From Gemmata sp. (GTDB lineage: Bacteria; Planctomycetota; Planctomycetia; Gemmatales; Gemmataceae): DNA of 64,000 nucleotides. The notes under the pieces were generated by a model. It was given only the letters and a program-made list of their open reading frames with translations. It was not told where the DNA came from and did no database searches. Below are positions 1-64,000 of the stretch, piece after piece (position 1 is the stretch's first letter; each line of letters opens with the position of its first letter). Location of the stretch: contig JANWYJ010000071.1 in NCBI GenBank assembly GCA_025055115.1, positions 1 through 64,000 on the forward strand, written 5' to 3'. The translations under genes and the position numbers were made by a program.

Positions 1-2
1 TG

Positions 3-809
3 ATGCCCGCCTTTACCCCCGTGCAAAAGCTGGTGCGGGCTGATGCCGTCATCGTCGGCAAGATCACAGCCATTGAGAAGGACACCGTCAGCGCCAGCCA
101 GTACCCCGGTGATCCGAATAAAGTGGACTACAAAGTGGCCGTGATCAAAGTGGACGTTCCGATCCTGGGAGCCGACAACCTGACCCATATCAAACTCGGT
201 TTCATCCCTCCGCCGCCCGCAGCGCCCGGCGATCCTGCGGTTCCACCAGTGCGGCCTGGTCGCGGCGGCCTCCCCCCTGTGAACATCGCCGAGGGGGTCG
301 AGGGCTTGTTCTACCTCACCAAGCACCACAGCGGCTCGTTCTACATCATCAACCCCATCATGGCTCCGACCGAAGCCAAGGCGGAAAACTACAAAAAAGA
401 ACTCGAATTGGCCAAGAAAGGCGCCGCTGCCCTGGCCGACCCCATCAAGGCCCTCAAAAGCACCCAAGCCGACGATCGCCTCTTCGCCGCCACCGTGCTC
501 ATCAACAAATACCGCACTTACCCCGAAGCCGCGCAGGAGGTTGAGAACGTCAAAATCCCCGTAGAAGAAAGCCAACTGCTGCTGCGGGCGATCGCCGAAG
601 GGAACTGGAAAACCGACACGATCGACCCCAACGCCCCCAACGCCTTCATGGCCTTCAGCTTGCTGGGGCTGAACGAAAAGGATGGCTGGCGGTATCCGAT
701 GGTCAAACCCGGGGAAGACTTCGTCGAGAAGACCAAGGAAGCCTTCACCCAATGGCTGGCCGACGCCGGCAAAAACTATCAAATCACCAAAATCGTCAAG
801 AAAAAGTGA
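3..809 (+). CDS. Hypothetical secreted/periplasmic protein, 5' end cut by window
   Basis: The open frame runs to a TGA at 807-809. The first ATG is at base 3, and the translation starts directly inside what looks like a folded domain (QKLVRADAVIVGKI), with no signal peptide. The true start is therefore probably upstream of the window. The 268 visible residues contain a proline-rich loop near residues 71-88 and a lysine-rich C-terminus. I do not recognise a named family; proteins of this type (a beta-rich 'VIVGKI..' stretch followed by a helical region) are common as exported proteins of unknown role in planctomycetes, which is an inference. A strong stem-loop terminator follows at 840-870. 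Confidence 0.6.
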   Translation: MPAFTPVQKLVRADAVIVGKITAIEKDTVSASQYPGDPNKVDYKVAVIKVDVPILGADNLTHIKLGFIPPPPAAPGDPAVPPVRPGRGGLPPVNIAEGVEGLFYLTKHHSGSFYIINPIMAPTEAKAENYKKELELAKKGAAALADPIKALKSTQADDRLFAATVLINKYRTYPEAAQEVENVKIPVEESQLLLRAIAEGNWKTDTIDPNAPNAFMAFSLLGLNEKDGWRYPMVKPGEDFVEKTKEAFTQWLADAGKNYQITKIVKKK

Positions 810-1121
810 GCAACGCTTCCTGCGGTCGGAAACGAACGGCACGCCCCAATCGTCGGTTGGGGCGTGTTTGTTCGCGAAGGTTGGAACCGCAGCGATAGCC
901 CATCGTTGGGCACACTCCGGCCATGACAGCCGGCCATGACAGTATGCTGACACAGTACACAGTATGCTGACACAGTCTGCTGACGTGGATCGATCCATGG
1001 CTGTGGCCATCAGGCCCACGCTGGCCACGCGCCCAAGTTGCTCAGAGCATGGCCGTGGCCACTGTCCGCATCACGAAGGCCTTGGGTCGGTGGCAACAAT
1101 CCATCACGAGGCACACCGGCC
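810..1121. other. Intergenic region with short tandem repeats
   Basis: No gene is seen. After the terminator there are two copies of AGTATGCTGACACAGT at 941-956 and 961-976 (20 bp apart), preceded by a doubled CGGCCATGACAG. The rest holds loosely repeated GGCCA-rich words. No promoter was identified with confidence. Confidence 0.5.
840..870 (+). terminator. Rho-independent-type terminator
   Basis: A perfect 10-bp stem (CACGCCCCAA at 840-849 and TTGGGGCGTG at 857-866) with a 7-nt loop is followed by TTTG. It lies 31 bp after the stop codon of the first gene, so it probably ends that transcript. Confidence 0.7.
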
Positions 1122-1685
1122 ATGTTGCCAGCAGAGCTATTCCGCTTCTGTCCGCGTTGTGGTGCTCCCCGCAACGAATCGCATCGGGGGCAAAATCCGC
1201 TGCGTTGCAGCGCCTGCGCGTTGACCTACTACTTCAACCCCACGGTAGCCGCAGCGGCCTGGGTGGTGGCTCCTGATGGCCGCGTGTTACTGATCCGCCG
1301 GGCCTACGAGCCGGCGGCGGGGAAATTCGCCATTCCTGGTGGTTTCATCGATATCGGCGAAAGTGCCGAAAATGGCCTGCGCCGTGAAATTCGTGAAGAA
1401 GTGGGGCTTGATATCGACCACCTGACGTTTGTTCTATCGCACCCCAATCAGTATTTCTACCGCGACGTGACCTATCCTGTGGTCGATCTCATCTTCCTGG
1501 CCTATACCCGGCAAGCCGATTGTGCGAAACCCCTCGATGGCGTCGCGGGTATTGTCTGGAAGTTCCCAGCGGAAATCGACCCCGCGGAACTGGCCTTCCC
1601 GTCGATGCAAGTTTCGTACGCGGAAATTCAACGGTTGTTACAATCCCCAAGTTCATCTTGCCCTCGTAGCCACGAAACTCGATGA
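1122..1685 (+). CDS. Nudix hydrolase with N-terminal zinc ribbon
   Basis: This 187-residue protein begins with a CxxC...CxxC zinc ribbon (C10, C13, C29, C32), followed by a Nudix domain. Residues 74-96 match the Nudix box G-x5-E-x7-REUxEExGU exactly: G74, E80, R88-E89, E92-E93 and G95. Nudix enzymes hydrolyse nucleoside diphosphates linked to another group, with the box glutamates binding Mg2+. Ribbon plus Nudix resembles the NADH pyrophosphatase/ADP-ribose pyrophosphatase branch, but the substrate cannot be read from the sequence. I chose the ATG at 1122 because the zinc ribbon follows immediately; an in-frame extension to 1038 has no conserved content. The next gene starts 40 bp downstream on the same strand. 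Confidence 0.85.
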   Translation: MLPAELFRFCPRCGAPRNESHRGQNPLRCSACALTYYFNPTVAAAAWVVAPDGRVLLIRRAYEPAAGKFAIPGGFIDIGESAENGLRREIREEVGLDIDHLTFVLSHPNQYFYRDVTYPVVDLIFLAYTRQADCAKPLDGVAGIVWKFPAEIDPAELAFPSMQVSYAEIQRLLQSPSSSCPRSHETR

Positions 1686-1725
1686 TGACGGGGGCGGTAC
1701 GCTTACCTTCACAGGAGCATCACTC

Positions 1726-2595
1726 ATGCGGACATTCTCCCTGCTTGTCGCGGCGTTGGTCGCCACTGGTACCACGCCCATTCTCAGCCATGCCGCCGAT
1801 GAGGTCTATGATCTGCGCGGCCCGGCTCCCAAAGAAAAGCAAATTTTCATCAGTAAATCGGTGCTGAAAATTGAAGATGCCGACACCACCATGAAAATCA
1901 TGGGGCAAAACATTGCCATGAAGCTCGATTTGGTGGTCACCAGTGAAGAGGAAGCCACAGTGCTAGCCGTGGATGGCCGCAACGTGACCAAATGCAAAAT
2001 CAAAATCATCACCGAACGCGCCGATGTGACGGCCAACTTCATGGGCGAGAAATTGGAGCAAACCGAACCCACCGCCCTCGAAAAAGAAACCATCATCAGT
2101 GAACGCGACGGCAAGAAATGGAAACATACGCTGCTCGATACCAAACCCACCGACAAACAGAAAAAAGAACTCAATAACCGCTTGGGTATCGAAAACGACG
2201 ACGATCTGTACCCGGCGGAAAAGGTCCCCGTCGGTCACACCTGGACCGTCGATGCCACCGCACTGAACAAATTATTAGGCAATTCCTTCACGGATGTCAA
2301 GGGCAAAGTGAAACAAAAGTTCACAAAAGTGGAAGAATACAACAACGAGAAAGTCGCGGTCATCACCTCCGAGGCCAAAATCACCGCCAAAATGAAAGAA
2401 GATGGCGAACCCACCGTCGATGTGGAAATGGACATGAAGATCACCACCTGGAAATCCCTGACCACCGGCGTGGCGGTCAAAGAAGAGTTCACCGGCAAGA
2501 TTAAAATGGCCGGCACCGTCAAAATGGACGACATTGACGTGGAAATGACGCTCGCTGGCCCCATTCGTGGCAGCGCCAGCACGAAACTCAAATAG
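1726..2595 (+). CDS. Hypothetical secreted protein with signal peptide
   Basis: This 289-residue protein has a classical signal peptide (MRTFSLLVAALVATGTTPILSHA, cleavage after ALA-type small residues near residue 23). The mature part is lysine-rich and mostly beta, with repeated short strands such as KIKMAGTVKMDDIDVEMTLAG. The start at 1726 is supported by an AGGAGC ribosome site at 1712-1717 and by the signal peptide; the longer in-frame extension runs back into the Nudix gene. No family is recognised; the fold may be a lipoprotein-localisation or lipocalin-like beta barrel, which is a guess. A perfect stem-loop lies between it and the convergent dioxygenase gene. Confidence 0.7.
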   Translation: MRTFSLLVAALVATGTTPILSHAADEVYDLRGPAPKEKQIFISKSVLKIEDADTTMKIMGQNIAMKLDLVVTSEEEATVLAVDGRNVTKCKIKIITERADVTANFMGEKLEQTEPTALEKETIISERDGKKWKHTLLDTKPTDKQKKELNNRLGIENDDDLYPAEKVPVGHTWTVDATALNKLLGNSFTDVKGKVKQKFTKVEEYNNEKVAVITSEAKITAKMKEDGEPTVDVEMDMKITTWKSLTTGVAVKEEFTGKIKMAGTVKMDDIDVEMTLAGPIRGSASTKLK

Positions 2596-2626
2596 GCCCC
2601 ACGTCCACAGTGTCGCCGGATTGATC

Positions 2627-2662
2627 GCTTGCGGGCCGTCGTCTCGGTTGACGCCCGCAAGC
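2627..2662. terminator. Stem-loop between convergent genes
   Basis: GCTTGCGGGC (2627-2636) and GCCCGCAAGC (2653-2662) form a perfect 10-bp stem with a 16-nt loop. It sits between the stop codons of two convergent genes. There is no T-run on either side, so it may be a factor-dependent or bidirectional terminator. Confidence 0.4.
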
Positions 2663-2692
2663 AGCTCGTGCCCGGTCCGCGAGCCGACCCAT

Positions 2693-3367
2693 TCACTCCC
2701 CGGGGGTGACGCCCAGAATAATCACAAAATGGGCGTTCCACTCCGCCAACTTCGATCCCTTCACCGGCGTGAAATCGACCGTCACCGCGTTGCGCTGCTT
2801 CTCGTCGCGAATACCGCGCCAAATGCCGTCCTTCTCATTACCAGGATGGCCCTTGATGTACAACTGTGTGGTGAGCAATTCCTGGCGCCCTTGTTTGATC
2901 TTGAAGTGAATGTGTGGCGTCCGCCCCGGATAGGGCACGGGTTTGATGGTGCGGAAATAATACTCACCGCTTTTGCCCGTGATGAAACGGCCAAAGCCTT
3001 GGAAATTCTTGTCTTGTTTGTCTTTCTTGAGGCCGCTATCATTGGTGTGCAGATAAACACCATTGGCATCACATTGCCAAATTTCCACCACGGCGTTGTT
3101 CAAGGGCCGGCCTTTGGCATCGAGAACCTGGCCGGTCAGATGGGTGATCTCACCCACTGCTGGGGTGATGGCGTCGTTGATGATGAGCAAATCGTTGTCG
3201 GTGTCGAGGGGAAGTTTGTTGGGGTAGAAAGGCCCTTCGGTTTGCGCGGGGGTGCGTGTCAGTTCTTCCGCATAAGCCCCACGAATCGTCCAAAACGGGC
3301 TAGTCAGTGCGATGGCAGTGGATGTCAGAAACAGGCGACGGTCCGGCGGTTGCGATCGGCGTTTCAT
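2693..3367 (-). CDS. Exported intradiol ring-cleavage dioxygenase
   Basis: This 224-residue member of the protocatechuate 3,4-dioxygenase/catechol 1,2-dioxygenase superfamily would cleave aromatic diols between the hydroxyls using non-haem Fe(III). The N-terminus has a Tat-like signal (DRRLFLTSTAIAL, residues 9-21), so it should be exported folded. Expected iron ligands are visible as Y105 (GVYLH), Y146 (PYPGR), H152 and H154 (PHIHFKI). The motif EIWQCDANGVY is also typical of the family. The start at 3367 has a GGAGAAG ribosome site. No aromatic-degradation genes are nearby, so it is an isolated exported dioxygenase of the type often seen in planctomycete and actinobacterial genomes. The substrate is unknown. 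Confidence 0.85.
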   Translation of the reverse strand: MKRRSQPPDRRLFLTSTAIALTSPFWTIRGAYAEELTRTPAQTEGPFYPNKLPLDTDNDLLIINDAITPAVGEITHLTGQVLDAKGRPLNNAVVEIWQCDANGVYLHTNDSGLKKDKQDKNFQGFGRFITGKSGEYYFRTIKPVPYPGRTPHIHFKIKQGRQELLTTQLYIKGHPGNEKDGIWRGIRDEKQRNAVTVDFTPVKGSKLAEWNAHFVIILGVTPGE

Positions 3368-3518
3368 GAGCACTTCTCCGGGTAGGATGGACGGCGGATG
3401 ACGGCCGCATGTCCTGCGCAGTGTAGTTACCAAACGGGTTTGAGGAAAGCGGTGGTCCTCAGGGTGGAAAACGGTAACTCCCCCCGATGGAGACATCGCC
3501 CTGATTGTTCTTGACGTA

Positions 3519-3552
3519 TCGGCGTGGTAAGTTCACATGTCGGCGTGATAAG
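3519..3552 (+). promoter_or_regulatory. Direct repeat upstream of the FHA kinase, possible operator
   Basis: TCGGCGTGGTAAG (3519-3531) and TCGGCGTGATAAG (3540-3552) differ at one base and lie 21 bp apart, about two helical turns. They end 29 bp before the start codon of the FHA histidine kinase. The spacing suits binding of a dimeric activator on one DNA face; no bound factor can be named. Confidence 0.35.
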
Positions 3553-3581
3553 GTAGAAATGCCCTACCTCAGGAGAAGGAC

Positions 3582-5315
3582 GTGCCCCGATTGATCGTCG
3601 TTCGCGGTGTCGATGAAGGGAAGCAGTTCGACATCAATAGTCCGGTGATTACGATTGGTCGACATTCGACCAACGCGGTTTCCCTACACGACACGCAAGT
3701 ATCGCGGCGGCATCTGGAACTGCGTGCCACCGCCAGCGGCTATGAGTTGCACGATTTGGGCAGCGGCAATGGCACGCTCCTCAACGGCCGCCCGGTGCAA
3801 TCGGCCCCGATCCGCAGCGGCGATAGCATCACCATCGGCCAAACCGTACTGATGTTCATTGTGGGCCGGCCCGAATCCCCCGGTCCGGCCAACGATCTGA
3901 CCGAACGGGTCCGCCTGCACACCCGCCCAGAGCAAGACCTGGCGTCGGCGATTGTCCGCACCGTGGCGGCCGATGCCGGTAGCCAGATTCTTGCCCGGCC
4001 AGCCGCGGCCACCGATTGGCTCCGCAGCCGCCTGGCCAGCCTCGCCGCCCTTTATGAAACCGCCGAAGCGGTCAGCCACATCCTCGATGTTGACCAACTC
4101 TTGAACACCGTCATGGACCTTGTGTTCAAGTCCATCGAAGCCGATCACGGCTGTTTCATGCTCCGCGACGACGACGGCCAACTGATCCCCAAAGCCGTAC
4201 GCTACCGCGATGGTATCAACCGGCAGGAGGAACTCGCCGTCAGCCGGACTGTCGTGGAGTATGTGCTGCACGAAAAGCAAGGGGTGTTATTATCCGACAT
4301 TGCCTCCGATAACCGTTTTCGCCAGGTCGATAGCCTATATCGGCACAACATTCGCGAGGTGATCTGTGTGCCGATGAAGGGTCGCCGCGAAGTGGTGGGG
4401 GTGTTGTTTCTTGATACGCAATCGACTCTCAAACAAGTGGTCAGCCGGGGATTGGAGAACGGCAAGTTCAGCGAGGATCATCTGCATCTGGCCAGTGCCA
4501 TCGCCCACCAGGCCGCCATCGCCGTGGAAGAAAGCCGTTACCATCAGGCGTTGGTGAACGCCGAACGCCTGGCCGCTGTGGGTCAGACCATCGCAGCTCT
4601 TTCGCATCATATCAAGAACATTATGCAAGCAGTCCGCTTTGGGTCCGACATGGTTCGCAGCGCCCTCAAAAACAACGACCAGGAACTGTTGCTCAAAGGC
4701 TGGAAGCTGGTGGAACGCAATCAAGCCCGCATCGACGAACTGATTCTCGACATGCTCAGTTACTCGAAGGAACGAGAACCCGCCCTTGAGCCGACAGACC
4801 TCAACCAGTTGTGCGAAGAGATTCTGGAGATGGTCCGCGGGCGTGCGACCGAGCAGGGGATCACGGTTGAATGGCACCCCGGAACGGGGGTCGCCGCCGT
4901 CCCGTGCGACCCCGAGGGAATTCATCGCGCTGTGTTGAATCTGGTGACCAATGCCCTCGATGCCCTCGAAGGCCGTCCGCAGGCCAAACTCGCAGTGCAA
5001 ACACTTCTGGAAGCCGACGGGGCGTGGGTGAAGATCATCGTTCTCGATAACGGCCCCGGTATCGCTCCGGAAAATCTCGACGACATTTTCAAGCCGTTTG
5101 TCAGCACCAAGGGCAGCCGCGGCACAGGTTTGGGATTACCGGTCAGCCGCAAGATTGTCCGCGAACACGGTGGCGATATTCTCGTCCAAAGCATTCCGGA
5201 GAAGGGCAGCAAGTTCATCATTCGCTTGCCGATGAAAAACGCCTTTGCCCCCGACACCACGGGTCTTCACGCCTCCCTGGCCCCCCCTGAAGCCTCAGCC
5301 CCTGCGACGCCCTAG
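3582..5315 (+). CDS. FHA-GAF sensor histidine kinase
   Basis: This 577-residue cytosolic kinase has no membrane segment. An FHA domain (about residues 1-95; GRHSTN, SRRHLEL and GSGNGTLLNG motifs) would bind phosphothreonine peptides. A GAF domain follows at about 158-317. The dimerisation/phosphoacceptor helix contains ALSHHIKNIMQ (histidine near residue 341). The ATPase domain (about 430-560) carries the N box NLVTNALDAL, G1 box DNGPGIAPENLDDIFKPF and G2 box GTGLGLPVSRKIV. The start is GTG at 3582, preceded closely by AGGAGAAGG (3571-3579). No response regulator gene is adjacent, so its partner is encoded elsewhere. FHA plus GAF suggests it links Ser/Thr phosphorylation to two-component signalling, which is an inference. 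Confidence 0.9.
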   Translation: MPRLIVVRGVDEGKQFDINSPVITIGRHSTNAVSLHDTQVSRRHLELRATASGYELHDLGSGNGTLLNGRPVQSAPIRSGDSITIGQTVLMFIVGRPESPGPANDLTERVRLHTRPEQDLASAIVRTVAADAGSQILARPAAATDWLRSRLASLAALYETAEAVSHILDVDQLLNTVMDLVFKSIEADHGCFMLRDDDGQLIPKAVRYRDGINRQEELAVSRTVVEYVLHEKQGVLLSDIASDNRFRQVDSLYRHNIREVICVPMKGRREVVGVLFLDTQSTLKQVVSRGLENGKFSEDHLHLASAIAHQAAIAVEESRYHQALVNAERLAAVGQTIAALSHHIKNIMQAVRFGSDMVRSALKNNDQELLLKGWKLVERNQARIDELILDMLSYSKEREPALEPTDLNQLCEEILEMVRGRATEQGITVEWHPGTGVAAVPCDPEGIHRAVLNLVTNALDALEGRPQAKLAVQTLLEADGAWVKIIVLDNGPGIAPENLDDIFKPFVSTKGSRGTGLGLPVSRKIVREHGGDILVQSIPEKGSKFIIRLPMKNAFAPDTTGLHASLAPPEASAPATP

Positions 5316-5328
5316 CCGAAAGCTCGGC

Positions 5329-5394
5329 CCTTGGGAATAGCACACCCAACCTTTGGGAATATCACACCTAACCCTTCGGAATATCACACCTGTC
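5329..5394 (+). repeat. 22-bp tandem repeat, three copies
   Basis: Three adjacent 22-bp units start at 5329, 5351 and 5373, with a core of TTGGGAATATCACACC. Only a few positions differ between units. The array begins 13 bp after the stop codon of the FHA kinase. A related TTGGGAATA word recurs at about 5480. Confidence 0.75.
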
Positions 5395-5584
5395 AGTTTG
5401 CAAACGTTCCATAACGGCCTGTGTAGCGTCCTCGCCGAAAGCCCGGCCTCTGGGGTGTGCGCGCCGAAAGCCCGACCCTTGGGAATAGGGTGCGAAATGG
5501 CGTGCGCGATCCCGCCGCGAACCCCCTCGTTCTGCCCCCAGCGCTTTTACAGTTATCCCGATCCCAGCGCCGACCAATATTGAC

Positions 5585-5745
5585 GTTTTTCGAGTCGATG
5601 TTGCGTGCCAATCGGGGGGAAAAACGATGAAAACGGGATGAGTGTTCTTATGTTCATAAACTCTTAGCACTTCGGCGCGACATTCTCACAATCGCCGACG
5701 TTCCACAGGCACGATTGGACCCAAAAATCGACATCCGCACCACCC
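5585..5745. repeat. Dispersed intergenic element, copy 1
   Basis: This stretch aligns with 43375-43535 at an almost constant offset of about 37,790 bp. The core AGCACTTCGGCGCGACATTC is identical at 5666-5685 and 43456-43475. Over 5630-5685, 42 of 56 bases match without gaps. Flanking words such as AATCGACA (5726) stay in register. On the minus strand both copies can be read as ECRAEVL...EH.N.H.V, so a decayed coding fragment or a structured RNA are both possible. Confidence 0.6.
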
Positions 5746-6139
5746 CACGACGCCAACACCGGGGCAAACGGCCCCGCCGCGTGGACCGACGATTTCGAAG
5801 TCTACTCTGAGGTCTGCCATCGCTCAGCCCACAACGCCAACACTAGGACAAACGGCCCCAAAACCGTTACGAACTACGGCTGCTGGGGCAGCCGGCGGGC
5901 CAAACTGCCCCAGCCACTCGAACTTCCCCAGCCGCCCACGGCCATCGTCCGAGAGCGAAATTCAAGCGAAATTCATACACGCACTACCACTAAATCCTCA
6001 CGAACCGCGGTCGTATTCAACCTCACGAACGGCGGCCGTCTCTGGGTGAGGGGCTGCCCTGGGATGTCCGCAGTCCGTGGATGGTCGTTGCCCTGGGGGC
6101 GAGATGGCGATGATTGTTGGCGGCCACCAGTGCGGGTGT

Positions 6140-8364
6140 TTATTTCGAGAGTCCGCGGCTGTCGATCTGCACGGTTCGCACCGGTCGGTTCGAGCCACTG
6201 GATTTTTGGAACTCCGCGAAGCTATTGAAGGGCATTGGCAGGCCGATCAATGTACACTTGTTTTCTTCTTTGGCGTGCGGCAGCGCGTACCAGAAGTGGT
6301 TTGGGCCGCCGAAGTACAAGCCGGTGGTTGGAACTTGCGTGACCACCAGCGGCACGAATCTGCCCTCGTGGTCGTCAAACCAGAGGACGGCATTTTCGGT
6401 GGCGACGCCGCCGAACGCTTCACTGGCCCAGAAGGTGGATTTCGCTTCTCCGGCCATCCCGGACGGGAAGCGGTAGGTTACGGGTTGGGTGGCCTCGCCC
6501 AGGGGCAACCCAGGATCACCACATCGTGTCGGTTCGTTTTGTCGTCGATGGTGGTGAAGACATACAGCAGCCGTCCTGGGCTACCGCTGACGGCTAACGC
6601 TTTCGACTCGTGCACATCGCCGCCCAGGTCATACTTTCGTAGCAAGCGCAAATCGGGTTGGGCGGCGATTTGGTACAGCACCCCGGCGACCGCGACCACC
6701 ACCGATTCGCCATCGGGGGCTTTGGCGATGGAACGATTCAGGGCGACCATTCCCGGCAAACTGTGGGGAGGGAGGAAATCCCGGAGGGGTTTACTGGTCT
6801 CGAGGTCGTACAACAGCACGCCGCCGGCGGTGGATACGAGAACCACGTGTTTGGGATTGGCGGCAAAAAACGCCGCGGCCACACCCGCTTTGGCATGTTC
6901 GGGTTTCTCGGCATAGGGGCTGAGGCCGTCGGCAATTTTGGCCGGTTTGTCGCCCAATGACCAGACGTGGAGCTTCCCGCGGACGGAAGCGAGGAAGAAG
7001 GTTCCGGCGGCGGAGCTGTGTACGTCGGCAATGGGTTGGGGCGATCCATCGCCGTGATACTCGATGCGGGCTTCAGCCAAGCGATTCCCGGCTGGCCCGT
7101 AGGTATCGAGTGCGAGTTTTTCGCCACCGTCGCCAACGGCCGCAGCGGTTTGCGACAGAACAAAGGTATCGCCGGTGACTGGATCGGCGGGGGGAAAGAT
7201 ACGTTTGATGGTTGGCAGTGGTGTTTCGAGGTGACGAATCAGTTCGGGGGTCGGTTTGTCGTCGAGGCGGAGGTTGGCCGGCAGCGGGCTGAGGGTGAGG
7301 GTATTGAGTCGTGTGAAGACGACGGCAGGTCGTGTGCCGGGGGTTGGTGGCTTCGGTGGGGGGGTGGGTTCAGGTTCTTTCTTTTTGGGGGGCGGTGGCG
7401 GCTCGGGGTCTTTGGGCACCGGCGGCGGGTTGGGTTCATTCGGGGCCGGCGCGGGTTGTTCAGCCTCTTTGTTCGGCTTGGCTTGTTCGGGGGGGTGGCG
7501 ATGCTGCTGGAAGATGATGATCGCGGTAATTCCCAGGGCCAGGGCAGCGATGGCGAATACGCCGCTGAGCACCAAAGCCACGATGGTGCCGCGTTTGCCT
7601 TCGGGACGCTGGTAGCGCGGCGTGGGGGGGGCTTCGGCATCAGCCGCCGAGGTGTTGTCCTGGCGTTGCTCCTTGTGTTTGTTGCTCTTCTCCGCCTGTT
7701 TGTTGCTCTTCTCCGGCGGGTGTGGCGGTACCGGTGGTGTGGTGAGGCTAAAATCGGCGAAAGGGTTGTCGGTTGCGTCGGCGGCGGAATCAGCCCCGGC
7801 GGGGGACGATGAATGTGTTGCCGGTGGCGACAAGGGGGCTTCGCGGTGCGGTTCGGGGGAAGCCGACGCAGGATTTTTCGGCAGCGGCAACGGGTCGTAA
7901 TCGTCGTCCAACGACAATGGCTGCGCGGGCGTGGCGGGGCGCGATTTCCCGGGCTTCGACCGGGTGATCGGGGAGGGCGACGCCGGCTTGGATGGGGCAG
8001 GTGGGGAAGCCGCGGAAGCGGCCGTGGGGGCCGCCGCCGGTTTGGTCGGCGCGGGAACTGGAGCTTTCACCGGGCCAAAATCGAACGGATGGGCGGACGG
8101 CGGCGACGAGAGACCTTCAGCCGGTGGTGTGGGCCAGAGGGTGGTTTTGTCGTCGTCCACGGGTAGGGCCATCATGATCTCGGTTTTGCCGTCGTCCGTA
8201 GGACCCGGCGGCGGCGTGGCAGCGCTGGGGGGCGGTATGGTCGCCGAGTTGGGGATGCGGAACGATATCTGGCACTTTTTACACTTGGCCTTTTTCCCGA
8301 TCATGGTTTCGGGGGCTTTTAACTTCACCCCACAGCCCGGACAAGTCACTTCCACCACCGGCAT
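6140..8364 (-). pseudogene. Zinc-ribbon/membrane/propeller protein, apparently frameshifted
   Basis: The first frame (6478-8364, 628 residues) starts with an MJ0042-type zinc ribbon (CPGCG...CKKC, residues 9-32). A long Pro/Ala/Ser-rich linker follows, then a membrane helix (about 258-285, VALVLSGVFAIAALALGITAI), a second proline-rich linker, and a beta-propeller-like C-terminal domain (KLHVWSLGD, GVLLYDLETSKPLRDF). It stops abruptly at ILGCPWARPPNP. An overlapping minus frame ending at 6140 continues with LPLGEATQPVTYRFPSGMAGE, which reads like the rest of the propeller. Adding one base near 6508-6514 would join them as ILG-LPLGEATQ, giving about 745 residues. The break lies beside GGG and CCCC runs, so sequencing error or true mutation are both possible. 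The ATG at 8364 has a GAGG ribosome site. Confidence 0.65.
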
Positions 8365-8691
8365 ATTGGCCTCGCGGAGATGATGAGAGCGAATGGAACG
8401 CGCCTTTCAAGCTATCAAGCCCCACCGTCGGATGCAACTATCCTGGCGCTGGTTGGGATGGTTTGTCACCTGTCCGTCCCCTGCATTCACGATGGGCACG
8501 GAAGCGGCAACCACCCCGGTGCTGGTTGGGATGGTTCGCCACGGCCAGAGCGTGGGAATGCCCTCATCTGGGCCTTGCGCGTCGTCGGCATGGCGGTGGC
8601 GGTTGTTCCGTTCTCGGTCGGGGGGTAAGGCCGTAGAATGTCCGTTCGGACTCTCCCTCTTCACCGCTATCCGCCTGTGCGGGAGTTGTCG
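8365..8691. other. Divergent intergenic region
   Basis: The region lies between the divergently oriented zinc-ribbon gene and gatB and should hold both promoters, but no clear -35/-10 pair was found. It contains one of the 73-bp-spaced direct repeats (8448 and 8521). Confidence 0.4.
8448..8536 (+). repeat. Direct repeat pair, 73 bp apart
   Basis: GCTGGTTGGGATGGTT is identical at 8448-8463 and 8521-8536, with weaker similarity on both flanks. It lies upstream of gatB. One of twelve intergenic pairs with a 72-77 bp period. Confidence 0.75.
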
Positions 8692-10215
8692 ATGGCCGAA
8701 CCGTACAAAATTGTGATCGGGTTGGAAGTTCATGTCCAACTGTTGACCAAGACCAAACTCTTTTGCGGTTGCAAAAACCAGTTCGGGCTGCCGCCCAACT
8801 CCGCTACCTGTCCGGTGTGTTTGGGGTTGCCGGGTTCGCTGCCGGTGATGAACCAACAAGCCTTCGAACTCGCCTTGCGGGCGGCGCTGGCGCTGAACTG
8901 TCAGATCGCCACGCATCCGGGTTATCCCCCCGGCTTCACCAAATGGGACCGCAAGAATTACTACTATCCGGACCTGCCCAAGAATTACCAGATTTCCCAA
9001 TACGATCTGCCCTTCAGTCACAACGGCTGGCTAGAAATCAATGTCGCCAAAGACCCGAAAAAGGAGTACGTTCCCAAAAAGATTGGCATCATTCGGGCGC
9101 ACCTGGAAGAAGACGCCGGCAAAAACCTGCACGACGAAAGCGGCCGCGGCGGGGATACCCTGGTTGATCTCAACCGCGCGGGGACTCCTCTTTTGGAAAT
9201 CGTTTCCGCCCCCGACATGAACAGCCCCGAAGAGGCCATCGCCTATCTCGAAGAAATTCGCCTGATGCTTCGCGAAATCGGTGTTTCCGATTGCGAAATG
9301 CAAGAAGGTTCCCTCCGCTGCGATGCCAACGTCAACATTCATGTACCGGTCATTGGGACGCAGCATGCCACTGAACACAGTGATTTCCACGCCACCCCAC
9401 TGGTCGAGATCAAAAACCTCAACAGCTTTCGCGCGGTGGGGCGGGCTATCGCCTACGAGGCCAAACGCCATTATGAACAGTACCTCCAAGACCGCGCAGG
9501 GCGTTTCCGCTTCGGCAAGATGCTCAAAACCACGGCGGGTTGGGACGATGCCCGGGGCATCACCGTGGTGCAGCGCCACAAAGAAGAAGCTGCGGACTAC
9601 CGCTATTTCCCCGAACCGGACCTGGTGCCGGTGGTGGTCACGGCCGAACAGATCGCTGCCGCCCGGGCGGCCATGGGCGAACTTCCCCAAGCGCAGCGGC
9701 AACGCCTCATGGCCCAATACGGTCTGAGTGCCTACGATGCCCAAGTGTTGGTGGCCAAGGGGCGAGCGACCGTCGCTTACTTTGAAGCCGTCGCCCAAGC
9801 TCTTGGTGATGGCAAGACCGCCGCCAACCGGATGAGCGACCTCATTTATCCTGCGCTGGCCGAACGCAAAGAGGCGATCACCACCTTTCCGATCAGCCCC
9901 GCCACTTTTGCCGACTTCATCAAAAATGGCCCGGCGAATTCGCAAGACCGGCGTGATGTGTTCCAACTGATGCTCACCCAAGGGCTGGACCTGGCTGCCG
10001 CCAAGGCCCAAGCGGGGATCAAGGACTTGGACGAAACCGCACTGCGGGCCGCCGTGTTAGCGGCCATCGCCGCCAACCCGAAAGCGGTAGCCGACTTCCG
10101 CAGCGGCAAGGAAGCAGCCAAAATGGCCATTGTTGGGGCGGTAATGAAGGCCAACAAGGGGGCACCCAACGAGGTGGTCCGCCGCCTGGTCGATGAGGAA
10201 CTCACGAAAGGATAG
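8692..10215 (+). CDS. gatB: Aspartyl/glutamyl-tRNA amidotransferase subunit B
   Basis: GatB of the GatCAB complex converts Glu-tRNA(Gln) (or Asp-tRNA(Asn)) to the amidated form, providing the tRNA-binding and kinase-like subunit. This 507-residue protein has the family opening YKIVIGLEVHVQL, a zinc-binding set (CGC, CPVCLG), and the signature LRCDANVNIHVP. The C-terminal GatB/YqeY tail is present (AVVGAVMKANKGAPNEVVRRLVDEEL-like). The ATG at 8692 was chosen because the conserved N-terminus begins two codons later and a GGGAG site precedes it at 8681-8685; an in-frame upstream start is not conserved. gatA and gatC are not adjacent. Presence of GatB suggests glutaminyl-tRNA is made by the indirect route. 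Confidence 0.95.
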   Translation: MAEPYKIVIGLEVHVQLLTKTKLFCGCKNQFGLPPNSATCPVCLGLPGSLPVMNQQAFELALRAALALNCQIATHPGYPPGFTKWDRKNYYYPDLPKNYQISQYDLPFSHNGWLEINVAKDPKKEYVPKKIGIIRAHLEEDAGKNLHDESGRGGDTLVDLNRAGTPLLEIVSAPDMNSPEEAIAYLEEIRLMLREIGVSDCEMQEGSLRCDANVNIHVPVIGTQHATEHSDFHATPLVEIKNLNSFRAVGRAIAYEAKRHYEQYLQDRAGRFRFGKMLKTTAGWDDARGITVVQRHKEEAADYRYFPEPDLVPVVVTAEQIAAARAAMGELPQAQRQRLMAQYGLSAYDAQVLVAKGRATVAYFEAVAQALGDGKTAANRMSDLIYPALAERKEAITTFPISPATFADFIKNGPANSQDRRDVFQLMLTQGLDLAAAKAQAGIKDLDETALRAAVLAAIAANPKAVADFRSGKEAAKMAIVGAVMKANKGAPNEVVRRLVDEELTKG

Positions 10216-10501
10216 CGGAGCAGCCGCTCGCGGGGGGCTATTGTGGTCCGTGGCGGCCTGAACCTGGCGCGGCATTGCCGAACGGATCGGTGGTTGCGGT
10301 CCTCGGATAGCGGCTCAGGGTTGTTTCAAAACACCGGTGATGCTGCGGACAACCCCCGGGTTATCCGGTTTCTCTCGGATTTTGGAATGGCCTTGAGGAT
10401 CGGTCCGCTCTCCATCCCCATGGTCGCCTGGCGCGGGCGGCTGCCAAGTGGGCGTGATAGGGCCGAGCGCGGGCGTTCCCCCCGGCGTATTGGCTCTGCG
10501 T

Positions 10502-11842
10502 TCAGCCGTGGGCGATGGCGGCGAGGCTTTCAGCGGCTGCCTGAAGGGTTTGGTCGATGTGGTCGTCGGTCATCGCACCGCAGGTGAACGCGGCTTCAAA
10601 TTGACTGCAGGGCAAGTAGACGCCGCGATCCATCATTTCCCAGAAGAAGCGTGCGAAGCGCTGGGTATCACTGGTTTGGGCGGTGTCGAGATCGCGAACG
10701 GGCGTGGCGGTAAAAAAGAGCGTCCACATGCTGCCCACGCGGTTGAATTGCACTGGAATGCCCACGTCCGCCGCGGCTTGGGTGAAACCAACTCCCAGGC
10801 GGCGGCTCTGCTCATCGAGCCGGGCGTAGGGCGGATGGGCCTTCAGTTCTGTGAGTGTGGCAATACCCGCGGCCATCGCGACCGGATTGCCGGAGAGTGT
10901 GCCGGCCTGGAACACGGGACCAGCAGGCATCACCTGGCGCATGATCTCGGCCCGACCGCCATAAGCCCCCACCGGATAACCCCCGCCGAGAATTTTGCCA
11001 AAGCAGCTGAGGTCTGGGGAATCGCCCAACAGCCCCTGAGCGCCAGCGTAGCTGAGCCGGAAACCGGTCATCACTTCGTCGTAGATGAGAACGGCGCCGT
11101 AGTGGTGCGTCAGGGCGCGCAGTTCGCGGCGGAATTCGTCGGTTGGTGGGACAAGTCCCATGTTGCCGACGACCGGCTCAAGGATGACGCCGGCGATCGT
11201 ATCGCCCTGAGCGCGAAACAGTTCCACAAGGGCTGTGGTGTCGTTATACCGTAGCACGACGGTATCTTGGGTGCAGCCGAGGGGCACCCCCGGGCTGTTG
11301 GGAACGCCGTGGGTCAACGCACTCGAACCGGCCGAGACCAATAGCGCATCGACATGCCCGTGATAACATCCGGCGAACTTCACAATCCGCTGGCGGCCCG
11401 TATACCCGCGGGCCAAACGGATGGCGCTCATCGTCGCCTCCGTACCGCTGGACACAAACCGCACCATCTCCACACTCGGTACAGCGTCGATCACCAGTTC
11501 CGCTAACTGCGTTTCCAATTCGCACGGGGCGCCGTAGCTGGAACCATTCTTCATGGCGGCGATGGTGGCTTCGATCACCTTCGGGTGGGCGTGGCCAAGG
11601 ATCATCGGCCCCCACGAGCCGATGAAGTCGAGGTAACGGTGGCCATCGAGGTCATAGAGAAACGGTCCTTCGGCCCGCGCGATAAAAAGCGGGCTGCCAC
11701 CGACAGCCCCGAACGCGCGGGCCGGGCTGTTGACCCCGCCGGGAATGACCTGTTTGGCCCGCTCGAAGGCCGCCCCACTTTTGGGGCGCTGAACTCGGGT
11801 GTGCGACATCGGAATAGGATTGCTTCGAGGGTGTGCAGACAT
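10502..11842 (-). CDS. hemL: Glutamate-1-semialdehyde 2,1-aminomutase
   Basis: HemL moves the amino group of glutamate-1-semialdehyde to make 5-aminolevulinate, the tetrapyrrole precursor, in the C5 pathway. This 446-residue class-III PLP aminotransferase shows the family motifs in order: IPGGVNSPARAF, ILGHAHPKV, SSGTEATMSAIRLARGYTGR, YHGHVDALLV, IYDEVMTGFR and FGKILGGGYPVGAYGG, the last with the PLP lysine. Two ATGs are possible, at 11842 and 11809; neither has a strong ribosome site, and the family usually starts shortly before the AFERA motif, so 11809 is a real alternative. It is divergent from the AAA+ gene, with an inverted repeat between them. No other haem genes are seen nearby. Confidence 0.95.
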   Translation of the reverse strand: MSAHPRSNPIPMSHTRVQRPKSGAAFERAKQVIPGGVNSPARAFGAVGGSPLFIARAEGPFLYDLDGHRYLDFIGSWGPMILGHAHPKVIEATIAAMKNGSSYGAPCELETQLAELVIDAVPSVEMVRFVSSGTEATMSAIRLARGYTGRQRIVKFAGCYHGHVDALLVSAGSSALTHGVPNSPGVPLGCTQDTVVLRYNDTTALVELFRAQGDTIAGVILEPVVGNMGLVPPTDEFRRELRALTHHYGAVLIYDEVMTGFRLSYAGAQGLLGDSPDLSCFGKILGGGYPVGAYGGRAEIMRQVMPAGPVFQAGTLSGNPVAMAAGIATLTELKAHPPYARLDEQSRRLGVGFTQAAADVGIPVQFNRVGSMWTLFFTATPVRDLDTAQTSDTQRFARFFWEMMDRGVYLPCSQFEAAFTCGAMTDDHIDQTLQAAAESLAAIAHG

Positions 11843-11947
11843 GGTGTTATTGTACAGCTTGGGGCCAATGTGTCGCTGGTTGCACCGAACTTCGCACGCC
11901 TACAGACTGTCTTCACCGGCGTGGACATGCTAGCGTAGAACACAAGG

Positions 11948-11968
11948 CCAACGAGCGTCGCTCGTTGG
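11948..11968. promoter_or_regulatory. Near-perfect 21-bp dyad, possible operator
   Basis: CCAACGAGCG (11948-11957) and CGCTCGTTGG (11959-11968) are perfect reverse complements around one central base. A one-base loop cannot form a hairpin, so a protein-binding site is more likely. It lies 28 bp before the AAA+ gene and about 106 bp upstream of hemL. The half-site CAACGA also occurs in the palindromes at 19227 and 19304. Confidence 0.45.
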
Positions 11969-11995
11969 GGATTCCGCCGTTTCTGAGGTTGCCTC

Positions 11996-13408
11996 TTGTC
12001 CTACTTTCCGCTGTGGGCCGTGGACCTGTCGGATGTCGCGGCCGTTGTTGTTCTGGGTGCGTTGTTGGTGATTCTGCTGGCCGTTCTCGCGGTCTATCAG
12101 ATGTCGCTGGGGCGGATGATTCACTGGCACCTGGGCACCAGTTGGAAGAAAGCGACGATCCTGACGCGCAAAGTGCCGAATTGGGAACGCGTCAATCTGT
12201 TCTTAGCTCTCGAGACCTTGCGGCAAATAACCCCGCGGCCCCGGCGGATTTATAGTTTTGGCTACTACGAAGACCTGGCCTCCGGCCTGAACGCGAAGCT
12301 GTCGCGGAACCTGCCGGTGGAGTATGCGGTGAAAGCGACCTCGCTGACAGGTGATGTGCGCGTGGTCGTCTGCGGCTTGTATTTCCTCCGTCCGCCGGGA
12401 ATGCCGCCGTTTGTTGTGCTGTTGTCACGCTCGGCGATGGAAGTGATGGCCGCAACCGCCGAGGATGCCCGGTGCGCGCTGGATCGCATTCTGGCCGAAG
12501 CGGCCCAGCGGAACGTCTACCGCGGCCAGGTCTTGGTGGTCGAACAGGCCCCGTATGTCAACGAAGAGATCGGCCACGACTTCCAAATTCAATTCCACGA
12601 TCTGCCCGTCGTTGCCCGCGAGGAAATCATTCTCCCCGAGGACGTGCTGCAAGTGGTGGAGCGGAATGTCATCGGGTTGCTAGCGCATGCGGAGCTGCTA
12701 CGCCAAGCCGGGCGTTCAACCCGGCATGGCATCCTCTTGCACGGCCCCCCGGGCGTGGGCAAAACACTGGTGACGAAGTATTTGGCCCGGGCTTGCCCGA
12801 ACTACACGGTGATCCTGCTGACAGGGCGGCAAATCCGCTTTGTCCGCGAATCGTGTGCCCTGGCCCGGTTGCTCCAACCGGCCCTCATTATCATCGAAGA
12901 TGTCGATCTGATCGCGGTGGATCGCAGCCAAAGCTTCGATACCACGCTGCTCCACGACCTGATGGACGAAATGGACGGTTTGGGGCCGAAAGCCGATGTC
13001 ATTTTCATCCTGACGACGAACCGGCCGCGGGTGTTGGAAAGTGCCTTGGCCGCGCGGCCGGGGCGTGTCGATCAGGCGGTGTACTTCCCCCTGCCAGACC
13101 GCGACTGCCGCCGCCGCTTGTTCGCTCACTTCGGCCGGGGGCTGGATCTGTCGGCGGTCGATCAGGAGCCGCTGTTGGAGCGGACCGAGGGGGCTAGCCC
13201 CGCGTTCATCAGCGAATTGTTCCGCAAAGCGGCCCTCATGGCCGCCGAACGCGGCGAAACCACCATCCCCTTGAAGGTGACCAACGCGGACTTCACCGCG
13301 GCTATCCGTGAACTGATCGAGTTCGGCGGCGTTCTGACGCAACAGTTGCTCGGCTACCGCAGCGACCCCGACGCGGGTCGCGGCCCCCTCGGCTTCGGCC
13401 AACGATAA
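11996..13408 (+). CDS. Membrane-anchored AAA+ ATPase
   Basis: This 470-residue protein has one N-terminal membrane helix (about residues 13-38, AAVVVLGALLVILLAVLAVYQM), then a region of unknown fold (40-225), then an AAA+ module. Walker A is GPPGVGKT (about 250-257), Walker B is ALIIIEDVD (about 296-304) and sensor 1 is FILTTNRP (about 337-344). The second-region arginine segment AARPGRVDQAV and the C-terminal helical lid follow. The layout resembles the ATPase part of FtsH or BCS1, but no peptidase HExxH is present, so it is more likely an unfoldase or remodelling factor. The TTG at 11996 is the first start in frame and has GAGG upstream; a start further in is possible. Substrate and partners are unknown. 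Confidence 0.8.
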   Translation: MSYFPLWAVDLSDVAAVVVLGALLVILLAVLAVYQMSLGRMIHWHLGTSWKKATILTRKVPNWERVNLFLALETLRQITPRPRRIYSFGYYEDLASGLNAKLSRNLPVEYAVKATSLTGDVRVVVCGLYFLRPPGMPPFVVLLSRSAMEVMAATAEDARCALDRILAEAAQRNVYRGQVLVVEQAPYVNEEIGHDFQIQFHDLPVVAREEIILPEDVLQVVERNVIGLLAHAELLRQAGRSTRHGILLHGPPGVGKTLVTKYLARACPNYTVILLTGRQIRFVRESCALARLLQPALIIIEDVDLIAVDRSQSFDTTLLHDLMDEMDGLGPKADVIFILTTNRPRVLESALAARPGRVDQAVYFPLPDRDCRRRLFAHFGRGLDLSAVDQEPLLERTEGASPAFISELFRKAALMAAERGETTIPLKVTNADFTAAIRELIEFGGVLTQQLLGYRSDPDAGRGPLGFGQR

Positions 13409-13420
13409 TAGGCCGCTTCT

Positions 13421-13618
13421 CATCCGAGCCGGCGCCAGCCAACAGAAACCCTCAAGGGAAGCGTCCGCACACGGCCATATTCCGCTCGTACATCATCCGA
13501 GCCAGCGGTCGCGCCACAGAAACCGCCTATTCACCCCACAGCACGGAAGCTGAAAAGGATGGAAAGATACTTCCAAAAGAAGTAGCGCCACAGAAACCGC
13601 CTATTCACCCCACAACAC
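13421..13618 (+). repeat. Degenerate direct-repeat ladder, ~74-bp period
   Basis: A 34-bp segment (GCGCCACAGAAACCGCCTAT, continuing to 13544) at 13511-13544 recurs at 13585-13618 with one mismatch, 74 bp on. A weaker earlier step is visible: CATCCGAGCC at 13421 and 13494 are 73 bp apart. The ladder fills the gap between the convergent AAA+ and small membrane-protein genes. Confidence 0.75.
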
Positions 13619-13628
13619 CCTCAGGGCA

Positions 13629-14000
13629 TCAGGAAACGACACGTTCGGCCGCCACCGGCTCATCCCACGCGGCCGCCACTGGCTCATCCCAGGCGGCCGG
13701 TGATGGACACCGTGGCGGTCGTTGCTTTCGCGAATCGGCCTGTGCTGTCCACAGAGGTAGCAGCCCATACAAGACCGCGGCGACGAACAAGCCACTGCCC
13801 AGCAGTGTGCCCACGGTGCCGCAACCGATCGCGTAGTCGCTATCGATCCACACGCCCACCGCCGTTCCGGCCAACGAGCCGACCAAAGCGCCCCCCATCG
13901 CCGCGATCGTCAGGACCCGATCCTCCATTGTGGCGGGGATTGTGGCTGGCCCCCTCCGCTCCACCTGGGATAAGTTCGCTCGGGGTTTGACGCGTTCCAT
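13629..14000 (-). CDS. Small glycine-zipper membrane protein
   Basis: This 123-residue protein has two predicted membrane helices (about residues 31-50, IAAMGGALVGSLAGTAVGVW, and 57-80, AIGCGTVGTLLGSGLFVAAV) with small-xxx-small spacing. The C-terminal tail contains a doubled AAWDEPVA motif. A strong ribosome site (AAGGAGGT) lies just upstream of the ATG at 14000, which makes the gene convincing despite the lack of a known family. Glycine-zipper proteins often sit in or insert into the membrane. It is convergent with the AAA+ gene, not co-transcribed with it. Confidence 0.7.
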   Translation of the reverse strand: MERVKPRANLSQVERRGPATIPATMEDRVLTIAAMGGALVGSLAGTAVGVWIDSDYAIGCGTVGTLLGSGLFVAAVLYGLLPLWTAQADSRKQRPPRCPSPAAWDEPVAAAWDEPVAAERVVS

Positions 14001-14345
14001 CCGTTACCTCCTTTCTGCCATCACGGCGGATTTGTCCGCACGCCGCACCTCCCGTCATCTCAGTCTCGTTCGGTCATTGATGCCGGTAGCATCGTGCTCA
14101 GGGCGAAGGCCATTGTGAGGAATAAATCTACCGCAATTTATCTTATTTTCTTCACAAAATCTACATAAATTTTGTTTTCCGCAAGTGTATATGGATCATG
14201 TCTTTATGTCAATTTCCAAGAGGTCGACGAGGGATGAAGGGACATTTTGCCGCTCGGGAGTGGCACTCGGGTGCTAGCCGTTGCGGCGGGCTATCGACGC
14301 TGGGAGAGGAGCCACTGGGCCGGGGTGTGGACCCCGGCCAAAGAA

Positions 14346-14399
14346 TTCCCAGTTGCGCTAGGCTAAGAACGCTTCCCAGTTGCGCTAGGCTAGGGACGC
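14346..14399 (+). repeat. 27-bp tandem repeat, two copies
   Basis: Units at 14346-14372 and 14373-14399 share TTCCCAGTTGCGCTAGGCTA and match at 25 of 27 positions. No open frame spans them. Confidence 0.8.
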
Positions 14400-14418
14400 T
14401 GGGAAAGAAGCCACCCGG

Positions 14419-14514
14419 CATCCGCGGTGTATGGTTCTGTACAAAAATTTAACAACTACGCCGTTCCATCCGCGGTGTATGGCTGTGTACAAAAATTTAA
14501 CAACTACGCCATTC
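14419..14514 (+). repeat. 48-bp tandem repeat, two copies
   Basis: Units at 14419-14466 and 14467-14514 contain the shared AT-rich block ACAAAAATTTAACAACTACG and differ at only a few positions. The array ends 127 bp before the start of the DUF1549/DUF1553 gene and could carry duplicated regulatory sites for that operon. Confidence 0.85.
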
Positions 14515-14640
14515 TTGGGGGGCGTTGTGGGAATTTCCTGCTGCATTGCGGCGTGCGCTTCGACATAATGAACGGGTAGAACCACCTGGGTGAGGTGGTC
14601 CTCCCGGAACGACTTTCCGCCGTTGGCACAGGTGTTGGTG

Positions 14641-17502
14641 ATGCGCTTGGCAATCCGGCAATCGTTGGGCTTTGCGCGCGTTGTTGGGGGCTTTGTCGTC
14701 GTTGTGGCGGGGCTGATGGCGCCTGGCCGTGTGGCCGCGGCCGAAGAGCCGAAACCGCTAACGCCGCAGGACGTCGAGTTTTTCGAGAAGAAGATTCGCC
14801 CGGTGCTGACGGAACACTGCTACGGTTGCCATTCGGCAGAAGCCCAGAAAAACAACAAGCTCAAGGGCAGCCTGCGGCTTGATTCCCGCGCGGAGATGCT
14901 GCGCGGGGGCGATAGCGGGCCGGCTCTCGTACCGGGTCGGCCGGAGGAGAGTTTGTTGCTCCAGTCGTTGCGTTACGACGGCGACCTGCGCATGCCACCC
15001 AAAGGCCCACTGCCCGCGGCGGTGATCCAAGATTTCGAGAAGTGGATTGCCATGGGGGCACCCGATCCCCGCCGCCCGGCCAACACCGGGGTGAAAAGAC
15101 AAGTCGGGTTGACGATTGAAGAAGGCCGGAAGTTTTGGGCCTATCAACGGCCGCAAGCGCCCGTGGTTCCGGAAGTGAGCCGTCATCCGGCACGCATCGC
15201 CAACGACATCGACCGCTTCATTGTGGCGAAACTGGAAGCGGCTGGGCTTTCTCCGGCCCCACCGGCGGATCGGGCCACTCTCATCCGTCGGCTGTACTAC
15301 GACCTGATCGGTCTGCCACCGTCTCCCGAAGCGGTCGATGAATTTGTCCACAATCGCGACCCGAACGCCTACGAAAAACTCGTTGACCAATTGTTGGCCT
15401 CGCCCCATTTTGGCGAGCGCTGGGGGCGCCATTGGCTCGACGTTGCCCGCTACGCGGAATCGGTCACGCTCCGTGGCTTCATCTTTAAGGAAGCGTGGCG
15501 CTATCGCGATTATGTCATTGCTGTTTTCAACGACGATGTCCCGTTCGACCGTTTCATCCGCGAACAAATCGCGGGTGATCTGCTTCCGGCGGCCACCCCA
15601 GCCGATCGGCGACGCCAACTGATCGCAACCACCTTCTTGCAGTTGGGCAACACCAACTTGGAGGAGCAGGATAAGAAGATGTTGCGCATGGATGTGGTCG
15701 ATGAGCAACTCGATGTCATCAGCAAAGGTTTTTTGGCGCAGACGGTCAGTTGTGCCCGCTGCCACGATCACAAGTTCGACCCCATTCCGACGCGCGATTA
15801 TTATGCGTTGGCAGGTATTCTTCGCAACGCCAAAGCGCTGGAACACGCCAACGTCTCCAAGTGGGTGGAGGTGCCGCTGCCCATGGAGCCGGCGCAGGAA
15901 GCGGCGGTGAAAAAGCATGAGGCGGAAGTGGCGGCCCTGCAAGCAAAGATCGCGGCGGCCAAGAAAGCCGCCGGACCAGCGGCACCTTCCGCCGGCGTGT
16001 TGGCGATCCGGGATGTGCCGGGGATCGTGGTGGACGATACGCAAGCCAAAAAAGTGGGCCAGTGGATGCCTTCGGTCCACTCGGGAACCTACATTGGTAC
16101 TGGTTATGTCCACGATCTGAACGCGGGTAAAGGCGAGAAGACTCTCACTTTTCAGCCGGACACCCTACCGCCGGGGCGCTACGAAGTGCGGTTGGCGTAT
16201 TCCTCAGGAAATAGCCGGGCTGACAATGTCGGCATCGTTGTGGCCAGTGCCGATGGCGAAACCGAAGTTACCGTGAATATGAAGAAGGCCCCTCCGATCG
16301 ATGGCCGCTATGTTTCGCTGGGGGAATATCGTTTCGAGAAAAATGGCCTGGCTTATGTGCTGATTTCCAACGCCGGCACCACGGGGCATGTCACGGCGGA
16401 TGCGGTCGTTTTCCTGCCCCTGGAGAAGAACGAAGCGGCCGCCGCCCCCTCGCCAACATCCACCGCCACGGTTGCAGCTCTCGAAGCGGAATTGAAGAAA
16501 CTGCAAGCCAACGGCCCCCAACGCGACATGGTGATGTCGGTGGTGGAGGAGAAGATTATTGAAGACGCGCGCATCCATATTCGCGGCAGTGTCCATAACT
16601 TGGGTGCGGTGGTGCCCCGCGGTGTTCTGACAGTTGCCCTGCATGGTCCGCCGCCGCAGATGCCCAACGATCAGAGTGGCCGGGTGCAACTGGCCGAGTG
16701 GATCGCCAGCCCCCACAATCCGCTGACCGCCCGTGTCATGGCCAATCGTATCTGGTATTGGCTGATGGGGGCGGGGATTGTCCGCACGGTTGATAATTTC
16801 GGAACCACCGGCGAGCGGCCGACGCACCCGGAATTGCTCGATCATCTGGCCATTCGTTTCCAAAGTGATTGGAGCGTCAAGAAACTCGTGCGCTATATTG
16901 TGCTGAGCCAGACGTATCAGCAAAGTGCCAACGGCGCGCCGGCGACGGTCGCGGCCGACCCCGAGAACAAACTCTTTGGGCGTGCCTTCCGCCGCCGCCT
17001 GGAAGCCGAGTGTATTCGCGATAGCGTGTTGGCCATCAGCGGGCAGCTCGATCTCACCCGCGGCGGGCCGACCTTTCCTCCCACCCTCACCACCGACTAT
17101 GGCTACCAAGCGCATTCCCAGCGCCGCAGCATCTACTTGCCGCAGTTCCGCAATGCCCTGCCCGAGATGCTCGAAGTGTTCGATGCTGCCGATCCGAGCA
17201 TGGTCACCGGCCAGCGCAACAGTGCAACGGTCGCCCCGCAGGCCCTGTTCATGATGAATCATCCCTTTGTGATCGAACAGGCCCAGTTCGCGGCCAAACG
17301 CTTACTGGCCGAAAAACACCCCGACGATGACGCCCGCCTCACCCGCGCCTACCGGCTGACGCTGGGCCGCGCACCCACAGCCGGCGAGCGGACTGTCGCC
17401 CAACGCTACCTGCGCGGCCAAACCGAACAAGCCGCCACCGAGGCCTGGACCGCCATTTTCCATGCGTTGTTCGCCTCGGCTGAGTTTCGCTATGTGAACT
17501 GA
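14641..17502 (+). CDS. Planctomycete c-type cytochrome / DUF1549 / DUF1553 protein
   Basis: This 953-residue exported protein has a signal peptide (residues 1-34, ending AAAEE), a planctomycete cytochrome c domain with haem motif CYGCH (C60, C63, H64), DUF1549 (about 160-390) with a second CARCH motif near residue 371, and DUF1553 (about 660-940). Between the last two, residues about 456-595 form a beta domain (GIVVDDTQAKKVGQW...GRYEVRLAYSSG...VTADAVVFLPL) like the golvesin/xanthan-lyase carbohydrate-binding family. A coiled segment (about 420-450) precedes it. These proteins are probably involved in breaking down complex polysaccharides together with DUF1501 partners, a proposal rather than proof. 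The ATG at 14641 starts the signal peptide; an in-frame GTG at 14590 would only add non-signal residues. The DUF1501 gene follows 59 bp downstream. Confidence 0.9.
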   Translation: MRLAIRQSLGFARVVGGFVVVVAGLMAPGRVAAAEEPKPLTPQDVEFFEKKIRPVLTEHCYGCHSAEAQKNNKLKGSLRLDSRAEMLRGGDSGPALVPGRPEESLLLQSLRYDGDLRMPPKGPLPAAVIQDFEKWIAMGAPDPRRPANTGVKRQVGLTIEEGRKFWAYQRPQAPVVPEVSRHPARIANDIDRFIVAKLEAAGLSPAPPADRATLIRRLYYDLIGLPPSPEAVDEFVHNRDPNAYEKLVDQLLASPHFGERWGRHWLDVARYAESVTLRGFIFKEAWRYRDYVIAVFNDDVPFDRFIREQIAGDLLPAATPADRRRQLIATTFLQLGNTNLEEQDKKMLRMDVVDEQLDVISKGFLAQTVSCARCHDHKFDPIPTRDYYALAGILRNAKALEHANVSKWVEVPLPMEPAQEAAVKKHEAEVAALQAKIAAAKKAAGPAAPSAGVLAIRDVPGIVVDDTQAKKVGQWMPSVHSGTYIGTGYVHDLNAGKGEKTLTFQPDTLPPGRYEVRLAYSSGNSRADNVGIVVASADGETEVTVNMKKAPPIDGRYVSLGEYRFEKNGLAYVLISNAGTTGHVTADAVVFLPLEKNEAAAAPSPTSTATVAALEAELKKLQANGPQRDMVMSVVEEKIIEDARIHIRGSVHNLGAVVPRGVLTVALHGPPPQMPNDQSGRVQLAEWIASPHNPLTARVMANRIWYWLMGAGIVRTVDNFGTTGERPTHPELLDHLAIRFQSDWSVKKLVRYIVLSQTYQQSANGAPATVAADPENKLFGRAFRRRLEAECIRDSVLAISGQLDLTRGGPTFPPTLTTDYGYQAHSQRRSIYLPQFRNALPEMLEVFDAADPSMVTGQRNSATVAPQALFMMNHPFVIEQAQFAAKRLLAEKHPDDDARLTRAYRLTLGRAPTAGERTVAQRYLRGQTEQAATEAWTAIFHALFASAEFRYVN

Positions 17503-17561
17503 ACCCCAGACCTGGGAATCCACCATCCCCCCGACCTTCCAACCCCACACGAGAACCGACT

Positions 17562-18980
17562 ATGCTTCCGTTACTGTCGCGTCGTCAATGGTTGTCGCAA
17601 ACCGCGTGTGGTTTTGGGGCATTGGCGCTGGCCGGTTTGGCGGCCCGTGCTGCTGCGCCCCGAGTGAATCCGCTGGCCGCCAAACCGGGCCATCATCCGG
17701 CCAAGGCCAAACGTATCATCTTCCTGTTCATGCAAGGTGGTGTCAGCCATGTCGATTCCTACGACTATAAACCGCGGCTGATCGCTGACGACGGCAAACA
17801 GTTGAAGTTCGACGATGCCCGCATTATCGCCAACACCGGCATGCGTGGAACGCCGCAGCGCGTCATGAAGCCGCTGTGGAAGTTCGCCCAACACGGCCAG
17901 AGCGGCCGATGGGCCAGTGAACTGTTTCCCGAAGTGAACAAAGTCATTGACGAATTGTGCTTCATCCACTCGATGAAAACGGAAGGGGTCGCGCATGGTC
18001 CAGCGACGCTCTTTCTCCACTGTGGGGCCACCAACTTTGTGCGCCCCAGCATGGGCAGTTGGGTGTTGTACGGCCTGGGTAGCGAAAATGAGAATTTGCC
18101 GGGTTTCATCAGTATCGCGCCATCCACCGGCAACGGCGGTGCCCGTAACTATGGCAATGCCTTCTTGCCGGCGATTTATCAAGGCACACCGGTGGGCCGG
18201 GCGGGTGCTCCCGCCAGCGAAGCGACTATCCGCAACCTCGCCCCGCACTTGCCGCCCCGGCTCCGGCAAGAGCACTTCGAGCTACTCCGCGACATCCACG
18301 CGGAACAGCTCCGTGCCCGACCGGGGGATGCCGAACTCGAAGCCGTCGTGGCCTCGTACGAACTCGCCTGGCGGATGCAACAGAATGCCCCCGATGTTAT
18401 GGACATTTCCCGCGAAACCGCAGAAACGCTCGCTCTCTATGGCATCGGTGAGAAGGCCACGGACAACTTCGGCAAGCAATGCCTCATGGCACGGCGGCTC
18501 AGCGAGGCCGGTGTCCGCTACGTCCAGGTGACCTATGGCGACAACTCCGCCAACCCGGCGTGGGATCAACACTCCAACATGCCCAAACACGCCGACCATG
18601 CCAAAGCGGTCGATAAGCCCATCGCAGGGCTAATCACCGACCTCAAACGCCGCGGATTGCTCGACGAAACCATCGTGTGGTGGGGTGGGGAATTCGGCCG
18701 CACACCCTATGCCCAACAAAACGGCACCGGGCGAGACCACAACCCGGGGGGCTTCACCGTGTGGCTGGCCGGCGGCGGTTTCAAACCCGGCTTTTCCTTC
18801 GGTGCCACCGATGAATTCGGGGCCGCCGCGGTCGAAAACGTCGTCCACATGCACGACCTGCACGCGACTATCCTCCACCAACTGGGCCTCGACCATGAGA
18901 AGCTGACCTTCCGCTACGCGGGCCGCGATTTCCGGCTCACCGATGTCCACGGCCGGGTCGTTCAGGACATTATCAACTAG
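17562..18980 (+). CDS. Tat-exported DUF1501 protein
   Basis: This 472-residue protein has a Tat-type signal (LSRRQWLSQTACGFGALALAG, residues 5-25). It belongs to DUF1501, distantly related to the alkaline phosphatase/sulfatase superfamily. Family motifs are visible: RIIFLFMQGGVSHVDSYDYKP at the start of the mature part, GVRYVQVTYGD, WDQHSNM, and ETIVWWGGEFGRTPYAQ near the C-terminus. In planctomycetes DUF1501 genes regularly sit behind DUF1549/DUF1553 cytochromes, as here (59 bp apart, same strand), so the two form one operon. The enzymatic activity of DUF1501 is not established. Confidence 0.9.
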   Translation: MLPLLSRRQWLSQTACGFGALALAGLAARAAAPRVNPLAAKPGHHPAKAKRIIFLFMQGGVSHVDSYDYKPRLIADDGKQLKFDDARIIANTGMRGTPQRVMKPLWKFAQHGQSGRWASELFPEVNKVIDELCFIHSMKTEGVAHGPATLFLHCGATNFVRPSMGSWVLYGLGSENENLPGFISIAPSTGNGGARNYGNAFLPAIYQGTPVGRAGAPASEATIRNLAPHLPPRLRQEHFELLRDIHAEQLRARPGDAELEAVVASYELAWRMQQNAPDVMDISRETAETLALYGIGEKATDNFGKQCLMARRLSEAGVRYVQVTYGDNSANPAWDQHSNMPKHADHAKAVDKPIAGLITDLKRRGLLDETIVWWGGEFGRTPYAQQNGTGRDHNPGGFTVWLAGGGFKPGFSFGATDEFGAAAVENVVHMHDLHATILHQLGLDHEKLTFRYAGRDFRLTDVHGRVVQDIIN

Positions 18981-19041
18981 CGGCGGTTCTTTACCCGTCG
19001 GCGATCTTGGCCCGATCCTCTGTCACCGACCATAGTCCCCC

Positions 19042-19149
19042 GTCGGGCGGACACTTTCACGAGCTGCCACAGCCTGTGACGGGGATCGACCACGGGAGCT
19101 TGCAGCGGTATCAAGTCGGGGGGACACTTTCACGAGCCGCCACGGCCTG
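19042..19149 (+). repeat. Direct repeat pair, 73 bp apart
   Basis: The 35-bp segments at 19042-19076 and 19115-19149 match at 32 positions; the core is GGACACTTTCACGAG. No reading frame is preserved across them. Confidence 0.85.
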
Positions 19150-19207
19150 GGAGCTGGGGCTTGTGCGGACCTAGTTGCAGCCTGTTCCGGCCTGTTGAGG
19201 TTGGGGA

Positions 19208-19320
19208 GGTGATCCGTGTCGGGCGCGCAACGATCGTTGCTGCGCAAACAAGCGGCCCCTCCAGAAACCATGCCGCCCCCTGGTGGTGATCCGTGTCGGG
19301 CGCGCAACGATCGTTGCTGC
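19208..19320 (+). repeat. Direct repeat pair, 77 bp apart, with palindrome
   Basis: A 36-bp segment beginning GGTGATCCGTGTCGGGCGCG is identical at 19208-19243 and 19285-19320. Each copy carries the perfect 14-bp palindrome GCAACGATCGTTGC (19227-19240 and 19304-19317). Confidence 0.9.
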
Positions 19321-19381
19321 AAAGGGTCCCGCGTTACCGACCTACTCTGGCGGGCTGTCTGCGCGGGTGTGGTTCACACAC

Positions 19382-22186
19382 CTAATCCCAATTCCGGTTG
19401 CCGGTTTGGGCGTTGTCGTCGAGCTTTTTCTTTTGCTCGTCGGTTTCTTCGTAGCGGAACTCGCGTTTGAGCAGATCAATCACCGACGACCGGGAGCGTT
19501 TGATCACTTCGTCGCGGTGCAGCGCGAGAATCTGTTGGGCATTGCCGGTGCGGGAATAGACGTTGTCTTTGAAATCGCTGGGGGTTTTGAGGGTGCGTTC
19601 GATCAGTGTGGCCACATAGAAGGTATCTTGGGGGGCATCGGGCAGCACGAGGACCGTTTTGGCGGGTTTGTCGCGGTTGTCGAGTAGGGCTTGCCGCATC
19701 TGGGGGGTGGGGTAGGGGATGTTTTCCGATTCGGGCAACTCGAAGGGCCGCAGTCCGCCGAGGAAGGGGCGGCTGACCCACGGGGCAACGTCGCTGATGC
19801 GGAACTTCCGCGCTCGTTGCAGGGCTTTGGGGTGGGTGATGTCGCGTTGGAAGGCGAAGGCTTTGTCGGCGAGGAATTGTCCGAGGAAGTAGGGGTCGGA
19901 CTTCTCGTAGGCCCGGATGGCATCAGCCAGTTGGTGGGCGTATTGTCGGGCCAGTTTGCGTGCTTCCATCCGTTTCCAGGCCGCGATGACGGCGTCGCGG
20001 GCGGTGGTCACGTTCATTTTCTTGGGGGCAATGTCTTCGGTCCGCCAGACGACATAGCGAGGGTCGCCGTCGCGGTCGTCGCGAGCGCGCGGGGGGAACG
20101 TCTCGGCCAGATAGAGGCCGCTGGTGGGGCTGCGGAGCGTTCCGCCAAGCGAGAATTCCGTTTTCCAGAAGAACGACTGGCCGAAGGGGAAGTAAGGCTC
20201 CACGCCGCCGTGGGCGGCTTGTAATTTCGCGAGTACTACACTTTTGCGGTGGGCTTCCACCAATTCTTGCAAGCCGGGATCGTCTTCGAGGCTCCATTCA
20301 TCGCGTGGTTCGGTCGAAGCGCCGAAGCGGGTCAGCCCGCGGGTGGTGATGAATTGGCGGATGTAGTTTTCAGCGGCTTGTTTGTCATTGTCTTTGGGTC
20401 GGCCGTCGTTGGCGAGTTTTTTCAGCTCGTCGATGAAGCGGGCGATGTCACCTTTCTCGCGGGGTCGGGTCGAGTTGAACTCGCCGGGCCGGGGTTCTTC
20501 GCCGAAGGCCAAAGCCCGGGCGCGGGCGTCGATGGTTTCTTGCAGTAATTCGGCGCGTTTGGATTCGATGGGCAGAGGTTGGGGCAACAGGGCCTGTGCC
20601 GTCACAGCACCACTGAGCGTGGTGCCCAAAGCTCCGGGGCTGGGGATGGTACCCAAAACCAGCGGCATGCCCACTTTGACGCGGTCGCGAATTTCGTAAC
20701 CGATCGGAGCGGCTAGAGAAACCGCCAGGGCCGTTATCGGGTTGCCGGCACCGGCTGTTTGGCCCACCCAGCCACCCACTGTTGCGGCCAACACCCCGGG
20801 CCGCACCACACTGGATGGCAACAGGTCGCGCACCAGCACTTGTTCATCGTGATAGGCGTTGCGCAGTTGGAAGTTGAACTGCTCCCGGTAACGGTTGTAG
20901 GCCGCCGTGATGGCCGGTTCCTTCAGGGATAACGGGGCCACCGCGGCCAAGGCCCAGGTATCCAGCGCTCCAGGCACCGGCACGGTCAGCATCCCCGATG
21001 CTTTTGCCATCACTTCACCGATACGAATCTGCTCGGTGGCGAGCGTCTTGTAGTAGGGTTCGTCGCCGGTGATACCCAACCAGGCCACGCGAATCTTCCG
21101 CGGTTCTTTGAAGCCGGGAGTCTCGTTGCGGGGGTTGGGTTCGTCGTTTTCGTATTTGCGGAAAAGATCGCGGATTTCGTTGTCGCTGGGAGTTCCGGTC
21201 ACTTTGTCGAGAAACGCGCTGGCGGGAACGGGAATCACTTCGTACACCGTGGGGCTGCATTGGTCGCGGTAGAACTCGAAGGCTTCGTAGGGGGTCGGAT
21301 ACGCCGGCGCGCTATGAAAACGACCCGAGTAACCCAGCACCGCCGTTTGCGCGGTGCGGACCTGAAATTCCCGAGCCAGCGCCTCCATGCACTTCTCCAT
21401 CGTGAAGCCAGGCATGGTTTGTTGCAGCAAGCGGCGAACATCGACATCCGATTTGAAAAAGCCATAGAATTCCCGCTGGATGAGCCGATCGACATCGGCC
21501 CGGGTGTAGCGAATACCCAGCTGTTCGGCTTTGTTCAGCCACAGCAAAAACTCGATCTGATCGCGGCGGTGGCGATTGGGGGCATTGATGAAGTAGTGTT
21601 CCCGCTCTTGGCCCGATTGCTGCAGTTGGCGGCGCAGGTTGAAGATCGTGCGGTAAACCCGGGCGACGTCCTTATCTTCGCTTTTGGTGGCGGGGGAATC
21701 GAGAGTCGTATCAATCAATTGTTCGGCCTGTTGGACCTGTTGCAGCAACTGCGGCAAAATCAGTTGCATCAGTTGCGGGTTGTTGCGGAATTCGGGGCTA
21801 CTCATCTGTTCGAGGCTCGTTAAGGCCCGGCGGGCGGCGGTGGCCATCATTTTGCCGGGTTCGCTGAGCCGGGAACTTTGGGAGTTGGCATATTCCAGAA
21901 GGGCACTGGTGGTTTGCAAAGCAGCGTTGAACATGAAGCGGTTGGCCATCAGCCGCTGGGTTTGCAGAGTGCGGTCGAGATCGCTTTCATAGATGGTTCG
22001 TCCGTCGATCCGGCAGACGGCCTCGCCACGCGTGCCTCGGGAACCCAGCCAGCGAGCAAACGATTCAAAAAAGTCGCCGCCGGCCACCCCGCTGGAGAGC
22101 GTAAAGACAATCATCACGAAGACGGTCAGCACGGCAAACAGCGCTTTTTGGTTGCGGCGAAAAATATTGAAAGGATTGTAGGCCAT
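19382..22186 (-). CDS. Membrane-anchored PpiD/SurA-like chaperone-type protein
   Basis: This 934-residue protein opens with an N-in membrane anchor (NPFNIFRRNQKALFAVLTVFVMIVFTLSSG, anchor about residues 14-33) followed by CRIDGRTIYESDLDRTLQTQR, the pattern seen at the start of SurA/PpiD N-terminal domains. The rest is largely helical and would lie outside the cytoplasmic membrane. I could not find a clear parvulin (PPIC) signature, so peptidyl-prolyl isomerase activity is uncertain. By analogy with PpiD it may help fold exported proteins, an inference. The ATG at 22186 directly precedes the anchor and has a GAGGAAC site. It is divergent from topA. Confidence 0.7.
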   Translation of the reverse strand: MAYNPFNIFRRNQKALFAVLTVFVMIVFTLSSGVAGGDFFESFARWLGSRGTRGEAVCRIDGRTIYESDLDRTLQTQRLMANRFMFNAALQTTSALLEYANSQSSRLSEPGKMMATAARRALTSLEQMSSPEFRNNPQLMQLILPQLLQQVQQAEQLIDTTLDSPATKSEDKDVARVYRTIFNLRRQLQQSGQEREHYFINAPNRHRRDQIEFLLWLNKAEQLGIRYTRADVDRLIQREFYGFFKSDVDVRRLLQQTMPGFTMEKCMEALAREFQVRTAQTAVLGYSGRFHSAPAYPTPYEAFEFYRDQCSPTVYEVIPVPASAFLDKVTGTPSDNEIRDLFRKYENDEPNPRNETPGFKEPRKIRVAWLGITGDEPYYKTLATEQIRIGEVMAKASGMLTVPVPGALDTWALAAVAPLSLKEPAITAAYNRYREQFNFQLRNAYHDEQVLVRDLLPSSVVRPGVLAATVGGWVGQTAGAGNPITALAVSLAAPIGYEIRDRVKVGMPLVLGTIPSPGALGTTLSGAVTAQALLPQPLPIESKRAELLQETIDARARALAFGEEPRPGEFNSTRPREKGDIARFIDELKKLANDGRPKDNDKQAAENYIRQFITTRGLTRFGASTEPRDEWSLEDDPGLQELVEAHRKSVVLAKLQAAHGGVEPYFPFGQSFFWKTEFSLGGTLRSPTSGLYLAETFPPRARDDRDGDPRYVVWRTEDIAPKKMNVTTARDAVIAAWKRMEARKLARQYAHQLADAIRAYEKSDPYFLGQFLADKAFAFQRDITHPKALQRARKFRISDVAPWVSRPFLGGLRPFELPESENIPYPTPQMRQALLDNRDKPAKTVLVLPDAPQDTFYVATLIERTLKTPSDFKDNVYSRTGNAQQILALHRDEVIKRSRSSVIDLLKREFRYEETDEQKKKLDDNAQTGNRNWD

Positions 22187-22240
22187 TGTCGTTCCTCAAG
22201 TTACGGCCACCGCGCCGACCACAAAAACCCATCGGGGGGG

Positions 22241-22267
22241 TTGACAGTTCGCGTACCGCTGTACTAA
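22241..22267 (+). promoter_or_regulatory. Candidate sigma-70-type promoter for topA
   Basis: TTGACA at 22241-22246 and TACTAA at 22262-22267 are separated by 15 bp. The -35 box is perfect, but the spacing is short and the -10 box poor. It lies about 210 bp upstream of the chosen topA start. Confidence 0.35.
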
Positions 22268-22474
22268 GGGTGATGAACGATAGCGATTGTAGTGATTGTA
22301 GTGACCCGAACAATTGGAATCAGCGCGACTCGGCAGCAGGTGCCGGAAAACCTCTCCCCCCCGACGCCTCGCCGTCGGCGGCTCGCTTCCCTATGGTGTG
22401 CCGACAAGAGCGCTGAGGATGCCCACCCCCGACAGGCCGACATTCGGAACTCACTAGCTGACGGAGTTGATGGA

Positions 22475-25450
22475 GTGCCAACGCCACGGAAGAAACCGGC
22501 GACCGACACGCCCGCGTCCCGACGATCCTCCCCGGCTTCCGCCCGGTCGAAGCGCACCAAGCGTGCTGCGACGCCCAAAACGAAAAAAACAGCGTCCGCG
22601 ACGGCCAACGGGGCTGCGCGACGGGCGGGCGGCGGCTACGATCTGGTGATCGTCGAATCCCCCGCCAAAGCCAAGACGATCAACAAGTATTTAGGGCCTG
22701 GCTACCGCGTGCTGGCCAGCTATGGCCACGTTCGCGATCTGGATACGTCGAAAAAGAAAGGCGAAGCCGTCGCTGGCATCGACATCGCCGGCGGCTGGAA
22801 GCTCCGCTATGTCGTCGACGATGGCCGCGGCGAGGACGACCGGCCCGGGCGTCGCCGTCGCAGCCCCAAACAGATTCTCGAAGAAATTGGCCAGGCCGCC
22901 CAAGAAGCCAACCGCATCCTCCTGGCCAGCGACCCCGATCGTGAAGGCGAATCGATCGCTTGGCACATCGCCGATGAACTGAAACTGCCCGCCTCGAAAA
23001 CCTTCCGCATTCGCTTCAACGAAATTACCAAAAAAGCGATCACCGAGGCTGTCAATTCCCCCGAAAAGATCAATGAATTGAAGGTCGCGGCCCAAGAAGC
23101 CCGCCGGGCGATGGATCGTGTGGTCGGTTTTCCCTTGTCGAACCTGTTGGGCAAGAAGGTGGCCAGTCGCCTCAGCGCCGGCCGCGTCCAATCGGTGGCC
23201 GTCAAGCTGATCGTGGATCGCGAGCGGGAAATCGAGGCCTTCAGACCCGAAGAGTATTGGAAGATCACCGCGCTGTTGGCCCCGCAGGGTGTGACGGTGC
23301 CGTGGACGGCGAATCCGGCCCAATCCAAGATTTTCGCCAAAAAGAAAGAAGCACCGAAGAAAGTCGAGTGGCACAAACCCTCCGAAGACGACACCTTGGG
23401 GGACGACGAACCGGTCGTCGATGTCGAAACCAGCGATACCCCCAGTGAAGATGGCGACTCCCAAGCAGCGGCCGCACCCCTGCTCACCGGTCTGCCCACC
23501 CCGCCCGAACAGACGTTTTTGGCCGAACTGACCAAATGGGACGGCACCGAACCGCGACTGCCCAACGAACAAGCTGCGGACGACGTGGTCAAAGCGCTGG
23601 CAGGGGTGCCGTTTGTCGTGGCCAAAGTGGAGAAGAAAAATCGCCTCGATCGGCCACTGCCGCCGTTTACCACCAGCACCCTGCAACAGCAAGCGAACGT
23701 TCGCCTACGCTTCAGCGCCAGCCGCACGATGCAAACCGCGCAGAAGCTCTACGAGGGCGTCGAATTGGAAGGCTTGGGCCAAACGGCCCTCATCACCTAC
23801 ATGCGCACCGACAGTACCCGCGTATCGAACGATGCCCTGGAAGCGGTGCGCGAATTCATTCGCACCGATAGCCGCTTGGGGCCGCGGTATTTGCCCGCTA
23901 CGCCCCACGTCTATAAGTCGGGCAAAAGTGCCCAAGAAGGTCACGAGGCCATCCGCCCCACGGATGTCACGCTCACACCCGCCCGCGCCCAAGCCGCCGG
24001 CTTGGGCGGAGATCAGTACCGCCTCTACGAACTGATCTGGCGGCGATTTGTCGCCAGCCAATGCAACCCCGCGGAACTGGAAGTGACCACCTACGAGATC
24101 GCCGCCGGGCGGGGGGTGTTCCGAGCCAGTGGCCGCGTCGTCCGCTTCGACGGCTACCGCCGGGTGCTACCGCCCATCGGCCGGTCCGACGAACCCGAGC
24201 TACCCCCCGTGCAGGTCCACGACACACTGCAGCGGCTCGATCTGTTTGAAACACAACACTTCACCCAGCCGCCGCCACGCTACAATGAGGGTTCGTTGGT
24301 CAAAGCCCTCGAAAAAGAAGGCATCGGCCGGCCCAGCACCTACGCCACCATCATCAGCACCATCCAAAAACGCGGTTATGTGACCCAGGAAAAAGGCCGC
24401 TTCTACGCCACCGAAATTGGCAAAGTCGTCACCGATCTGTTGGTGAAGCATTTCCCCAAAATCATGGATCTGAAGTTCACCAGCCATTTTGAGGATGAGC
24501 TGGATGAAATCGAAACGGGGAAATATCAGTATGTTGATGTTTTGAATGAATTTTGGGAACCCTTCTCCGCGGACCTCAAGAAAGCCGACAAGGAGATGGA
24601 ATCGCCACGGACCGTCACCGACGAGGTCTGCCCCAAATGCGGTCGCTTCTTGGAGAAACGCTATACCGCCAAAACCGGCGGTTACTTCCTCGGTTGCACG
24701 GGCTGGAAAGATAAACACAACCCCTGCACCTATAAAGTCGGCTCCGATGGCAAACCCATCGAAGGGCCGACGGTGACCACAATCGTGTGCCCCGCTTGTG
24801 GCAAGTTCATGGTCAAAAAAGAAGGCCGTTTCGGAACCTTCTTCACCTGTGAAGGTGCTCCGGAGTGCCCCACCACCATGAATCTCGGGGCCGATGGCCA
24901 ACCGGTTGTCACCGCGTTGCCGACCGCTCATCTGTGCCCACGCTGCCAGAAGCACAACCTATTGCTGAAAGCCAGCAAAGCCGGAAAGAAGTACGTGCAA
25001 TGCCCCGATAGCAAGTGCAAGTTCATCTCCGATTGTGATGAACACGGCCAGCCGGTCCGTCCGCCCGAAACCGGCATCCACTGCACGAAATGCGGTGCGC
25101 CGATGATTGTGAAAAGTTCGTGGCGCGGACCTTTTCTGGCCTGCAGCGGCTATCCCCAATGCCGGGCGACGCAGTCGATCAACGCGGAGCTACGCGAAAA
25201 GCTCAAGGACCTCTTGCCTCCGCCGCCCGCGAAAACCGATAAGAAGAAATCCGTCATTCCGTCGGTGGAAATCACCGAGGAATGCACGGAATGCGGCGCT
25301 CCGCTCAAGTTGATGAAGTCGCGCTTCGGCCCGGGCTTCTATCTGGCGTGTTCCAAATATCCCGATTGCAAAGGGAAAGGGAAGATCACTCCCGAACTGC
25401 AAGCCCGCATCGATGCAGCCCTGGCCCACCAGACCGCCCCGCCCTCGTAA
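22475..25450 (+). CDS. topA: DNA topoisomerase I (type IA)
   Basis: TopA relaxes negatively supercoiled DNA by single-strand cutting through a tyrosine. This protein of about 991 residues has a basic Lys/Arg-rich N-terminal tail, the TOPRIM domain (DLVIVESPAKAKTINKYLG; LLASDPDREGESIAWHIADEL with the acidic metal triad), and the active-site segment TALITYMRTDSTRVS. It ends with four or five C-terminal zinc ribbons (CPKCG..., CPACG..., CPRC..., CTKCG..., CTECG...) that bind single-stranded DNA. Within the core lies an acidic insert (VDVETSDTPSEDGDSQAAAA) not usual in the E. coli enzyme. The GTG at 22475 has GGAG 9 bp upstream; the open frame extends back to 22292 without conserved content, so the start is uncertain. 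Confidence 0.95.
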   Translation: MPTPRKKPATDTPASRRSSPASARSKRTKRAATPKTKKTASATANGAARRAGGGYDLVIVESPAKAKTINKYLGPGYRVLASYGHVRDLDTSKKKGEAVAGIDIAGGWKLRYVVDDGRGEDDRPGRRRRSPKQILEEIGQAAQEANRILLASDPDREGESIAWHIADELKLPASKTFRIRFNEITKKAITEAVNSPEKINELKVAAQEARRAMDRVVGFPLSNLLGKKVASRLSAGRVQSVAVKLIVDREREIEAFRPEEYWKITALLAPQGVTVPWTANPAQSKIFAKKKEAPKKVEWHKPSEDDTLGDDEPVVDVETSDTPSEDGDSQAAAAPLLTGLPTPPEQTFLAELTKWDGTEPRLPNEQAADDVVKALAGVPFVVAKVEKKNRLDRPLPPFTTSTLQQQANVRLRFSASRTMQTAQKLYEGVELEGLGQTALITYMRTDSTRVSNDALEAVREFIRTDSRLGPRYLPATPHVYKSGKSAQEGHEAIRPTDVTLTPARAQAAGLGGDQYRLYELIWRRFVASQCNPAELEVTTYEIAAGRGVFRASGRVVRFDGYRRVLPPIGRSDEPELPPVQVHDTLQRLDLFETQHFTQPPPRYNEGSLVKALEKEGIGRPSTYATIISTIQKRGYVTQEKGRFYATEIGKVVTDLLVKHFPKIMDLKFTSHFEDELDEIETGKYQYVDVLNEFWEPFSADLKKADKEMESPRTVTDEVCPKCGRFLEKRYTAKTGGYFLGCTGWKDKHNPCTYKVGSDGKPIEGPTVTTIVCPACGKFMVKKEGRFGTFFTCEGAPECPTTMNLGADGQPVVTALPTAHLCPRCQKHNLLLKASKAGKKYVQCPDSKCKFISDCDEHGQPVRPPETGIHCTKCGAPMIVKSSWRGPFLACSGYPQCRATQSINAELREKLKDLLPPPPAKTDKKKSVIPSVEITEECTECGAPLKLMKSRFGPGFYLACSKYPDCKGKGKITPELQARIDAALAHQTAPPS

Positions 25451-25561
25451 GCTCGGGTGTCCGCGCGGCCTGCCGTGGCCACCGGGCCATCACGACATAA
25501 CTTGATGATAAATAATACCTTCAGTCCGATTACCGACGCATCTGGCAGAAAGGGATTACGG

Positions 25562-25978
25562 ATGGGGCAACCGTCAGGACCAGTCATTGCGCGGCCCTTG
25601 GTGGCCCGGGCCTGTGGCTGCTTACGGGAATTCCAACACTACGCGGTCGATCGCTACCGGGCCCAGCGTCTGGCCAAATTTCAGAAAACCCGCTGCGAAG
25701 TGTGCGTGGCCAAGCTCCACGAAGCACAACGGCAAGCCGCGGCAGCCATTCCCAAAAAAGGGGAAGCCTTCCGGCAACTGCCCCCGGGCACGCAGATGAC
25801 CATCACCCGCCGGGCCAATGGGACATGGACCGGTTCCCTCACCGCCGAAGGCACAACCGTCCACGCCGACGGTGAAGGGCCACACGGGGTCACGTTGGCG
25901 CTGGCGCGGGCCTGGTTAGCGGCTACTGGGAAAATCCCCGCTGTCGCCCCGGCCGCGCCCCCCGCCCCTGCGGGTTGA
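25562..25978 (+). CDS. Hypothetical protein
   Basis: This 138-residue protein is encoded 111 bp after topA on the same strand. It has a CGCLREFQHYAVDRYRAQRLAKFQKTRCEVCVAKLHEAQ segment with paired cysteines (C-x-C and C-x-x-C), which could bind zinc. A short beta region with GTQMTITRRANGTWTGSLTAEGTTV and an Ala/Pro tail follow. The ATG at 25562 was chosen because conserved-looking sequence begins there; an in-frame start at 25457 exists. The family is not recognised; it may be co-transcribed with topA. Confidence 0.6.
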   Translation: MGQPSGPVIARPLVARACGCLREFQHYAVDRYRAQRLAKFQKTRCEVCVAKLHEAQRQAAAAIPKKGEAFRQLPPGTQMTITRRANGTWTGSLTAEGTTVHADGEGPHGVTLALARAWLAATGKIPAVAPAAPPAPAG

Positions 25979-26104
25979 GCCGGCCACCCCCGCCGCATCC
26001 GCCGTCCGCCGGGACGGCGCTGATCCCACAGGCAGATGCCGAAATCTCATCGGGGCGATGAGCTGCCACATCCGCTACCCGCCGGGGCGGTATGCTGATC
26101 CGGC

Positions 26105-26220
26105 GGGTGTCTTTGTGGCTGGCACCGTCAGGAGGCTTCGTCGGCATCATCGGCAGGCAATCTAACGGAATCAACACGGGGGTTGTCTTTGTGGTTGGCT
26201 CCGTCAGGGGGCTTCGTCGG
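26105..26220 (-). repeat. Direct repeat pair, 76 bp apart, copying the ubiB 3' end
   Basis: Segments 26105-26144 and 26181-26220 match at 36 of 40 positions (core GTCTTTGTGG...CCGTCAGG...GGCTTCGTCGG). The second copy covers the stop codon and last codons of the minus-strand ubiB-family gene (stop at 26204-26206). The first copy lies downstream of the gene. Confidence 0.85.
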
Positions 26221-27907
26221 GGTCTTCGAGTTTGCCCGAGTGTTGAATGGCCCGCAATAAGCGATAGGCCGAGATGGCGCTGATAATGAAACCGACCGCC
26301 CCAACGATGGAAATGTCGTTCCACAACGGCGGGGCTTTCGCTGCCCAGAGCATGGCAGAACCGACAAACAAGGCACTGATAATCCAACCGAAGACCAAGC
26401 GATTCACCGACGGTTCCAGGTGTCGGTGGCTCAGCTGCACCACCAATTCTTGTCGTTGCAGGCGTCGCAAAAGGTGCCCCACATGCCGGGGGAGTGTGCG
26501 CAGTACGTCGTCCCAATCTTGCAGGGTGCTGAGGAGGCGGTACACGGTGCGTCGGGGCGAGAGGCGTTTCCAAGCGCCGCAACGGCTGTAATCTTCGAGC
26601 AGTTCGACCAGGTTGAAATCGGGGGCCAGCCGCCGACCTGTCCCTTCCAGCATCACCAGCACCCGCAGCAACAACGCCAAGGGTGTTGGCAGCAGGATGT
26701 GGTAGCGGCGAATGGCTTCCGTCAGTTCATTGAGGGCGGTTCCGAGTTGGAACTGTTCCAAAGGCATCCCGTGATAGAACGCGATTTGTTCGGCGACTTC
26801 GCACTCCAAGGCCGCAACATCGAAGCGAAGCGGCACGTCGCCCACTTGGACGATCAATTCTGTCACGGTGGCCGAATCCTTGCGTAGCACCGCGGTGACG
26901 GCGCGGTCGATACGTTCGCGCATCTGGTCGTCGATGCGGCCGACCATGCCGACGTCGATCAGGCCAATCGCCCCGCCGGGGTATTGGGAGCAGGGGCGGA
27001 GGTAGAAGACGTTGCCCGGGTGGGGGTCGGCATGGAACAAGCCGTCGCGGAAGATCATGTCGAGGAAGGCTTTAGCACCACGGCGTGCCAGTTCACCCAG
27101 ATTGCCGCCGGCGGCCGTGATCGCCTCCGCTTGACTGAAGGGGATACCGTCGAACCATTCCATCGTCAACACGCGACGACTCGAAAGGTGCGGATGCGGC
27201 TCGGGGAAGCGGATACTTGGGTTCTCTTTGAAAGTATTGCGGAACAGTTGCAAATGCCGCAATTCGCGGCAGAAATCGAGTTCACGCCATAAGACCCGTT
27301 CAAACTCAGCCACAACCGCCACCGGCCGGTAGGGGCGAAATTCCGGCAGATAGTGTTCGGCGAGGAAAGCCAATTCGTGGAGAATGGCCAAATCATCTTC
27401 GATCCGTCGCGCAATGTCGGGGTGTTGGACCTTCACCGCCACCTTGCGACCATCGGGGAGGATGGCCCGATGCACCTGCCCGATACTGGCCGAGGCCACG
27501 GGTTGGGGTTCGAAGTGTTTGAAGAGTTGCTCCAGCGGGCGGCCGAGTTCGGCCTCGATCGTGGCTCGAGTAGCCTCGAAGGGGTCGGCCGGAACGTGGG
27601 ATTGTAGCTGCGCCAATTCATCGCCCAAGGCTGGGCCAACGAGGTCGCGTCGGGTGCTAAGGACTTGCCCGAATTTGATGAACGTTGTGCCCAGTTCGGT
27701 CAGCACCAGGCGAATCCGGGTTTCGCGGGAACCTTCGGCGAGTTTCGCCAGCCCCGTGAAGGCCGTCACGCGGCGGACAAAGCGTGAGTCCAAGCGAGCG
27801 AGGGTATCGGCCAGCCCGTATTTCGCTAGGGTGCGGGTAATCTCAATAAGCCGACTGAGGCTGCGGGCCAGTCGGGGAATATCGGTGAGATTGATCACAG
27901 GCACCAA
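26204..27907 (-). CDS. ABC1/UbiB-family atypical kinase
   Basis: This 567-residue member of the UbiB/AarF/ABC1 family has a protein-kinase-like fold and acts in ubiquinone-type quinone biosynthesis or lipid homeostasis. The family signature KFGQ (in TTFIKFGQVLSTRRD) and the alanine-rich loop VASASIGQVH are present, followed by KVAVKVQHPDI, DPHPGNVF and GLIDVGMVGRI. Two C-terminal membrane helices (about 505-525 and 530-550) anchor it. The start could be TTG at 27907 or GTG at 27904; neither has a clear ribosome site. The gene's 3' terminus takes part in a 76-bp-spaced direct repeat. No quinone biosynthesis genes are adjacent, although a UbiD-family gene lies 20 kb away. Confidence 0.9.
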   Translation of the reverse strand: MVPVINLTDIPRLARSLSRLIEITRTLAKYGLADTLARLDSRFVRRVTAFTGLAKLAEGSRETRIRLVLTELGTTFIKFGQVLSTRRDLVGPALGDELAQLQSHVPADPFEATRATIEAELGRPLEQLFKHFEPQPVASASIGQVHRAILPDGRKVAVKVQHPDIARRIEDDLAILHELAFLAEHYLPEFRPYRPVAVVAEFERVLWRELDFCRELRHLQLFRNTFKENPSIRFPEPHPHLSSRRVLTMEWFDGIPFSQAEAITAAGGNLGELARRGAKAFLDMIFRDGLFHADPHPGNVFYLRPCSQYPGGAIGLIDVGMVGRIDDQMRERIDRAVTAVLRKDSATVTELIVQVGDVPLRFDVAALECEVAEQIAFYHGMPLEQFQLGTALNELTEAIRRYHILLPTPLALLLRVLVMLEGTGRRLAPDFNLVELLEDYSRCGAWKRLSPRRTVYRLLSTLQDWDDVLRTLPRHVGHLLRRLQRQELVVQLSHRHLEPSVNRLVFGWIISALFVGSAMLWAAKAPPLWNDISIVGAVGFIISAISAYRLLRAIQHSGKLEDPDEAP

Positions 27908-27988
27908 CAGTTGAGGGAACGTGCTTCCAGTTAAGGGAACGTGCTGCCGAGGGGTTGGCCCCGAGCTTATCGTAGCCGTTCCACAAGA

Positions 27989-28744
27989 CTACGCGAAACG
28001 GTCGAGGTCACGGAGGCGGCGGTCGGCAGCGAAGGTGGGCGCTGGCAGCGTTTCGGCCAGCGCGACAGCTTCGGCCGCGCTGTACTCGCGGCGGGCGAAG
28101 GCTACGGCGCGGAAAACCGGCAGTTTTTTCTGCAGGGCGATGATTTCCCGGCGGGTACGGCCCTGCGGAGCATCGGGCCAACGTCCGGGCTGCTCCGCGA
28201 AGTCAAAAAAGACCGGTACCACCGCGCGGATGTACTGCCAATAACCGGGGTTATCGGTTTGGATGACGAACAGGCCCCCAGGAACCAGCGCGCGATGCAC
28301 CAACGCGAGAAACGATGGGGTGATCAGGCGGCGGTGAATCTGGGCCGGATCATAGTACGGTTGCGGATGATAACAGTGAATTTCTGCGACGGAGTGGGGG
28401 GGGACATGTTTTTCGAGCAGTTCGTGGCCGCCCAACACCGCGAATTTCAAGTTGGTACAACCGCGTTGATTGCCGCGTTTGCGGGCATAGCGAATGACCA
28501 CCGGGAGAATATCCACCCCCAGATGGTCGTGATCGGGCCGGGCGAGGGCCGAACTGATCAGATACCGGCCATTACCGCAGCCAATATCCAGGACCACCGG
28601 CGCCAAGCGGCCAAATAATTCCGGCCAGTGCAGCTGCCCTGCGGGCATGGCCTTGAGCGCGGTTTGGGTCCAGCGGGCCGGCTCGAGAATCACCCCGGGA
28701 AACGGCACACCGAATTCATGTTCAATGGCGGACAGCTTCTTCAT
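27989..28744 (-). CDS. trmB: TrmB-like tRNA (guanine-N7) methyltransferase, divergent
   Basis: This protein has the class-I SAM-binding motif VLDIGCGNGRYL and the order of elements typical of TrmB, which methylates G46 of tRNA. The usual catalytic segment FPDPWPKxRHxKRR is replaced by CYHPQPYYDPAQIHRRL, followed by the conserved FLALVHRALVPGGLFVIQTDNPGY. The family relationship is clear, but the substrate-binding motif is altered, so a changed specificity is possible. The ATG at 28744 is used here. GTGs at 28771 (with AGAGG upstream) and 28816 are alternatives. It is upstream of, and transcribed with, the ubiB-family gene (82 bp gap). Confidence 0.8.
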   Translation of the reverse strand: MKKLSAIEHEFGVPFPGVILEPARWTQTALKAMPAGQLHWPELFGRLAPVVLDIGCGNGRYLISSALARPDHDHLGVDILPVVIRYARKRGNQRGCTNLKFAVLGGHELLEKHVPPHSVAEIHCYHPQPYYDPAQIHRRLITPSFLALVHRALVPGGLFVIQTDNPGYWQYIRAVVPVFFDFAEQPGRWPDAPQGRTRREIIALQKKLPVFRAVAFARREYSAAEAVALAETLPAPTFAADRRLRDLDRFA

Positions 28745-29037
28745 AGGCCCTGGCCGCGGTTCTTTCGTCACACCTGTGACCTCTGGAGGAATGGATTGTG
28801 CATCCGACAGAGCCACCGGCTTGTGGACCGCGTGGCCCCAGCCGTGACCCTCCCGCGTCGGGCTGGCGGATCACCACGGCGGCCCTTTGACACGCTTTTG
28901 CAAGACAGCTCGCTCGCCACCGCCGGTTCGGTTACTACGATATCCGCGAACCGGCGTGCTGGGCAGTGCGTATCATGAATGTCGCGATTCTAGGTAGGTA
29001 GGCTTGCGCCTGCGCGCCGCTGGCTGGAGACTGCCCC

Positions 29038-29970
29038 ATGGCTGAAGACCTCATCGTCGAGACCCGCAGTCTGACGAAGATTTACCGCGACTTCTGGGGC
29101 CGTAAGAAGAAAACGGCCCTCAACGCCCTCGATTTGAAGATTTACCGGGGCGAAATCTTCGGCCTGCTCGGGCCTAATGGCTCCGGCAAAACCACCACCA
29201 TCAAGTTGCTCCTGGGGCTGTTGTTTCCCACCAGTGGGGATGCGTTTGTCTTTGGCGAACCGGCCGCCAAGGTTGAGAAGAACGAACGGATTGGCTACCT
29301 GCCGGAGGAATCGTACCTGTACCGCTTCTTGAATGCCGAAGAAACCCTGGATTTCTACGGGCGGCTGTTCAATATCGACCCGGAAGTCCGCAAAAAACGA
29401 GCCGCGGAACTGATTGAGCGCGTCGGCTTGGCCAACGACAAAAAACGCATTCTCAAGGAGTATTCCAAAGGGATGCGGCAGCGGATCGGCCTGGCCCAAG
29501 CCCTTATCAACGACCCAGAACTGGTTATTCTCGACGAACCCACCTCGGGTCTGGACCCCCTGGGCACCCGTTGGATGAAGGACCTGATTCTTGATCTGCG
29601 GGCACGCGGCAAAACTGTGTTGATGTGCTCACACCGGCTGGAAGACGTTCAAGATGTCTGCGACCGGATCGCCATTCTGTACAACGGCGACCTCCAAACC
29701 TTGGGCAAAGTATCCACTTTGGTGGAAGACGCGGTCCGTGTCGAGGTCCGCGCCCGCGGGGTCAAAGAATCGGCCGAATTGCGCGCCGATTTAGAAGCCG
29801 TTTTCCGCAAACACGGCGGCACGTTGGAAACCATCGGCCACCCGTCCAGTACGCTCGAAGAATTGTTCCTGCGGGTTATTGAAGAATCGAAAGCCCGGCC
29901 CGGGCGTCGCTATCTGCCGCCCGAGGAGAGTAATGCGGCCGCCCTGCCTGCCGCCACGGCGCGGTCGTAA
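29038..29970 (+). CDS. ABC transporter ATP-binding protein
   Basis: This 310-residue ATPase has Walker [10 protein letters not shown] (about residues 45-53), the signature segment [15 protein letters not shown], Walker [14 protein letters not shown] and the switch histidine in [11 protein letters not shown]. The C-terminal extension is like that of drug- and copper-type (NosF/CcmA/Gld) exporters of the ABC-2 class. The ATG at 29038 has GGAGA 7-11 bases upstream. The permease begins 41 bp after its stop and a large anchored protein follows, so the three genes form an operon. The transported substrate is unknown. Confidence 0.9.
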
Positions 29971-30011
29971 AACTGGCAACTTCCGAGCTAAGCTGTCAAA
30001 GGAATCCCCCG

Positions 30012-32360
30012 ATGTCGGCGCTGTTTGGCATTCTCCAACTCGATCGCGGCGAACCGTGGGGTTACGGTCAAATCCCCGGTTTGATCCAAGCCTGGCTGCA
30101 AGACGCCGGCGGGTTCGCCGCCGTGGGGCTGGCGATTTACTTGGTTTATGCCCTGTCGATTCCCACCGATAAATCGCAATCGGAACGCCTTCGGGTTCCG
30201 GTGTCGCGGTGGATGCTCCTGATGGGGTCTTTGAGCCTGGTCTGTTATGCTCTGACGTTGGTCACGTTCTTTTTGCCGCAAGTGGTGAAACTGGCGGGCC
30301 GCGATATCGTGGTCTTCACCCCCCCGCCACCGCCGCCGCCGCCGGGCGAAACGGCTAAACCGATCCCCCCTGCGCTGCACACCGAGCTACAACCTCTCTT
30401 GCTCTCGGTGGCCGGACTGTTAGCCATCCTGGGCTTGGGCGAACCATTTGCCCGCGACGGGTTCCGCATTCTCCGCCGCAACCTTTCCTTTAACTTCACC
30501 GGGCTGGCCCGCTTCCTGAATACCCTCCGCGGCTATGCCGCCGATCTGCTGACGCCGCGGCGCGTCGTCGCGTTGCTGATCGCGTTGGGCGTGTATGTGG
30601 CGCTTGGCGCGGTCCTGTGGGCCGTCGGTGATGAACGGCTGACCAATATTTGGACAGGTATATTGCTTGTGTCGGTGGGGGTCTTCGTTGGTGCCCTGCT
30701 GCTGTTGATGCTGTTTGAGGCGGAAGGGCCGATTTGGGCGATTGCCAAACTTAGCTTCAAGGAAGCGATCCGCAGCCAAATTCTGTGGATTTTCTTGATC
30801 ATTTTCCTGCCGTTTTTGTTCCCCCTGCAACTGTTCGCTGGGGCCGACTCGAAAGCTTCCGACGAACTGCGGTCGATGACCACCGTGGTGACCGTCATTC
30901 TCAGCTTCCTGGTCTTGGTGCCCGCCATCATTATTGCCTCGTTTGGCATTCCCAACGACATCAAGAATCTGAACATTTTCACCGTGGTCTCCAAACCGAT
31001 AGAACGCTTCGAGATGGTGCTGGGCCGGTTTGTTGGTTATGTCGCGCTGATGACCTTGCTGCTGTTGGCATTAACGGGGGTCAGTCTGGTGCTGATCACC
31101 ACCAGCAACTTTTCCGAGGCGGCGAAAAACGAAACCTACACGGCCCGGGTGCCCTATCGTGGCAAACTGGAGTTCAAAAGCCTTGTCGCCAAGGACCGGC
31201 AGGAGAAGAAGGAGTTTGAAGGCACGAATGTGGGCCGGGAATTCGACTATCGCCGCTACATCGCTGGGGCCGAGAATTCCCCGCAACGGGCGATTTGGCA
31301 CTTCGCCACGGTCCCGGCGGAATTGGCCACGGTCCGCGATCCCAAAAGCGATCGGGTGCGTGTCGAATTCACCTTCGACATCTTCAAAATGACCAAAGGG
31401 GAGCAGAACCGCGGTGCATTTGTCAAATTCCAATTTGTGACTCACAATGCCCCCCTGCTGCAACCCGACAAACAGGCCTTCCAACTGCGCAACGGTGAGT
31501 GGGACTGGGCCAATCCGCAACTCAAAGCCCAATACGAAGCCCGGGCCAAAGAACTGCGCCAACAAGGGATGGGACCGTTGCAAAAAGACGACAACGCCCG
31601 CCCCGGTACCCCCAATTGGGAAGGAGCCAACAGGATCACCGAAGAATTCGGCTACTACGAAATCGCCGGCAAGGAAGTATTCGATTATAAACCGATGAGT
31701 GTCGAAATTCCCGCCGGCTTGATTCGCAATGCCCTGGCCACCCCCGCCGACAAGCTGCCCAAAGATGCTAACGGCCAGCCCCTGCCGCGCTTGAGCATTT
31801 ATGTGAAATGCGAAAGCCCCGGCCAGCTCATTGGGGTCGCTGAACCCGATCTATACTTGCTGCTCAATGAACGGCCGTATTGGTACAACTTTCTCAAGTC
31901 GATGATCGGCCTGTGGTGCCGCTTGTGCATGGTTGTGGGGATTGCTGTGGCCCTAAGTACTTATCTGAGCGGCATTTTGGCACTGCTGGGCACTGGCTGC
32001 ATCTATATCATCGGCTTCTTTACCGATCACCTGAACGATTTGGCCACCAACCGCAATATTGGCGGTCCGTTCCAGAGCCTGTCGCAACTGGTGAAAGCCG
32101 AGCAGCCAACAACGCCGATCTCCGACACGGTGGGCACCAAGGCTCTGCTGTTTGGCGATAAAGGGGCCGCGTGGGTGATTCGCCGCGTCCAGAACATGAT
32201 CCCCGATGTGGAATCGTTCAGCTGGGGGCATTTCGTCGCCGAAGGTTACAACGTCAACGCAGAATACCTGGTGGTGAACGTGATCGTGACGTTCGGTTAC
32301 TTACTGCCCTGGGCGGTCTTGGGGTACTATTTGATGAAATCCCGGGAAGTTGCGGCCTAG
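30012..32360 (+). CDS. ABC-2-type transporter permease, large periplasmic insert
   Basis: This 782-residue membrane protein has about eight membrane helices in its N-terminal half (for example residues 70-95, 183-205, 213-238, 255-275, 290-318 and 337-360). A soluble region of about 270 residues follows (NYFSEAAKNETYTARV... to about 630), and two or more helices near the C-terminus (about 640-700 and 755-775). A proline string (TPPPPPPPPG, near 100) lies in a loop. The ABC-2 permease core with a large extracytoplasmic insertion is known from planctomycete Gld/Nos-like exporters. It follows the ATPase gene closely, so the pair makes the transporter. Confidence 0.8.
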   Translation: MSALFGILQLDRGEPWGYGQIPGLIQAWLQDAGGFAAVGLAIYLVYALSIPTDKSQSERLRVPVSRWMLLMGSLSLVCYALTLVTFFLPQVVKLAGRDIVVFTPPPPPPPPGETAKPIPPALHTELQPLLLSVAGLLAILGLGEPFARDGFRILRRNLSFNFTGLARFLNTLRGYAADLLTPRRVVALLIALGVYVALGAVLWAVGDERLTNIWTGILLVSVGVFVGALLLLMLFEAEGPIWAIAKLSFKEAIRSQILWIFLIIFLPFLFPLQLFAGADSKASDELRSMTTVVTVILSFLVLVPAIIIASFGIPNDIKNLNIFTVVSKPIERFEMVLGRFVGYVALMTLLLLALTGVSLVLITTSNFSEAAKNETYTARVPYRGKLEFKSLVAKDRQEKKEFEGTNVGREFDYRRYIAGAENSPQRAIWHFATVPAELATVRDPKSDRVRVEFTFDIFKMTKGEQNRGAFVKFQFVTHNAPLLQPDKQAFQLRNGEWDWANPQLKAQYEARAKELRQQGMGPLQKDDNARPGTPNWEGANRITEEFGYYEIAGKEVFDYKPMSVEIPAGLIRNALATPADKLPKDANGQPLPRLSIYVKCESPGQLIGVAEPDLYLLLNERPYWYNFLKSMIGLWCRLCMVVGIAVALSTYLSGILALLGTGCIYIIGFFTDHLNDLATNRNIGGPFQSLSQLVKAEQPTTPISDTVGTKALLFGDKGAAWVIRRVQNMIPDVESFSWGHFVAEGYNVNAEYLVVNVIVTFGYLLPWAVLGYYLMKSREVAA

Positions 32361-32411
32361 AGCCGACCGTCGGCGGCCCCGGAGCGCTTCCGGTGACCAG
32401 CCTAGCGGGTG

Positions 32412-32435
32412 AGAAGTCGTAACTTCTTATTTTGT
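32412..32435 (+). terminator. Weak stem-loop after the permease gene
   Basis: AGAAGT (32412-32417) and ACTTCT (32422-32427) pair around CGTA and are followed by TATTTTG. The 6-bp stem is weak, so it may attenuate rather than stop transcription within the operon. Confidence 0.3.
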
Positions 32436-32482
32436 AATAATTTCGCGCCATTTTCCCGACCACTGACGACGGGGAAACTGCC

Positions 32483-34678
32483 ATGAATCCGCTTCAACGC
32501 GCTGCCTCCATCCGCAAGGCCAGTTATCTGGCGGCGATTGTGGTGCTGTTTACCGTCAGTATGGTTTGGCGGGGAACGATTCCCGTGCCCCTGGGCACTT
32601 CCACGGCCAGTGCCGCGCAACCTTTCCGCTGGCTGGCCCAGCACACCATTCAAAGCCAGGCTCAACGGCTCGAATTGTGGGACCTCGACCCCAACGAAAC
32701 CGAAGTCGAGGTCAGCGGCAGTGCCGTCCGCTTGGCTTTGACCGGTTCGCGTGGCTTTGTGGTCACCGCCTTGTGGTTGTCGGCGATTGAGAAGCAAAAA
32801 CGCAACGATTTCCACGAGTTCCAAGACCGCGTCCGCTGGGTCACCAAGCTGCAACCCAACTTCGTGACGCCGTGGATTTTCCAAAGCTGGAACATTGCTT
32901 ATAACGTCTCGGTGGAAATGCAAGGCAGCGGCGACATGTACTACTACATCGTTCGCGGCATTCAGCTGTTGGCCGAAGGGGAACGGCGCAACAAACGCTC
33001 GCCCGATATGCGCTATCAGATCGCGTTCTACTACCAAAACAAATTCGGCGTGGCGGATAATGTTGAAACCCTCCGCTGCCTGTTTGACCTCAGTTGCATG
33101 CCCCCCAGCGAACGTAACCCGGATAACCTCCGCCGCCCCAGTGACGACAATCCGGCCATCAAAGTCGTGGACCGCGACGCCTTCCGCCGCTTCTGCGAGA
33201 AGCATCCGCACTTTGTCCGCCGTGTCCGCGGCAAAGATAACGTCAGCATGGATGCCCGCCAGGCCGCTGAAAAGCTCCGCGCGCCCACCCCAGAGGATGT
33301 CATTCAGTTCCTCGAAGCCAACTACAAAGAACTCCCCTGCCGCTATCGCAAAGATGCCAAAGGCAACTGGACCGACGAACTGGCCGACCCCGAACCCGAT
33401 AAGTATTTCCCCGTTCTCCCGCCGCGCTTCAACGAAGGCCCCGACGAAGCCCACCCCGAAATCGCCACCCTCGACGATGCCTCCTCCCCCGGCGGCTATT
33501 TCTCCGCCTTCAAAGTCGCCCGGGCCTGGTTCACCTACTCCTTGGTGCTGTTGCCGCCGCCACTTAAGGACGAACGCGGCGAACCGATCCCCGGCCCCAC
33601 CCCACCGCCGGGCGTCGGCGGCCACGATCCCTCCAAACACCGCATCCCGCGGCTGCCCATGATGATCATTTTCCGCCAAGGAGCACCCCGCGCCCAAAGC
33701 TATGCGGCTGAAGTGGAACAAAAAGAAGGCTGGTTCGATAATGAAGGCTGGCGCATCGACGATCCCCTCGAACGGCCCGATGAATGGTGGTTCCCCGATG
33801 CCACCCGCTCCCGCCCCTTGGATGTCGTCGTTGGGACCGAACGGCAATGGTCGTATGAAGAGTGGCAACGCGCCGCCGAAATGTGGACACGCCACGGCAA
33901 AGCCAATGCCATGTCGTTGGATGCCGAACAATTGCAACGCTTGCGCGAACTGGCCGGCGACCAAAGCCCGCTGCCACCCACCATGAGCTTCGAACAGATC
34001 AGCGATCCCAACCTGCGCCGCCGCGTCATGGCCGCGACCGCCTTGCAGTATTACCAAACCAACCGCAGTGTGACGAACTTCGGCTACTTCCTCCACGCCG
34101 CCGAAGCCGAAGCCTACACCGTCAACGGCCGACCCATCACCGTGCAGGCCCGCAAACTCCTCTGGCAAGCCGAACGGGCCAAAACCGAACCGATTAAGGC
34201 CCTCCGCCTCTACCAAGAAGGGCTGAAATTGTGGAAGGAAGTTCTCGACAAAAACCCGAAATTCCACCGCCTGCCGCCGCCCGACCGCGGCGACCGCACC
34301 GAAGAAGAAACCTACGAATACGAACTCGGCTACTTCCGTTTGCTTGTCCAACACGATCCGCGCGTCCTGGAACGGGCCAATCAGATCGCCCACACCGCCA
34401 GCGGCCTGATTCCGTTCCTCACCGAACCGTTTGTGAAAGACAACGCCGATCAGATCGACCCCTTGTGGCCCTCAGCCAATAAAGAAGAAATCAAATGGTT
34501 CGTCGTCGAAAATGTCGGCGATGCCGACTTCTCCTCACCCTTTGTCGGCTCGCTGACCCGCGACGGCACCCCGTGGATTCGCGAGGAGATTAAGGAGATG
34601 GTGCGGTCGCGGCAAGGCGTGGGGCGCGCTGGCCGCACACTCACCCCCGCCGACAGCCAAGAACAGCCGAATCGCTAA
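32483..34678 (+). CDS. Hypothetical anchored protein of the ABC operon
   Basis: This 731-residue protein has one N-terminal membrane helix (about residues 14-32, YLAAIVVLFTVSMVW) and a long helical extracytoplasmic part. The segment GSRGFVVTALWLSAIEKQKRNDFHEFQDRVRWVTKLQPNF followed by SWNIAYNVSVEMQG and RGIQLLAEGERRNKRSPDMRYQIAFYYQNKFG has the look of TPR/SEL1-like helical repeats. Between about 270 and 400 it is proline- and acid-rich. Family not recognised. It sits 122 bp downstream of the permease on the same strand, so it probably works with the transporter, perhaps as an accessory or substrate-handling component. Confidence 0.7.
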   Translation: MNPLQRAASIRKASYLAAIVVLFTVSMVWRGTIPVPLGTSTASAAQPFRWLAQHTIQSQAQRLELWDLDPNETEVEVSGSAVRLALTGSRGFVVTALWLSAIEKQKRNDFHEFQDRVRWVTKLQPNFVTPWIFQSWNIAYNVSVEMQGSGDMYYYIVRGIQLLAEGERRNKRSPDMRYQIAFYYQNKFGVADNVETLRCLFDLSCMPPSERNPDNLRRPSDDNPAIKVVDRDAFRRFCEKHPHFVRRVRGKDNVSMDARQAAEKLRAPTPEDVIQFLEANYKELPCRYRKDAKGNWTDELADPEPDKYFPVLPPRFNEGPDEAHPEIATLDDASSPGGYFSAFKVARAWFTYSLVLLPPPLKDERGEPIPGPTPPPGVGGHDPSKHRIPRLPMMIIFRQGAPRAQSYAAEVEQKEGWFDNEGWRIDDPLERPDEWWFPDATRSRPLDVVVGTERQWSYEEWQRAAEMWTRHGKANAMSLDAEQLQRLRELAGDQSPLPPTMSFEQISDPNLRRRVMAATALQYYQTNRSVTNFGYFLHAAEAEAYTVNGRPITVQARKLLWQAERAKTEPIKALRLYQEGLKLWKEVLDKNPKFHRLPPPDRGDRTEEETYEYELGYFRLLVQHDPRVLERANQIAHTASGLIPFLTEPFVKDNADQIDPLWPSANKEEIKWFVVENVGDADFSSPFVGSLTRDGTPWIREEIKEMVRSRQGVGRAGRTLTPADSQEQPNR

Positions 34679-34819
34679 CCCCAAGCCGCACCATCGTGCC
34701 CCCGGCAATGCCCCCACCAGCGCCCCCGGGCACCGACACCAATAGAAACAGTACCAGAGAAACAGTACCAGCCCGCGTCCCGGGGAGTACCCCCCCCGGA
34801 GGGCCTCCGGGCAGCGACA

Positions 34820-34919
34820 CCCCCGCCGCAGCGGTTACCACCAACGCCGGAGTAACTTCTGGTTCGATGGTCAGGACTTGCTCGGGTCGCGACCCCCCGC
34901 CCCAGCGGTTACCAGCAAC
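34820..34919 (+). repeat. Direct repeat pair, 74 bp apart
   Basis: Segments 34820-34845 and 34894-34919 match at 24 of 26 positions (core CAGCGGTTACCA). They lie in the 296-bp gap before the PIG-L gene. A separate doubled AGAAACAGTACCAG word is at about 34744-34773. Confidence 0.75.
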
Positions 34920-34974
34920 CAACCTTTCACCCCGTCAGCACACCAGTATCTTCGAACCATTGCCAGGAACCATC

Positions 34975-35733
34975 ATGACACGCGTTGCCATCGCGATTCT
35001 CGCCCACCCCGATGATGCCGAATTCCTCTGCGCCGGCACCCTCATTCGTCTGCACCAGGAGCACGGCTGGACCATCCATGTGGCCTCGATGACCCCCGGG
35101 GATTGCGGTTCCGCTGAACACAACCCGGAGGAAATTTCTCGCATTCGCCGCGGCGAAGGCAAAGCTGCCGCGCAAACGATCGGGGCCACCTACCACTGCC
35201 TCGAAGAACGCGATTTGCGCGTCATCTACAACGAACCGGCTTTGGAAAAAGTTGTCCGTCTGCTCAATGCCGTTCGCCCCGAAGTCGTCTTCACCCACAG
35301 CCCCGACGATTACCACCTCGACCACGAACAAACCAGTAAAATTGTCCGTGCTGCGACCTTCGCGGCTCCGATCCCGAACTTTCTGTATGGCCGCCATGTT
35401 CACCCGCCGCTCGATCACATCCCGCACCTATACTATTGTGATCCGCTCGAAGGTGTGGATGCCTTCGGCCAACCGATTGCTCCCGGCTTCCGCATCGACA
35501 TCAGCGCGGTGATCGCCACCAAAGCCCGGATGTTGGAATGTCATGAAAGCCAGCGGGCGTGGTTACGCAAACACCACGGGGTCGATAATTTGGTGGAGTC
35601 GATGCAACAGTGGGCGGCAACCCAAGGCCGCGCTGCTGGTGTGGCATTCGCCGAAGGCTTCCGCCAACACCTCGGCCATAGCTATCCGAAAAACAACCTT
35701 CTCACGGAACTGCTCGGCCACGCCGGGGCATAA
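34975..35733 (+). CDS. PIG-L (LmbE) family deacetylase
   Basis: This 252-residue PIG-L-fold enzyme is a zinc-dependent deacetylase of N-acetylglucosamine-type substrates. The N-terminal motif AHPDDAEF supplies the first zinc ligands and HSPDDYHLDHEQTS the second set. Its length and ending match the BshB1 branch, which deacetylates GlcNAc-malate in bacillithiol synthesis, but no bshA or bshC is nearby, so that role is a suggestion. The ATG at 34975 follows an AGGAA site; an upstream in-frame extension is low-complexity and not conserved. It is convergent with the CRISPR operon, 41 bp between stop codons. Confidence 0.9.
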   Translation: MTRVAIAILAHPDDAEFLCAGTLIRLHQEHGWTIHVASMTPGDCGSAEHNPEEISRIRRGEGKAAAQTIGATYHCLEERDLRVIYNEPALEKVVRLLNAVRPEVVFTHSPDDYHLDHEQTSKIVRAATFAAPIPNFLYGRHVHPPLDHIPHLYYCDPLEGVDAFGQPIAPGFRIDISAVIATKARMLECHESQRAWLRKHHGVDNLVESMQQWAATQGRAAGVAFAEGFRQHLGHSYPKNNLLTELLGHAGA

Positions 35734-35774
35734 CGGGCGACCATCGGTACAGCGACAAACCGGCACTCAACCTT

Positions 35775-37340
35775 TCACTCACACCGGACAAACAGCCCCA
35801 CGCCGCGGTAGCGGCCGGCCCCGACGACCAGAGGCCCACCGACTGGCTGCTGAAATGTCACACGAACATGGTAGCGCGGGTAGTTGATCTTTGACAGCTG
35901 ATACTCTCGGGCCAACGCCAAGCCGGGGTACCAACCCACGCCGCGATACTCCCACACCGCCTGGGCCATAATCGCCGACGGCCACCCGGCTTGGGCAAAG
36001 GCTCTGTGCAGCAGAGCCTCGAGACGCTCGTTGAGGCGCTCCAGTAAATACCGCTGGTGTGCGGCTGATGCGGTCCCTTCCGCGAGGCGCTTCTGGTACC
36101 TCCGCCGCAGCCGGTCGGGGTCGTCGTAACCGGGCAGAATCACCGGTGTGACGGTGGTCCACGTTCGGTGGGGCCGAAGAAATTCCTGAATTTGTGGGTC
36201 GGTGGTGGCCAGTTGCGCCAGCACTGCGACAGGTTGACCGTTTCGCTCGTCGATCAATTCCGCACCATTGAGGCGCCGCCGCAGGTCCGCAAACCCGTTC
36301 CAACCCGCCCAGCCCACGATCAGCACACGGCGAATGCTACTGACCCCTTGCGGCGTGATACTGGGTAGCGGCAGGAACATCAGTCGTTCGTTGGTCGTCG
36401 CCTGGCCATTTTTGTCATCGCCATGACCGAGGATGTGTTGGTCGATCCAGAGGCGGTTGTAGCCCATCTGTTCGGCCACACTGGCACAGGCATGACGCAC
36501 CATCCCGGCAACGGAGGCGACACGGTGAACATGGTGAAAAGGTCGGAACCGGCTCCGGCTGGGGTTGCGCTCGCGGTCGTCGAGTGTGCGCTGAATTTCA
36601 AACGCGGCCAGCGGTGGCCGTGGCGGTGCACCACCCCCGACAGTGGGTGAGTAATAGCAGGCCACCTCGAAATACGTCAGCGGCGGAACCGGTCGAAAAA
36701 CATCCGTACTCATGCGCTCCAAAAACGCGGCGTGCTTGTGCATGAGTGCGTCCAGCGTACCAGACCGCGGCACACGCAGCGGCAAGCCCCCGTGGGGTAC
36801 TTCATACCAGCGATGACCGGGCAATTGGTCGGCATCGCGTGCCGCCAGAAGAACAGCGTCGGCTGCAACCATGTCGATGCCCCAGCCCAAGTGGGTGATA
36901 CTCCGGGCAGCGGCTTTCAGCACTTCGAAGTGGGAACAACCTTCCGCTGGCAGCGGATACAGGTAATGCACCGCATCCCCCGCCAGATGGGTGGGCCGAA
37001 CGATCTTCTCCGTGCGTTTCACGGCGGCATCCACGATCCCTTTTTTGAACTGCGGTACCAGCAAATCCGCGGTGTTATCGGGAACGTACAACTGGTACGG
37101 GGCCGATGAGACGGTCCCTGAGGCCGCCACGATGGCTGGCCGCGGTTGGACTTCCAGCCACTTTAGCGCGGGGACGGCATACGTGAGCCGATGCCGCTCA
37201 TTCCAGCGCGCAGCCGCGGCCGCGACCAGCGCTTGAAAGAGCCGCAGCGGCGACGGCGGCCACTCCGGTTCATCACCATCACCGCGGCCATGACACAGCG
37301 GCTGCAGAAAGCGGACGGTGAAACACAAATGATTCGACAT
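35775..37340 (-). CDS. csb2: Type I-G CRISPR protein Csb2 (GSU0054 family, Cas5/Cas6-like)
   Basis: This 521-residue last gene of the cas operon has the family opening LCFTVRFLQPLCHGRGDGDEPEWPPSPLRLFQALVAAA. It ends with a RAMP-type glycine loop GAGRYRGVGLF after HVRVTFQQPVGGPL. In type I-G (formerly I-U) systems Csb2 is thought to combine Cas5 and Cas6 roles: binding the 5' handle and processing crRNA. The ATG at 37340 has GGAG 8 bases upstream and follows the csb1 stop by 13 bp. An in-frame extension to 37403 overlaps csb1 and is basic low-complexity sequence. Confidence 0.88.
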   Translation of the reverse strand: MSNHLCFTVRFLQPLCHGRGDGDEPEWPPSPLRLFQALVAAAAARWNERHRLTYAVPALKWLEVQPRPAIVAASGTVSSAPYQLYVPDNTADLLVPQFKKGIVDAAVKRTEKIVRPTHLAGDAVHYLYPLPAEGCSHFEVLKAAARSITHLGWGIDMVAADAVLLAARDADQLPGHRWYEVPHGGLPLRVPRSGTLDALMHKHAAFLERMSTDVFRPVPPLTYFEVACYYSPTVGGGAPPRPPLAAFEIQRTLDDRERNPSRSRFRPFHHVHRVASVAGMVRHACASVAEQMGYNRLWIDQHILGHGDDKNGQATTNERLMFLPLPSITPQGVSSIRRVLIVGWAGWNGFADLRRRLNGAELIDERNGQPVAVLAQLATTDPQIQEFLRPHRTWTTVTPVILPGYDDPDRLRRRYQKRLAEGTASAAHQRYLLERLNERLEALLHRAFAQAGWPSAIMAQAVWEYRGVGWYPGLALAREYQLSKINYPRYHVRVTFQQPVGGPLVVGAGRYRGVGLFVRCE

Positions 37341-37353
37341 GACCGTTCTCCGT

Positions 37354-38499
37354 CTACGCTTTGTTCTTGCTAGCCTTTTTGGTCTTGCCTTTGTCGCTAC
37401 CACTTTCGGTCACGTCCGCTTGGGCTTTCTCTTTCTCGAACGATATTTCGGCGTTGTTACCGACGCCGAACTTTTGCGCGGCTTCCGTCGCATATTGGAG
37501 AGCCTGTTCGTGGGTGATGGTGCACTCGCGGCGCGAGCCATCGGGATACACTTCCGCGAATTCCCGTGGTTTTTCGGGGTCGAGAACGAGCAGGCATCCT
37601 TGCCGCAAATAGCCCGACGGTCGGTAAGTGAATGCGACCAACGCCAGCCCTAGAATGTAGCGCTGCAGGGCCTGTGTTTTTTCGTTGGCGAGTTTCTCTT
37701 CGTTGACTGACTCCTTTTTTTCCTTTTGCTTTTCCTTCTTGTCTGGGCTTTTCTCCTCGCTGGCTTTGGCGCGCAGTAATCGCAGGGCGGCCAGGCTGAG
37801 GGTGGCATCGCGACGGATACCGCCTGTGGCGATCACGCCGCCGTGGGTCCATGTGGCCGGGACATGAATGAAGCCGCGCACCGCGTAAGCGTCTTTCGTT
37901 TTGGTGTCGGGGGGTTCATCCAGAAGCTTTTCTTGCACGTAATCGATCGCGGGGACGTACTGTGCCGACCGGTGGAGGGGTTGAACGTTGAAAGCCCGGA
38001 TGGTTGAAGCGACTAACCGCGGCAGCTTCGCCTGGGTATTGCGGGAATCCCACACACCAAAAACTAGCGATGTCGGGGCGATTTTCGCCAGCGGTTCCGC
38101 ATTCCCCGTCAGCACATCATGAAAGGCCTCTTGGAGCTTTTCCTGCAGCGACGAACAACGCACAATGGCATCGCCGGCGCGGTGGCCGGCGTCGAGCAGG
38201 TGGATGGTTTTATCACCCGCTTTGATAACGATTTGCGGAACCAGATGGCGATACTGTGGTTCCTTGAAAATTGGCTCGATGCGGTTGGCTTGCGAACCCA
38301 CGCTATCAATCAGGGCGACGCTGTTACCGTGGGCGTCGGTATCGATGTTGTACCCGCCCGGGAAGCCATCGCCGGCGGCAAAGGTGGCTGGAAATACCAC
38401 ACCATCGCGGCCTTCGACCGGCATGAGATATTCGCGAATGACCAGGGCCGTGGGGCCATCGGGTGACAAATAGTGGTCGAACTGAGCCAGATCAGCCAT
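37354..38499 (-). CDS. csb1: Type I-G CRISPR protein Csb1 (GSU0053 family, Cas7-like)
   Basis: This 381-residue Cas7-group backbone protein would coat the crRNA in the effector complex. It shows family segments SVGSQANRIEPIF, the central LVFGVWDSRNTQAKLPRLVASTIRAFNV and HVPATWTHGGVIATGGIRRDATLSLAALR. A strongly charged stretch (KASEEKSPDKKEKQKEKK) interrupts the C-terminal part and may be a flexible loop. The ATG at 38499 lies three bases after the csb3 stop codon, so translation is probably coupled, with GGAG within csb3. Confidence 0.9.
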   Translation of the reverse strand: MADLAQFDHYLSPDGPTALVIREYLMPVEGRDGVVFPATFAAGDGFPGGYNIDTDAHGNSVALIDSVGSQANRIEPIFKEPQYRHLVPQIVIKAGDKTIHLLDAGHRAGDAIVRCSSLQEKLQEAFHDVLTGNAEPLAKIAPTSLVFGVWDSRNTQAKLPRLVASTIRAFNVQPLHRSAQYVPAIDYVQEKLLDEPPDTKTKDAYAVRGFIHVPATWTHGGVIATGGIRRDATLSLAALRLLRAKASEEKSPDKKEKQKEKKESVNEEKLANEKTQALQRYILGLALVAFTYRPSGYLRQGCLLVLDPEKPREFAEVYPDGSRRECTITHEQALQYATEAAQKFGVGNNAEISFEKEKAQADVTESGSDKGKTKKASKNKA

Positions 38500-38502
38500 G
38501 AG

Positions 38503-39303
38503 TCAATCTCCACGCAAAGGAAGGGGAATGGCGGGACGGAAAGCTTTGTGTTTTTTCTGACCTGTCCGGAACCAATTCTCGAAGCGGTAGCCACGGCGGC
38601 CCGGGACTGCCAAGGCCCCACAGGAGGCGGCCAGGAGCAAGTTGGTCGGTAAGGGGATCGACCAGGTGAAGTAGTCGTAGACTCGGGCTTCTTTGGTGGG
38701 TACGGGTCGAGCCACTTGCAGGCCAATAAGGCACAACAACTCAACTGCGGGGTAGGCGGTTGTGGTCAGGCCCAGGTCGTTGGCTGAAAACCCCGTATCG
38801 CGCGAATGAGCGTTGGGCGCACGGCGGGCGTCGTAGTAGTAAGGTTCCTTTTTCTTGTCGGGTTCGTCCGCATTCATGACGACCAAACCCACATCGAAGA
38901 GATCGGGTTGACAGAATCGTTCATCATCCAGGGCGTGCTGCATGGCCTTAGCGATGCCGTAGCTTTCCATGGTGCCGGCCCACACTTTGAGGTCTTTGGC
39001 GCCGGTGCGGTCGGTTTCCCACCAATCGATGGACAAGGGACGAAACGGTTGACCGATAACAAATGGCGTGGCCAATGGATCGTCGCTGCGGGTGGGTGTC
39101 AATTGGGCGGTGGCGATGGCTCGGACAAGTTCCGCAAGAGTTCCCGGACAGTGGAGGTGAAATTGGCGGTCGTTTTCGGCGAATCCGCCTTCGGCTCCGG
39201 CCCAAAGTCGATCGGCCAGTTCCAACAGGCCGCAACAGGCGAAGAATTGACCCGGGTTGGTGGGGTCCACGTTCACACGGATCGCAGGATTCGCGGCAGT
39301 CAT
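38503..39303 (-). CDS. csb3: Type I-G CRISPR protein Csb3 (putative Cas8-like subunit)
   Basis: This 266-residue protein begins IRVNVDPTNPGQFFACCGLLELADRLW, typical of the Csb3/GSU0052 family, and continues with PFRPLSIDWWETDRTGAKDLKVWAGTMESYGIAKAM. Csb3 occupies the place of the large (Cas8-like) subunit in this subtype. The ATG at 39303 has GAGGAC upstream; an in-frame start at 39342 has no ribosome site. It is separated from cas3 by 449 bp of repeat-bearing sequence, so it may have its own promoter. Order cas3-csb3-csb1-csb2 equals that of the Geobacter reference locus GSU0051-0054. Confidence 0.85.
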   Translation of the reverse strand: MTAANPAIRVNVDPTNPGQFFACCGLLELADRLWAGAEGGFAENDRQFHLHCPGTLAELVRAIATAQLTPTRSDDPLATPFVIGQPFRPLSIDWWETDRTGAKDLKVWAGTMESYGIAKAMQHALDDERFCQPDLFDVGLVVMNADEPDKKKEPYYYDARRAPNAHSRDTGFSANDLGLTTTAYPAVELLCLIGLQVARPVPTKEARVYDYFTWSIPLPTNLLLAASCGALAVPGRRGYRFENWFRTGQKKHKAFRPAIPLPLRGD

Positions 39304-39752
39304 GACCGATTCGTCCTCGGGGCCGTTGGGGCGAGGCGGCACTCCTCATCGTTGCCGCTGACCAACAGCTATCAGTTGCAACCTTGTGTTGAGCGGTAGG
39401 TGCAGGGGCAGCTCTCAGGATCGTTCCCCATTCCCACCGCCCTCCGTGATCGTTGCCATCGTTGCCCATTCCCACCACCCCCCGGCATTTCGGTTGGCAA
39501 GAATCCGCCCTCCAGTCAGTAGACACCGGCAGTCGACACCGGCGGATAGCCCGGCAATGCTCCTCTCGGCGGCCACTGGGGCCAGACCAGGGGGAATCAC
39601 CGGCGTTCGCGCGCATCATCCGCCCCAGGTTTTGTGCAGGTTGACCGCGTTGTCGCGGATCAGCGGCGTTTGCCGGCGTTATCTTCATCATCGTCTGTTG
39701 TTACACGAAAAAGCCCTCATCGGTGGTTGCGGATCAGCGGCGTTCACGGGTG
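39304..39752. other. 449-bp gap inside the cas operon
   Basis: No gene and no CRISPR array. It contains the 74-bp-spaced repeat pair that copies the cas3 terminus, two CCCATTCCCACC words (39427 and 39465, 38 bp apart) and a near-palindromic GACACCGGCAGTCGACACCGG. Such a long gap between cas3 and csb3 suggests insertion or expansion of repeats within the operon. Confidence 0.5.
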
Positions 39753-39767
39753 TCATCCTTCGTCGTC
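39650..39767 (-). repeat. Direct repeat pair, 74 bp apart, copying the cas3 3' end
   Basis: CGGATCAGCGGCGTT is identical at 39656-39670 and 39730-39744, with continuing similarity (ATCTTCATCATCGTC against ATCCTTCGTCGTC). The second copy runs across the cas3 stop codon (39753-39755). A third, weaker copy (GGAATCACCGGCGTT) is near 39593. Confidence 0.75.
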
Positions 39768-42248
39768 GACGAATTGGGAGGGGTTGGCGCTGGCGGCCCA
39801 ATCGGCAGCCCGCAACAGCGATTCGAGGTAGGCCAAACCCCATCGGCCGTATTGCCGTTGCAAGCGGGCGAAGCGACGCGGAACTTCGGCGGCCATCCGT
39901 TCCGCCAGCGCTTGTGGTCGGTCCGGGTCGAAGACTTCCTCCTGTGGAAAATGCGGCCGGGCTCGGCCGTGGTGAGCCGCGATCAGATGCAGTACAAGGT
40001 CGCGGTGCTCACCGGTCAGTTCTTGGTCCACATCCAACAGCGAACCGAACTCGTGGCGGTAGGTTTCTGGCACCGGCAGGCTACGTCGGCCCGATTTGGC
40101 CAACCATCGTTGCGGGGAGTGGGCATTGCCCAGAACCTGTTGGAAGAGTTTGCGTCTCTTCCCATGATCGTGGTACTGGGCAGCCGTCCGAAGGGCCGAC
40201 GCCAGGGCCGGTTCGAGTTCTAATCCCGCTACAATACGTTCCGCCTGACGCACCACATCGGCGACATGAATTTCCCACAAAACCGGGCGCTGTGCGGATT
40301 TGTCCCCCTCATTGCGCCGGGTGAACCACTCCCAACGGCGTTCTTCCGCGTCCTCATCGTCGGCGGTCGAGAAAGTGATAGTGAGCAGGGCGTGCATACC
40401 CGCCGTTTTGGCTTCGAACTGTTCATCATCGCTCCAGACTCGCACGCGCTCCCCAGGGATATCGGCGATATCGAGCGAACCTTCGGTGGGGGCTTCGGCG
40501 CTGCCATCGAGCAAGCCTTGGCTGGTGAGACCGCCGACATACGGGGGCAGCAAGACCGTTTTCCCTTCGATCCGCTCCTTATTGTCTTTGGTAGTCAGCT
40601 GTGCGAGGGTGAGAACTTCCACCGTTCCGCTGTCGTCGACCAGCCACACCGGGGCTTCGGGATACCGTTGGGCGATTGTCGCCAGGTGTTTGAACGCCCG
40701 GTAACTCGGCTCCTTGAGCCATTCATGAGGTTTGAGGGGGTAGGCATCCAGGATATCGGCTGGTTGGTACATCTGCGACACGTCGCCTTGGATGAGCGCT
40801 ACTTCTTCCCGCCAGGCGACTTGCGTTTCCGGCGGTTGCCATTCGGTGGGTAAGCCGTGCAGGTACGGCTCGACGGCCGGCCGGCCGGGGAGTGGTTCGC
40901 GAATGGTCGTCAAAGCCCAGGCATCGAAGAGACTCTCGGTGACGGGCAGAATCAGCGGCGGCGGTGTAAAGGCTGCCTGGCGGCGCTGGACATCGAGGCG
41001 GTTGAGAGCCTCGGGGCTGGCCTCGCCGTTGAGGTCTGTCAGCAACTGGAGTGTTTGCTGACGCGCTTGCTCGTAAGGTGTGTCGTCGAACGCGGTGGGG
41101 TGATAGACATGAACTTCGCTCTCCGCACGCAGGCCGAAGCGATTGACCCGGCCCAACCGCTGCGCCATGCTGTCAAAGGGCGTCAGATCGCAGATGAGAT
41201 CATCTGCTGAGATGTTCACCCCCACCTCACCGGCCGCGGTACAAACCAGGTACACGGTGGGTTCGTTGGAGAAACCTTCCGGGAGGAAGCGCCGGAAGAT
41301 TGGTTCTTCGACCAAACGATCGCGTTCACGGCCACGCATGGTACCGGTGAGCGTCAGAACGCGCTCGGTGGGCAGTTTTTCAGCGATTTTGAGAACATCC
41401 TCAACCGTCCGTGCAAACACCACCACCGCCCGGTTCTTGTCCGCGAAGGTTTTTGCCTTTTTCGCCAGTTCCTCCGCCACCTTCTTGGGGTCTGCCAGAG
41501 CGTGCAGGTGCAGTTTTTTACAGGCTTTGATCCGTTGACGGACGACCTCATGGGTATTATCGGCGTCCGTCAGGCCGAATGCGGCGATATGGCCGCGGCT
41601 GGTGGCCGTCAGTTCCATAACATGCAACGGGCGGTAATCGGGACAGCGTCGTTGTTCATCGCGAATGGCTTCGAGGAGTTTCTGAAAAGCCGGTTCGAGA
41701 TGGGCTTCATCGTGAATCAAAAGTGTATCTTGACCGAGAAACCCCGCATGCAGCGGTTTGGCCTTCCCCCCCACACCGTAACCGCTGAAAAGCAAGCGGC
41801 TGCCAATCATATCGACGGTACCGCAAATGACCGCAGGGCGTGAAGGATCGGCACTCCATTCGCGGTTGTCGGCGAACTGCCCCCGGAGTGTACTGATAGC
41901 TAAGGGAAACTCGTTGGCCTGTGGTCCAGCGACGTATAACGCGCGCAGTCGCTCGTCAAGCCCGGCTTGGCGTAAGTGAGTGCGGTAGTTTTCGACTTCG
42001 GCGGTGGTTTGGTCGACCACAGTACGGCGATTGACGACGTAAACGAGCCGCCGCGGCAGTTTCGCACCATTGGCCAGGGCAATGAGCCACACGGCGATCA
42101 CCGCGGTTTTGCCCAGACCCGTAGGCAAGTTGCACGAAGGCGGGATGTTCCCCTTGGCGAACCAATCATCGTACAACGCCTGCTGCCACGGAAAAGGCGG
42201 ATGGCCAGTTAATTGTTGGAAAACGTGGGCAAATGATAGTTGTCCCAT
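39753..42248 (-). CDS. cas3: Type I-G Cas3 helicase with C-terminal HD nuclease
   Basis: This 831-residue protein is the target-degrading helicase-nuclease. Helicase motifs come first: Q/I region NLPTGLGKTAVIAVW, motif II LLIHDEAHLEPAF, motif III-like ELTATSRG and motif VI DSMAQRLGRVNRFG. The HD nuclease domain lies at the C-terminus (AAQYHDHGKRRKLFQQ, then HHGRARPHFP), the reverse of the usual Cas3 order and a mark of type I-U/I-G. The ATG at 42248 has AGGAG five bases upstream. It heads an operon with csb3, csb1 and csb2. Catalytic residues look intact, so the module could be active if an array exists elsewhere. Confidence 0.93.
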   Translation of the reverse strand: MGQLSFAHVFQQLTGHPPFPWQQALYDDWFAKGNIPPSCNLPTGLGKTAVIAVWLIALANGAKLPRRLVYVVNRRTVVDQTTAEVENYRTHLRQAGLDERLRALYVAGPQANEFPLAISTLRGQFADNREWSADPSRPAVICGTVDMIGSRLLFSGYGVGGKAKPLHAGFLGQDTLLIHDEAHLEPAFQKLLEAIRDEQRRCPDYRPLHVMELTATSRGHIAAFGLTDADNTHEVVRQRIKACKKLHLHALADPKKVAEELAKKAKTFADKNRAVVVFARTVEDVLKIAEKLPTERVLTLTGTMRGRERDRLVEEPIFRRFLPEGFSNEPTVYLVCTAAGEVGVNISADDLICDLTPFDSMAQRLGRVNRFGLRAESEVHVYHPTAFDDTPYEQARQQTLQLLTDLNGEASPEALNRLDVQRRQAAFTPPPLILPVTESLFDAWALTTIREPLPGRPAVEPYLHGLPTEWQPPETQVAWREEVALIQGDVSQMYQPADILDAYPLKPHEWLKEPSYRAFKHLATIAQRYPEAPVWLVDDSGTVEVLTLAQLTTKDNKERIEGKTVLLPPYVGGLTSQGLLDGSAEAPTEGSLDIADIPGERVRVWSDDEQFEAKTAGMHALLTITFSTADDEDAEERRWEWFTRRNEGDKSAQRPVLWEIHVADVVRQAERIVAGLELEPALASALRTAAQYHDHGKRRKLFQQVLGNAHSPQRWLAKSGRRSLPVPETYRHEFGSLLDVDQELTGEHRDLVLHLIAAHHGRARPHFPQEEVFDPDRPQALAERMAAEVPRRFARLQRQYGRWGLAYLESLLRAADWAASANPSQFVDDEG

Positions 42249-42771
42249 GACAGCTCCTGGATGTCCGTTGATTACGAGTTTACTGTTGGCTGAGCACTGC
42301 TGCAAACTCGGTAGTTGATAAATGGAGGGCTTCCAGGCCGTGCTGAACACGACAATCCTCTGATGGATGTGATCGACCCAGCTGCTGCGGACAGATGGTC
42401 GCTAGCGTTGGGCGAAACCGTCGAACTCTGGCTCTTGGGTAACCATCATCCTTGAACTTGACAGGCACAGAGGCCGCCAGCGTTGGGCGAAAAGGTCTGT
42501 CCCTGGTTCTGGTTGCTTGGCTCTGGTCCCCTTGCTCTGGTCGCCTCGCTGTGGTCGCAGACTGTCCAAAAACAGTGCGGACATCCAGAGCGATTGTTGG
42601 ACCGGCAATTACCAACAGCGTTTCTGGGACAAAACATGAGCAAAAGACATGATAGAAAGACAGACATGATCGATAGACCTGATGGAGCGGCGAAATGGCC
42701 GCGTGGAGAGATGGTAAGGCAAACGAACGTCCGTATAGCAACGAACGTCTGTATAACGAATCCCTGGATAG
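42249..42771. other. Region between tmRNA 3' end and cas3
   Basis: No gene or array is seen in these 523 bp. One 75-bp-spaced direct repeat lies here. It must hold the cas3 promoter, but none could be placed with confidence. No second copy of the tmRNA 3' end (an integration footprint) was found here or elsewhere in the window. Confidence 0.45.
42404..42492 (-). repeat. Direct repeat pair, 75 bp apart
   Basis: AGCGTTGGGCGAAA is identical at 42404-42417 and 42479-42492, with partial similarity on both flanks (CTCTGG/TTCTGG). Upstream of cas3. Confidence 0.65.
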
Positions 42772-43176
42772 TGGAGGCGCGGGGAATCGAACCCCGGTCC
42801 CGAAGTACTTCCGTGTTGGCTTCTACGTGTGTAGCCTGTCGATGTCCGGCATGCCTCCCGGGTGGGGATCATGCCGCGTTCGTGGCTGTGGGTTCCGGCA
42901 GGCAGGACCCCGCAGTCACTATCGGCCAGAATCTCTTAACAGGAACCGCCGCCGAAGCGGGACAGGTCGCCCCATCCCTCAAGTTCCTGCGAGCCTGACT
43001 TGCGTCCGCACCGGCATCTCTCAGGCGAAGACACCGAAGCGGCTCATGGCACTTAGGCCGCGAGAGAATACTGCGGTTCAGCAGTTATAGTGCGACCGGC
43101 TTTTTACGTGGCCAACCGATCAACCACGACACGCCACCAAACACTTCCGCTACCCGGTCGAAACCAAATCGCCCCC
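42772..43176 (-). ncRNA. ssrA: Transfer-messenger RNA (tmRNA)
   Basis: tmRNA rescues stalled ribosomes and tags the stuck peptide. The 5' end reads GGGGGCGATTTGGTTTCGAC and the 3' end carries a T-arm (CGGGG-TTCGATT-CCCCG) followed by CGCCTCC, which pairs with GGGGGCG over 7 bp. The discriminator A is at 42772. CCA is not encoded and would be added afterwards. The tag reading frame GCT GAA CCG CAG TAT TCT CTC GCG GCC TAA lies at 43082-43053 and gives AEPQYSLAA, with the typical LAA ending. Length about 405 nt. A candidate -10 box TATAAT lies 35 bp upstream. The 3' end faces the cas operon on the same strand. Confidence 0.93.
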
Positions 43177-43210
43177 TTGTGGGCGTCCTATCGTCAGATA
43201 GCTCATCCTT

Positions 43211-43239
43211 ATTATACGATTCCGACGGCTAGGAAAAAG
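43211..43239 (-). promoter_or_regulatory. Candidate tmRNA promoter
   Basis: On the minus strand a perfect TATAAT -10 box lies at 43216-43211. A poor -35 (CTTTTT, 43239-43234) is 17 bp upstream. Transcription from here would give a precursor with a 5' leader of under 30 nt. Confidence 0.5.
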
Positions 43240-43374
43240 TTCGCGCAGCCTCGCCGCGGCGATTGGCCTGGGTCACCAGCTGCCGCGGAGGCTGGCCGCA
43301 ACTGCGGCCCACGATTGGGCTTGGATCGCGATAGGGATGGCCCCCGCAGTTCCTGGGGGGGAGGTGGATGTCGA

Positions 43375-43535
43375 CGGTTGTTGAGTTGCAGTCGCGGACC
43401 CATTCGGGAAGAAATTGTCAAAACGCCGTGATTATTCATATGTTCAATGCCCACCAGCACTTCGGCGCGACATTCGAACTGGCGTCGATGTTTCCCGGGG
43501 AACATCGCGCCTCCAATCGACAGCCCCACCGCGCA
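43375..43535. repeat. Dispersed intergenic element, copy 2
   Basis: Partner of the element at 5585-5745, same orientation. The 20-base core is at 43456-43475. AAAACG (43420), TATGTTCA (43439) and AATCGACA (43515) occupy the same register as in copy 1 within 1-2 bases. Confidence 0.6.
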
Positions 43536-43548
43536 AGAGACGAGCCAA

Positions 43549-43653
43549 GGGGCTGTCCGCAAGTGGAACCTCCCAGCCGTCAAGCGGTCGACGCGATATT
43601 CACGGTAACGATGTGCGCCCAGGGGTTGTTCGCAAGTGGAACCTCCCAGCCGT
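43549..43653 (+). repeat. Direct repeat pair, 73 bp apart
   Basis: Segments 43549-43580 and 43622-43653 match at 29 or 30 of 32 positions; the core GCAAGTGGAACCTCCCAGCC is identical in both. Confidence 0.85.
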
Positions 43654-43738
43654 AACCCCGAGGCTGTGGTTTTCGGAGAAGACGTTGGCCGGCGGTGGCC
43701 GAGCTATTGTGCCACGCGATATGCCGGCGAAGGCCGCC

Positions 43739-43810
43739 CAGGCCGTGGTTTTCGGCGCAGACCAGGCCGTGGTTTTCGGCGCAGACCAGGCCGTGGTTTT
43801 CGGAGCCGAC
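43739..43810 (+). repeat. 24-bp tandem repeat, three copies
   Basis: Units at 43739, 43763 and 43787 (core CAGGCCGTGGTTTTCGG) are nearly identical. A degenerate fourth word (GGCTGTGGTTTTCGGAGAAGAC) lies near 43670. The length is a multiple of three, so a spurious open frame with QAVVFGAD repeats results. Confidence 0.85.
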
Positions 43811-43886
43811 GCTACCCGGCGGGTTCTGGTGCGGGGACAGTGCAAGTCACGAAGTCCAGCGACGCCCAACAACAGCCCACAGCTCT

Positions 43887-46844
43887 TCAGGCGGCCGGTT
43901 GCGGGGTGATGGTCAGCGCGGCGCGGACGGCGCTGAGAAGTTCTTGCGGTCGATAGGGTTTACTCAATAGCCCCACGGCACTATCCACTTCCTCCAATTC
44001 GTCCTGCGTATAGCCTGTGGAGAATAGGATACGGGCGTGAGGGTTCATCTCGACGATGTGGCGGAAGGCATCACGACCGGACATTCGCGGCATGGTCACG
44101 TCGAGAACGACCAACTCAATGGTGTCGCGGTGTTGAGCGTACAGTTCCACCGCTTCTTGGCCATCCTCGGCGGTGAGAACCTGAAAGCCCGCCCGGGTGA
44201 GAACAGCACGCCCCAAATCGCGGATCATGCTTTCGTCGTCGACGAGCAAAATCGTGTGCGTCGGCGCTGCACGCAGGCCGTGGTTGGAATCGCTCGGACC
44301 CAACGGCGTGCGCGTGAGCAAATCGGTTTCCAACGGCGTGATTGTGCTTTCGACGACGGGCAAATGCAGGTCGATGCGCGTACCCTCGCCGACGCGCGAG
44401 TGCACCGTGATCCACCCGTGATGCTGTTTGACGATGCCATGAACCATGGGCAAGCCCAGTCCGGTACCTTTACCAATCCCTTTGGTGGTAAAGAACGGCT
44501 CGAAGATGCGGGTCAGTACCGCTTCGCTCATACCCTCGCCGGTGTCGGCCACGGTGAAGCGGACGTAGGTGCCGGGGCTGAGATCGTCCCATCCGGCTGG
44601 CAGCGGATCGTCAGCCCTCAATTCGATGGGTTCGGCGGCGAGGGTGAGAGTGCCTCCCTGCGGCATGGCATCGCGTGAATTCAAGCACAGGTTCATGAGC
44701 GCCTGCGCAAGTAACGTCGGGTCCGCATGAACCGCGGGGCAGTTGGGGGCGACTTGCACAACCAGTTGGATCCGTGGATCGACCGTGCGGCGTAACAAGG
44801 ACGCGACCTCGTTGAGGGCATCCCACGGTTCCACGGGAGCAAAGACCAATTGATTGCGGCGGGCATAGCCGAGTAATTTCCGCGTCAGATCGGCAGCGCG
44901 GGTGGCGGCTTGCTCCACCGCGGCCAGCAACGGCCGGTTGGGGTCGTCGTCGGGCAAGCGGACCAAGGAGAGATTGCCCAGAACCGCAGTCAACAGGTTG
45001 TTGAAGTCGTGGGCGACACCGCCGGCCATCTGGCCCACCGCTTCCATCTTCTGAGCCTGCCGCAGTTGTTCTTCAAGCAAGCGACGTTCGGTGACATTGA
45101 CGGATACGCCCAAGCCGTATTCGTACTGCCCGGCGGCGTTGCGGATGGCGGCAAACGACAGTTCAACCCACACCGTTTCACCATCGGGGCGGATGTAGCG
45201 TTTCGGATAGGTGAAGCGATCGCGGTGGCCCGCCAGCACTTCGTCCATCAGAGCTAACTGGCCCGGGTAGTCGTCGGGGTGGGTGATGGCAGCGGGCGTG
45301 AGCCGTAACAGCTCTTCCATCGACCGGCCCACCATTGCGGCAAACGCCGGATTGCACGACATGAAGCGGCCTTCGGCATCGGTCAGCGAAACCCCCGCCG
45401 AGGTGTTCTCGAAAATGCCGCGGAACAGCTCTTCACTACGCTTCAGTTCGGCTTCGGCCTTCCGGCGTTCGGTGACATCGTTGATGAGCGCCAGTTGTAC
45501 CGCCTGGCCTTCCAAATGAAAGGTGAACGACGAGACTTCAACCTCGATTTCGGTGCCACTGCGGGTACGGTGCCGCTGGGTCGCCACTGGCAAGCCCAAG
45601 GTACCGGAATCGCTGGGGGATCGGGCCTCGATGGGCACCAAGATATCGGCCATCGACCGTTCCCGAAATTCCTCGTGGGAATAGCCGTATTTCCGCACCG
45701 CGGCTTCATTGACCGACTGAATGCGCCGCGTGACGGCATCGATGACAAACACCGGGTGCGGGATGGCATTGAAAAGTTGCCGATAGCGTTCCTCACTGCG
45801 ACGAAGGGCTTGTTGTGTCTGTTTGAGTGCGGAGATGTCGTGGGCCACCGTCACGACACCGCGCGGGCCGGCCGGTTCACTATCAATGCCATCGGGAATC
45901 CAAAACGGCGCTTTGGTAATCAACCACGGCTGGCCATTGGGATCGCGAAATGGATAGGTGAGTTCGTATTGTGTGGGTTGGCCGTTGTTGAGGACGTGAC
46001 GGTCGCGTTGGGCGGTGAAGGCGGCCAATTCTGGCATCGTCAGCTCGGCATCGGTGCGGCCGACGGCGTGTTCGGGAGAAATGCCCCACAGGTCGGCTTG
46101 GAACTGGTTCATGACCAGATAGCGACCGTCGCGATCTTTGGCGCTGATGGGGCCGGGGAAAGCGTCGATAATAGCCCGCAAGAGTAACCCGGTTTGCCGC
46201 GCACGCCGTTCGGCGGCCTTGCGGCGGTCGATATCCCGTTGGATCATCAGCCAGTGCGTGATCTGGCCGTTGGAACCGGTGACCGGTATCGCACTCAGAT
46301 CGACCCAGACTGGCCGGCCGTCTTTGCGGTAGTTGCGCAGCTCAACCCGCAGTGGCTGCCCCGCGTCCATCGCCGCGCGGAGTTTGTTCAAGGTCTCGGG
46401 GTTCGATTCCGGCCCGCGCAACAGATGCAGCGACCGGCCAACAATCTCTTCGCGCGAATAGCCCGTCAGTTGGCAAAAGGCATCATTGACAAACACGACG
46501 CGGCGGCCGATGGACTCCGCCGCAGCCGCTTCAAGAATCGCAACCGCATCGTTGGCGTGAACCACGGCCGATTCGAGCAAGCGCAAGCGGGCTTCACTCG
46601 AAGTGGGGAGGGAATCGGAAACCGCCGCAGGTTCCGTAGGGGCCGGCAGGGTTGAACGGCACAGGGGCGTTGTCCTGCGTAGCCCCCCGACGATGGCCGC
46701 CGCTGCGAACACCATTCCCCCCACGATCGGACCGGCCACCCCCGGCGGCAAGGTGAAAACACACAACGTGGCCGCACCCGCCGCGACAACCACGGCCACA
46801 AACTTCAGCCACGAACAACAGGCGAAAGGGTTCGGTACGCTCAC
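43887..46844 (-). CDS. Hybrid sensor histidine kinase with four PAS domains and a receiver
   Basis: This 985-residue kinase has two short N-terminal membrane helices (about 13-31 and 36-54). Four PAS units follow (about 85-200, 215-340, 352-470 and 478-600), several with PAC-type ends. The phosphoacceptor segment is [19 protein letters not shown] (histidine near 611). The ATPase domain has [19 protein letters not shown] and [13 protein letters not shown]-terminal receiver has DD (ILLVDDES), acceptor aspartate near 915 ([12 protein letters not shown]) and KPY. The HDFNN pattern places it in the HisKA family common in multi-PAS kinases. Start is GTG at 46844. The signal sensed is unknown, and no partner regulator is adjacent. 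Confidence 0.92.
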
Positions 46845-47136
46845 GGTGGTTCACTTCAGGCGGGTCGCTCATCCTGGCGCACCTGCGCAAGAGGTCGCCG
46901 GCGGGCAGAAAAAACACTCCGTTACCGTACCATAAACTCCAGCTTCTCCGTCTCCAAATACTCGCAGCGGAAAATTGTGAATGAGAATTTCTACGACTGT
47001 GAAATCTTCGCACACCGACACGAACGGCTTTTTCACAGGCGCGAATTTCCGTGTCTGGCCAAAATCGGGACGTTGTACCGGCATGGCCCGTCGCGGTTAG
47101 ACTTTCGAGTCGCCTCTTCCCCCCTGGCATTCGGGT

Positions 47137-49038
47137 ATGGGTTACCGCCATCTGACAGACGCTGTTGTTGATCTGGAGCGAACCGGGCAATTGGTTCGCA
47201 TAGAACACGAAGTCGATCCCCATTTGGAAGCGGCCGAGATTCATCGCCGCATCTATGCGGCCCGGGGGCCGGCCGTGTACTTTGCCCGGGTCAAGGGTAC
47301 CCCGTTTCCGATGGTGTCCAACCTCTTCGGCACCCTCGAACGGGCGAAATTCCTCTTCCGCGATGCCCTTGATGATGTGCGGAAATTGGTAGAACTCAAA
47401 ACCGATCCGGCCCTTTTGAAGAAACGCCCCTGGCGGTATTGGAAATTGCCGCTGATCGCGTGGCGGCTACGCCCCCGGTGGGTTCGCAATGGTCCGATCC
47501 GCCAACACACCACCACGCTTTCCCAATTGCCGCAACTGAAGTGTTGGCCGCTCGACGGTGGCGCTTTTGTGACGTTGCCGCAAGTGTACACGGAACACCC
47601 GGATCAGCCGGGGTGGATGAAATCGAATCTCGGGATGTACCGTGTGCAACTGTCGGGCAATGACTACGAACCAGATGGCGAGGTCGGTCTGCACTATCAG
47701 ATTCATCGCGGGATTGGCGTTCATCATGCTGCGGCGGTGCGTCGGGGCGAACCCTTACCGGTGAACGTGATTGTCGGTGGGCCGCCCGCATTGGCTGTAG
47801 CGGCGGTGATGCCCTTGCCGGAGGGCTTGCCCGAATTGGCTTTCGCCGCGGCTCTGGGTGGCCGCCGGCTGCGCCTGACGGCCGACGAACCACTGCCATG
47901 GCCCAACTCGGGTACGCGCATGCGTTCGCTGCCTCTTTTGGCCGATGCCGATTTCATTATCACCGGGTATATCGATCCGACGCGGACCAAACCCGAAGGG
48001 CCATTTGGCGATCACCTCGGCTACTACAGCCTAACGCATGATTTCCCCGTGATGCGGGTCACGCGCGTCTACCACCGGCCCGGCGCGATTTGGCCATTCA
48101 CTGTGGTCGGTCGACCACCGCAGGAAGATACCACCTTTGGTGAACTGATTCACGAACTGACCGGCCCAGTCATTCCGACGGTCATTCCAGGGGTGCATGC
48201 GGTGCATGCGGTCGATGCCGCGGGGGTTCACCCGTTGTTGCTGGCGATTGGTTCCGAACGCTACGTTCCCTATGCCGCGACACGCCGCCCCCAAGAACTG
48301 CTGACACTGGCGCAGGCGATTCTCGGCCAGGGCCAATTATCGTTGGCCAAGTACCTGTTCATCGTGGCCAAGGAAGATGCCCCCGAACTGGACATTCACG
48401 ACATCGGGGCGTTTTTGCAGCATTTGTTGGAACGGTTTGACCCTGAAGCGGACTTGCACTTTCATACACGAACCACCATCGACACCCTCGACTATTCCGC
48501 GGGGCAGGGGCTGAACGCGGGCAGTAAGCTGGTGGTGGCCGCGGCGGGTCCGAAACGCCGCGTACTGGCCACCACGGTACCCGTGCCGTTACCGCTACCC
48601 GAAGGCTTTGCTGAGCCGCACGTCGTCGGCCCGGGGATTCTTGCGCTCCAGGGGCCGAAGTTCGCAACCGCGGAGACCGCCGCCGGGCTGAACCCTGATC
48701 CGCACCCCGATCTGGCGCGGCTGGCCACGGCGTTGGCCCCGGTTCGGCCGAGCCTGGCGGGTTTCCCGCTCATCGTGGTGGTGGATGATGCCGACTTCGT
48801 GGCTCGTTCGCTCCAGAACTTCCTGTGGGTTGTCTTTACGCGCAGTGATCCAGCCAGCGATGTTCATGGTGTGGAAGCTTTTATCCACCGCAAGCATTGG
48901 GGCTGCCGCGGACCGGTGCTGATCGACGCCCGGCTTAAGCCCCACATGCCGCCGCCGCTGGAAGTTGATCCCGAGGTGGCCCGACGTGTCGATGCGTTGT
49001 TTGCCCGCGGCGGCCCTTTGAGCGCGTGGGCCACCTAA
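47137..49038 (+). CDS. UbiD-family prenylated-FMN decarboxylase
   Basis: This 633-residue member of the UbiD family carries out reversible decarboxylation of aromatic or unsaturated acids with prenylated FMN. Family elements include AAEIHRRIYAARGPAVYFARVKG near the start, the core SNLGMYRVQLSGNDYEPDGEVGLHYQIHRGIGVHHAAA with cofactor/metal-site residues, VNVIVGGPPALAVAAVMPLPEG and PEGPFGDHLGYYSLTHDFPV. It is longer than E. coli UbiD (about 497), as is usual for MqnP/UbiD-like planctomycete proteins with extra C-terminal sequence. The ATG at 47137 has only GGG upstream. No UbiX (cofactor maker) gene is in the window. A role in quinone synthesis is possible but unproven. Confidence 0.88.
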   Translation: MGYRHLTDAVVDLERTGQLVRIEHEVDPHLEAAEIHRRIYAARGPAVYFARVKGTPFPMVSNLFGTLERAKFLFRDALDDVRKLVELKTDPALLKKRPWRYWKLPLIAWRLRPRWVRNGPIRQHTTTLSQLPQLKCWPLDGGAFVTLPQVYTEHPDQPGWMKSNLGMYRVQLSGNDYEPDGEVGLHYQIHRGIGVHHAAAVRRGEPLPVNVIVGGPPALAVAAVMPLPEGLPELAFAAALGGRRLRLTADEPLPWPNSGTRMRSLPLLADADFIITGYIDPTRTKPEGPFGDHLGYYSLTHDFPVMRVTRVYHRPGAIWPFTVVGRPPQEDTTFGELIHELTGPVIPTVIPGVHAVHAVDAAGVHPLLLAIGSERYVPYAATRRPQELLTLAQAILGQGQLSLAKYLFIVAKEDAPELDIHDIGAFLQHLLERFDPEADLHFHTRTTIDTLDYSAGQGLNAGSKLVVAAAGPKRRVLATTVPVPLPLPEGFAEPHVVGPGILALQGPKFATAETAAGLNPDPHPDLARLATALAPVRPSLAGFPLIVVVDDADFVARSLQNFLWVVFTRSDPASDVHGVEAFIHRKHWGCRGPVLIDARLKPHMPPPLEVDPEVARRVDALFARGGPLSAWAT

Positions 49039-49084
49039 CAGCTTCTCCAACCGCAGTGATCCCCTGGCGAAGGTGGGGCCGCTC

Positions 49085-49117
49085 TCGCTTCATGCCGATG
49101 CGATGAACCTGAAGCGA
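49085..49117. terminator. Stem-loop between convergent genes
   Basis: TCGCTTCA (49085-49092) and TGAAGCGA (49110-49117) pair over 8 bp with a 17-nt loop. It lies between the ends of the UbiD-family gene and a minus-strand small gene. No T-run follows. Confidence 0.35.
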
Positions 49118-49215
49118 TCGCTGTGGTCCCGATGGGTCTCCGCCGGCCGTGGCTTGCCCGAGCAACGCAGCCGGCTCGCGGGCATAAGTCCTTCGCTGGC
49201 ATAAGAAGGACAGTA

Positions 49216-49533
49216 TCAGTGCGGGATTTGGAACCACTCGCTGCCGCTGGCTTCGTAGAGCGAGTAAGTATCGTCGGGATCGAGGGGAGCGACGCGGATA
49301 CCGTGGTTGGCGAGCGCTGCGGCCACGGTTGCGGCGGCATCGGCTTGCACCATGTAGGCGCGAGAAATGCAGCCGTCGGTGGTGTCGAACTGTTTGGCCT
49401 CCGCGTAGACCGCGGCGTAGGTGTCCGGCGCGGTGCGGAGCAGATGGGTCCAAAATGCCGTCAGGCGGCCTTTGAAGGTGGCTTCGGTCTCGCCCGGGTT
49501 GGCGATCAATGTTAGGCACAGGTAGTCAGGCAT
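49216..49533 (-). CDS. Small hypothetical protein
   Basis: This 105-residue soluble protein has an alternating beta-alpha pattern: YLCLTLIANPGETEATFKGRLTAFWTHLLRT, then a helix, then a C-terminal DDTYSLYEASGSEWFQIPH. The ATG at 49533 has a clear GGAGGG site upstream, which supports translation. The family is not recognised; it may be a ferredoxin-like fold. It lies 70 bp downstream of the aldo/keto reductase on the same strand and may share its transcript. Confidence 0.7.
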   Translation of the reverse strand: MPDYLCLTLIANPGETEATFKGRLTAFWTHLLRTAPDTYAAVYAEAKQFDTTDGCISRAYMVQADAAATVAAALANHGIRVAPLDPDDTYSLYEASGSEWFQIPH

Positions 49534-49603
49534 GGGTGTTTGTCCCTCCGTGCGGGGGTGATGGATGGCGAGGCGGGCTGGGGAGGGTGTTGTGGCCACG
49601 GGG

Positions 49604-50566
49604 CTAGGCTGGGTGCGTCTGCAGGAAGGCGTCGATGTCGTGGAGTTCGGCATCGGTGAGCCGCCAGGTGGCCGCACCGATGAGTTGGCGGAGTTGGCCG
49701 GGGCGGCGGGCTCCCACAATGGCCCCAGTGACCGCCGGATGCCGCAGTACCCAGGCCACCGCGACTTCCCCCGGGCTGCGACCGTGCCGCGCACCGATGT
49801 GGTGGAGCAACTCCACCAGCTTCAGGTTGCGTGTCAGAAGCGGTTCTTGAAAATGCCGGTTTTTCTCTTTGCGCCAATCGTCAGCGGGTAATGCGGCGAT
49901 CCGTTCCCGGGTCATCGCGCCGGTGAGTAAACCCGAGGCCATTGGGGAATAGGCGATCACGCCGATGTTGTGGGCCTGGCAATAGGGCAGGATGCCCTCT
50001 TCAATGTCGCGGCGGATGATGGAATAGGGGGGCTGCAAGGAGGTGATCGGCCCGAAGCGGGCGATTTGGGCCATCTGTTCGACCGAGAAGTTGGAAACGC
50101 CAATCCAGCGGACTTTCCCTTCCTTTTGCAGCTGTACCAAGGTTTGCCAGCCCTCGTCGATGTCTTCGGGCGGTTCGGGCCAATGGATTTGGTAGAGGTC
50201 GATCACATCGATCTTCAAACGGCGGAGGCTGGCTTCGCACTCGGCCCGGATGCTGGCTGCTTTCAGACACCGGCCGATGCGCCGGTTCTCATCCCAGACG
50301 CGGGCACACTTGGTGAACACATATGGCCGTTGACGCAGGCCCGCGAGGGCCTGAGCCACGACCTCTTCCGAATGGCCTAACCCGTAGACGGCAGCCGTAT
50401 CGATCCAGTTGATGCCCAAGTCGAGGGCTTCGTGAATGGCGGCGATACTATCGCGGTCGTCTTGGTGTCCCCAACCGAAGGCCCAATTACCGCCGCCGAT
50501 GGCCCAAGCGCCCAAGCCGATTGGGGTAATGTGCAGATCGGAGTGGCCGAGAGGTCGTGTGTACAC
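49604..50566 (-). CDS. Aldo/keto reductase
   Basis: This 320-residue NADPH-dependent reductase of a TIM-barrel fold has a catalytic tetrad visible as D and Y in IDTAAVYGLGHSE, K in YVFTKCARVW and H in LYQIHWPEP. The nucleotide-binding end has AYSPMASGLLTG and the C-terminal GARRPGQL motif. It is most like the YajO/Tas-type AKRs with broad aldehyde substrates; the natural substrate is unknown. Start is GTG at 50566, with GGAGC upstream. xylA lies 75 bp upstream on the same strand, so both may act in sugar metabolism. Confidence 0.92.
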   Translation of the reverse strand: MYTRPLGHSDLHITPIGLGAWAIGGGNWAFGWGHQDDRDSIAAIHEALDLGINWIDTAAVYGLGHSEEVVAQALAGLRQRPYVFTKCARVWDENRRIGRCLKAASIRAECEASLRRLKIDVIDLYQIHWPEPPEDIDEGWQTLVQLQKEGKVRWIGVSNFSVEQMAQIARFGPITSLQPPYSIIRRDIEEGILPYCQAHNIGVIAYSPMASGLLTGAMTRERIAALPADDWRKEKNRHFQEPLLTRNLKLVELLHHIGARHGRSPGEVAVAWVLRHPAVTGAIVGARRPGQLRQLIGAATWRLTDAELHDIDAFLQTHPA

Positions 50567-50640
50567 GTCGGGTGCTCCGGACTAAACAGGGGCGAACGTC
50601 GCGTCAGGCTTGCCCGATCGGGCTTGCCCGATGGAGCGCG

Positions 50641-51954
50641 TTAGCGGAAATAGCGGTTGAAAATGTTTTCGAGCATTTCCTGCCGGCCCGACACGTTGGG
50701 CGCAGCATCGCCTTTTTGCAGGATGTAGGCTTCGAGGTCTTCAAAAGTCACGTGGCCATTCTCGATCTGCGCGCCGATGCCGCTATCCCACGAGGCATAG
50801 CGTTGGCGGATGAAGTCGGCCAACAGGCCGTCTTTGCGGATGGCGGCAGCGATTTTCAGGCCGTGGGCGAAGGCATCCATCCCACCGATGTGGGCGTGGA
50901 ACAGATCAACCGGCTCGAAACTTTCCCGGCGTACTTTGGCATCGAAGTTCAACCCGCCGCGGCCCAGGCCGTTTTGGTTCAGCACAATCAGCATGATTTG
51001 TGTCGTTAAGTACAGATCGGTAGGGAATTGATCGGTATCCCAGCCCAAAAGCAGGTCGCCGCGGTTGGCATCGATACTGCCGAGCATGCCGTGGATGCTG
51101 GCGTACATCAGTTCGTGGACCATGGTGTGTTTGGCCAGCGTGGCGTGGTTGGTTTCCACATTGAAGCGGAATTCCTTCTCCAAGCCGTAGCCGCGGAGGA
51201 AGGCCAGGGCGTTGGCGCAGTCGAAATCGTATTGATGGCTGGTCGGTTCGTGGGGTTTGGGTTCGATGAGGAACGTGCCGGTGAAGCCGATTTTCTTTTT
51301 GTACTCCACGGCCATGTGCAGGAACTTGGCGAAGTGATCCAGTTCGCGTTTCATATCGGTGTTCAGCCATGTGACGTAGCCTTCACGCCCCCCCCAGAAG
51401 ACATAGTTCTCGCCGCCCAGTTCTTGGGTCACTTCAAGGGCCTTCTTCACCTGCGCAGCGGCATACGCAAAGACATCTGCATTGCAACTGGTGCTGGCTC
51501 CGTGAACAAACCGCCTGTGGCTGAAGAGATTCGCCGTGCCCCACAGCAGCTTGATGCCCGTTCGCTGTTGCTGCTCCTTCAGCCGCCGAGCCACGATGTC
51601 GAGATTTTTGTTCGTTTCGGCAAGATTAGCTCCTTCGGGGGCAATGTCGCGGTCGTGCCAGCAGTAGTACGGTACCCCGAGTTTCTCCATGAACTCAAAG
51701 GCCACATCGACACGCTTGAGGGCCATGTCGAGCGAATCGGTACCGTCTTCCCACGGACGTATGGCACAGCCCGGGCCAAACGGATCGCCACCCATGCCGC
51801 GGAACGTGTGCCAATAGCACACCGCGAAGCGCAAATGCTCGCGCATGGTTTTACCTTCGACCACTTCCTCCGGGTTGTAGTGGCGGAAGGCGAGGGGGTT
51901 TTTGCTCTCGGGGCCTTCGTAGCTGATCTTGGGAACATCGGGGAAAAATGCCAT
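50641..51954 (-). CDS. xylA: Xylose isomerase
   Basis: XylA interconverts D-xylose and D-xylulose (also glucose/fructose) using two divalent metals. This 437-residue protein has the length of class-II enzymes. Motifs include [13 protein letters not shown] with the catalytic histidine, [35 protein letters not shown] with metal-binding acids, and [13 protein letters not shown] followed by GSIDANRGD. The ATG at 51954 starts [14 protein letters not shown], as in homologues, and has GAGG upstream. The neighbouring aldo/keto reductase is on the same strand. No xylulokinase gene is seen here. Confidence 0.96.
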
Positions 51955-52189
51955 GGCTGGCCTCGCGGTGAAGAAATTCCAGGTGGTGATGAGAGCGTAG
52001 CAGTTCACCCGCCCAGCGGGTAGACAGCCCCGGCCATGAAATACCGCGCAATAATGCCCGTCCGCTTCTCCATCGGATCAGCAATAGCACTGCGCTGCGG
52101 AGCGCTAGCCGGGGCTGGGCCAGCAGCAGGAGGAACCTGGCTGGAGGAACAACCTCCGTGTCTTCGCTTGGTCGCGGCGGGCGGCGGTG

Positions 52190-53653
52190 TCAGCCAGGGG
52201 GTAGCATAGCTGGCTCGCCAATGCCGCGAAATTTCCGCAGAAACACGAGGAATTGTTCCAACAAACTCGCTGGGTCGCCGGCACGGCCGTGGATGGTGAC
52301 GGCGTGACGCGTCAGGTGCAGTTGGCCGCGGAAGCCCGCCAGGGTGATGATGGCTGTGCCCGCATCGCTGGCCACACGCACGTTCACTCCCGCCAGTGGC
52401 TGTTCCTCGATGCGATCGACCCATTCGGCCACATCCACCGGTACTGCGAATTCAAACACCAGTTGGTCGAAGAGTGAACCGAAGACCGTGCGAAAGGGGG
52501 GCGAATGGAACAGTTCCAGGCTGGCCATCCGTGCCAGTTCCCGCCGCCAGATGACCGCGGAGGGTTGTTCGGGGTTCAGGTCCAGCGATACGGTGTACTC
52601 AAAATCCGGGGTGCGGATAAAACCAACTCCGGCGCGGTCGGTGGACACGTCGAGTTCTTTGCGTCTGTAGCCGAAGGCTTCACGGAGACGGGCGAAGGTT
52701 GCGTCTACATCGGCTTGGATGTCGGCGGCACCAATCCGGTGGACGAACTTCCGCGCCCATTCGTTGGCGCGCTCGGGGAGCGTGTGGGTTTTGCGAAAGC
52801 CAGCCAGTTCCTTGACTCGGCCGTGGCTTTCGGCCCGCAGCACGACGCGCTTCAGACGCGCGGTATCCAACCCTTCGGCCGCGGTGCTACGTTGCTGCCG
52901 AAAATCGGCGATCACTGCGGCGCTGAACGTTTCTCCCAACAGTCGGGGTGTTTGCTCGGGGGGTGTCTCATAACTGTGCCGCAGTGTACGTGGGACGGCT
53001 TCGGTCAGGTAGTCGTGCAAGGCGGCAGCGGTGAGTGTACTGTCTGCCCGGCGGCGGCGTCCGCATTGGCCCGCCAGGGCTTGTATGACATGATGCCGCC
53101 AAATCCCGCGGCGCAGCTGCCCCGACTCGAACGACCGCTCGCCGGGTTGGCACGATAGCAGACAGGCGCTGGGATATTTCCCGGTGAAGAGAGCTTCCAG
53201 TTCGCTTCCCACCAATCCCGGCTTCAGTTCAGGGGCTTCAGCTAACGCCGGAAGAGATTCGACATCAAAAAGAAACGTCACCTCCGGGCAGCGGACGCGG
53301 CGTACGGCTGCAACCACCTCGGCGACCGTCATGGCCGTGGCGGCCGGATCGCTGGGGATCGTATCGGCACACACCAGATAACTTGTCTTCGTTTTCAGGT
53401 GGAAGCCACGGGTAGCGATGAAGACCAATAGTGCATCGACCGGCCCCAGAAGTTTCGGCAGCCGCTGCAGGTGGGACTCGATCACGGCTTTGGTGGTGCG
53501 CGTACTGGTGAGGAGCAGGCACTTGGCAGGGTTGTAGCCGGCACCGGGCAACGTGCGGAGCAACTCGGCAGCATCGCTGGTGGCATACGGTAACGGCGGG
53601 CCAAGCTCAAAAAAGTTCTCCACCGCAATCACCACCGCCGCGCGCTGACTCAC
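52190..53653 (-). CDS. Caspase-fold protein with missing catalytic dyad
   Basis: This 487-residue protein has an N-terminal caspase-like (peptidase C14) domain: AAVVIAVENFFELGPPLPYATSDAAELLRTL matches the family opening, and LLVFIATRGFHLKTKTSYLVCADT matches the strand that normally carries SGHG. Here the histidine position is arginine (ATRG). At the second site, TFLFDVESL stands where DACHSG normally sits, so the cysteine is absent. It therefore looks like a pseudo-caspase. The C-terminal part (about 270-487) is a beta-rich domain of unknown family. The start GTG at 53653 has a strong AAGGAGG site 8 bases upstream; the longer in-frame extension overlaps pdp and is ignored. It is divergent from the pdp operon. 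Confidence 0.75.
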   Translation of the reverse strand: MSQRAAVVIAVENFFELGPPLPYATSDAAELLRTLPGAGYNPAKCLLLTSTRTTKAVIESHLQRLPKLLGPVDALLVFIATRGFHLKTKTSYLVCADTIPSDPAATAMTVAEVVAAVRRVRCPEVTFLFDVESLPALAEAPELKPGLVGSELEALFTGKYPSACLLSCQPGERSFESGQLRRGIWRHHVIQALAGQCGRRRRADSTLTAAALHDYLTEAVPRTLRHSYETPPEQTPRLLGETFSAAVIADFRQQRSTAAEGLDTARLKRVVLRAESHGRVKELAGFRKTHTLPERANEWARKFVHRIGAADIQADVDATFARLREAFGYRRKELDVSTDRAGVGFIRTPDFEYTVSLDLNPEQPSAVIWRRELARMASLELFHSPPFRTVFGSLFDQLVFEFAVPVDVAEWVDRIEEQPLAGVNVRVASDAGTAIITLAGFRGQLHLTRHAVTIHGRAGDPASLLEQFLVFLRKFRGIGEPAMLPPG

Positions 53654-53816
53654 CCCATGATCCTCCTTTTTCCCAACCGAAGTACCACAGCCGATACTTC
53701 CAGAATAATAATGACACGAAACCGGCGATCGGCGAAGGTCAGTAGTCGATGGCGATGTCTGGGATTTCTGACGTTCGCACCATGATCGAAAAAAAGGATT
53801 CGATGAGGTGTTCCCG

Positions 53817-55127
53817 ATGCGGCCCCGCGATGTGATTCGCACCAAACGCGACCACGGCGAGTTGTCGCCGGAACAAATCGATGCCTTTGTGGCGGCCGCA
53901 GCGCATCTGGATGGCAGTGGCTGGGAGAGGTACCATCTCACCGCCCTGCTGATGGCGATTTATCTCAATGGCCTATCGCCAGCGGAAACCGCGTACTTGA
54001 CCGTGGCTATGGCCAACTCCGGTCGGCGGCTCGATCTGAGCGATATTGCCGGTCCCAAGGTGGACAAACACAGCAGCGGCGGCGTGGGCGATAAAACCTC
54101 TCTCATTCTCGGCCCGCTGGCGGCGGCTTGCGGGGTGATTGTGCCGATGATGTCGGGCCGTGGTTTGGGGCATACGGGCGGCACACTCGACAAGCTCGAA
54201 GCCATTGCCGGTTTCCGCGTGCGGCTTTCAGAGGAAGAATTCCGTACGGCCTTGCGGCGGGTCGGCCTGGGGATGATCGGTCCGACCGCGGATATGGCCC
54301 CGGCTGACCGCACCCTTTACGCTCTGCGCGATGTCACAGCGACCGTTGAGAGTATACCGCTGATCACCGCGTCGATTCTCAGTAAGAAACTGGCTGAAGG
54401 TATCGATGGCTTGGTAATGGATGTGAAATGTGGGCGGGGGGCTTTTATGCAAACCCGGCCCGAAGCGCAGGCCTTGGCGGCGTCGCTGTTGCGCGTCGGC
54501 ACGGCCAACGGGCTGAGGATGCGGGCGCTGATCACCGCTATGGATGTTCCCCTGGGGTGTGCCGTGGGCCACACGTTGGAAGTGATCGAAGCCATCGAAG
54601 TTCTGAAAAGCCGTGGCCCTCACGATGTCCGTGAATTGTCGATCCTTCTGGCCACCCGGATGGTGGAGTTGGCCGGGCTGGGTGATGCGGCTCAAGCCGA
54701 GCAGAAGGTGCGCGCGGCCCTGGCTTCGGGAGCGGGTCTGGACGTCTTCCGGCGCTGTATCGAACAGCAAGGCGGCGACGCGCGCGTGATCGACGATTAC
54801 CACCGGTTGCCGACCGCGCCGTACACCGCGGCCGTGGTCGCCCCACGCCGCGGCTTCCTAACACAGATGAATGCCCAGGACGTGGGGATCGCCACACTGT
54901 TACTGGGTGGTGGGCGGCAGCGGGCAGACGACACGATCGACCCCGCCGTGGGTATTCTCTGCCGCGCCAAGCCAGGGGAGTTCGTTTCCGCCGGTGCCAC
55001 CATCTACGAAGTTCACTACCGCGACGTGCAGCGCTGGCACGAAGCCCGTGAGCGGTTGGAAGGGTCCTTCACCATCGGTGAAACACCGCCGCCGGACACC
55101 CCGCTAGTGCTCGAGGAACTCGTATGA
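53817..55127 (+). CDS. pdp: Pyrimidine-nucleoside (thymidine) phosphorylase
   Basis: This enzyme phosphorolyses thymidine, uridine or deoxyuridine to the base and (deoxy)ribose-1-phosphate. The 436-residue protein has the family signature SGRGLGHTGGTLDKLEAI and the phosphate-site motif KVDKHSSGGVGDKTSLIL. The C-terminal domain ends ...EVHYRDVQRWHEARERL. Length and motifs fit the Pdp/DeoA family; which of the two cannot be decided. The ATG at 53817 is preceded by GAGG; an in-frame GTG at 53808 would remove that spacing. Its stop overlaps the cdd start by four bases, and upp follows, so it begins a pyrimidine-salvage operon. Confidence 0.93.
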   Translation: MRPRDVIRTKRDHGELSPEQIDAFVAAAAHLDGSGWERYHLTALLMAIYLNGLSPAETAYLTVAMANSGRRLDLSDIAGPKVDKHSSGGVGDKTSLILGPLAAACGVIVPMMSGRGLGHTGGTLDKLEAIAGFRVRLSEEEFRTALRRVGLGMIGPTADMAPADRTLYALRDVTATVESIPLITASILSKKLAEGIDGLVMDVKCGRGAFMQTRPEAQALAASLLRVGTANGLRMRALITAMDVPLGCAVGHTLEVIEAIEVLKSRGPHDVRELSILLATRMVELAGLGDAAQAEQKVRAALASGAGLDVFRRCIEQQGGDARVIDDYHRLPTAPYTAAVVAPRRGFLTQMNAQDVGIATLLLGGGRQRADDTIDPAVGILCRAKPGEFVSAGATIYEVHYRDVQRWHEARERLEGSFTIGETPPPDTPLVLEELV

Positions 55128-55525
55128 CCGATCGACTTCTGGCTGCGGCCCGGGCGGCGCGGACCCAGGCGTTTGCCCCGTACTCGCAGTTCGCCGTCGG
55201 TGCGGCCCTGGAAAGCGCGGATGGCCAAATTTTCCCGGGCTGCAATGTCGAGAGTGCCAGCTATGGCTTGACGATCTGCGCTGAGCGAAACGCGCTTTTC
55301 CGCGCGATTTGTGACGGTGCCCGATCGTTTGTGCGAATCGTGGTGGTGACGGATACGGAAACACCCACGCCCCCTTGCGGTGCGTGTCGGCAGTTGCTGT
55401 GGGAATTCGCTCCGGAGGCCGAAGTCCTGTTGGTCAACCTCCGGGGCGACATGGTTCAGTACACGGTGCGCGAACTGATGCCCGGCGCCTTCGACCGCCA
55501 CCAACTTCCACCGCGACGCCACTAA
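55124..55525 (+). CDS. cdd: Cytidine deaminase
   Basis: This 133-residue homotetrameric-type cytidine deaminase converts cytidine and deoxycytidine to uridine forms. Zinc and proton-shuttle residues are visible in CAERNALFRA (C and E) and PPCGACRQLLWEF (two cysteines). The start ATG overlaps the pdp stop (ATGA), so translation is coupled. Its product is the substrate for the neighbouring phosphorylase. Confidence 0.95.
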   Translation: MTDRLLAAARAARTQAFAPYSQFAVGAALESADGQIFPGCNVESASYGLTICAERNALFRAICDGARSFVRIVVVTDTETPTPPCGACRQLLWEFAPEAEVLLVNLRGDMVQYTVRELMPGAFDRHQLPPRRH

Positions 55526-55574
55526 GAGCTGTCGGCGTAGGCTATCAACTGGAGTGATTGCGGGAGGACACTCG

Positions 55575-56204
55575 ATGCCGGCACCCGTTGCGATTGCCAC
55601 TCATCCGCTCATTCAGCATCAGTTGGCCCGATTGCGGGCGGCCGAGACCCGCCCACCGGAGTTTCGCGCACTGGTCGCGGCGATTGCTCGCGGCTTATTT
55701 TTTGAGGCGACGCGCGAATTACGGCTCGAACCGCTTTCGGTTCGAACCCCGTTGGCGGAAACAACCGGACAGCGCATCGCGGAACGATTGGGGCTGGTCC
55801 CGGTGCTTCGGGCCGGTTTAGGGATGGCCGAAGCCATGCTCGAAATGATGCCCGAGGCCGTGGTCTGGCATCTGGGACTTTACCGCGACCACACCACCCT
55901 CAAACCGGTGACCTACTATAACAAACTGCCGCCGCAACCACCGATGGACGTCGCACTCGTTTTAGACCCGATGCTGGCCACCGGTGGTAGCGCGGTGGCC
56001 GCGATTGACATTCTCAAGAAGGCCGGCACACCGCGGATCATCTTTGTGGGTTTGATCGCGGCTCCGGAGGGCGTGGCCGCCCTGCAAGCCGCTCACCCGG
56101 AGGTGCCTATCGTGCTGGCCGCGCTCGATAGCCATCTCAATGACCGCGGCTATATCGTTCCGGGTTTGGGCGATGCCGGTGATCGGCAATTCGGTACAGC
56201 CTGA
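55575..56204 (+). CDS. upp: Uracil phosphoribosyltransferase
   Basis: This 209-residue enzyme makes UMP from uracil and PRPP. The PRPP-binding loop DPMLATGGSAVAAIDILKKAG and the C-terminal uracil-binding segment YIVPGLGDAGDRQFGT are clear. The ATG at 55575 has GGGAGG 9 bases upstream; the gap after cdd is only 49 bp. With Cdd and Pdp it completes the route cytidine to uridine to uracil to UMP in one operon. Confidence 0.95.
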   Translation: MPAPVAIATHPLIQHQLARLRAAETRPPEFRALVAAIARGLFFEATRELRLEPLSVRTPLAETTGQRIAERLGLVPVLRAGLGMAEAMLEMMPEAVVWHLGLYRDHTTLKPVTYYNKLPPQPPMDVALVLDPMLATGGSAVAAIDILKKAGTPRIIFVGLIAAPEGVAALQAAHPEVPIVLAALDSHLNDRGYIVPGLGDAGDRQFGTA

Positions 56205-56212
56205 ACCGCCGG

Positions 56213-56248
56213 TTGGCCCCGCCGCAATTATTGGCCCCACCGCAATTA
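56213..56248 (+). repeat. 18-bp tandem repeat, two copies
   Basis: TTGGCCCCGCCGCAATTA (56213-56230) and TTGGCCCCACCGCAATTA (56231-56248) differ at one base. They fall just after the upp stop codon. Confidence 0.85.
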
Positions 56249-56347
56249 CTTGAACGATTTGATCCACTGCTCGAATAACAGTTCTCCAGGAACGCTGCAT
56301 CCAGTACGAGGCCACAACTACTTGAACGATTTGATCCACTGCTCGAA
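56247..56347 (-). repeat. Direct repeat pair, 72 bp apart, copying a gene's 3' end
   Basis: A 29-bp segment (core TTGAACGATTTGATCCACTG) is identical at 56247-56275 and 56319-56347. The second copy encodes the last codons and stop of the minus-strand secreted protein (QWIKSFK-stop). The first copy lies downstream and would also read as a stop (TAA). Confidence 0.9.
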
Positions 56348-56911
56348 CTGGGCAGCGTGTGCCCCGACCGTGATCGCTGGCCCACTGAGGCGGAAGTGGT
56401 GGGCTTCGATGATTTCCCCCTGGGCGTCTTTCTCATCCACGACGACCCAAATGACGCGCCAATCGTCGAGAATCATCAGTTTCGATTTCGGGTCGAACGG
56501 TCGTTCCTTGTAACGCCAGGTGCCGGTGATGTCGAGAACGTGGGCTTGGGCGTTGGGGAGGGTCCATTGGGCAGTTTTGCTGATGTCGTCGACGGTTTTG
56601 CCTTCAGGGGCTTCAAAGGTGGCTTTCCAAGTAGCAAAGTTCTTTTCAGCACCGGGTCGGCTTTCGCCCGAAATCGTCAGTTCGGCATCGGGGTGGTCTT
56701 TGACTCCGGGCAGTTTGAATTGGTATTTGCGGAGGCGGTTGGCGGGTTTCTCATTTTTCCAGTCCGCGGGGGCGGTGGCCGACAATTTGGCCAATTTCAC
56801 GACCACCGGTTTGTCATCGGCCGTAGCCTGGGGCCAACGGGCCGATGGAGGAGCGGCCAATACCAGCCCGCCGATCGCCGCGACTACCACACCGTAACGA
56901 AAACAGGGCAT
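56318..56911 (-). CDS. Hypothetical secreted protein
   Basis: This 197-residue protein has a signal peptide (VVVAAIGGLVLAAPPSA, residues 8-24). The mature domain has APADWKNEKPANRLRKYQFKLPGVKDHPDAELTISGE, which resembles exported planctomycete proteins with a PsbP/MOG1-like beta fold; the assignment is tentative. The ATG at 56911 is the only good start. Its 3' end has been duplicated 72 bp downstream. Function unknown. Confidence 0.7.
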   Translation of the reverse strand: MPCFRYGVVVAAIGGLVLAAPPSARWPQATADDKPVVVKLAKLSATAPADWKNEKPANRLRKYQFKLPGVKDHPDAELTISGESRPGAEKNFATWKATFEAPEGKTVDDISKTAQWTLPNAQAHVLDITGTWRYKERPFDPKSKLMILDDWRVIWVVVDEKDAQGEIIEAHHFRLSGPAITVGAHAAQFEQWIKSFK

Positions 56912-56942
56912 TGTGCGACTCCCGACCAGGGACCACTTTCAG

Positions 56943-56997
56943 TTTCTTTCACCGTTCATCCTGACCGACACTTTCTTTCACCGTTCATCCTGACCGA
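56943..56997 (+). repeat. Tandem repeat, 29-bp period, two copies
   Basis: The 26-bp segments at 56943-56968 and 56972-56997 (core CACCGTTCATCCTGACCGA) are identical. They lie between the minus-strand secreted protein and the DedA gene. Confidence 0.85.
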
Positions 56998-57079
56998 AAT
57001 TCTGGTTCCCCAAGGATTTACGTCTGACGCGATCAGGTCAGGGGGGAATGGCCGCCCGCGGGCCTGACCGCGGTCGGCT

Positions 57080-57937
57080 TCAGGGTGCGGCGCTGGCTGG
57101 GGTGGAGGGGGCCACTGCGGCCTCGACCGGCACCGCCGCGGCTTCGACCGGCCGTCCAGGCGTATTGGGAACATTCGCTGTCGCGGAGGGCAAGGCAGGG
57201 CTTACCCTTACCCCGCGGGCCAGCCGCCGCTTTTGCTGCCAGTGCCGCCCGCCTTTCCAGATCATTGGCAGAATCGACAGGATCACCACCACCACCACGA
57301 CTTTGTCGATATGCTTGGCCCAGGTGAAATCGGGCTGCCCCAGCAGGGACCGCATCGGGGGATCGGCGATGGGAATCAGGTAGTAGCCGAAGAGCACCAT
57401 ACTGACGATCCAGCCGATACCCCCGAAGACGTTGTAAAAGAGGAACGTCCGGTAATCCATCTTGGCGGCTCCGGCCACCACGGGAACGAAGGTTCGCACA
57501 ATTGGCACAAAGCGGGCGATGATGATCGTTTTGCCGCCGTGCCGTTCGTAGAAGGCTTTGGCTTTCTGGAGGTAGGCTTGCTTGAAAAAGCGGCTATCGG
57601 GGCGTTTGAAGATCGCCGGCCCGGTTTTATGGCCGATCCAATAGCCGACCGTATCGCCGATGATCGCTGCGGCCGACAGGGCGATCATGAATGGCCACAG
57701 GTTCCAATCGCTCAGTTGGGCCACAATCCCCAAAACCACCAATAAGGAATCGCCGGGCAGCAGAAAACCAACCAGCAGGCCGGTTTCGGTGAAGACAATG
57801 GCCGTGACCGCGACCAGGGCCGCCCAGTACACCCCGGGTTGGTTGAGGGCTTTCTGGAACAGTTCAGGATGGCTGAGGTTGCGCGGATCGACCAACGTGG
57901 CGATGATCGTTCCGACCTGTGAGAAAAACTCTTCCAT
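57080..57937 (-). CDS. DedA-family membrane protein
   Basis: This 285-residue DedA/VTT-domain protein shows the hallmark segments FTETGLLVGFLLPGDSLL and GDTVGYWIGHKTG, followed by FYERHGGKTIIIARFVPIVRTFVPVVAG with the conserved F-R-x-P-x-R-x-x-x-P-x-x-AG type pattern. About five to six membrane segments. DedA proteins act in membrane homeostasis, probably as lipid scramblases or proton-coupled transporters. The C-terminal 40 residues are Ala/Pro/Val-rich with a repeated PVEAA. The ATG at 57937 starts the conserved N-terminus; an in-frame extension upstream is low-complexity. Confidence 0.9.
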   Translation of the reverse strand: MEEFFSQVGTIIATLVDPRNLSHPELFQKALNQPGVYWAALVAVTAIVFTETGLLVGFLLPGDSLLVVLGIVAQLSDWNLWPFMIALSAAAIIGDTVGYWIGHKTGPAIFKRPDSRFFKQAYLQKAKAFYERHGGKTIIIARFVPIVRTFVPVVAGAAKMDYRTFLFYNVFGGIGWIVSMVLFGYYLIPIADPPMRSLLGQPDFTWAKHIDKVVVVVVILSILPMIWKGGRHWQQKRRLARGVRVSPALPSATANVPNTPGRPVEAAAVPVEAAVAPSTPASAAP

Positions 57938-58208
57938 GGTGCGCGGTGTCCCCGAGTGTGTCGTGACGAGGGTTCCGAGTGATGGCCGTTGGGGGGCCGT
58001 TGGGGGGCCGTTGTGGCCTCTGGGGGTGATGGTGCCCCCCTGGTCTGTCGTCCCGCGGCCCTTCCGGGTGTTGTGGACACGGGGCATTGCCGCGCTGGCC
58101 AGATCACCCGGTTCGCTTCAACCTACTGCGCGGTTGGGGGAGGAGGGAAGGCCAATTGCCCACCGGCGATTTTCCCCCCCAAGGCCCCGATGATGGGCCG
58201 CTGCGGCG

Positions 58209-58736
58209 CTATTTCGCTTTGCGGCGCAGCAGGATGAGAACGACATGCCCTTCACCCTTGCCTTTGAAATCTTGGGGGCGTTCGCCGCCCTCACGGGCAA
58301 AAGCGATGGTCAGCTCGGTGCCGTCGTCGGTTTCTTTCACCTGATAAATGCCGAGAATTTTGGTTTCTTTGGCCCCCGCGTCTTTGGGGCGGATGTCGAT
58401 ATGGCTGGGTTTCTTGGATGGATCGAGGACGAAGAGGGCGTCTTCGGAGCCAGTGCGGTTCTTGATGCGGACGCGCATTTCTCCGTCTTTGATGACGAAC
58501 GATTCGACCTCGTCGCGTTTTTTATCCGGTTGGCCGTTGATCAGGATTTGAACCACTTCGTACTGGCCTTCGAGTTGCTTGGCGGCGTCGTGGGGATCAG
58601 GGGCTGCCGGAGCCATTCCGGCCATCCCAGCGACCAGGATGGCTCCGGCGATGCCGCGCAACCAGGGAACTCCGGAGAGGGTGAGGCATGGATGCTCAGC
58701 CCCGATGGGCACAAGCGGCTTTCGGCGGCAAAACAT
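58209..58736 (-). CDS. TIGR03067-type secreted protein, paralog 1
   Basis: This 175-residue protein has a long N-region and a hydrophobic signal segment (about residues 28-46, GIAGAILVAGMAGMAPAAP). The mature domain follows the planctomycete TIGR03067 layout: LEGQYEVVQILINGQP, FVIKDGEMRVRI, FVLDPSKKPSHIDIRP, KILGIYQVKETDDGTELTIAFA and ERPQDFKGKGEGHVVLILLRR. The fold is probably a lipocalin-like beta barrel. The ATG at 58736 has AGGAG. Two paralogs follow upstream on the same strand. Function unknown. Confidence 0.85.
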   Translation of the reverse strand: MFCRRKPLVPIGAEHPCLTLSGVPWLRGIAGAILVAGMAGMAPAAPDPHDAAKQLEGQYEVVQILINGQPDKKRDEVESFVIKDGEMRVRIKNRTGSEDALFVLDPSKKPSHIDIRPKDAGAKETKILGIYQVKETDDGTELTIAFAREGGERPQDFKGKGEGHVVLILLRRKAK

Positions 58737-58861
58737 GGGAACTCCTGATAGGGTTTGGGCGGGGGCGCATGCGGGTGCTGCTGGCCGTGGGCACTTCAGG
58801 TGGCCCCCGCGGTCGTCATAACGGGGTTAGACCGCGGGCGGCCTCTGGCGGGTGGCGGCGA

Positions 58862-59341
58862 TCACTTCTCCGCTTTCTTCAGTTGTAGTACCGTCACTTC
58901 GTTATCCGATTTGAATTCTTTGGGCCGTTCACCTTTTTCACTGAATGCTAACGTCAAGATGCCCCCTTCGATCTTGTAGATACCGGGGAAGGTTTTGCCT
59001 TTCTCGGGGCCGTCTTGCGGGGTTACATCAATAGTGGACAGTTTGTCATCGGGAGTCACTTTGATCTTGGCCACTTTTTTATCGTCGGGGCTGAACGACA
59101 GGGTGAATTCGTCGCCGTGAATCACGATGGTGACCGTTTCGAGGAGGGCTTTTTCGGCCACTTTGCCATCGCGTTCGGCGTGGATGAGTTTGTAGGTACC
59201 TTCGAGTTCCTTGAGGCCTTTGGCCGTTTTGTCGGCTTTGTCGATCTTGTCGGTTTGATTGGCTTTCTCGTCGGCCCCACCGGAGACCGTCAGGGCCGCG
59301 ACGACCAGCAGCAGAAAACCACGCACAGCCATGCGGATCAT
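58862..59341 (-). CDS. TIGR03067-type secreted protein, paralog 2
   Basis: This 159-residue protein has a signal peptide (MAVRGFLLLVVAALTVSGGA). Domain motifs parallel those of its neighbours: LKELEGTYKLIHAERDGK, TIVIHGDEFTLSF, TIDVTPQDGPEKGKTFPGIYKIEGGILTLAF and ERPKEFKSDNEVTVLQLKK. A Lys/Asp linker (DKIDKADKTAKG) follows the signal. GGGAG precedes the ATG at 59341. Same strand and spacing as the other two copies, so they may be one transcript. Confidence 0.85.
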   Translation of the reverse strand: MIRMAVRGFLLLVVAALTVSGGADEKANQTDKIDKADKTAKGLKELEGTYKLIHAERDGKVAEKALLETVTIVIHGDEFTLSFSPDDKKVAKIKVTPDDKLSTIDVTPQDGPEKGKTFPGIYKIEGGILTLAFSEKGERPKEFKSDNEVTVLQLKKAEK

Positions 59342-59415
59342 CGTTCATTCTCCCAGCACGCAGAGGATGATAACGGTGCGTCGAGGTTGGTGGCCCGAAG
59401 CGAACGCATCCCAAG

Positions 59416-59877
59416 TTATTTCACTTGTTTTTTCAAGCGGATGATGAGGACGTTGTCACTGGCTTCAAATTTCGTAGGCCGGTCCTTCTCGGCCCCCATG
59501 TCCGTCGCACAGATGGTGAGAATGCCGTCTTTGAACTCGTAGATGCCGTAGTTGGTTTCGGTCCGGCCATTTTTGGTGGAAGTAATGGTAATATGCCGTG
59601 GGTTTTTGCTGGGATCGATCGTGAACTTGGCCGGGTCGTCTTTGCCTTTGGTCACGGCGATGATTTCGCGGCCTTGAATTTTGATCGTGCGTTCGCTGGC
59701 ATCGACATCTTTGAGCATCTCTTCGGTAATCTTCAGCCCTTTGCCTTCTAACCCGATCAGCACATAGGTGCCGGCCAATTCGTGCAGGGCTTTCTCGTCG
59801 GCTTTTTCATCGGCATATGCCGCCGCCGCGACACCGCCCAGACCGGCCACGAGGGCAAGGAAGTAGAAACAGCGCAT
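59416..59877 (-). CDS. TIGR03067-type secreted protein, paralog 3
   Basis: This 153-residue protein has a signal peptide (MRCFYFLALVAGLGGVAAAAYA). The same domain pattern is present: LHELAGTYVLIGLEGKGLKI, RTIKIQGREIIAV, FTIDPSKNPRHITITSTKNG, NYGIYEFKDGILTICATDMG and RPTKFEASDNVLIIRLKK. The ATG at 59877 has GGAG upstream; an in-frame start at 59952 would overlap the next gene's end region and is not supported. Confidence 0.85.
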   Translation of the reverse strand: MRCFYFLALVAGLGGVAAAAYADEKADEKALHELAGTYVLIGLEGKGLKITEEMLKDVDASERTIKIQGREIIAVTKGKDDPAKFTIDPSKNPRHITITSTKNGRTETNYGIYEFKDGILTICATDMGAEKDRPTKFEASDNVLIIRLKKQVK

Positions 59878-59955
59878 GGGATGTTCTCCGGGGAAAATCC
59901 GTTGGGGATCAGAATAGGGCTTCGGAGCCGTTTTGCGAGGCAGAAGTTCCACCGC

Positions 59956-60813
59956 CTAGCCCACACGACGGTGCCCGGCCAGTTGTTCCTGGATGAATTT
60001 GATGCCTTTGAGATAAACTTCTTCGGGGGAGCTAAAGAGGTCACGCCAGATTCTCGTCGCGGCGGCTAAATCCGGTAAGGCCCGACCGAAGGCTTCGATC
60101 GTCAGCCAACCGTCGTAACCCACTTCCGCCAAGGTCGTGAAGACACTATCCCAATCGACCTGTCCGGTGCCAGGAACGCCGCGATCATTCTCGCTGATGT
60201 GGACATGTGCCAACACCGGGGCGAGCGTGCGAATCGTGGCGGCCTGGTCTTTCTCCTCAATATGAGCGTGGAAGGTGTCGTACATGGCCCGGAAGTTCGG
60301 ATGATCGACCATCTTCACCAGCTCCACGGCTTGCGCAGCCGTCGTGATCAGATAACACTCGAAGCGGTTGAGGTATTCAATAGCCAAGGTCAGATTCGCC
60401 TGCTGGGCGAACTCCGCAGCTTGCCGCAACACGTCGGCGGCGCGTTTCTTTTCATCGGCAGTCGGGGCAGCGCCGGAGAATGCGCCAATCGCCGAGTGGT
60501 ACGGACCACAGAGGGTTTCCGACCCTAGCGTGTGGTTGATTTCCACCACGGTTTTCAACCAATCGACAGCTTTTTGCCGCGTAGCGGCCTCAGGACTGAT
60601 CGCGTTGGTATCCGGGGTGAGAATTGTGACGGTTGTACAGCGGAGGCCGTGATTGTCCAGCTCAGCGCGAATGGGCTTGTAGTCGTGCGGTTGGCCACCA
60701 AAGATCGGCAGCTCCACCCCATCGAATCCCGCAGCTTTGAGTTTGCCAAACAGGGGGAAGTGTTCCGCCGTGACACCGCCGGTCCATAGCAACAAATTCA
60801 TGCCCAGTTTCAT
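59956..60813 (-). CDS. Sugar phosphate isomerase/epimerase family (tagatose 3-epimerase-like)
   Basis: This 285-residue xylose-isomerase-like TIM barrel matches the D-tagatose/psicose 3-epimerase or hydroxypyruvate-isomerase-like group. Metal-binding acids and histidine are seen in LAIEYLNRFECYL (E), AMYDTFHAHIEEKD (D, H) and DGWLTIEAFGRALP (E), with HVHISENDRGVPGTGQVDWDSVF typical of the group. The ATG at 60813 has GGAG and begins MKLGMNLLLWTGGV, the usual family start. Substrate unknown. Confidence 0.88.
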   Translation of the reverse strand: MKLGMNLLLWTGGVTAEHFPLFGKLKAAGFDGVELPIFGGQPHDYKPIRAELDNHGLRCTTVTILTPDTNAISPEAATRQKAVDWLKTVVEINHTLGSETLCGPYHSAIGAFSGAAPTADEKKRAADVLRQAAEFAQQANLTLAIEYLNRFECYLITTAAQAVELVKMVDHPNFRAMYDTFHAHIEEKDQAATIRTLAPVLAHVHISENDRGVPGTGQVDWDSVFTTLAEVGYDGWLTIEAFGRALPDLAAATRIWRDLFSSPEEVYLKGIKFIQEQLAGHRRVG

Positions 60814-61327
60814 GAGAAGTCTCCGGAAGGCAACGAGCGAAGCGGCGTGGGCCATTCTCGTCGCATCGTACCGTGGGGGGAAGTCGGCGGCAAGAATGGG
60901 CTGTGGCCGTAACATCATGCCCGTTTTGTAGTAGTAACCGCCACCCGGAAATGGTAGGCTCAAAGGCTAACGCGATTCCGGAGACGATTCCGCCGGCCAT
61001 CATTTGATCCATGATTCTCCATGATTCCTGGTGACCAATGGTGTATAATTTTGTATAGTTAACATGGGCGACGTTGTGACCCGAATCGGGGTCAGCGGGT
61101 CACCACGCGCACGCAAGGGCCAACGAAACGAGAAGATATAGCCCGAAGATATAGCCCGTGGCCGCGGAACATTCTCGCGTGGACAGATGTTCCACCAGGA
61201 ACACACAGTGCCAAGCGCTGACAGCAGCGGGGTCGAGGAGAGGGATAGCGGGCACGGCCGACACCATGGGGAATGCCTTTGTGTGTCAAGCGCTGACAGC
61301 AACGGGGTCGAGGGGGAGGGGGCCAAC
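60814..61327. other. 514-bp intergenic region
   Basis: No gene. It holds two CCATGATT words (about 61008-61025), a doubled AGATATAGCCCG (about 61135-61158) and a 74-bp-spaced direct repeat ending at the ribosome site of the next gene. Confidence 0.45.
61213..61313 (+). repeat. Direct repeat pair, 74 bp apart
   Basis: Segments 61213-61239 and 61287-61313 match at 26 of 27 positions (core CAAGCGCTGACAGC). The second copy runs into the GGAGG ribosome site of the DUF1501 gene. Confidence 0.85.
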
Positions 61328-62716
61328 ATGTCTGTGAATCGTATGGGCTGTGGCGAATTTCGTTCCCACCTGCGCCGTCTCGATCGCCGGGGCTTCGTCA
61401 CGGCTGGTGCGCTGGGCCTGTTATCGCTGGGCGGCTTATTGCGAGCCGAGGCCGCGAAGACCCGGGTCGGGGCTACCGCGCCATCCGCCCCCCGTTCGCG
61501 GGTCCACAGTGTCATCCTGTTGTGGATGCGCGGCGGGCCGAGCCATCACGACACGTGGGACCCGAAACCCAATGCGCCGGCGGAAATTCGCGGCGAATTC
61601 GGCGTCATCCATACCAAAGTGCCGGGTATTCAGTTGTCCGATCTGCTGCCGCTGTCGGCACGGATGATGGACAAGTGGTCGATTGTGCGCAGTTTGCATC
61701 ACCACGATGCCGGGCATAGTGCCGCGGATCAGATCTGTTTCACTGGCTACAATCCGGGTCCCAACCCGGACGAAAACATCTATCCGTCGATCGGTTCGAT
61801 TGTCTCCAAACACTGGGGGTCTCAGTCGCTGACCGTTCCGCCGTATGTGATGATTCCGCGGATGGTGCCTGGCACGGGCAGCGCCTATTTGGGCGTGGCA
61901 CATCAGCCGTTTGAAACTCAGGCCGACCCGGCCGTGCCCGGCCCGTTCCGACTGCCGAATTTCCAACTGGCCCGCGGCGTCACCCTCGACCATGTGGCCG
62001 ATCGCAAAACCCTGCTGAAGCAATTCGACCGCCTACGCCGCGACATCGACACTACCGGCCAAATGGACGCCACCGACCAATTCCAACAGCGTGCCTGGGA
62101 CATTCTCACCGCACCGGCCACCCGCGACGCCTTCGACCTCGACAAGGAACCGGCCAAGCTCCGCGAGCGCTACGGCCTGATGCCCGCATTCGACCCCCAC
62201 GCCGCCGATCGCTGTGGCGCGCCCAACTGGGCGCAGCGGATGCTTCTGGCCCGGCGTTTGGTGGAAGCCGGTGTGCGCCTGGTGACGGTCGATCTCCGCT
62301 GGTGGGATACGCATGTGAAAGGTTTTGAGTCGTTGCGATTGGGGTTTCTCCCGCGGTGGGACCGGGCCTTCACGGCCCTGTTGGACGACCTCGATAGCCG
62401 CGGCTTGTTGGATACCACCCTCGTTCTAGCCTGGGGCGAATTTGGCCGGACCCCGAAAGTGAACAAAGACGCCGGCCGCGACCACTACCCGAATGTGTTC
62501 AGTGCCGCGATCGCCGGCGGCGCCGTCCAGGGGGGCCGCGTTGTCGGAGAATCCGACAGTCAGGGCGCCTTCCCCAAATCGAACCCCAAGACGCCACAAG
62601 ACATGCTCGCGACCCTGTACCAGCATCTGGGTATCGACACGCAACAACAGTATCTCAATAATGGCCGCCCCATCCCCGTGTTGCCCAGCGGCCAGCCGAT
62701 CACCGAGTTGTATTGA
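61328..62716 (+). CDS. Tat-exported DUF1501 protein, second copy
   Basis: This 462-residue protein has a Tat-like signal (LDRRGFVTAGALGLLSLGGLL). DUF1501 motifs: VILLWMRGGPSHHDTWDPKP, IVRSLHHHDAGHSAADQ, GVRLVTVDLRWWDTH, LDTTLVLAWGEFGRTPKVNKDAGRDHYPNVF and the C-terminal DMLATLYQHLGID. The ATG at 61328 has a strong GGAGGG site. Unlike the copy at 17562, no DUF1549/DUF1553 cytochrome precedes it; the adjoining gene upstream is divergent. The two DUF1501 copies are only distantly alike. Confidence 0.9.
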   Translation: MSVNRMGCGEFRSHLRRLDRRGFVTAGALGLLSLGGLLRAEAAKTRVGATAPSAPRSRVHSVILLWMRGGPSHHDTWDPKPNAPAEIRGEFGVIHTKVPGIQLSDLLPLSARMMDKWSIVRSLHHHDAGHSAADQICFTGYNPGPNPDENIYPSIGSIVSKHWGSQSLTVPPYVMIPRMVPGTGSAYLGVAHQPFETQADPAVPGPFRLPNFQLARGVTLDHVADRKTLLKQFDRLRRDIDTTGQMDATDQFQQRAWDILTAPATRDAFDLDKEPAKLRERYGLMPAFDPHAADRCGAPNWAQRMLLARRLVEAGVRLVTVDLRWWDTHVKGFESLRLGFLPRWDRAFTALLDDLDSRGLLDTTLVLAWGEFGRTPKVNKDAGRDHYPNVFSAAIAGGAVQGGRVVGESDSQGAFPKSNPKTPQDMLATLYQHLGIDTQQQYLNNGRPIPVLPSGQPITELY

Positions 62717-63207
62717 GCCGGTGCCGAGCGCGCGCCCACGCCCGCACAATGCGGCGACGGAAACCTCCGTTCCGGGGCGGCGGACGTGGCGAGAGTTGCC
62801 CCCGCCGATCCGCGACCGCTGCCCCCAATGCCCCCACCCTAACGCCCGCGCGGCGCAGCGACGGAAATCTCCGCTGCTTGGGTGGGGGCAGCCTGGCCCG
62901 AGTTTCCTTGCGCGGTGTGAACTGGCACAATCGAGCTGCTGAGGCAATTTCGTCGGGGTTGAACCCAGGCCCGAGTTTCCTTGCGCGGTGTGAACTGGTA
63001 TCCCCTGGGGCTGCCACAGGCCCCAGGCAAGGCCTGGCGCAGACTTTATTCTGCGAGGAACTTGTCATGTGACTGCCATAGGCCGCGGGCAAAGCCGGGT
63101 GCGTGGCATCGGCGGCGATATTCCGCAACTTTTTTTCGTTTGCGCTTCAGTATTCATACAGTAGGTTCATTTCAAAGGCTCATTGAGGTTGCGGTGCAGA
63201 ACTCCGC
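62717..63207. other. 491-bp intergenic region, repeat-bearing
   Basis: No gene. It contains a 73-bp-spaced direct repeat, two related GCGACGGAAAYCTCCG words (62754 and 62858) and two related CTGCCAYAGGCC words (63011 and 63073). No promoter was placed for the downstream gene. Confidence 0.5.
62895..62998 (+). repeat. Direct repeat pair, 73 bp apart
   Basis: A 31-bp segment (beginning GGCCCGAGTTTCCTTGCGCG) is identical at 62895-62925 and 62968-62998. Confidence 0.9.
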
Positions 63208-64000
63208 ATGTTTCACGACGTATCCGGGTTGATTGCGAACAACTTTCCAGCGCTGCATTACGGTGTGGCGGTGGTGGCGCTGGAGGGATGGCGTTTGGCG
63301 TTTGTGGTGGCAGGGTTTGGCGGCCCCAACCGGTTATTGGTGTGGTCGGGTGGGCAACTGTGCGATGTCGCCCCGCCGGAATTGGCGGATGCGGAACGGC
63401 AGGCGATTGCCGTGGCTGGCGGCGACCTCGACGGCGACGGCCGGGAAGAAATCTACGTTCTCAATACCGATACCTTCGCAGGTCCCAAACGCTTTGCCGA
63501 TCGGCTCTTCCACCAGCAGCCGAGCGGATGGTGGGAAGATTTGTTTGAACGACCGGAAAACCACGCGGTCCGCAATCTGGCCGCGGGGCGGAGTGTGGCG
63601 GTGATCGACCGGCGCGGGGTCGGCCGCTATGGCTTTTTTGTCGCCAATTATGGCCGACCGATGCGGTTGTATGAGCTAGGCCCGGGCGGTGCCTTGGCTG
63701 ATCTGGCCCCGGCGCTGGGACTGATGCACGTTCCGGGTGGCCGCGGCGTGCTGGCCTTACCGCTGTTTTCTTCGCATCCGGATATTTTCTGTGTCAACGA
63801 ACAGGGGCCGAATCTCGCTTTCCAGAATCGGGGCGATGGAACGTTTGTCGAAGTGGCAGAGGCGTTACGGCTGGCCGATCGCGACGAACACGGCCGCGGT
63901 GTCACCGCCTTCGATGCCGGCGGCACGTTCGGCCTCGCCTGGGCCAACTGGGATGGCCTGCACCGCCTGATGCTACGCAATGCCCACGGGGTCTGGACCA
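63208..64000 (+). CDS. FG-GAP/VCBS-like beta-propeller protein, 3' end cut by window
   Basis: The frame is open from an ATG at 63208 to the end of the window (264 residues), after an in-frame TGA at 63184-63186. It contains a repeat-like element AVAGGDLDGDGREEIYVLNTDT with Asp-rich calcium-binding loop, then AVIDRRGVGRYGFFVANYG, PDIFCVNEQGPNLAFQNRGDGTFVEVAEALRL and GVTAFDAGGTFGLAWANWDG. These resemble FG-GAP/VCBS repeats of the CRTAC1/ASPIC-UnbV type. No signal peptide is seen before MFHDVSGLIANNFPALHYG, so it could start cytosolic or use a different start. The ribosome site is weak (GAGG, 19 bases upstream). Confidence 0.75.
   Translation, partial: MFHDVSGLIANNFPALHYGVAVVALEGWRLAFVVAGFGGPNRLLVWSGGQLCDVAPPELADAERQAIAVAGGDLDGDGREEIYVLNTDTFAGPKRFADRLFHQQPSGWWEDLFERPENHAVRNLAAGRSVAVIDRRGVGRYGFFVANYGRPMRLYELGPGGALADLAPALGLMHVPGGRGVLALPLFSSHPDIFCVNEQGPNLAFQNRGDGTFVEVAEALRLADRDEHGRGVTAFDAGGTFGLAWANWDGLHRLMLRNAHGVWT

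Follow-up and report, generated by a model that had tools for sequence, protein, structure and literature searches.

A gene on the minus strand of the 64,000-nucleotide stretch of Gemmata sp. DNA analysed here (the window) encodes a protein whose N-terminal half resembles a caspase, with other residues at the two positions expected to hold the catalytic histidine and cysteine. This raises the question of what a caspase fold does once its protease residues are gone: whether the gene is still under selection, whether the catalytic residues have merely moved, and with which cellular function the protein is associated. We approached these points through the sequence and predicted structure of the protein, its relatives in planctomycete genomes and its gene neighbourhood.

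A caspase fold without its catalytic dyad

The gene is an intact ORF of 487 aa (Table 1); its strand had been omitted from the first-pass annotation. An orthologue was present in 19/19 genus genomes searched, the window's own included, with a GTG at the aligned start in every one. Both halves, the caspase-like part and the C-terminal domain (CTD), are found in the 18 complete genus copies, and the 19th, in G015, is split over two contigs. Among the five closest pairs by pS, dN/dS was 0.056, 0.032 and 0.048 (L007, L009 and L012 compared mutually), 0.255 (L011/L014) and 0.082 (L013/L015), and the N-terminal half alone gave 0.043-0.082 in four of these five pairs. Nine other listed pairs reached 0.25-0.49 overall and up to 0.56 in the N-terminal half, and we suspect that saturated dS at high G+C has raised these higher values; all listed values were below 1. 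Both halves are under purifying selection among the closest relatives.

Since all 19 genus genomes carry the gene and dN/dS lies at 0.03-0.08 in four of the five closest pairs, the pseudo-caspase is not a dead gene. The intact copies and low dN/dS bear out the first-pass annotation, which had argued the same from a strong ribosome site, read here as AAGGAGG, and an intact frame. A scan tool detected no sigma-70-like promoter within 51900-53900. A TA(C/G)A(A/C)T element occurs upstream of the gene in 14 of the 18 upstream regions listed, as counted by eye and without a chance control.

Table 1. Positions in the window of the pseudo-caspase gene, its parts and the divergent neighbours
Feature	Positions	Strand	Basis
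Pseudo-caspase gene, 487 aa, GTG start at 53653	52190..53653	-	Intact ORF and genus orthologues
Shine-Dalgarno AAGGAGG of the pseudo-caspase gene	53662..53668	-	Read directly in the sequence
Caspase-fold domain, residues 1-254	52892..53653	-	Pfam, AlphaFold2 model, structure matches
Codon of Arg82, catalytic His position	53408..53410	-	Alignment with dyad-bearing relatives
Codon of Glu132, catalytic Cys position	53258..53260	-	Alignment with dyad-bearing relatives
C-terminal domain (CTD), residues 267-476, predicted TBP-like topology, without Pfam family	52226..52855	-	
Intergenic region between pseudo-caspase gene and deoA, divergent starts	53654..53807	.	
deoA, pyrimidine nucleoside (thymidine) phosphorylase, divergent neighbour	53808..55127	+	Pfam Glycos_transf_3, PYNP_C, Glycos_trans_3N
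cdd, cytidine deaminase	55124..55525	+	
upp, uracil phosphoribosyltransferase	55554..56204	+	

The caspase fold proposed for the N-terminal domain was recovered by sequence as well as by model. Pfam Peptidase_C14 (PF00656) matched with 22.3 bits against a cut-off of 21.4, over residues 4-118 only, and the AlphaFold2 model (full length, mean pLDDT 83.6, pTM 0.58) carries the fold on to about residue 254. Searched against solved structures with Foldseek, the model retrieved MALT1 as top match (E 5.9e-11). In the VIA-align comparison the 50 best rows, among them metacaspase-4, MALT1 and human caspases, had Z 19.4 to 20.8, led by metacaspase-4 (Z 20.8, rmsd 3.0, 222 residues aligned) and followed by MALT1 (20.6) and caspases 7 and 8 (20.6 and 20.5), so that the comparison with metacaspases suggested earlier came out in favour of a caspase-like model. 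By sequence search, the only solved structures found were MALT1 entries at E 0.1 or worse. The model of the window protein shares its fold with the MALT1 paracaspase and metacaspase-4; these two peptidases have a Cys-His pair, and the domains that flank the fold in them are different.

Alignment with dyad-bearing relatives places Arg82, within ATRG (residues 80-83), on the histidine site and Glu132, within DVES (residues 130-133), on the cysteine site, in agreement with the replacements originally reported. Conservation offers no support for a histidine and cysteine relocated within the active site, the finding that would have spoken against dyad loss: Cys95 is present in 34/39 rows of a Gemmataceae clade, yet also in 4/7 rows that keep the true dyad, and His85 is common to only 3/18 full-length genus rows in the alignment. 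The window protein consists of a caspase-fold domain that lacks the His-Cys dyad and, fused to it, a conserved CTD of about 210 residues, and we infer that it cuts no proteins.

The only other C14 domain above the cut-off in the same genome belongs to L128 (G000 contig C94, 28981-29658), whose dyad is intact (SGHG, DACHSG). A further caspase-like protein, L027:3863-6337 (G000 contig C84), has FGRG at the histidine site and DVQYKG at the cysteine site and is fused to PDZ and Peptidase_S41 domains; with a C14 score of 20.5 bits, just below the cut-off, it is possibly another pseudo-caspase of a different architecture.

Dyad states and the C-terminal domain across relatives

Besides the window protein, 87 fetched rows were available, of which 58 were caspase-CTD fusions complete enough to read, 28 carried the CTD alone, as assigned from the length in front of the CTD without a domain search, and one was cut. 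Counts exclude L020, which is cut by a contig end, the truncated L105, L023 as a duplicate of L127, the copies of G015, G024 and G115, which are split, and unfetched matches at class level such as those of G571 and G700. Among the 59 aligned fusions, the window protein included, 7 have the full dyad, 9 retain just the His, 2 just the Cys and 41 neither, so the dyad loss is shared among relatives, as the first-pass annotation had proposed to check. For L136, one of the seven dyad rows, the motif is ACC in place of D-x-C, and its assignment rests on the alignment. On a quick tree with some long branches and a root that is not known, the intact/broken label requires at least 5 changes and the four dyad states 14 changes. 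Some relatives that share the architecture retain an intact dyad, and its state has changed repeatedly on the tree; as a lost dyad is unlikely to be regained, the changes are most naturally read as repeated loss.

A clade of 39 rows, all from Gemmataceae (SH-aLRT 93), has Cys in none and His in two. L109 and L111, also from Gemmataceae, fall outside this clade and group with dyad-bearing rows. In the genome G063 an intact copy, L111, occurs alongside a broken one, L110, and the intact and broken groups may therefore represent ancient paralogues and not the decay of a single gene. L111 (2450-7812) is followed by a gene with a PIN_12 domain, and the ORF upstream of it starts like ParA as judged by eye, which may indicate a mobile or conflict setting. 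Elsewhere, L118 (Tyr-Ser) and L127 (intact dyad) are sister genes; the ORF downstream is common to both, with a single difference within its first 70 letters, and looks like GMP synthase.

In the window genus and its sister genus, Arg occupies the histidine site in 23/23 rows and the cysteine site is Asp in 21 and Glu in 2. Elsewhere in the 39-row clade the sites vary (P, K, Y or A at the histidine site; S, G or R at the cysteine site). Across the whole clade Asp97 and Arg225 are found in 39/39 rows and Arg82 in 30/39. The alignment, which samples few independent substitution events, fits a putative charge pair of Arg with Asp or Glu in place of the dyad. Mean pair identity in the 39-row clade (741 pairs) was 0.45 for the N-domain versus 0.55 for the CTD, and in the 7 dyad-bearing rows (21 pairs) 0.39 versus 0.35. 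These values, from sets that differ in depth, are suggestive of constraint having shifted from the caspase half in intact rows to the CTD in the 39-row clade.

The CTD, which had been noted as a second conserved-looking domain, proved to be conserved across relatives: Leu283, Pro293, Arg331, Pro349, Phe351, Phe391, Asp413, Glu416 and Leu464 are each retained in at least 98% of 88 rows. Its profile was found in 46/95 family genomes, 88/397 class genomes and 11/392 phylum genomes, samples that overlap. The rows with the CTD alone (28/87) include 23 from family code f4 (L120, L123, L124 and L145-L164); these 23 loci, assigned by length, have no widely recurrent neighbour. Pfam returned no CTD match in the window protein and, for the CTD of 11 members, two single-member matches only, at chance level (E 0.064 and 0.18). 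Searches with tblastn in plasmids and phages and a pattern scan of viral contigs gave no CTD match, and a mobile or viral origin of the domain was discarded on these grounds.

The CTD model (pLDDT 84.7, pTM 0.79) shows strand, helix, four strands and helix, twice over. The TATA-binding protein (TBP) has this topology as well. Chains of TBP head the VIA-align list, the best being 1mp9_B (Z 7.6, rmsd 2.8, 88 of 226 residues aligned), a score below the reliability level of 8 that may reflect a common arrangement only. In the Foldseek search of the CTD against pdb no match fell below 0.001, and the first row came from a TFIID complex chain (E 0.0099, prob 0.72, TMq 0.27); in BFVD, six matches passed this threshold, one of which is annotated as a TBP. 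An internal duplication at the sequence level, tried with hhalign, left no signal (probability 0.2%). The charge of the domain is near neutral, with 30 K+R against 27 D+E. The likeness of the predicted CTD to TBP is borderline and serves as a lead.

Pseudo-caspases have been described before. The bacterial pseudo-orthocaspases covered by a 2019 study (PMC6426788), as far as its text was available to us, resemble the window protein in having a p20-type domain without the His-Cys dyad, conservation within lineages and variable C-terminal parts, and the window protein likewise has a p20-like domain with the dyad replaced. Such proteins also lack a p10 domain by sequence; in the window protein the Pfam match ends at residue 118, but the model extends the fold well beyond it, to about residue 254. 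In that part of the study, the common replacements are Tyr-Ser, Tyr-Ala, Phe-Ser, Gln-Cys and His-Ala, and about 90% of the proteins belong to Alphaproteobacteria and Cyanobacteria, where a role in photosynthesis is suspected; 'planctomyc' is absent from its main text. Compared with the forms described there, the window family differs in its Arg with Asp/Glu, its lineage, its CTD and its neighbourhood, although its member L118 does have the Tyr-Ser form. Among the matches listed in the literature search, we recognised none on a caspase with thymidine phosphorylase or on the planctomycete caspase-CTD family.

Divergent linkage to deoA in Gemmataceae

The search for co-occurring genes proposed in the first-pass annotation yielded deoA as a recurrent neighbour in the family. 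In the 39 Gemmataceae genomes with both a CTD gene and deoA, the two lie at most 4 kb apart in 23, representing 11 of 14 genera, and are divergent in all 23; by distance they are directly adjacent in 22 of these, with about 2.7 kb between them in G026. In the remaining 16 genomes, 11 of them from the window genus, the distance exceeds 4 kb or the two genes lie on different contigs, which counts against a functional link. As a control, the other neighbour of the pseudo-caspase, a xylose-isomerase-like gene, adjoins it in 2/42 genomes. For comparison, cdd, the operon partner to be expected for deoA, adjoins it in 25/38 genomes and 7/13 genera, by genomes slightly commoner than the linkage of the CTD gene to deoA. 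In eight genomes deoA keeps the CTD gene and not cdd; in three of these (G007, G078 and G079) deoA runs into or near the contig end. The arrangement recurs where the gene encodes no caspase domain: in G019 and G033, genes with the CTD alone stand divergent to deoA at 102 and 70 bases from match to match, which leaves no room for one. The gene is thus often divergent from deoA in Gemmataceae, even in two genomes where its caspase part is lacking.

Among 95 family genomes, 39 have both CTD and deoA, 7 the CTD only, 21 deoA only and 28 neither (Fisher p 4e-5, confounded by ancestry), and the linkage may be inherited rather than selected. Outside Gemmataceae, no neighbour recurred beyond groups of up to 5 loci. 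A shared operator was sought in genomes in which the two genes are unlinked and set aside, as no 8-base word common to the 11 gene and 13 deoA upstream regions rose above shuffles (best 0.154 versus a mean of 0.12 and a maximum of 0.18 in 100 simple shuffles); this, too, speaks against a functional link. Further along the window, three tandem ORFs lie on the minus strand (58209-58736, 58862-59341 and 59416-59952); by eye, they presumably encode related small secreted proteins.

Possible roles of the protein

The first-pass annotation had placed the protein in a possible stress or defence circuit, and this part of its proposal found no support: the gene is a constant of the genus, no neighbours but those for pyrimidine salvage recur in the family, and the CTD is unmatched in plasmids, phages and viral contigs. 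A related role, as a regulatory pseudo-protease of a conflict or death circuit that binds and restrains a true caspase, as c-FLIP does, or the substrates of one, appears unlikely to us. It could draw on the intact C14 protein on contig C94 of the same genome, on the frequency of inactive caspases in some bacterial conflict systems, where the available part of one study puts about 70% of caspase domains in effector position as inactive (PMC7159879, 2020), and on matches to the PADLOC caspase model (window protein E 0.01; 9/12 members at E up to 1, best 1.7e-11), although such a match by itself shows only a caspase domain. Against it stand the presence of the gene in 19/19 genus genomes, which is not a patchy distribution, the lack of CTD matches in mobile and viral sequences, and the immediate neighbours, none of which we recognised as a defence gene, by inspection outside the PADLOC scan. 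Nor is there an EACC1-type gene 5' of the pseudo-caspase. In the EACC1 two-gene systems, as the part of that study available to us describes them, an adjacent 5' EACC1 gene encodes one membrane helix, and the window has divergent deoA on this side instead (PMC7159879). NCBIfam NF047832, the model for the caspases of these systems, matches each of the 12 scanned members at E up to 1 (best 3.8e-27); the window protein reaches 28.3 bits against a cut-off of 140, and neither its score nor its neighbourhood is that of an EACC1-system caspase.

If only the CTD mattered, the caspase half would be on its way out and tolerated as a fold, which would accord with its lower conservation relative to the CTD in the dead clade and its absence in G019 and G033. 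We hold such a vestigial state to be improbable in view of the low dN/dS of this half in four of the five closest pairs (0.04-0.08), the retention of Asp97, Arg225 and, in most clade rows, Arg82, and the two halves kept together in every complete genus copy. A remaining enzymatic activity, through a different nucleophile or by a different reaction at the altered site, is very improbable: the constancy of the Arg and Asp/Glu pair in 23/23 rows would suit it, but the site varies elsewhere in the same clade, and neither Arg nor Asp/Glu is a usual nucleophile for amide cleavage.

Our preferred explanation, to which we would give about an even chance, is that the caspase part has become a scaffold without proteolytic activity, joined to a functional CTD, and that in Gemmataceae the protein is tied to pyrimidine salvage. 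The CTD would do the work by binding a ligand or nucleic acid through its predicted TBP-like sheet, and the dead caspase domain would provide a scaffold for binding or dimerisation, its Arg82 and Asp/Glu132 forming a putative charge pair where the active site used to be. In Gemmataceae, this module may have come to control pyrimidine-nucleoside salvage (deoA-cdd-upp) or to report on it. The scaffold or sensor role put forward at first for such proteins is plausible. A regulator is conceivable here because, in conserved divergent gene pairs, one gene often encodes a regulator of the other. In the boldest form of this idea, a caspase has turned regulator: a TBP-fold CTD would bind DNA or a nucleotide, the dead half would dimerise or relay a signal, and together they would control the divergent deoA-cdd-upp genes and their own promoter, the caspase half having gone in two genera and the TBP-like part alone being left at the same place. 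We consider this specific form decidedly unlikely.

Inactive caspases are known as such; what is unusual here is the graded series together with the link to deoA. One planctomycete architecture spans an intact dyad, the loss of one residue, the loss of both and the absence of the caspase domain, which opens the path from protease to non-enzyme to direct comparison, and the recurrent divergent deoA neighbour provides a concrete function to test. Altogether, these data suggest that a protease fold has been reused for binding or regulation in this family.
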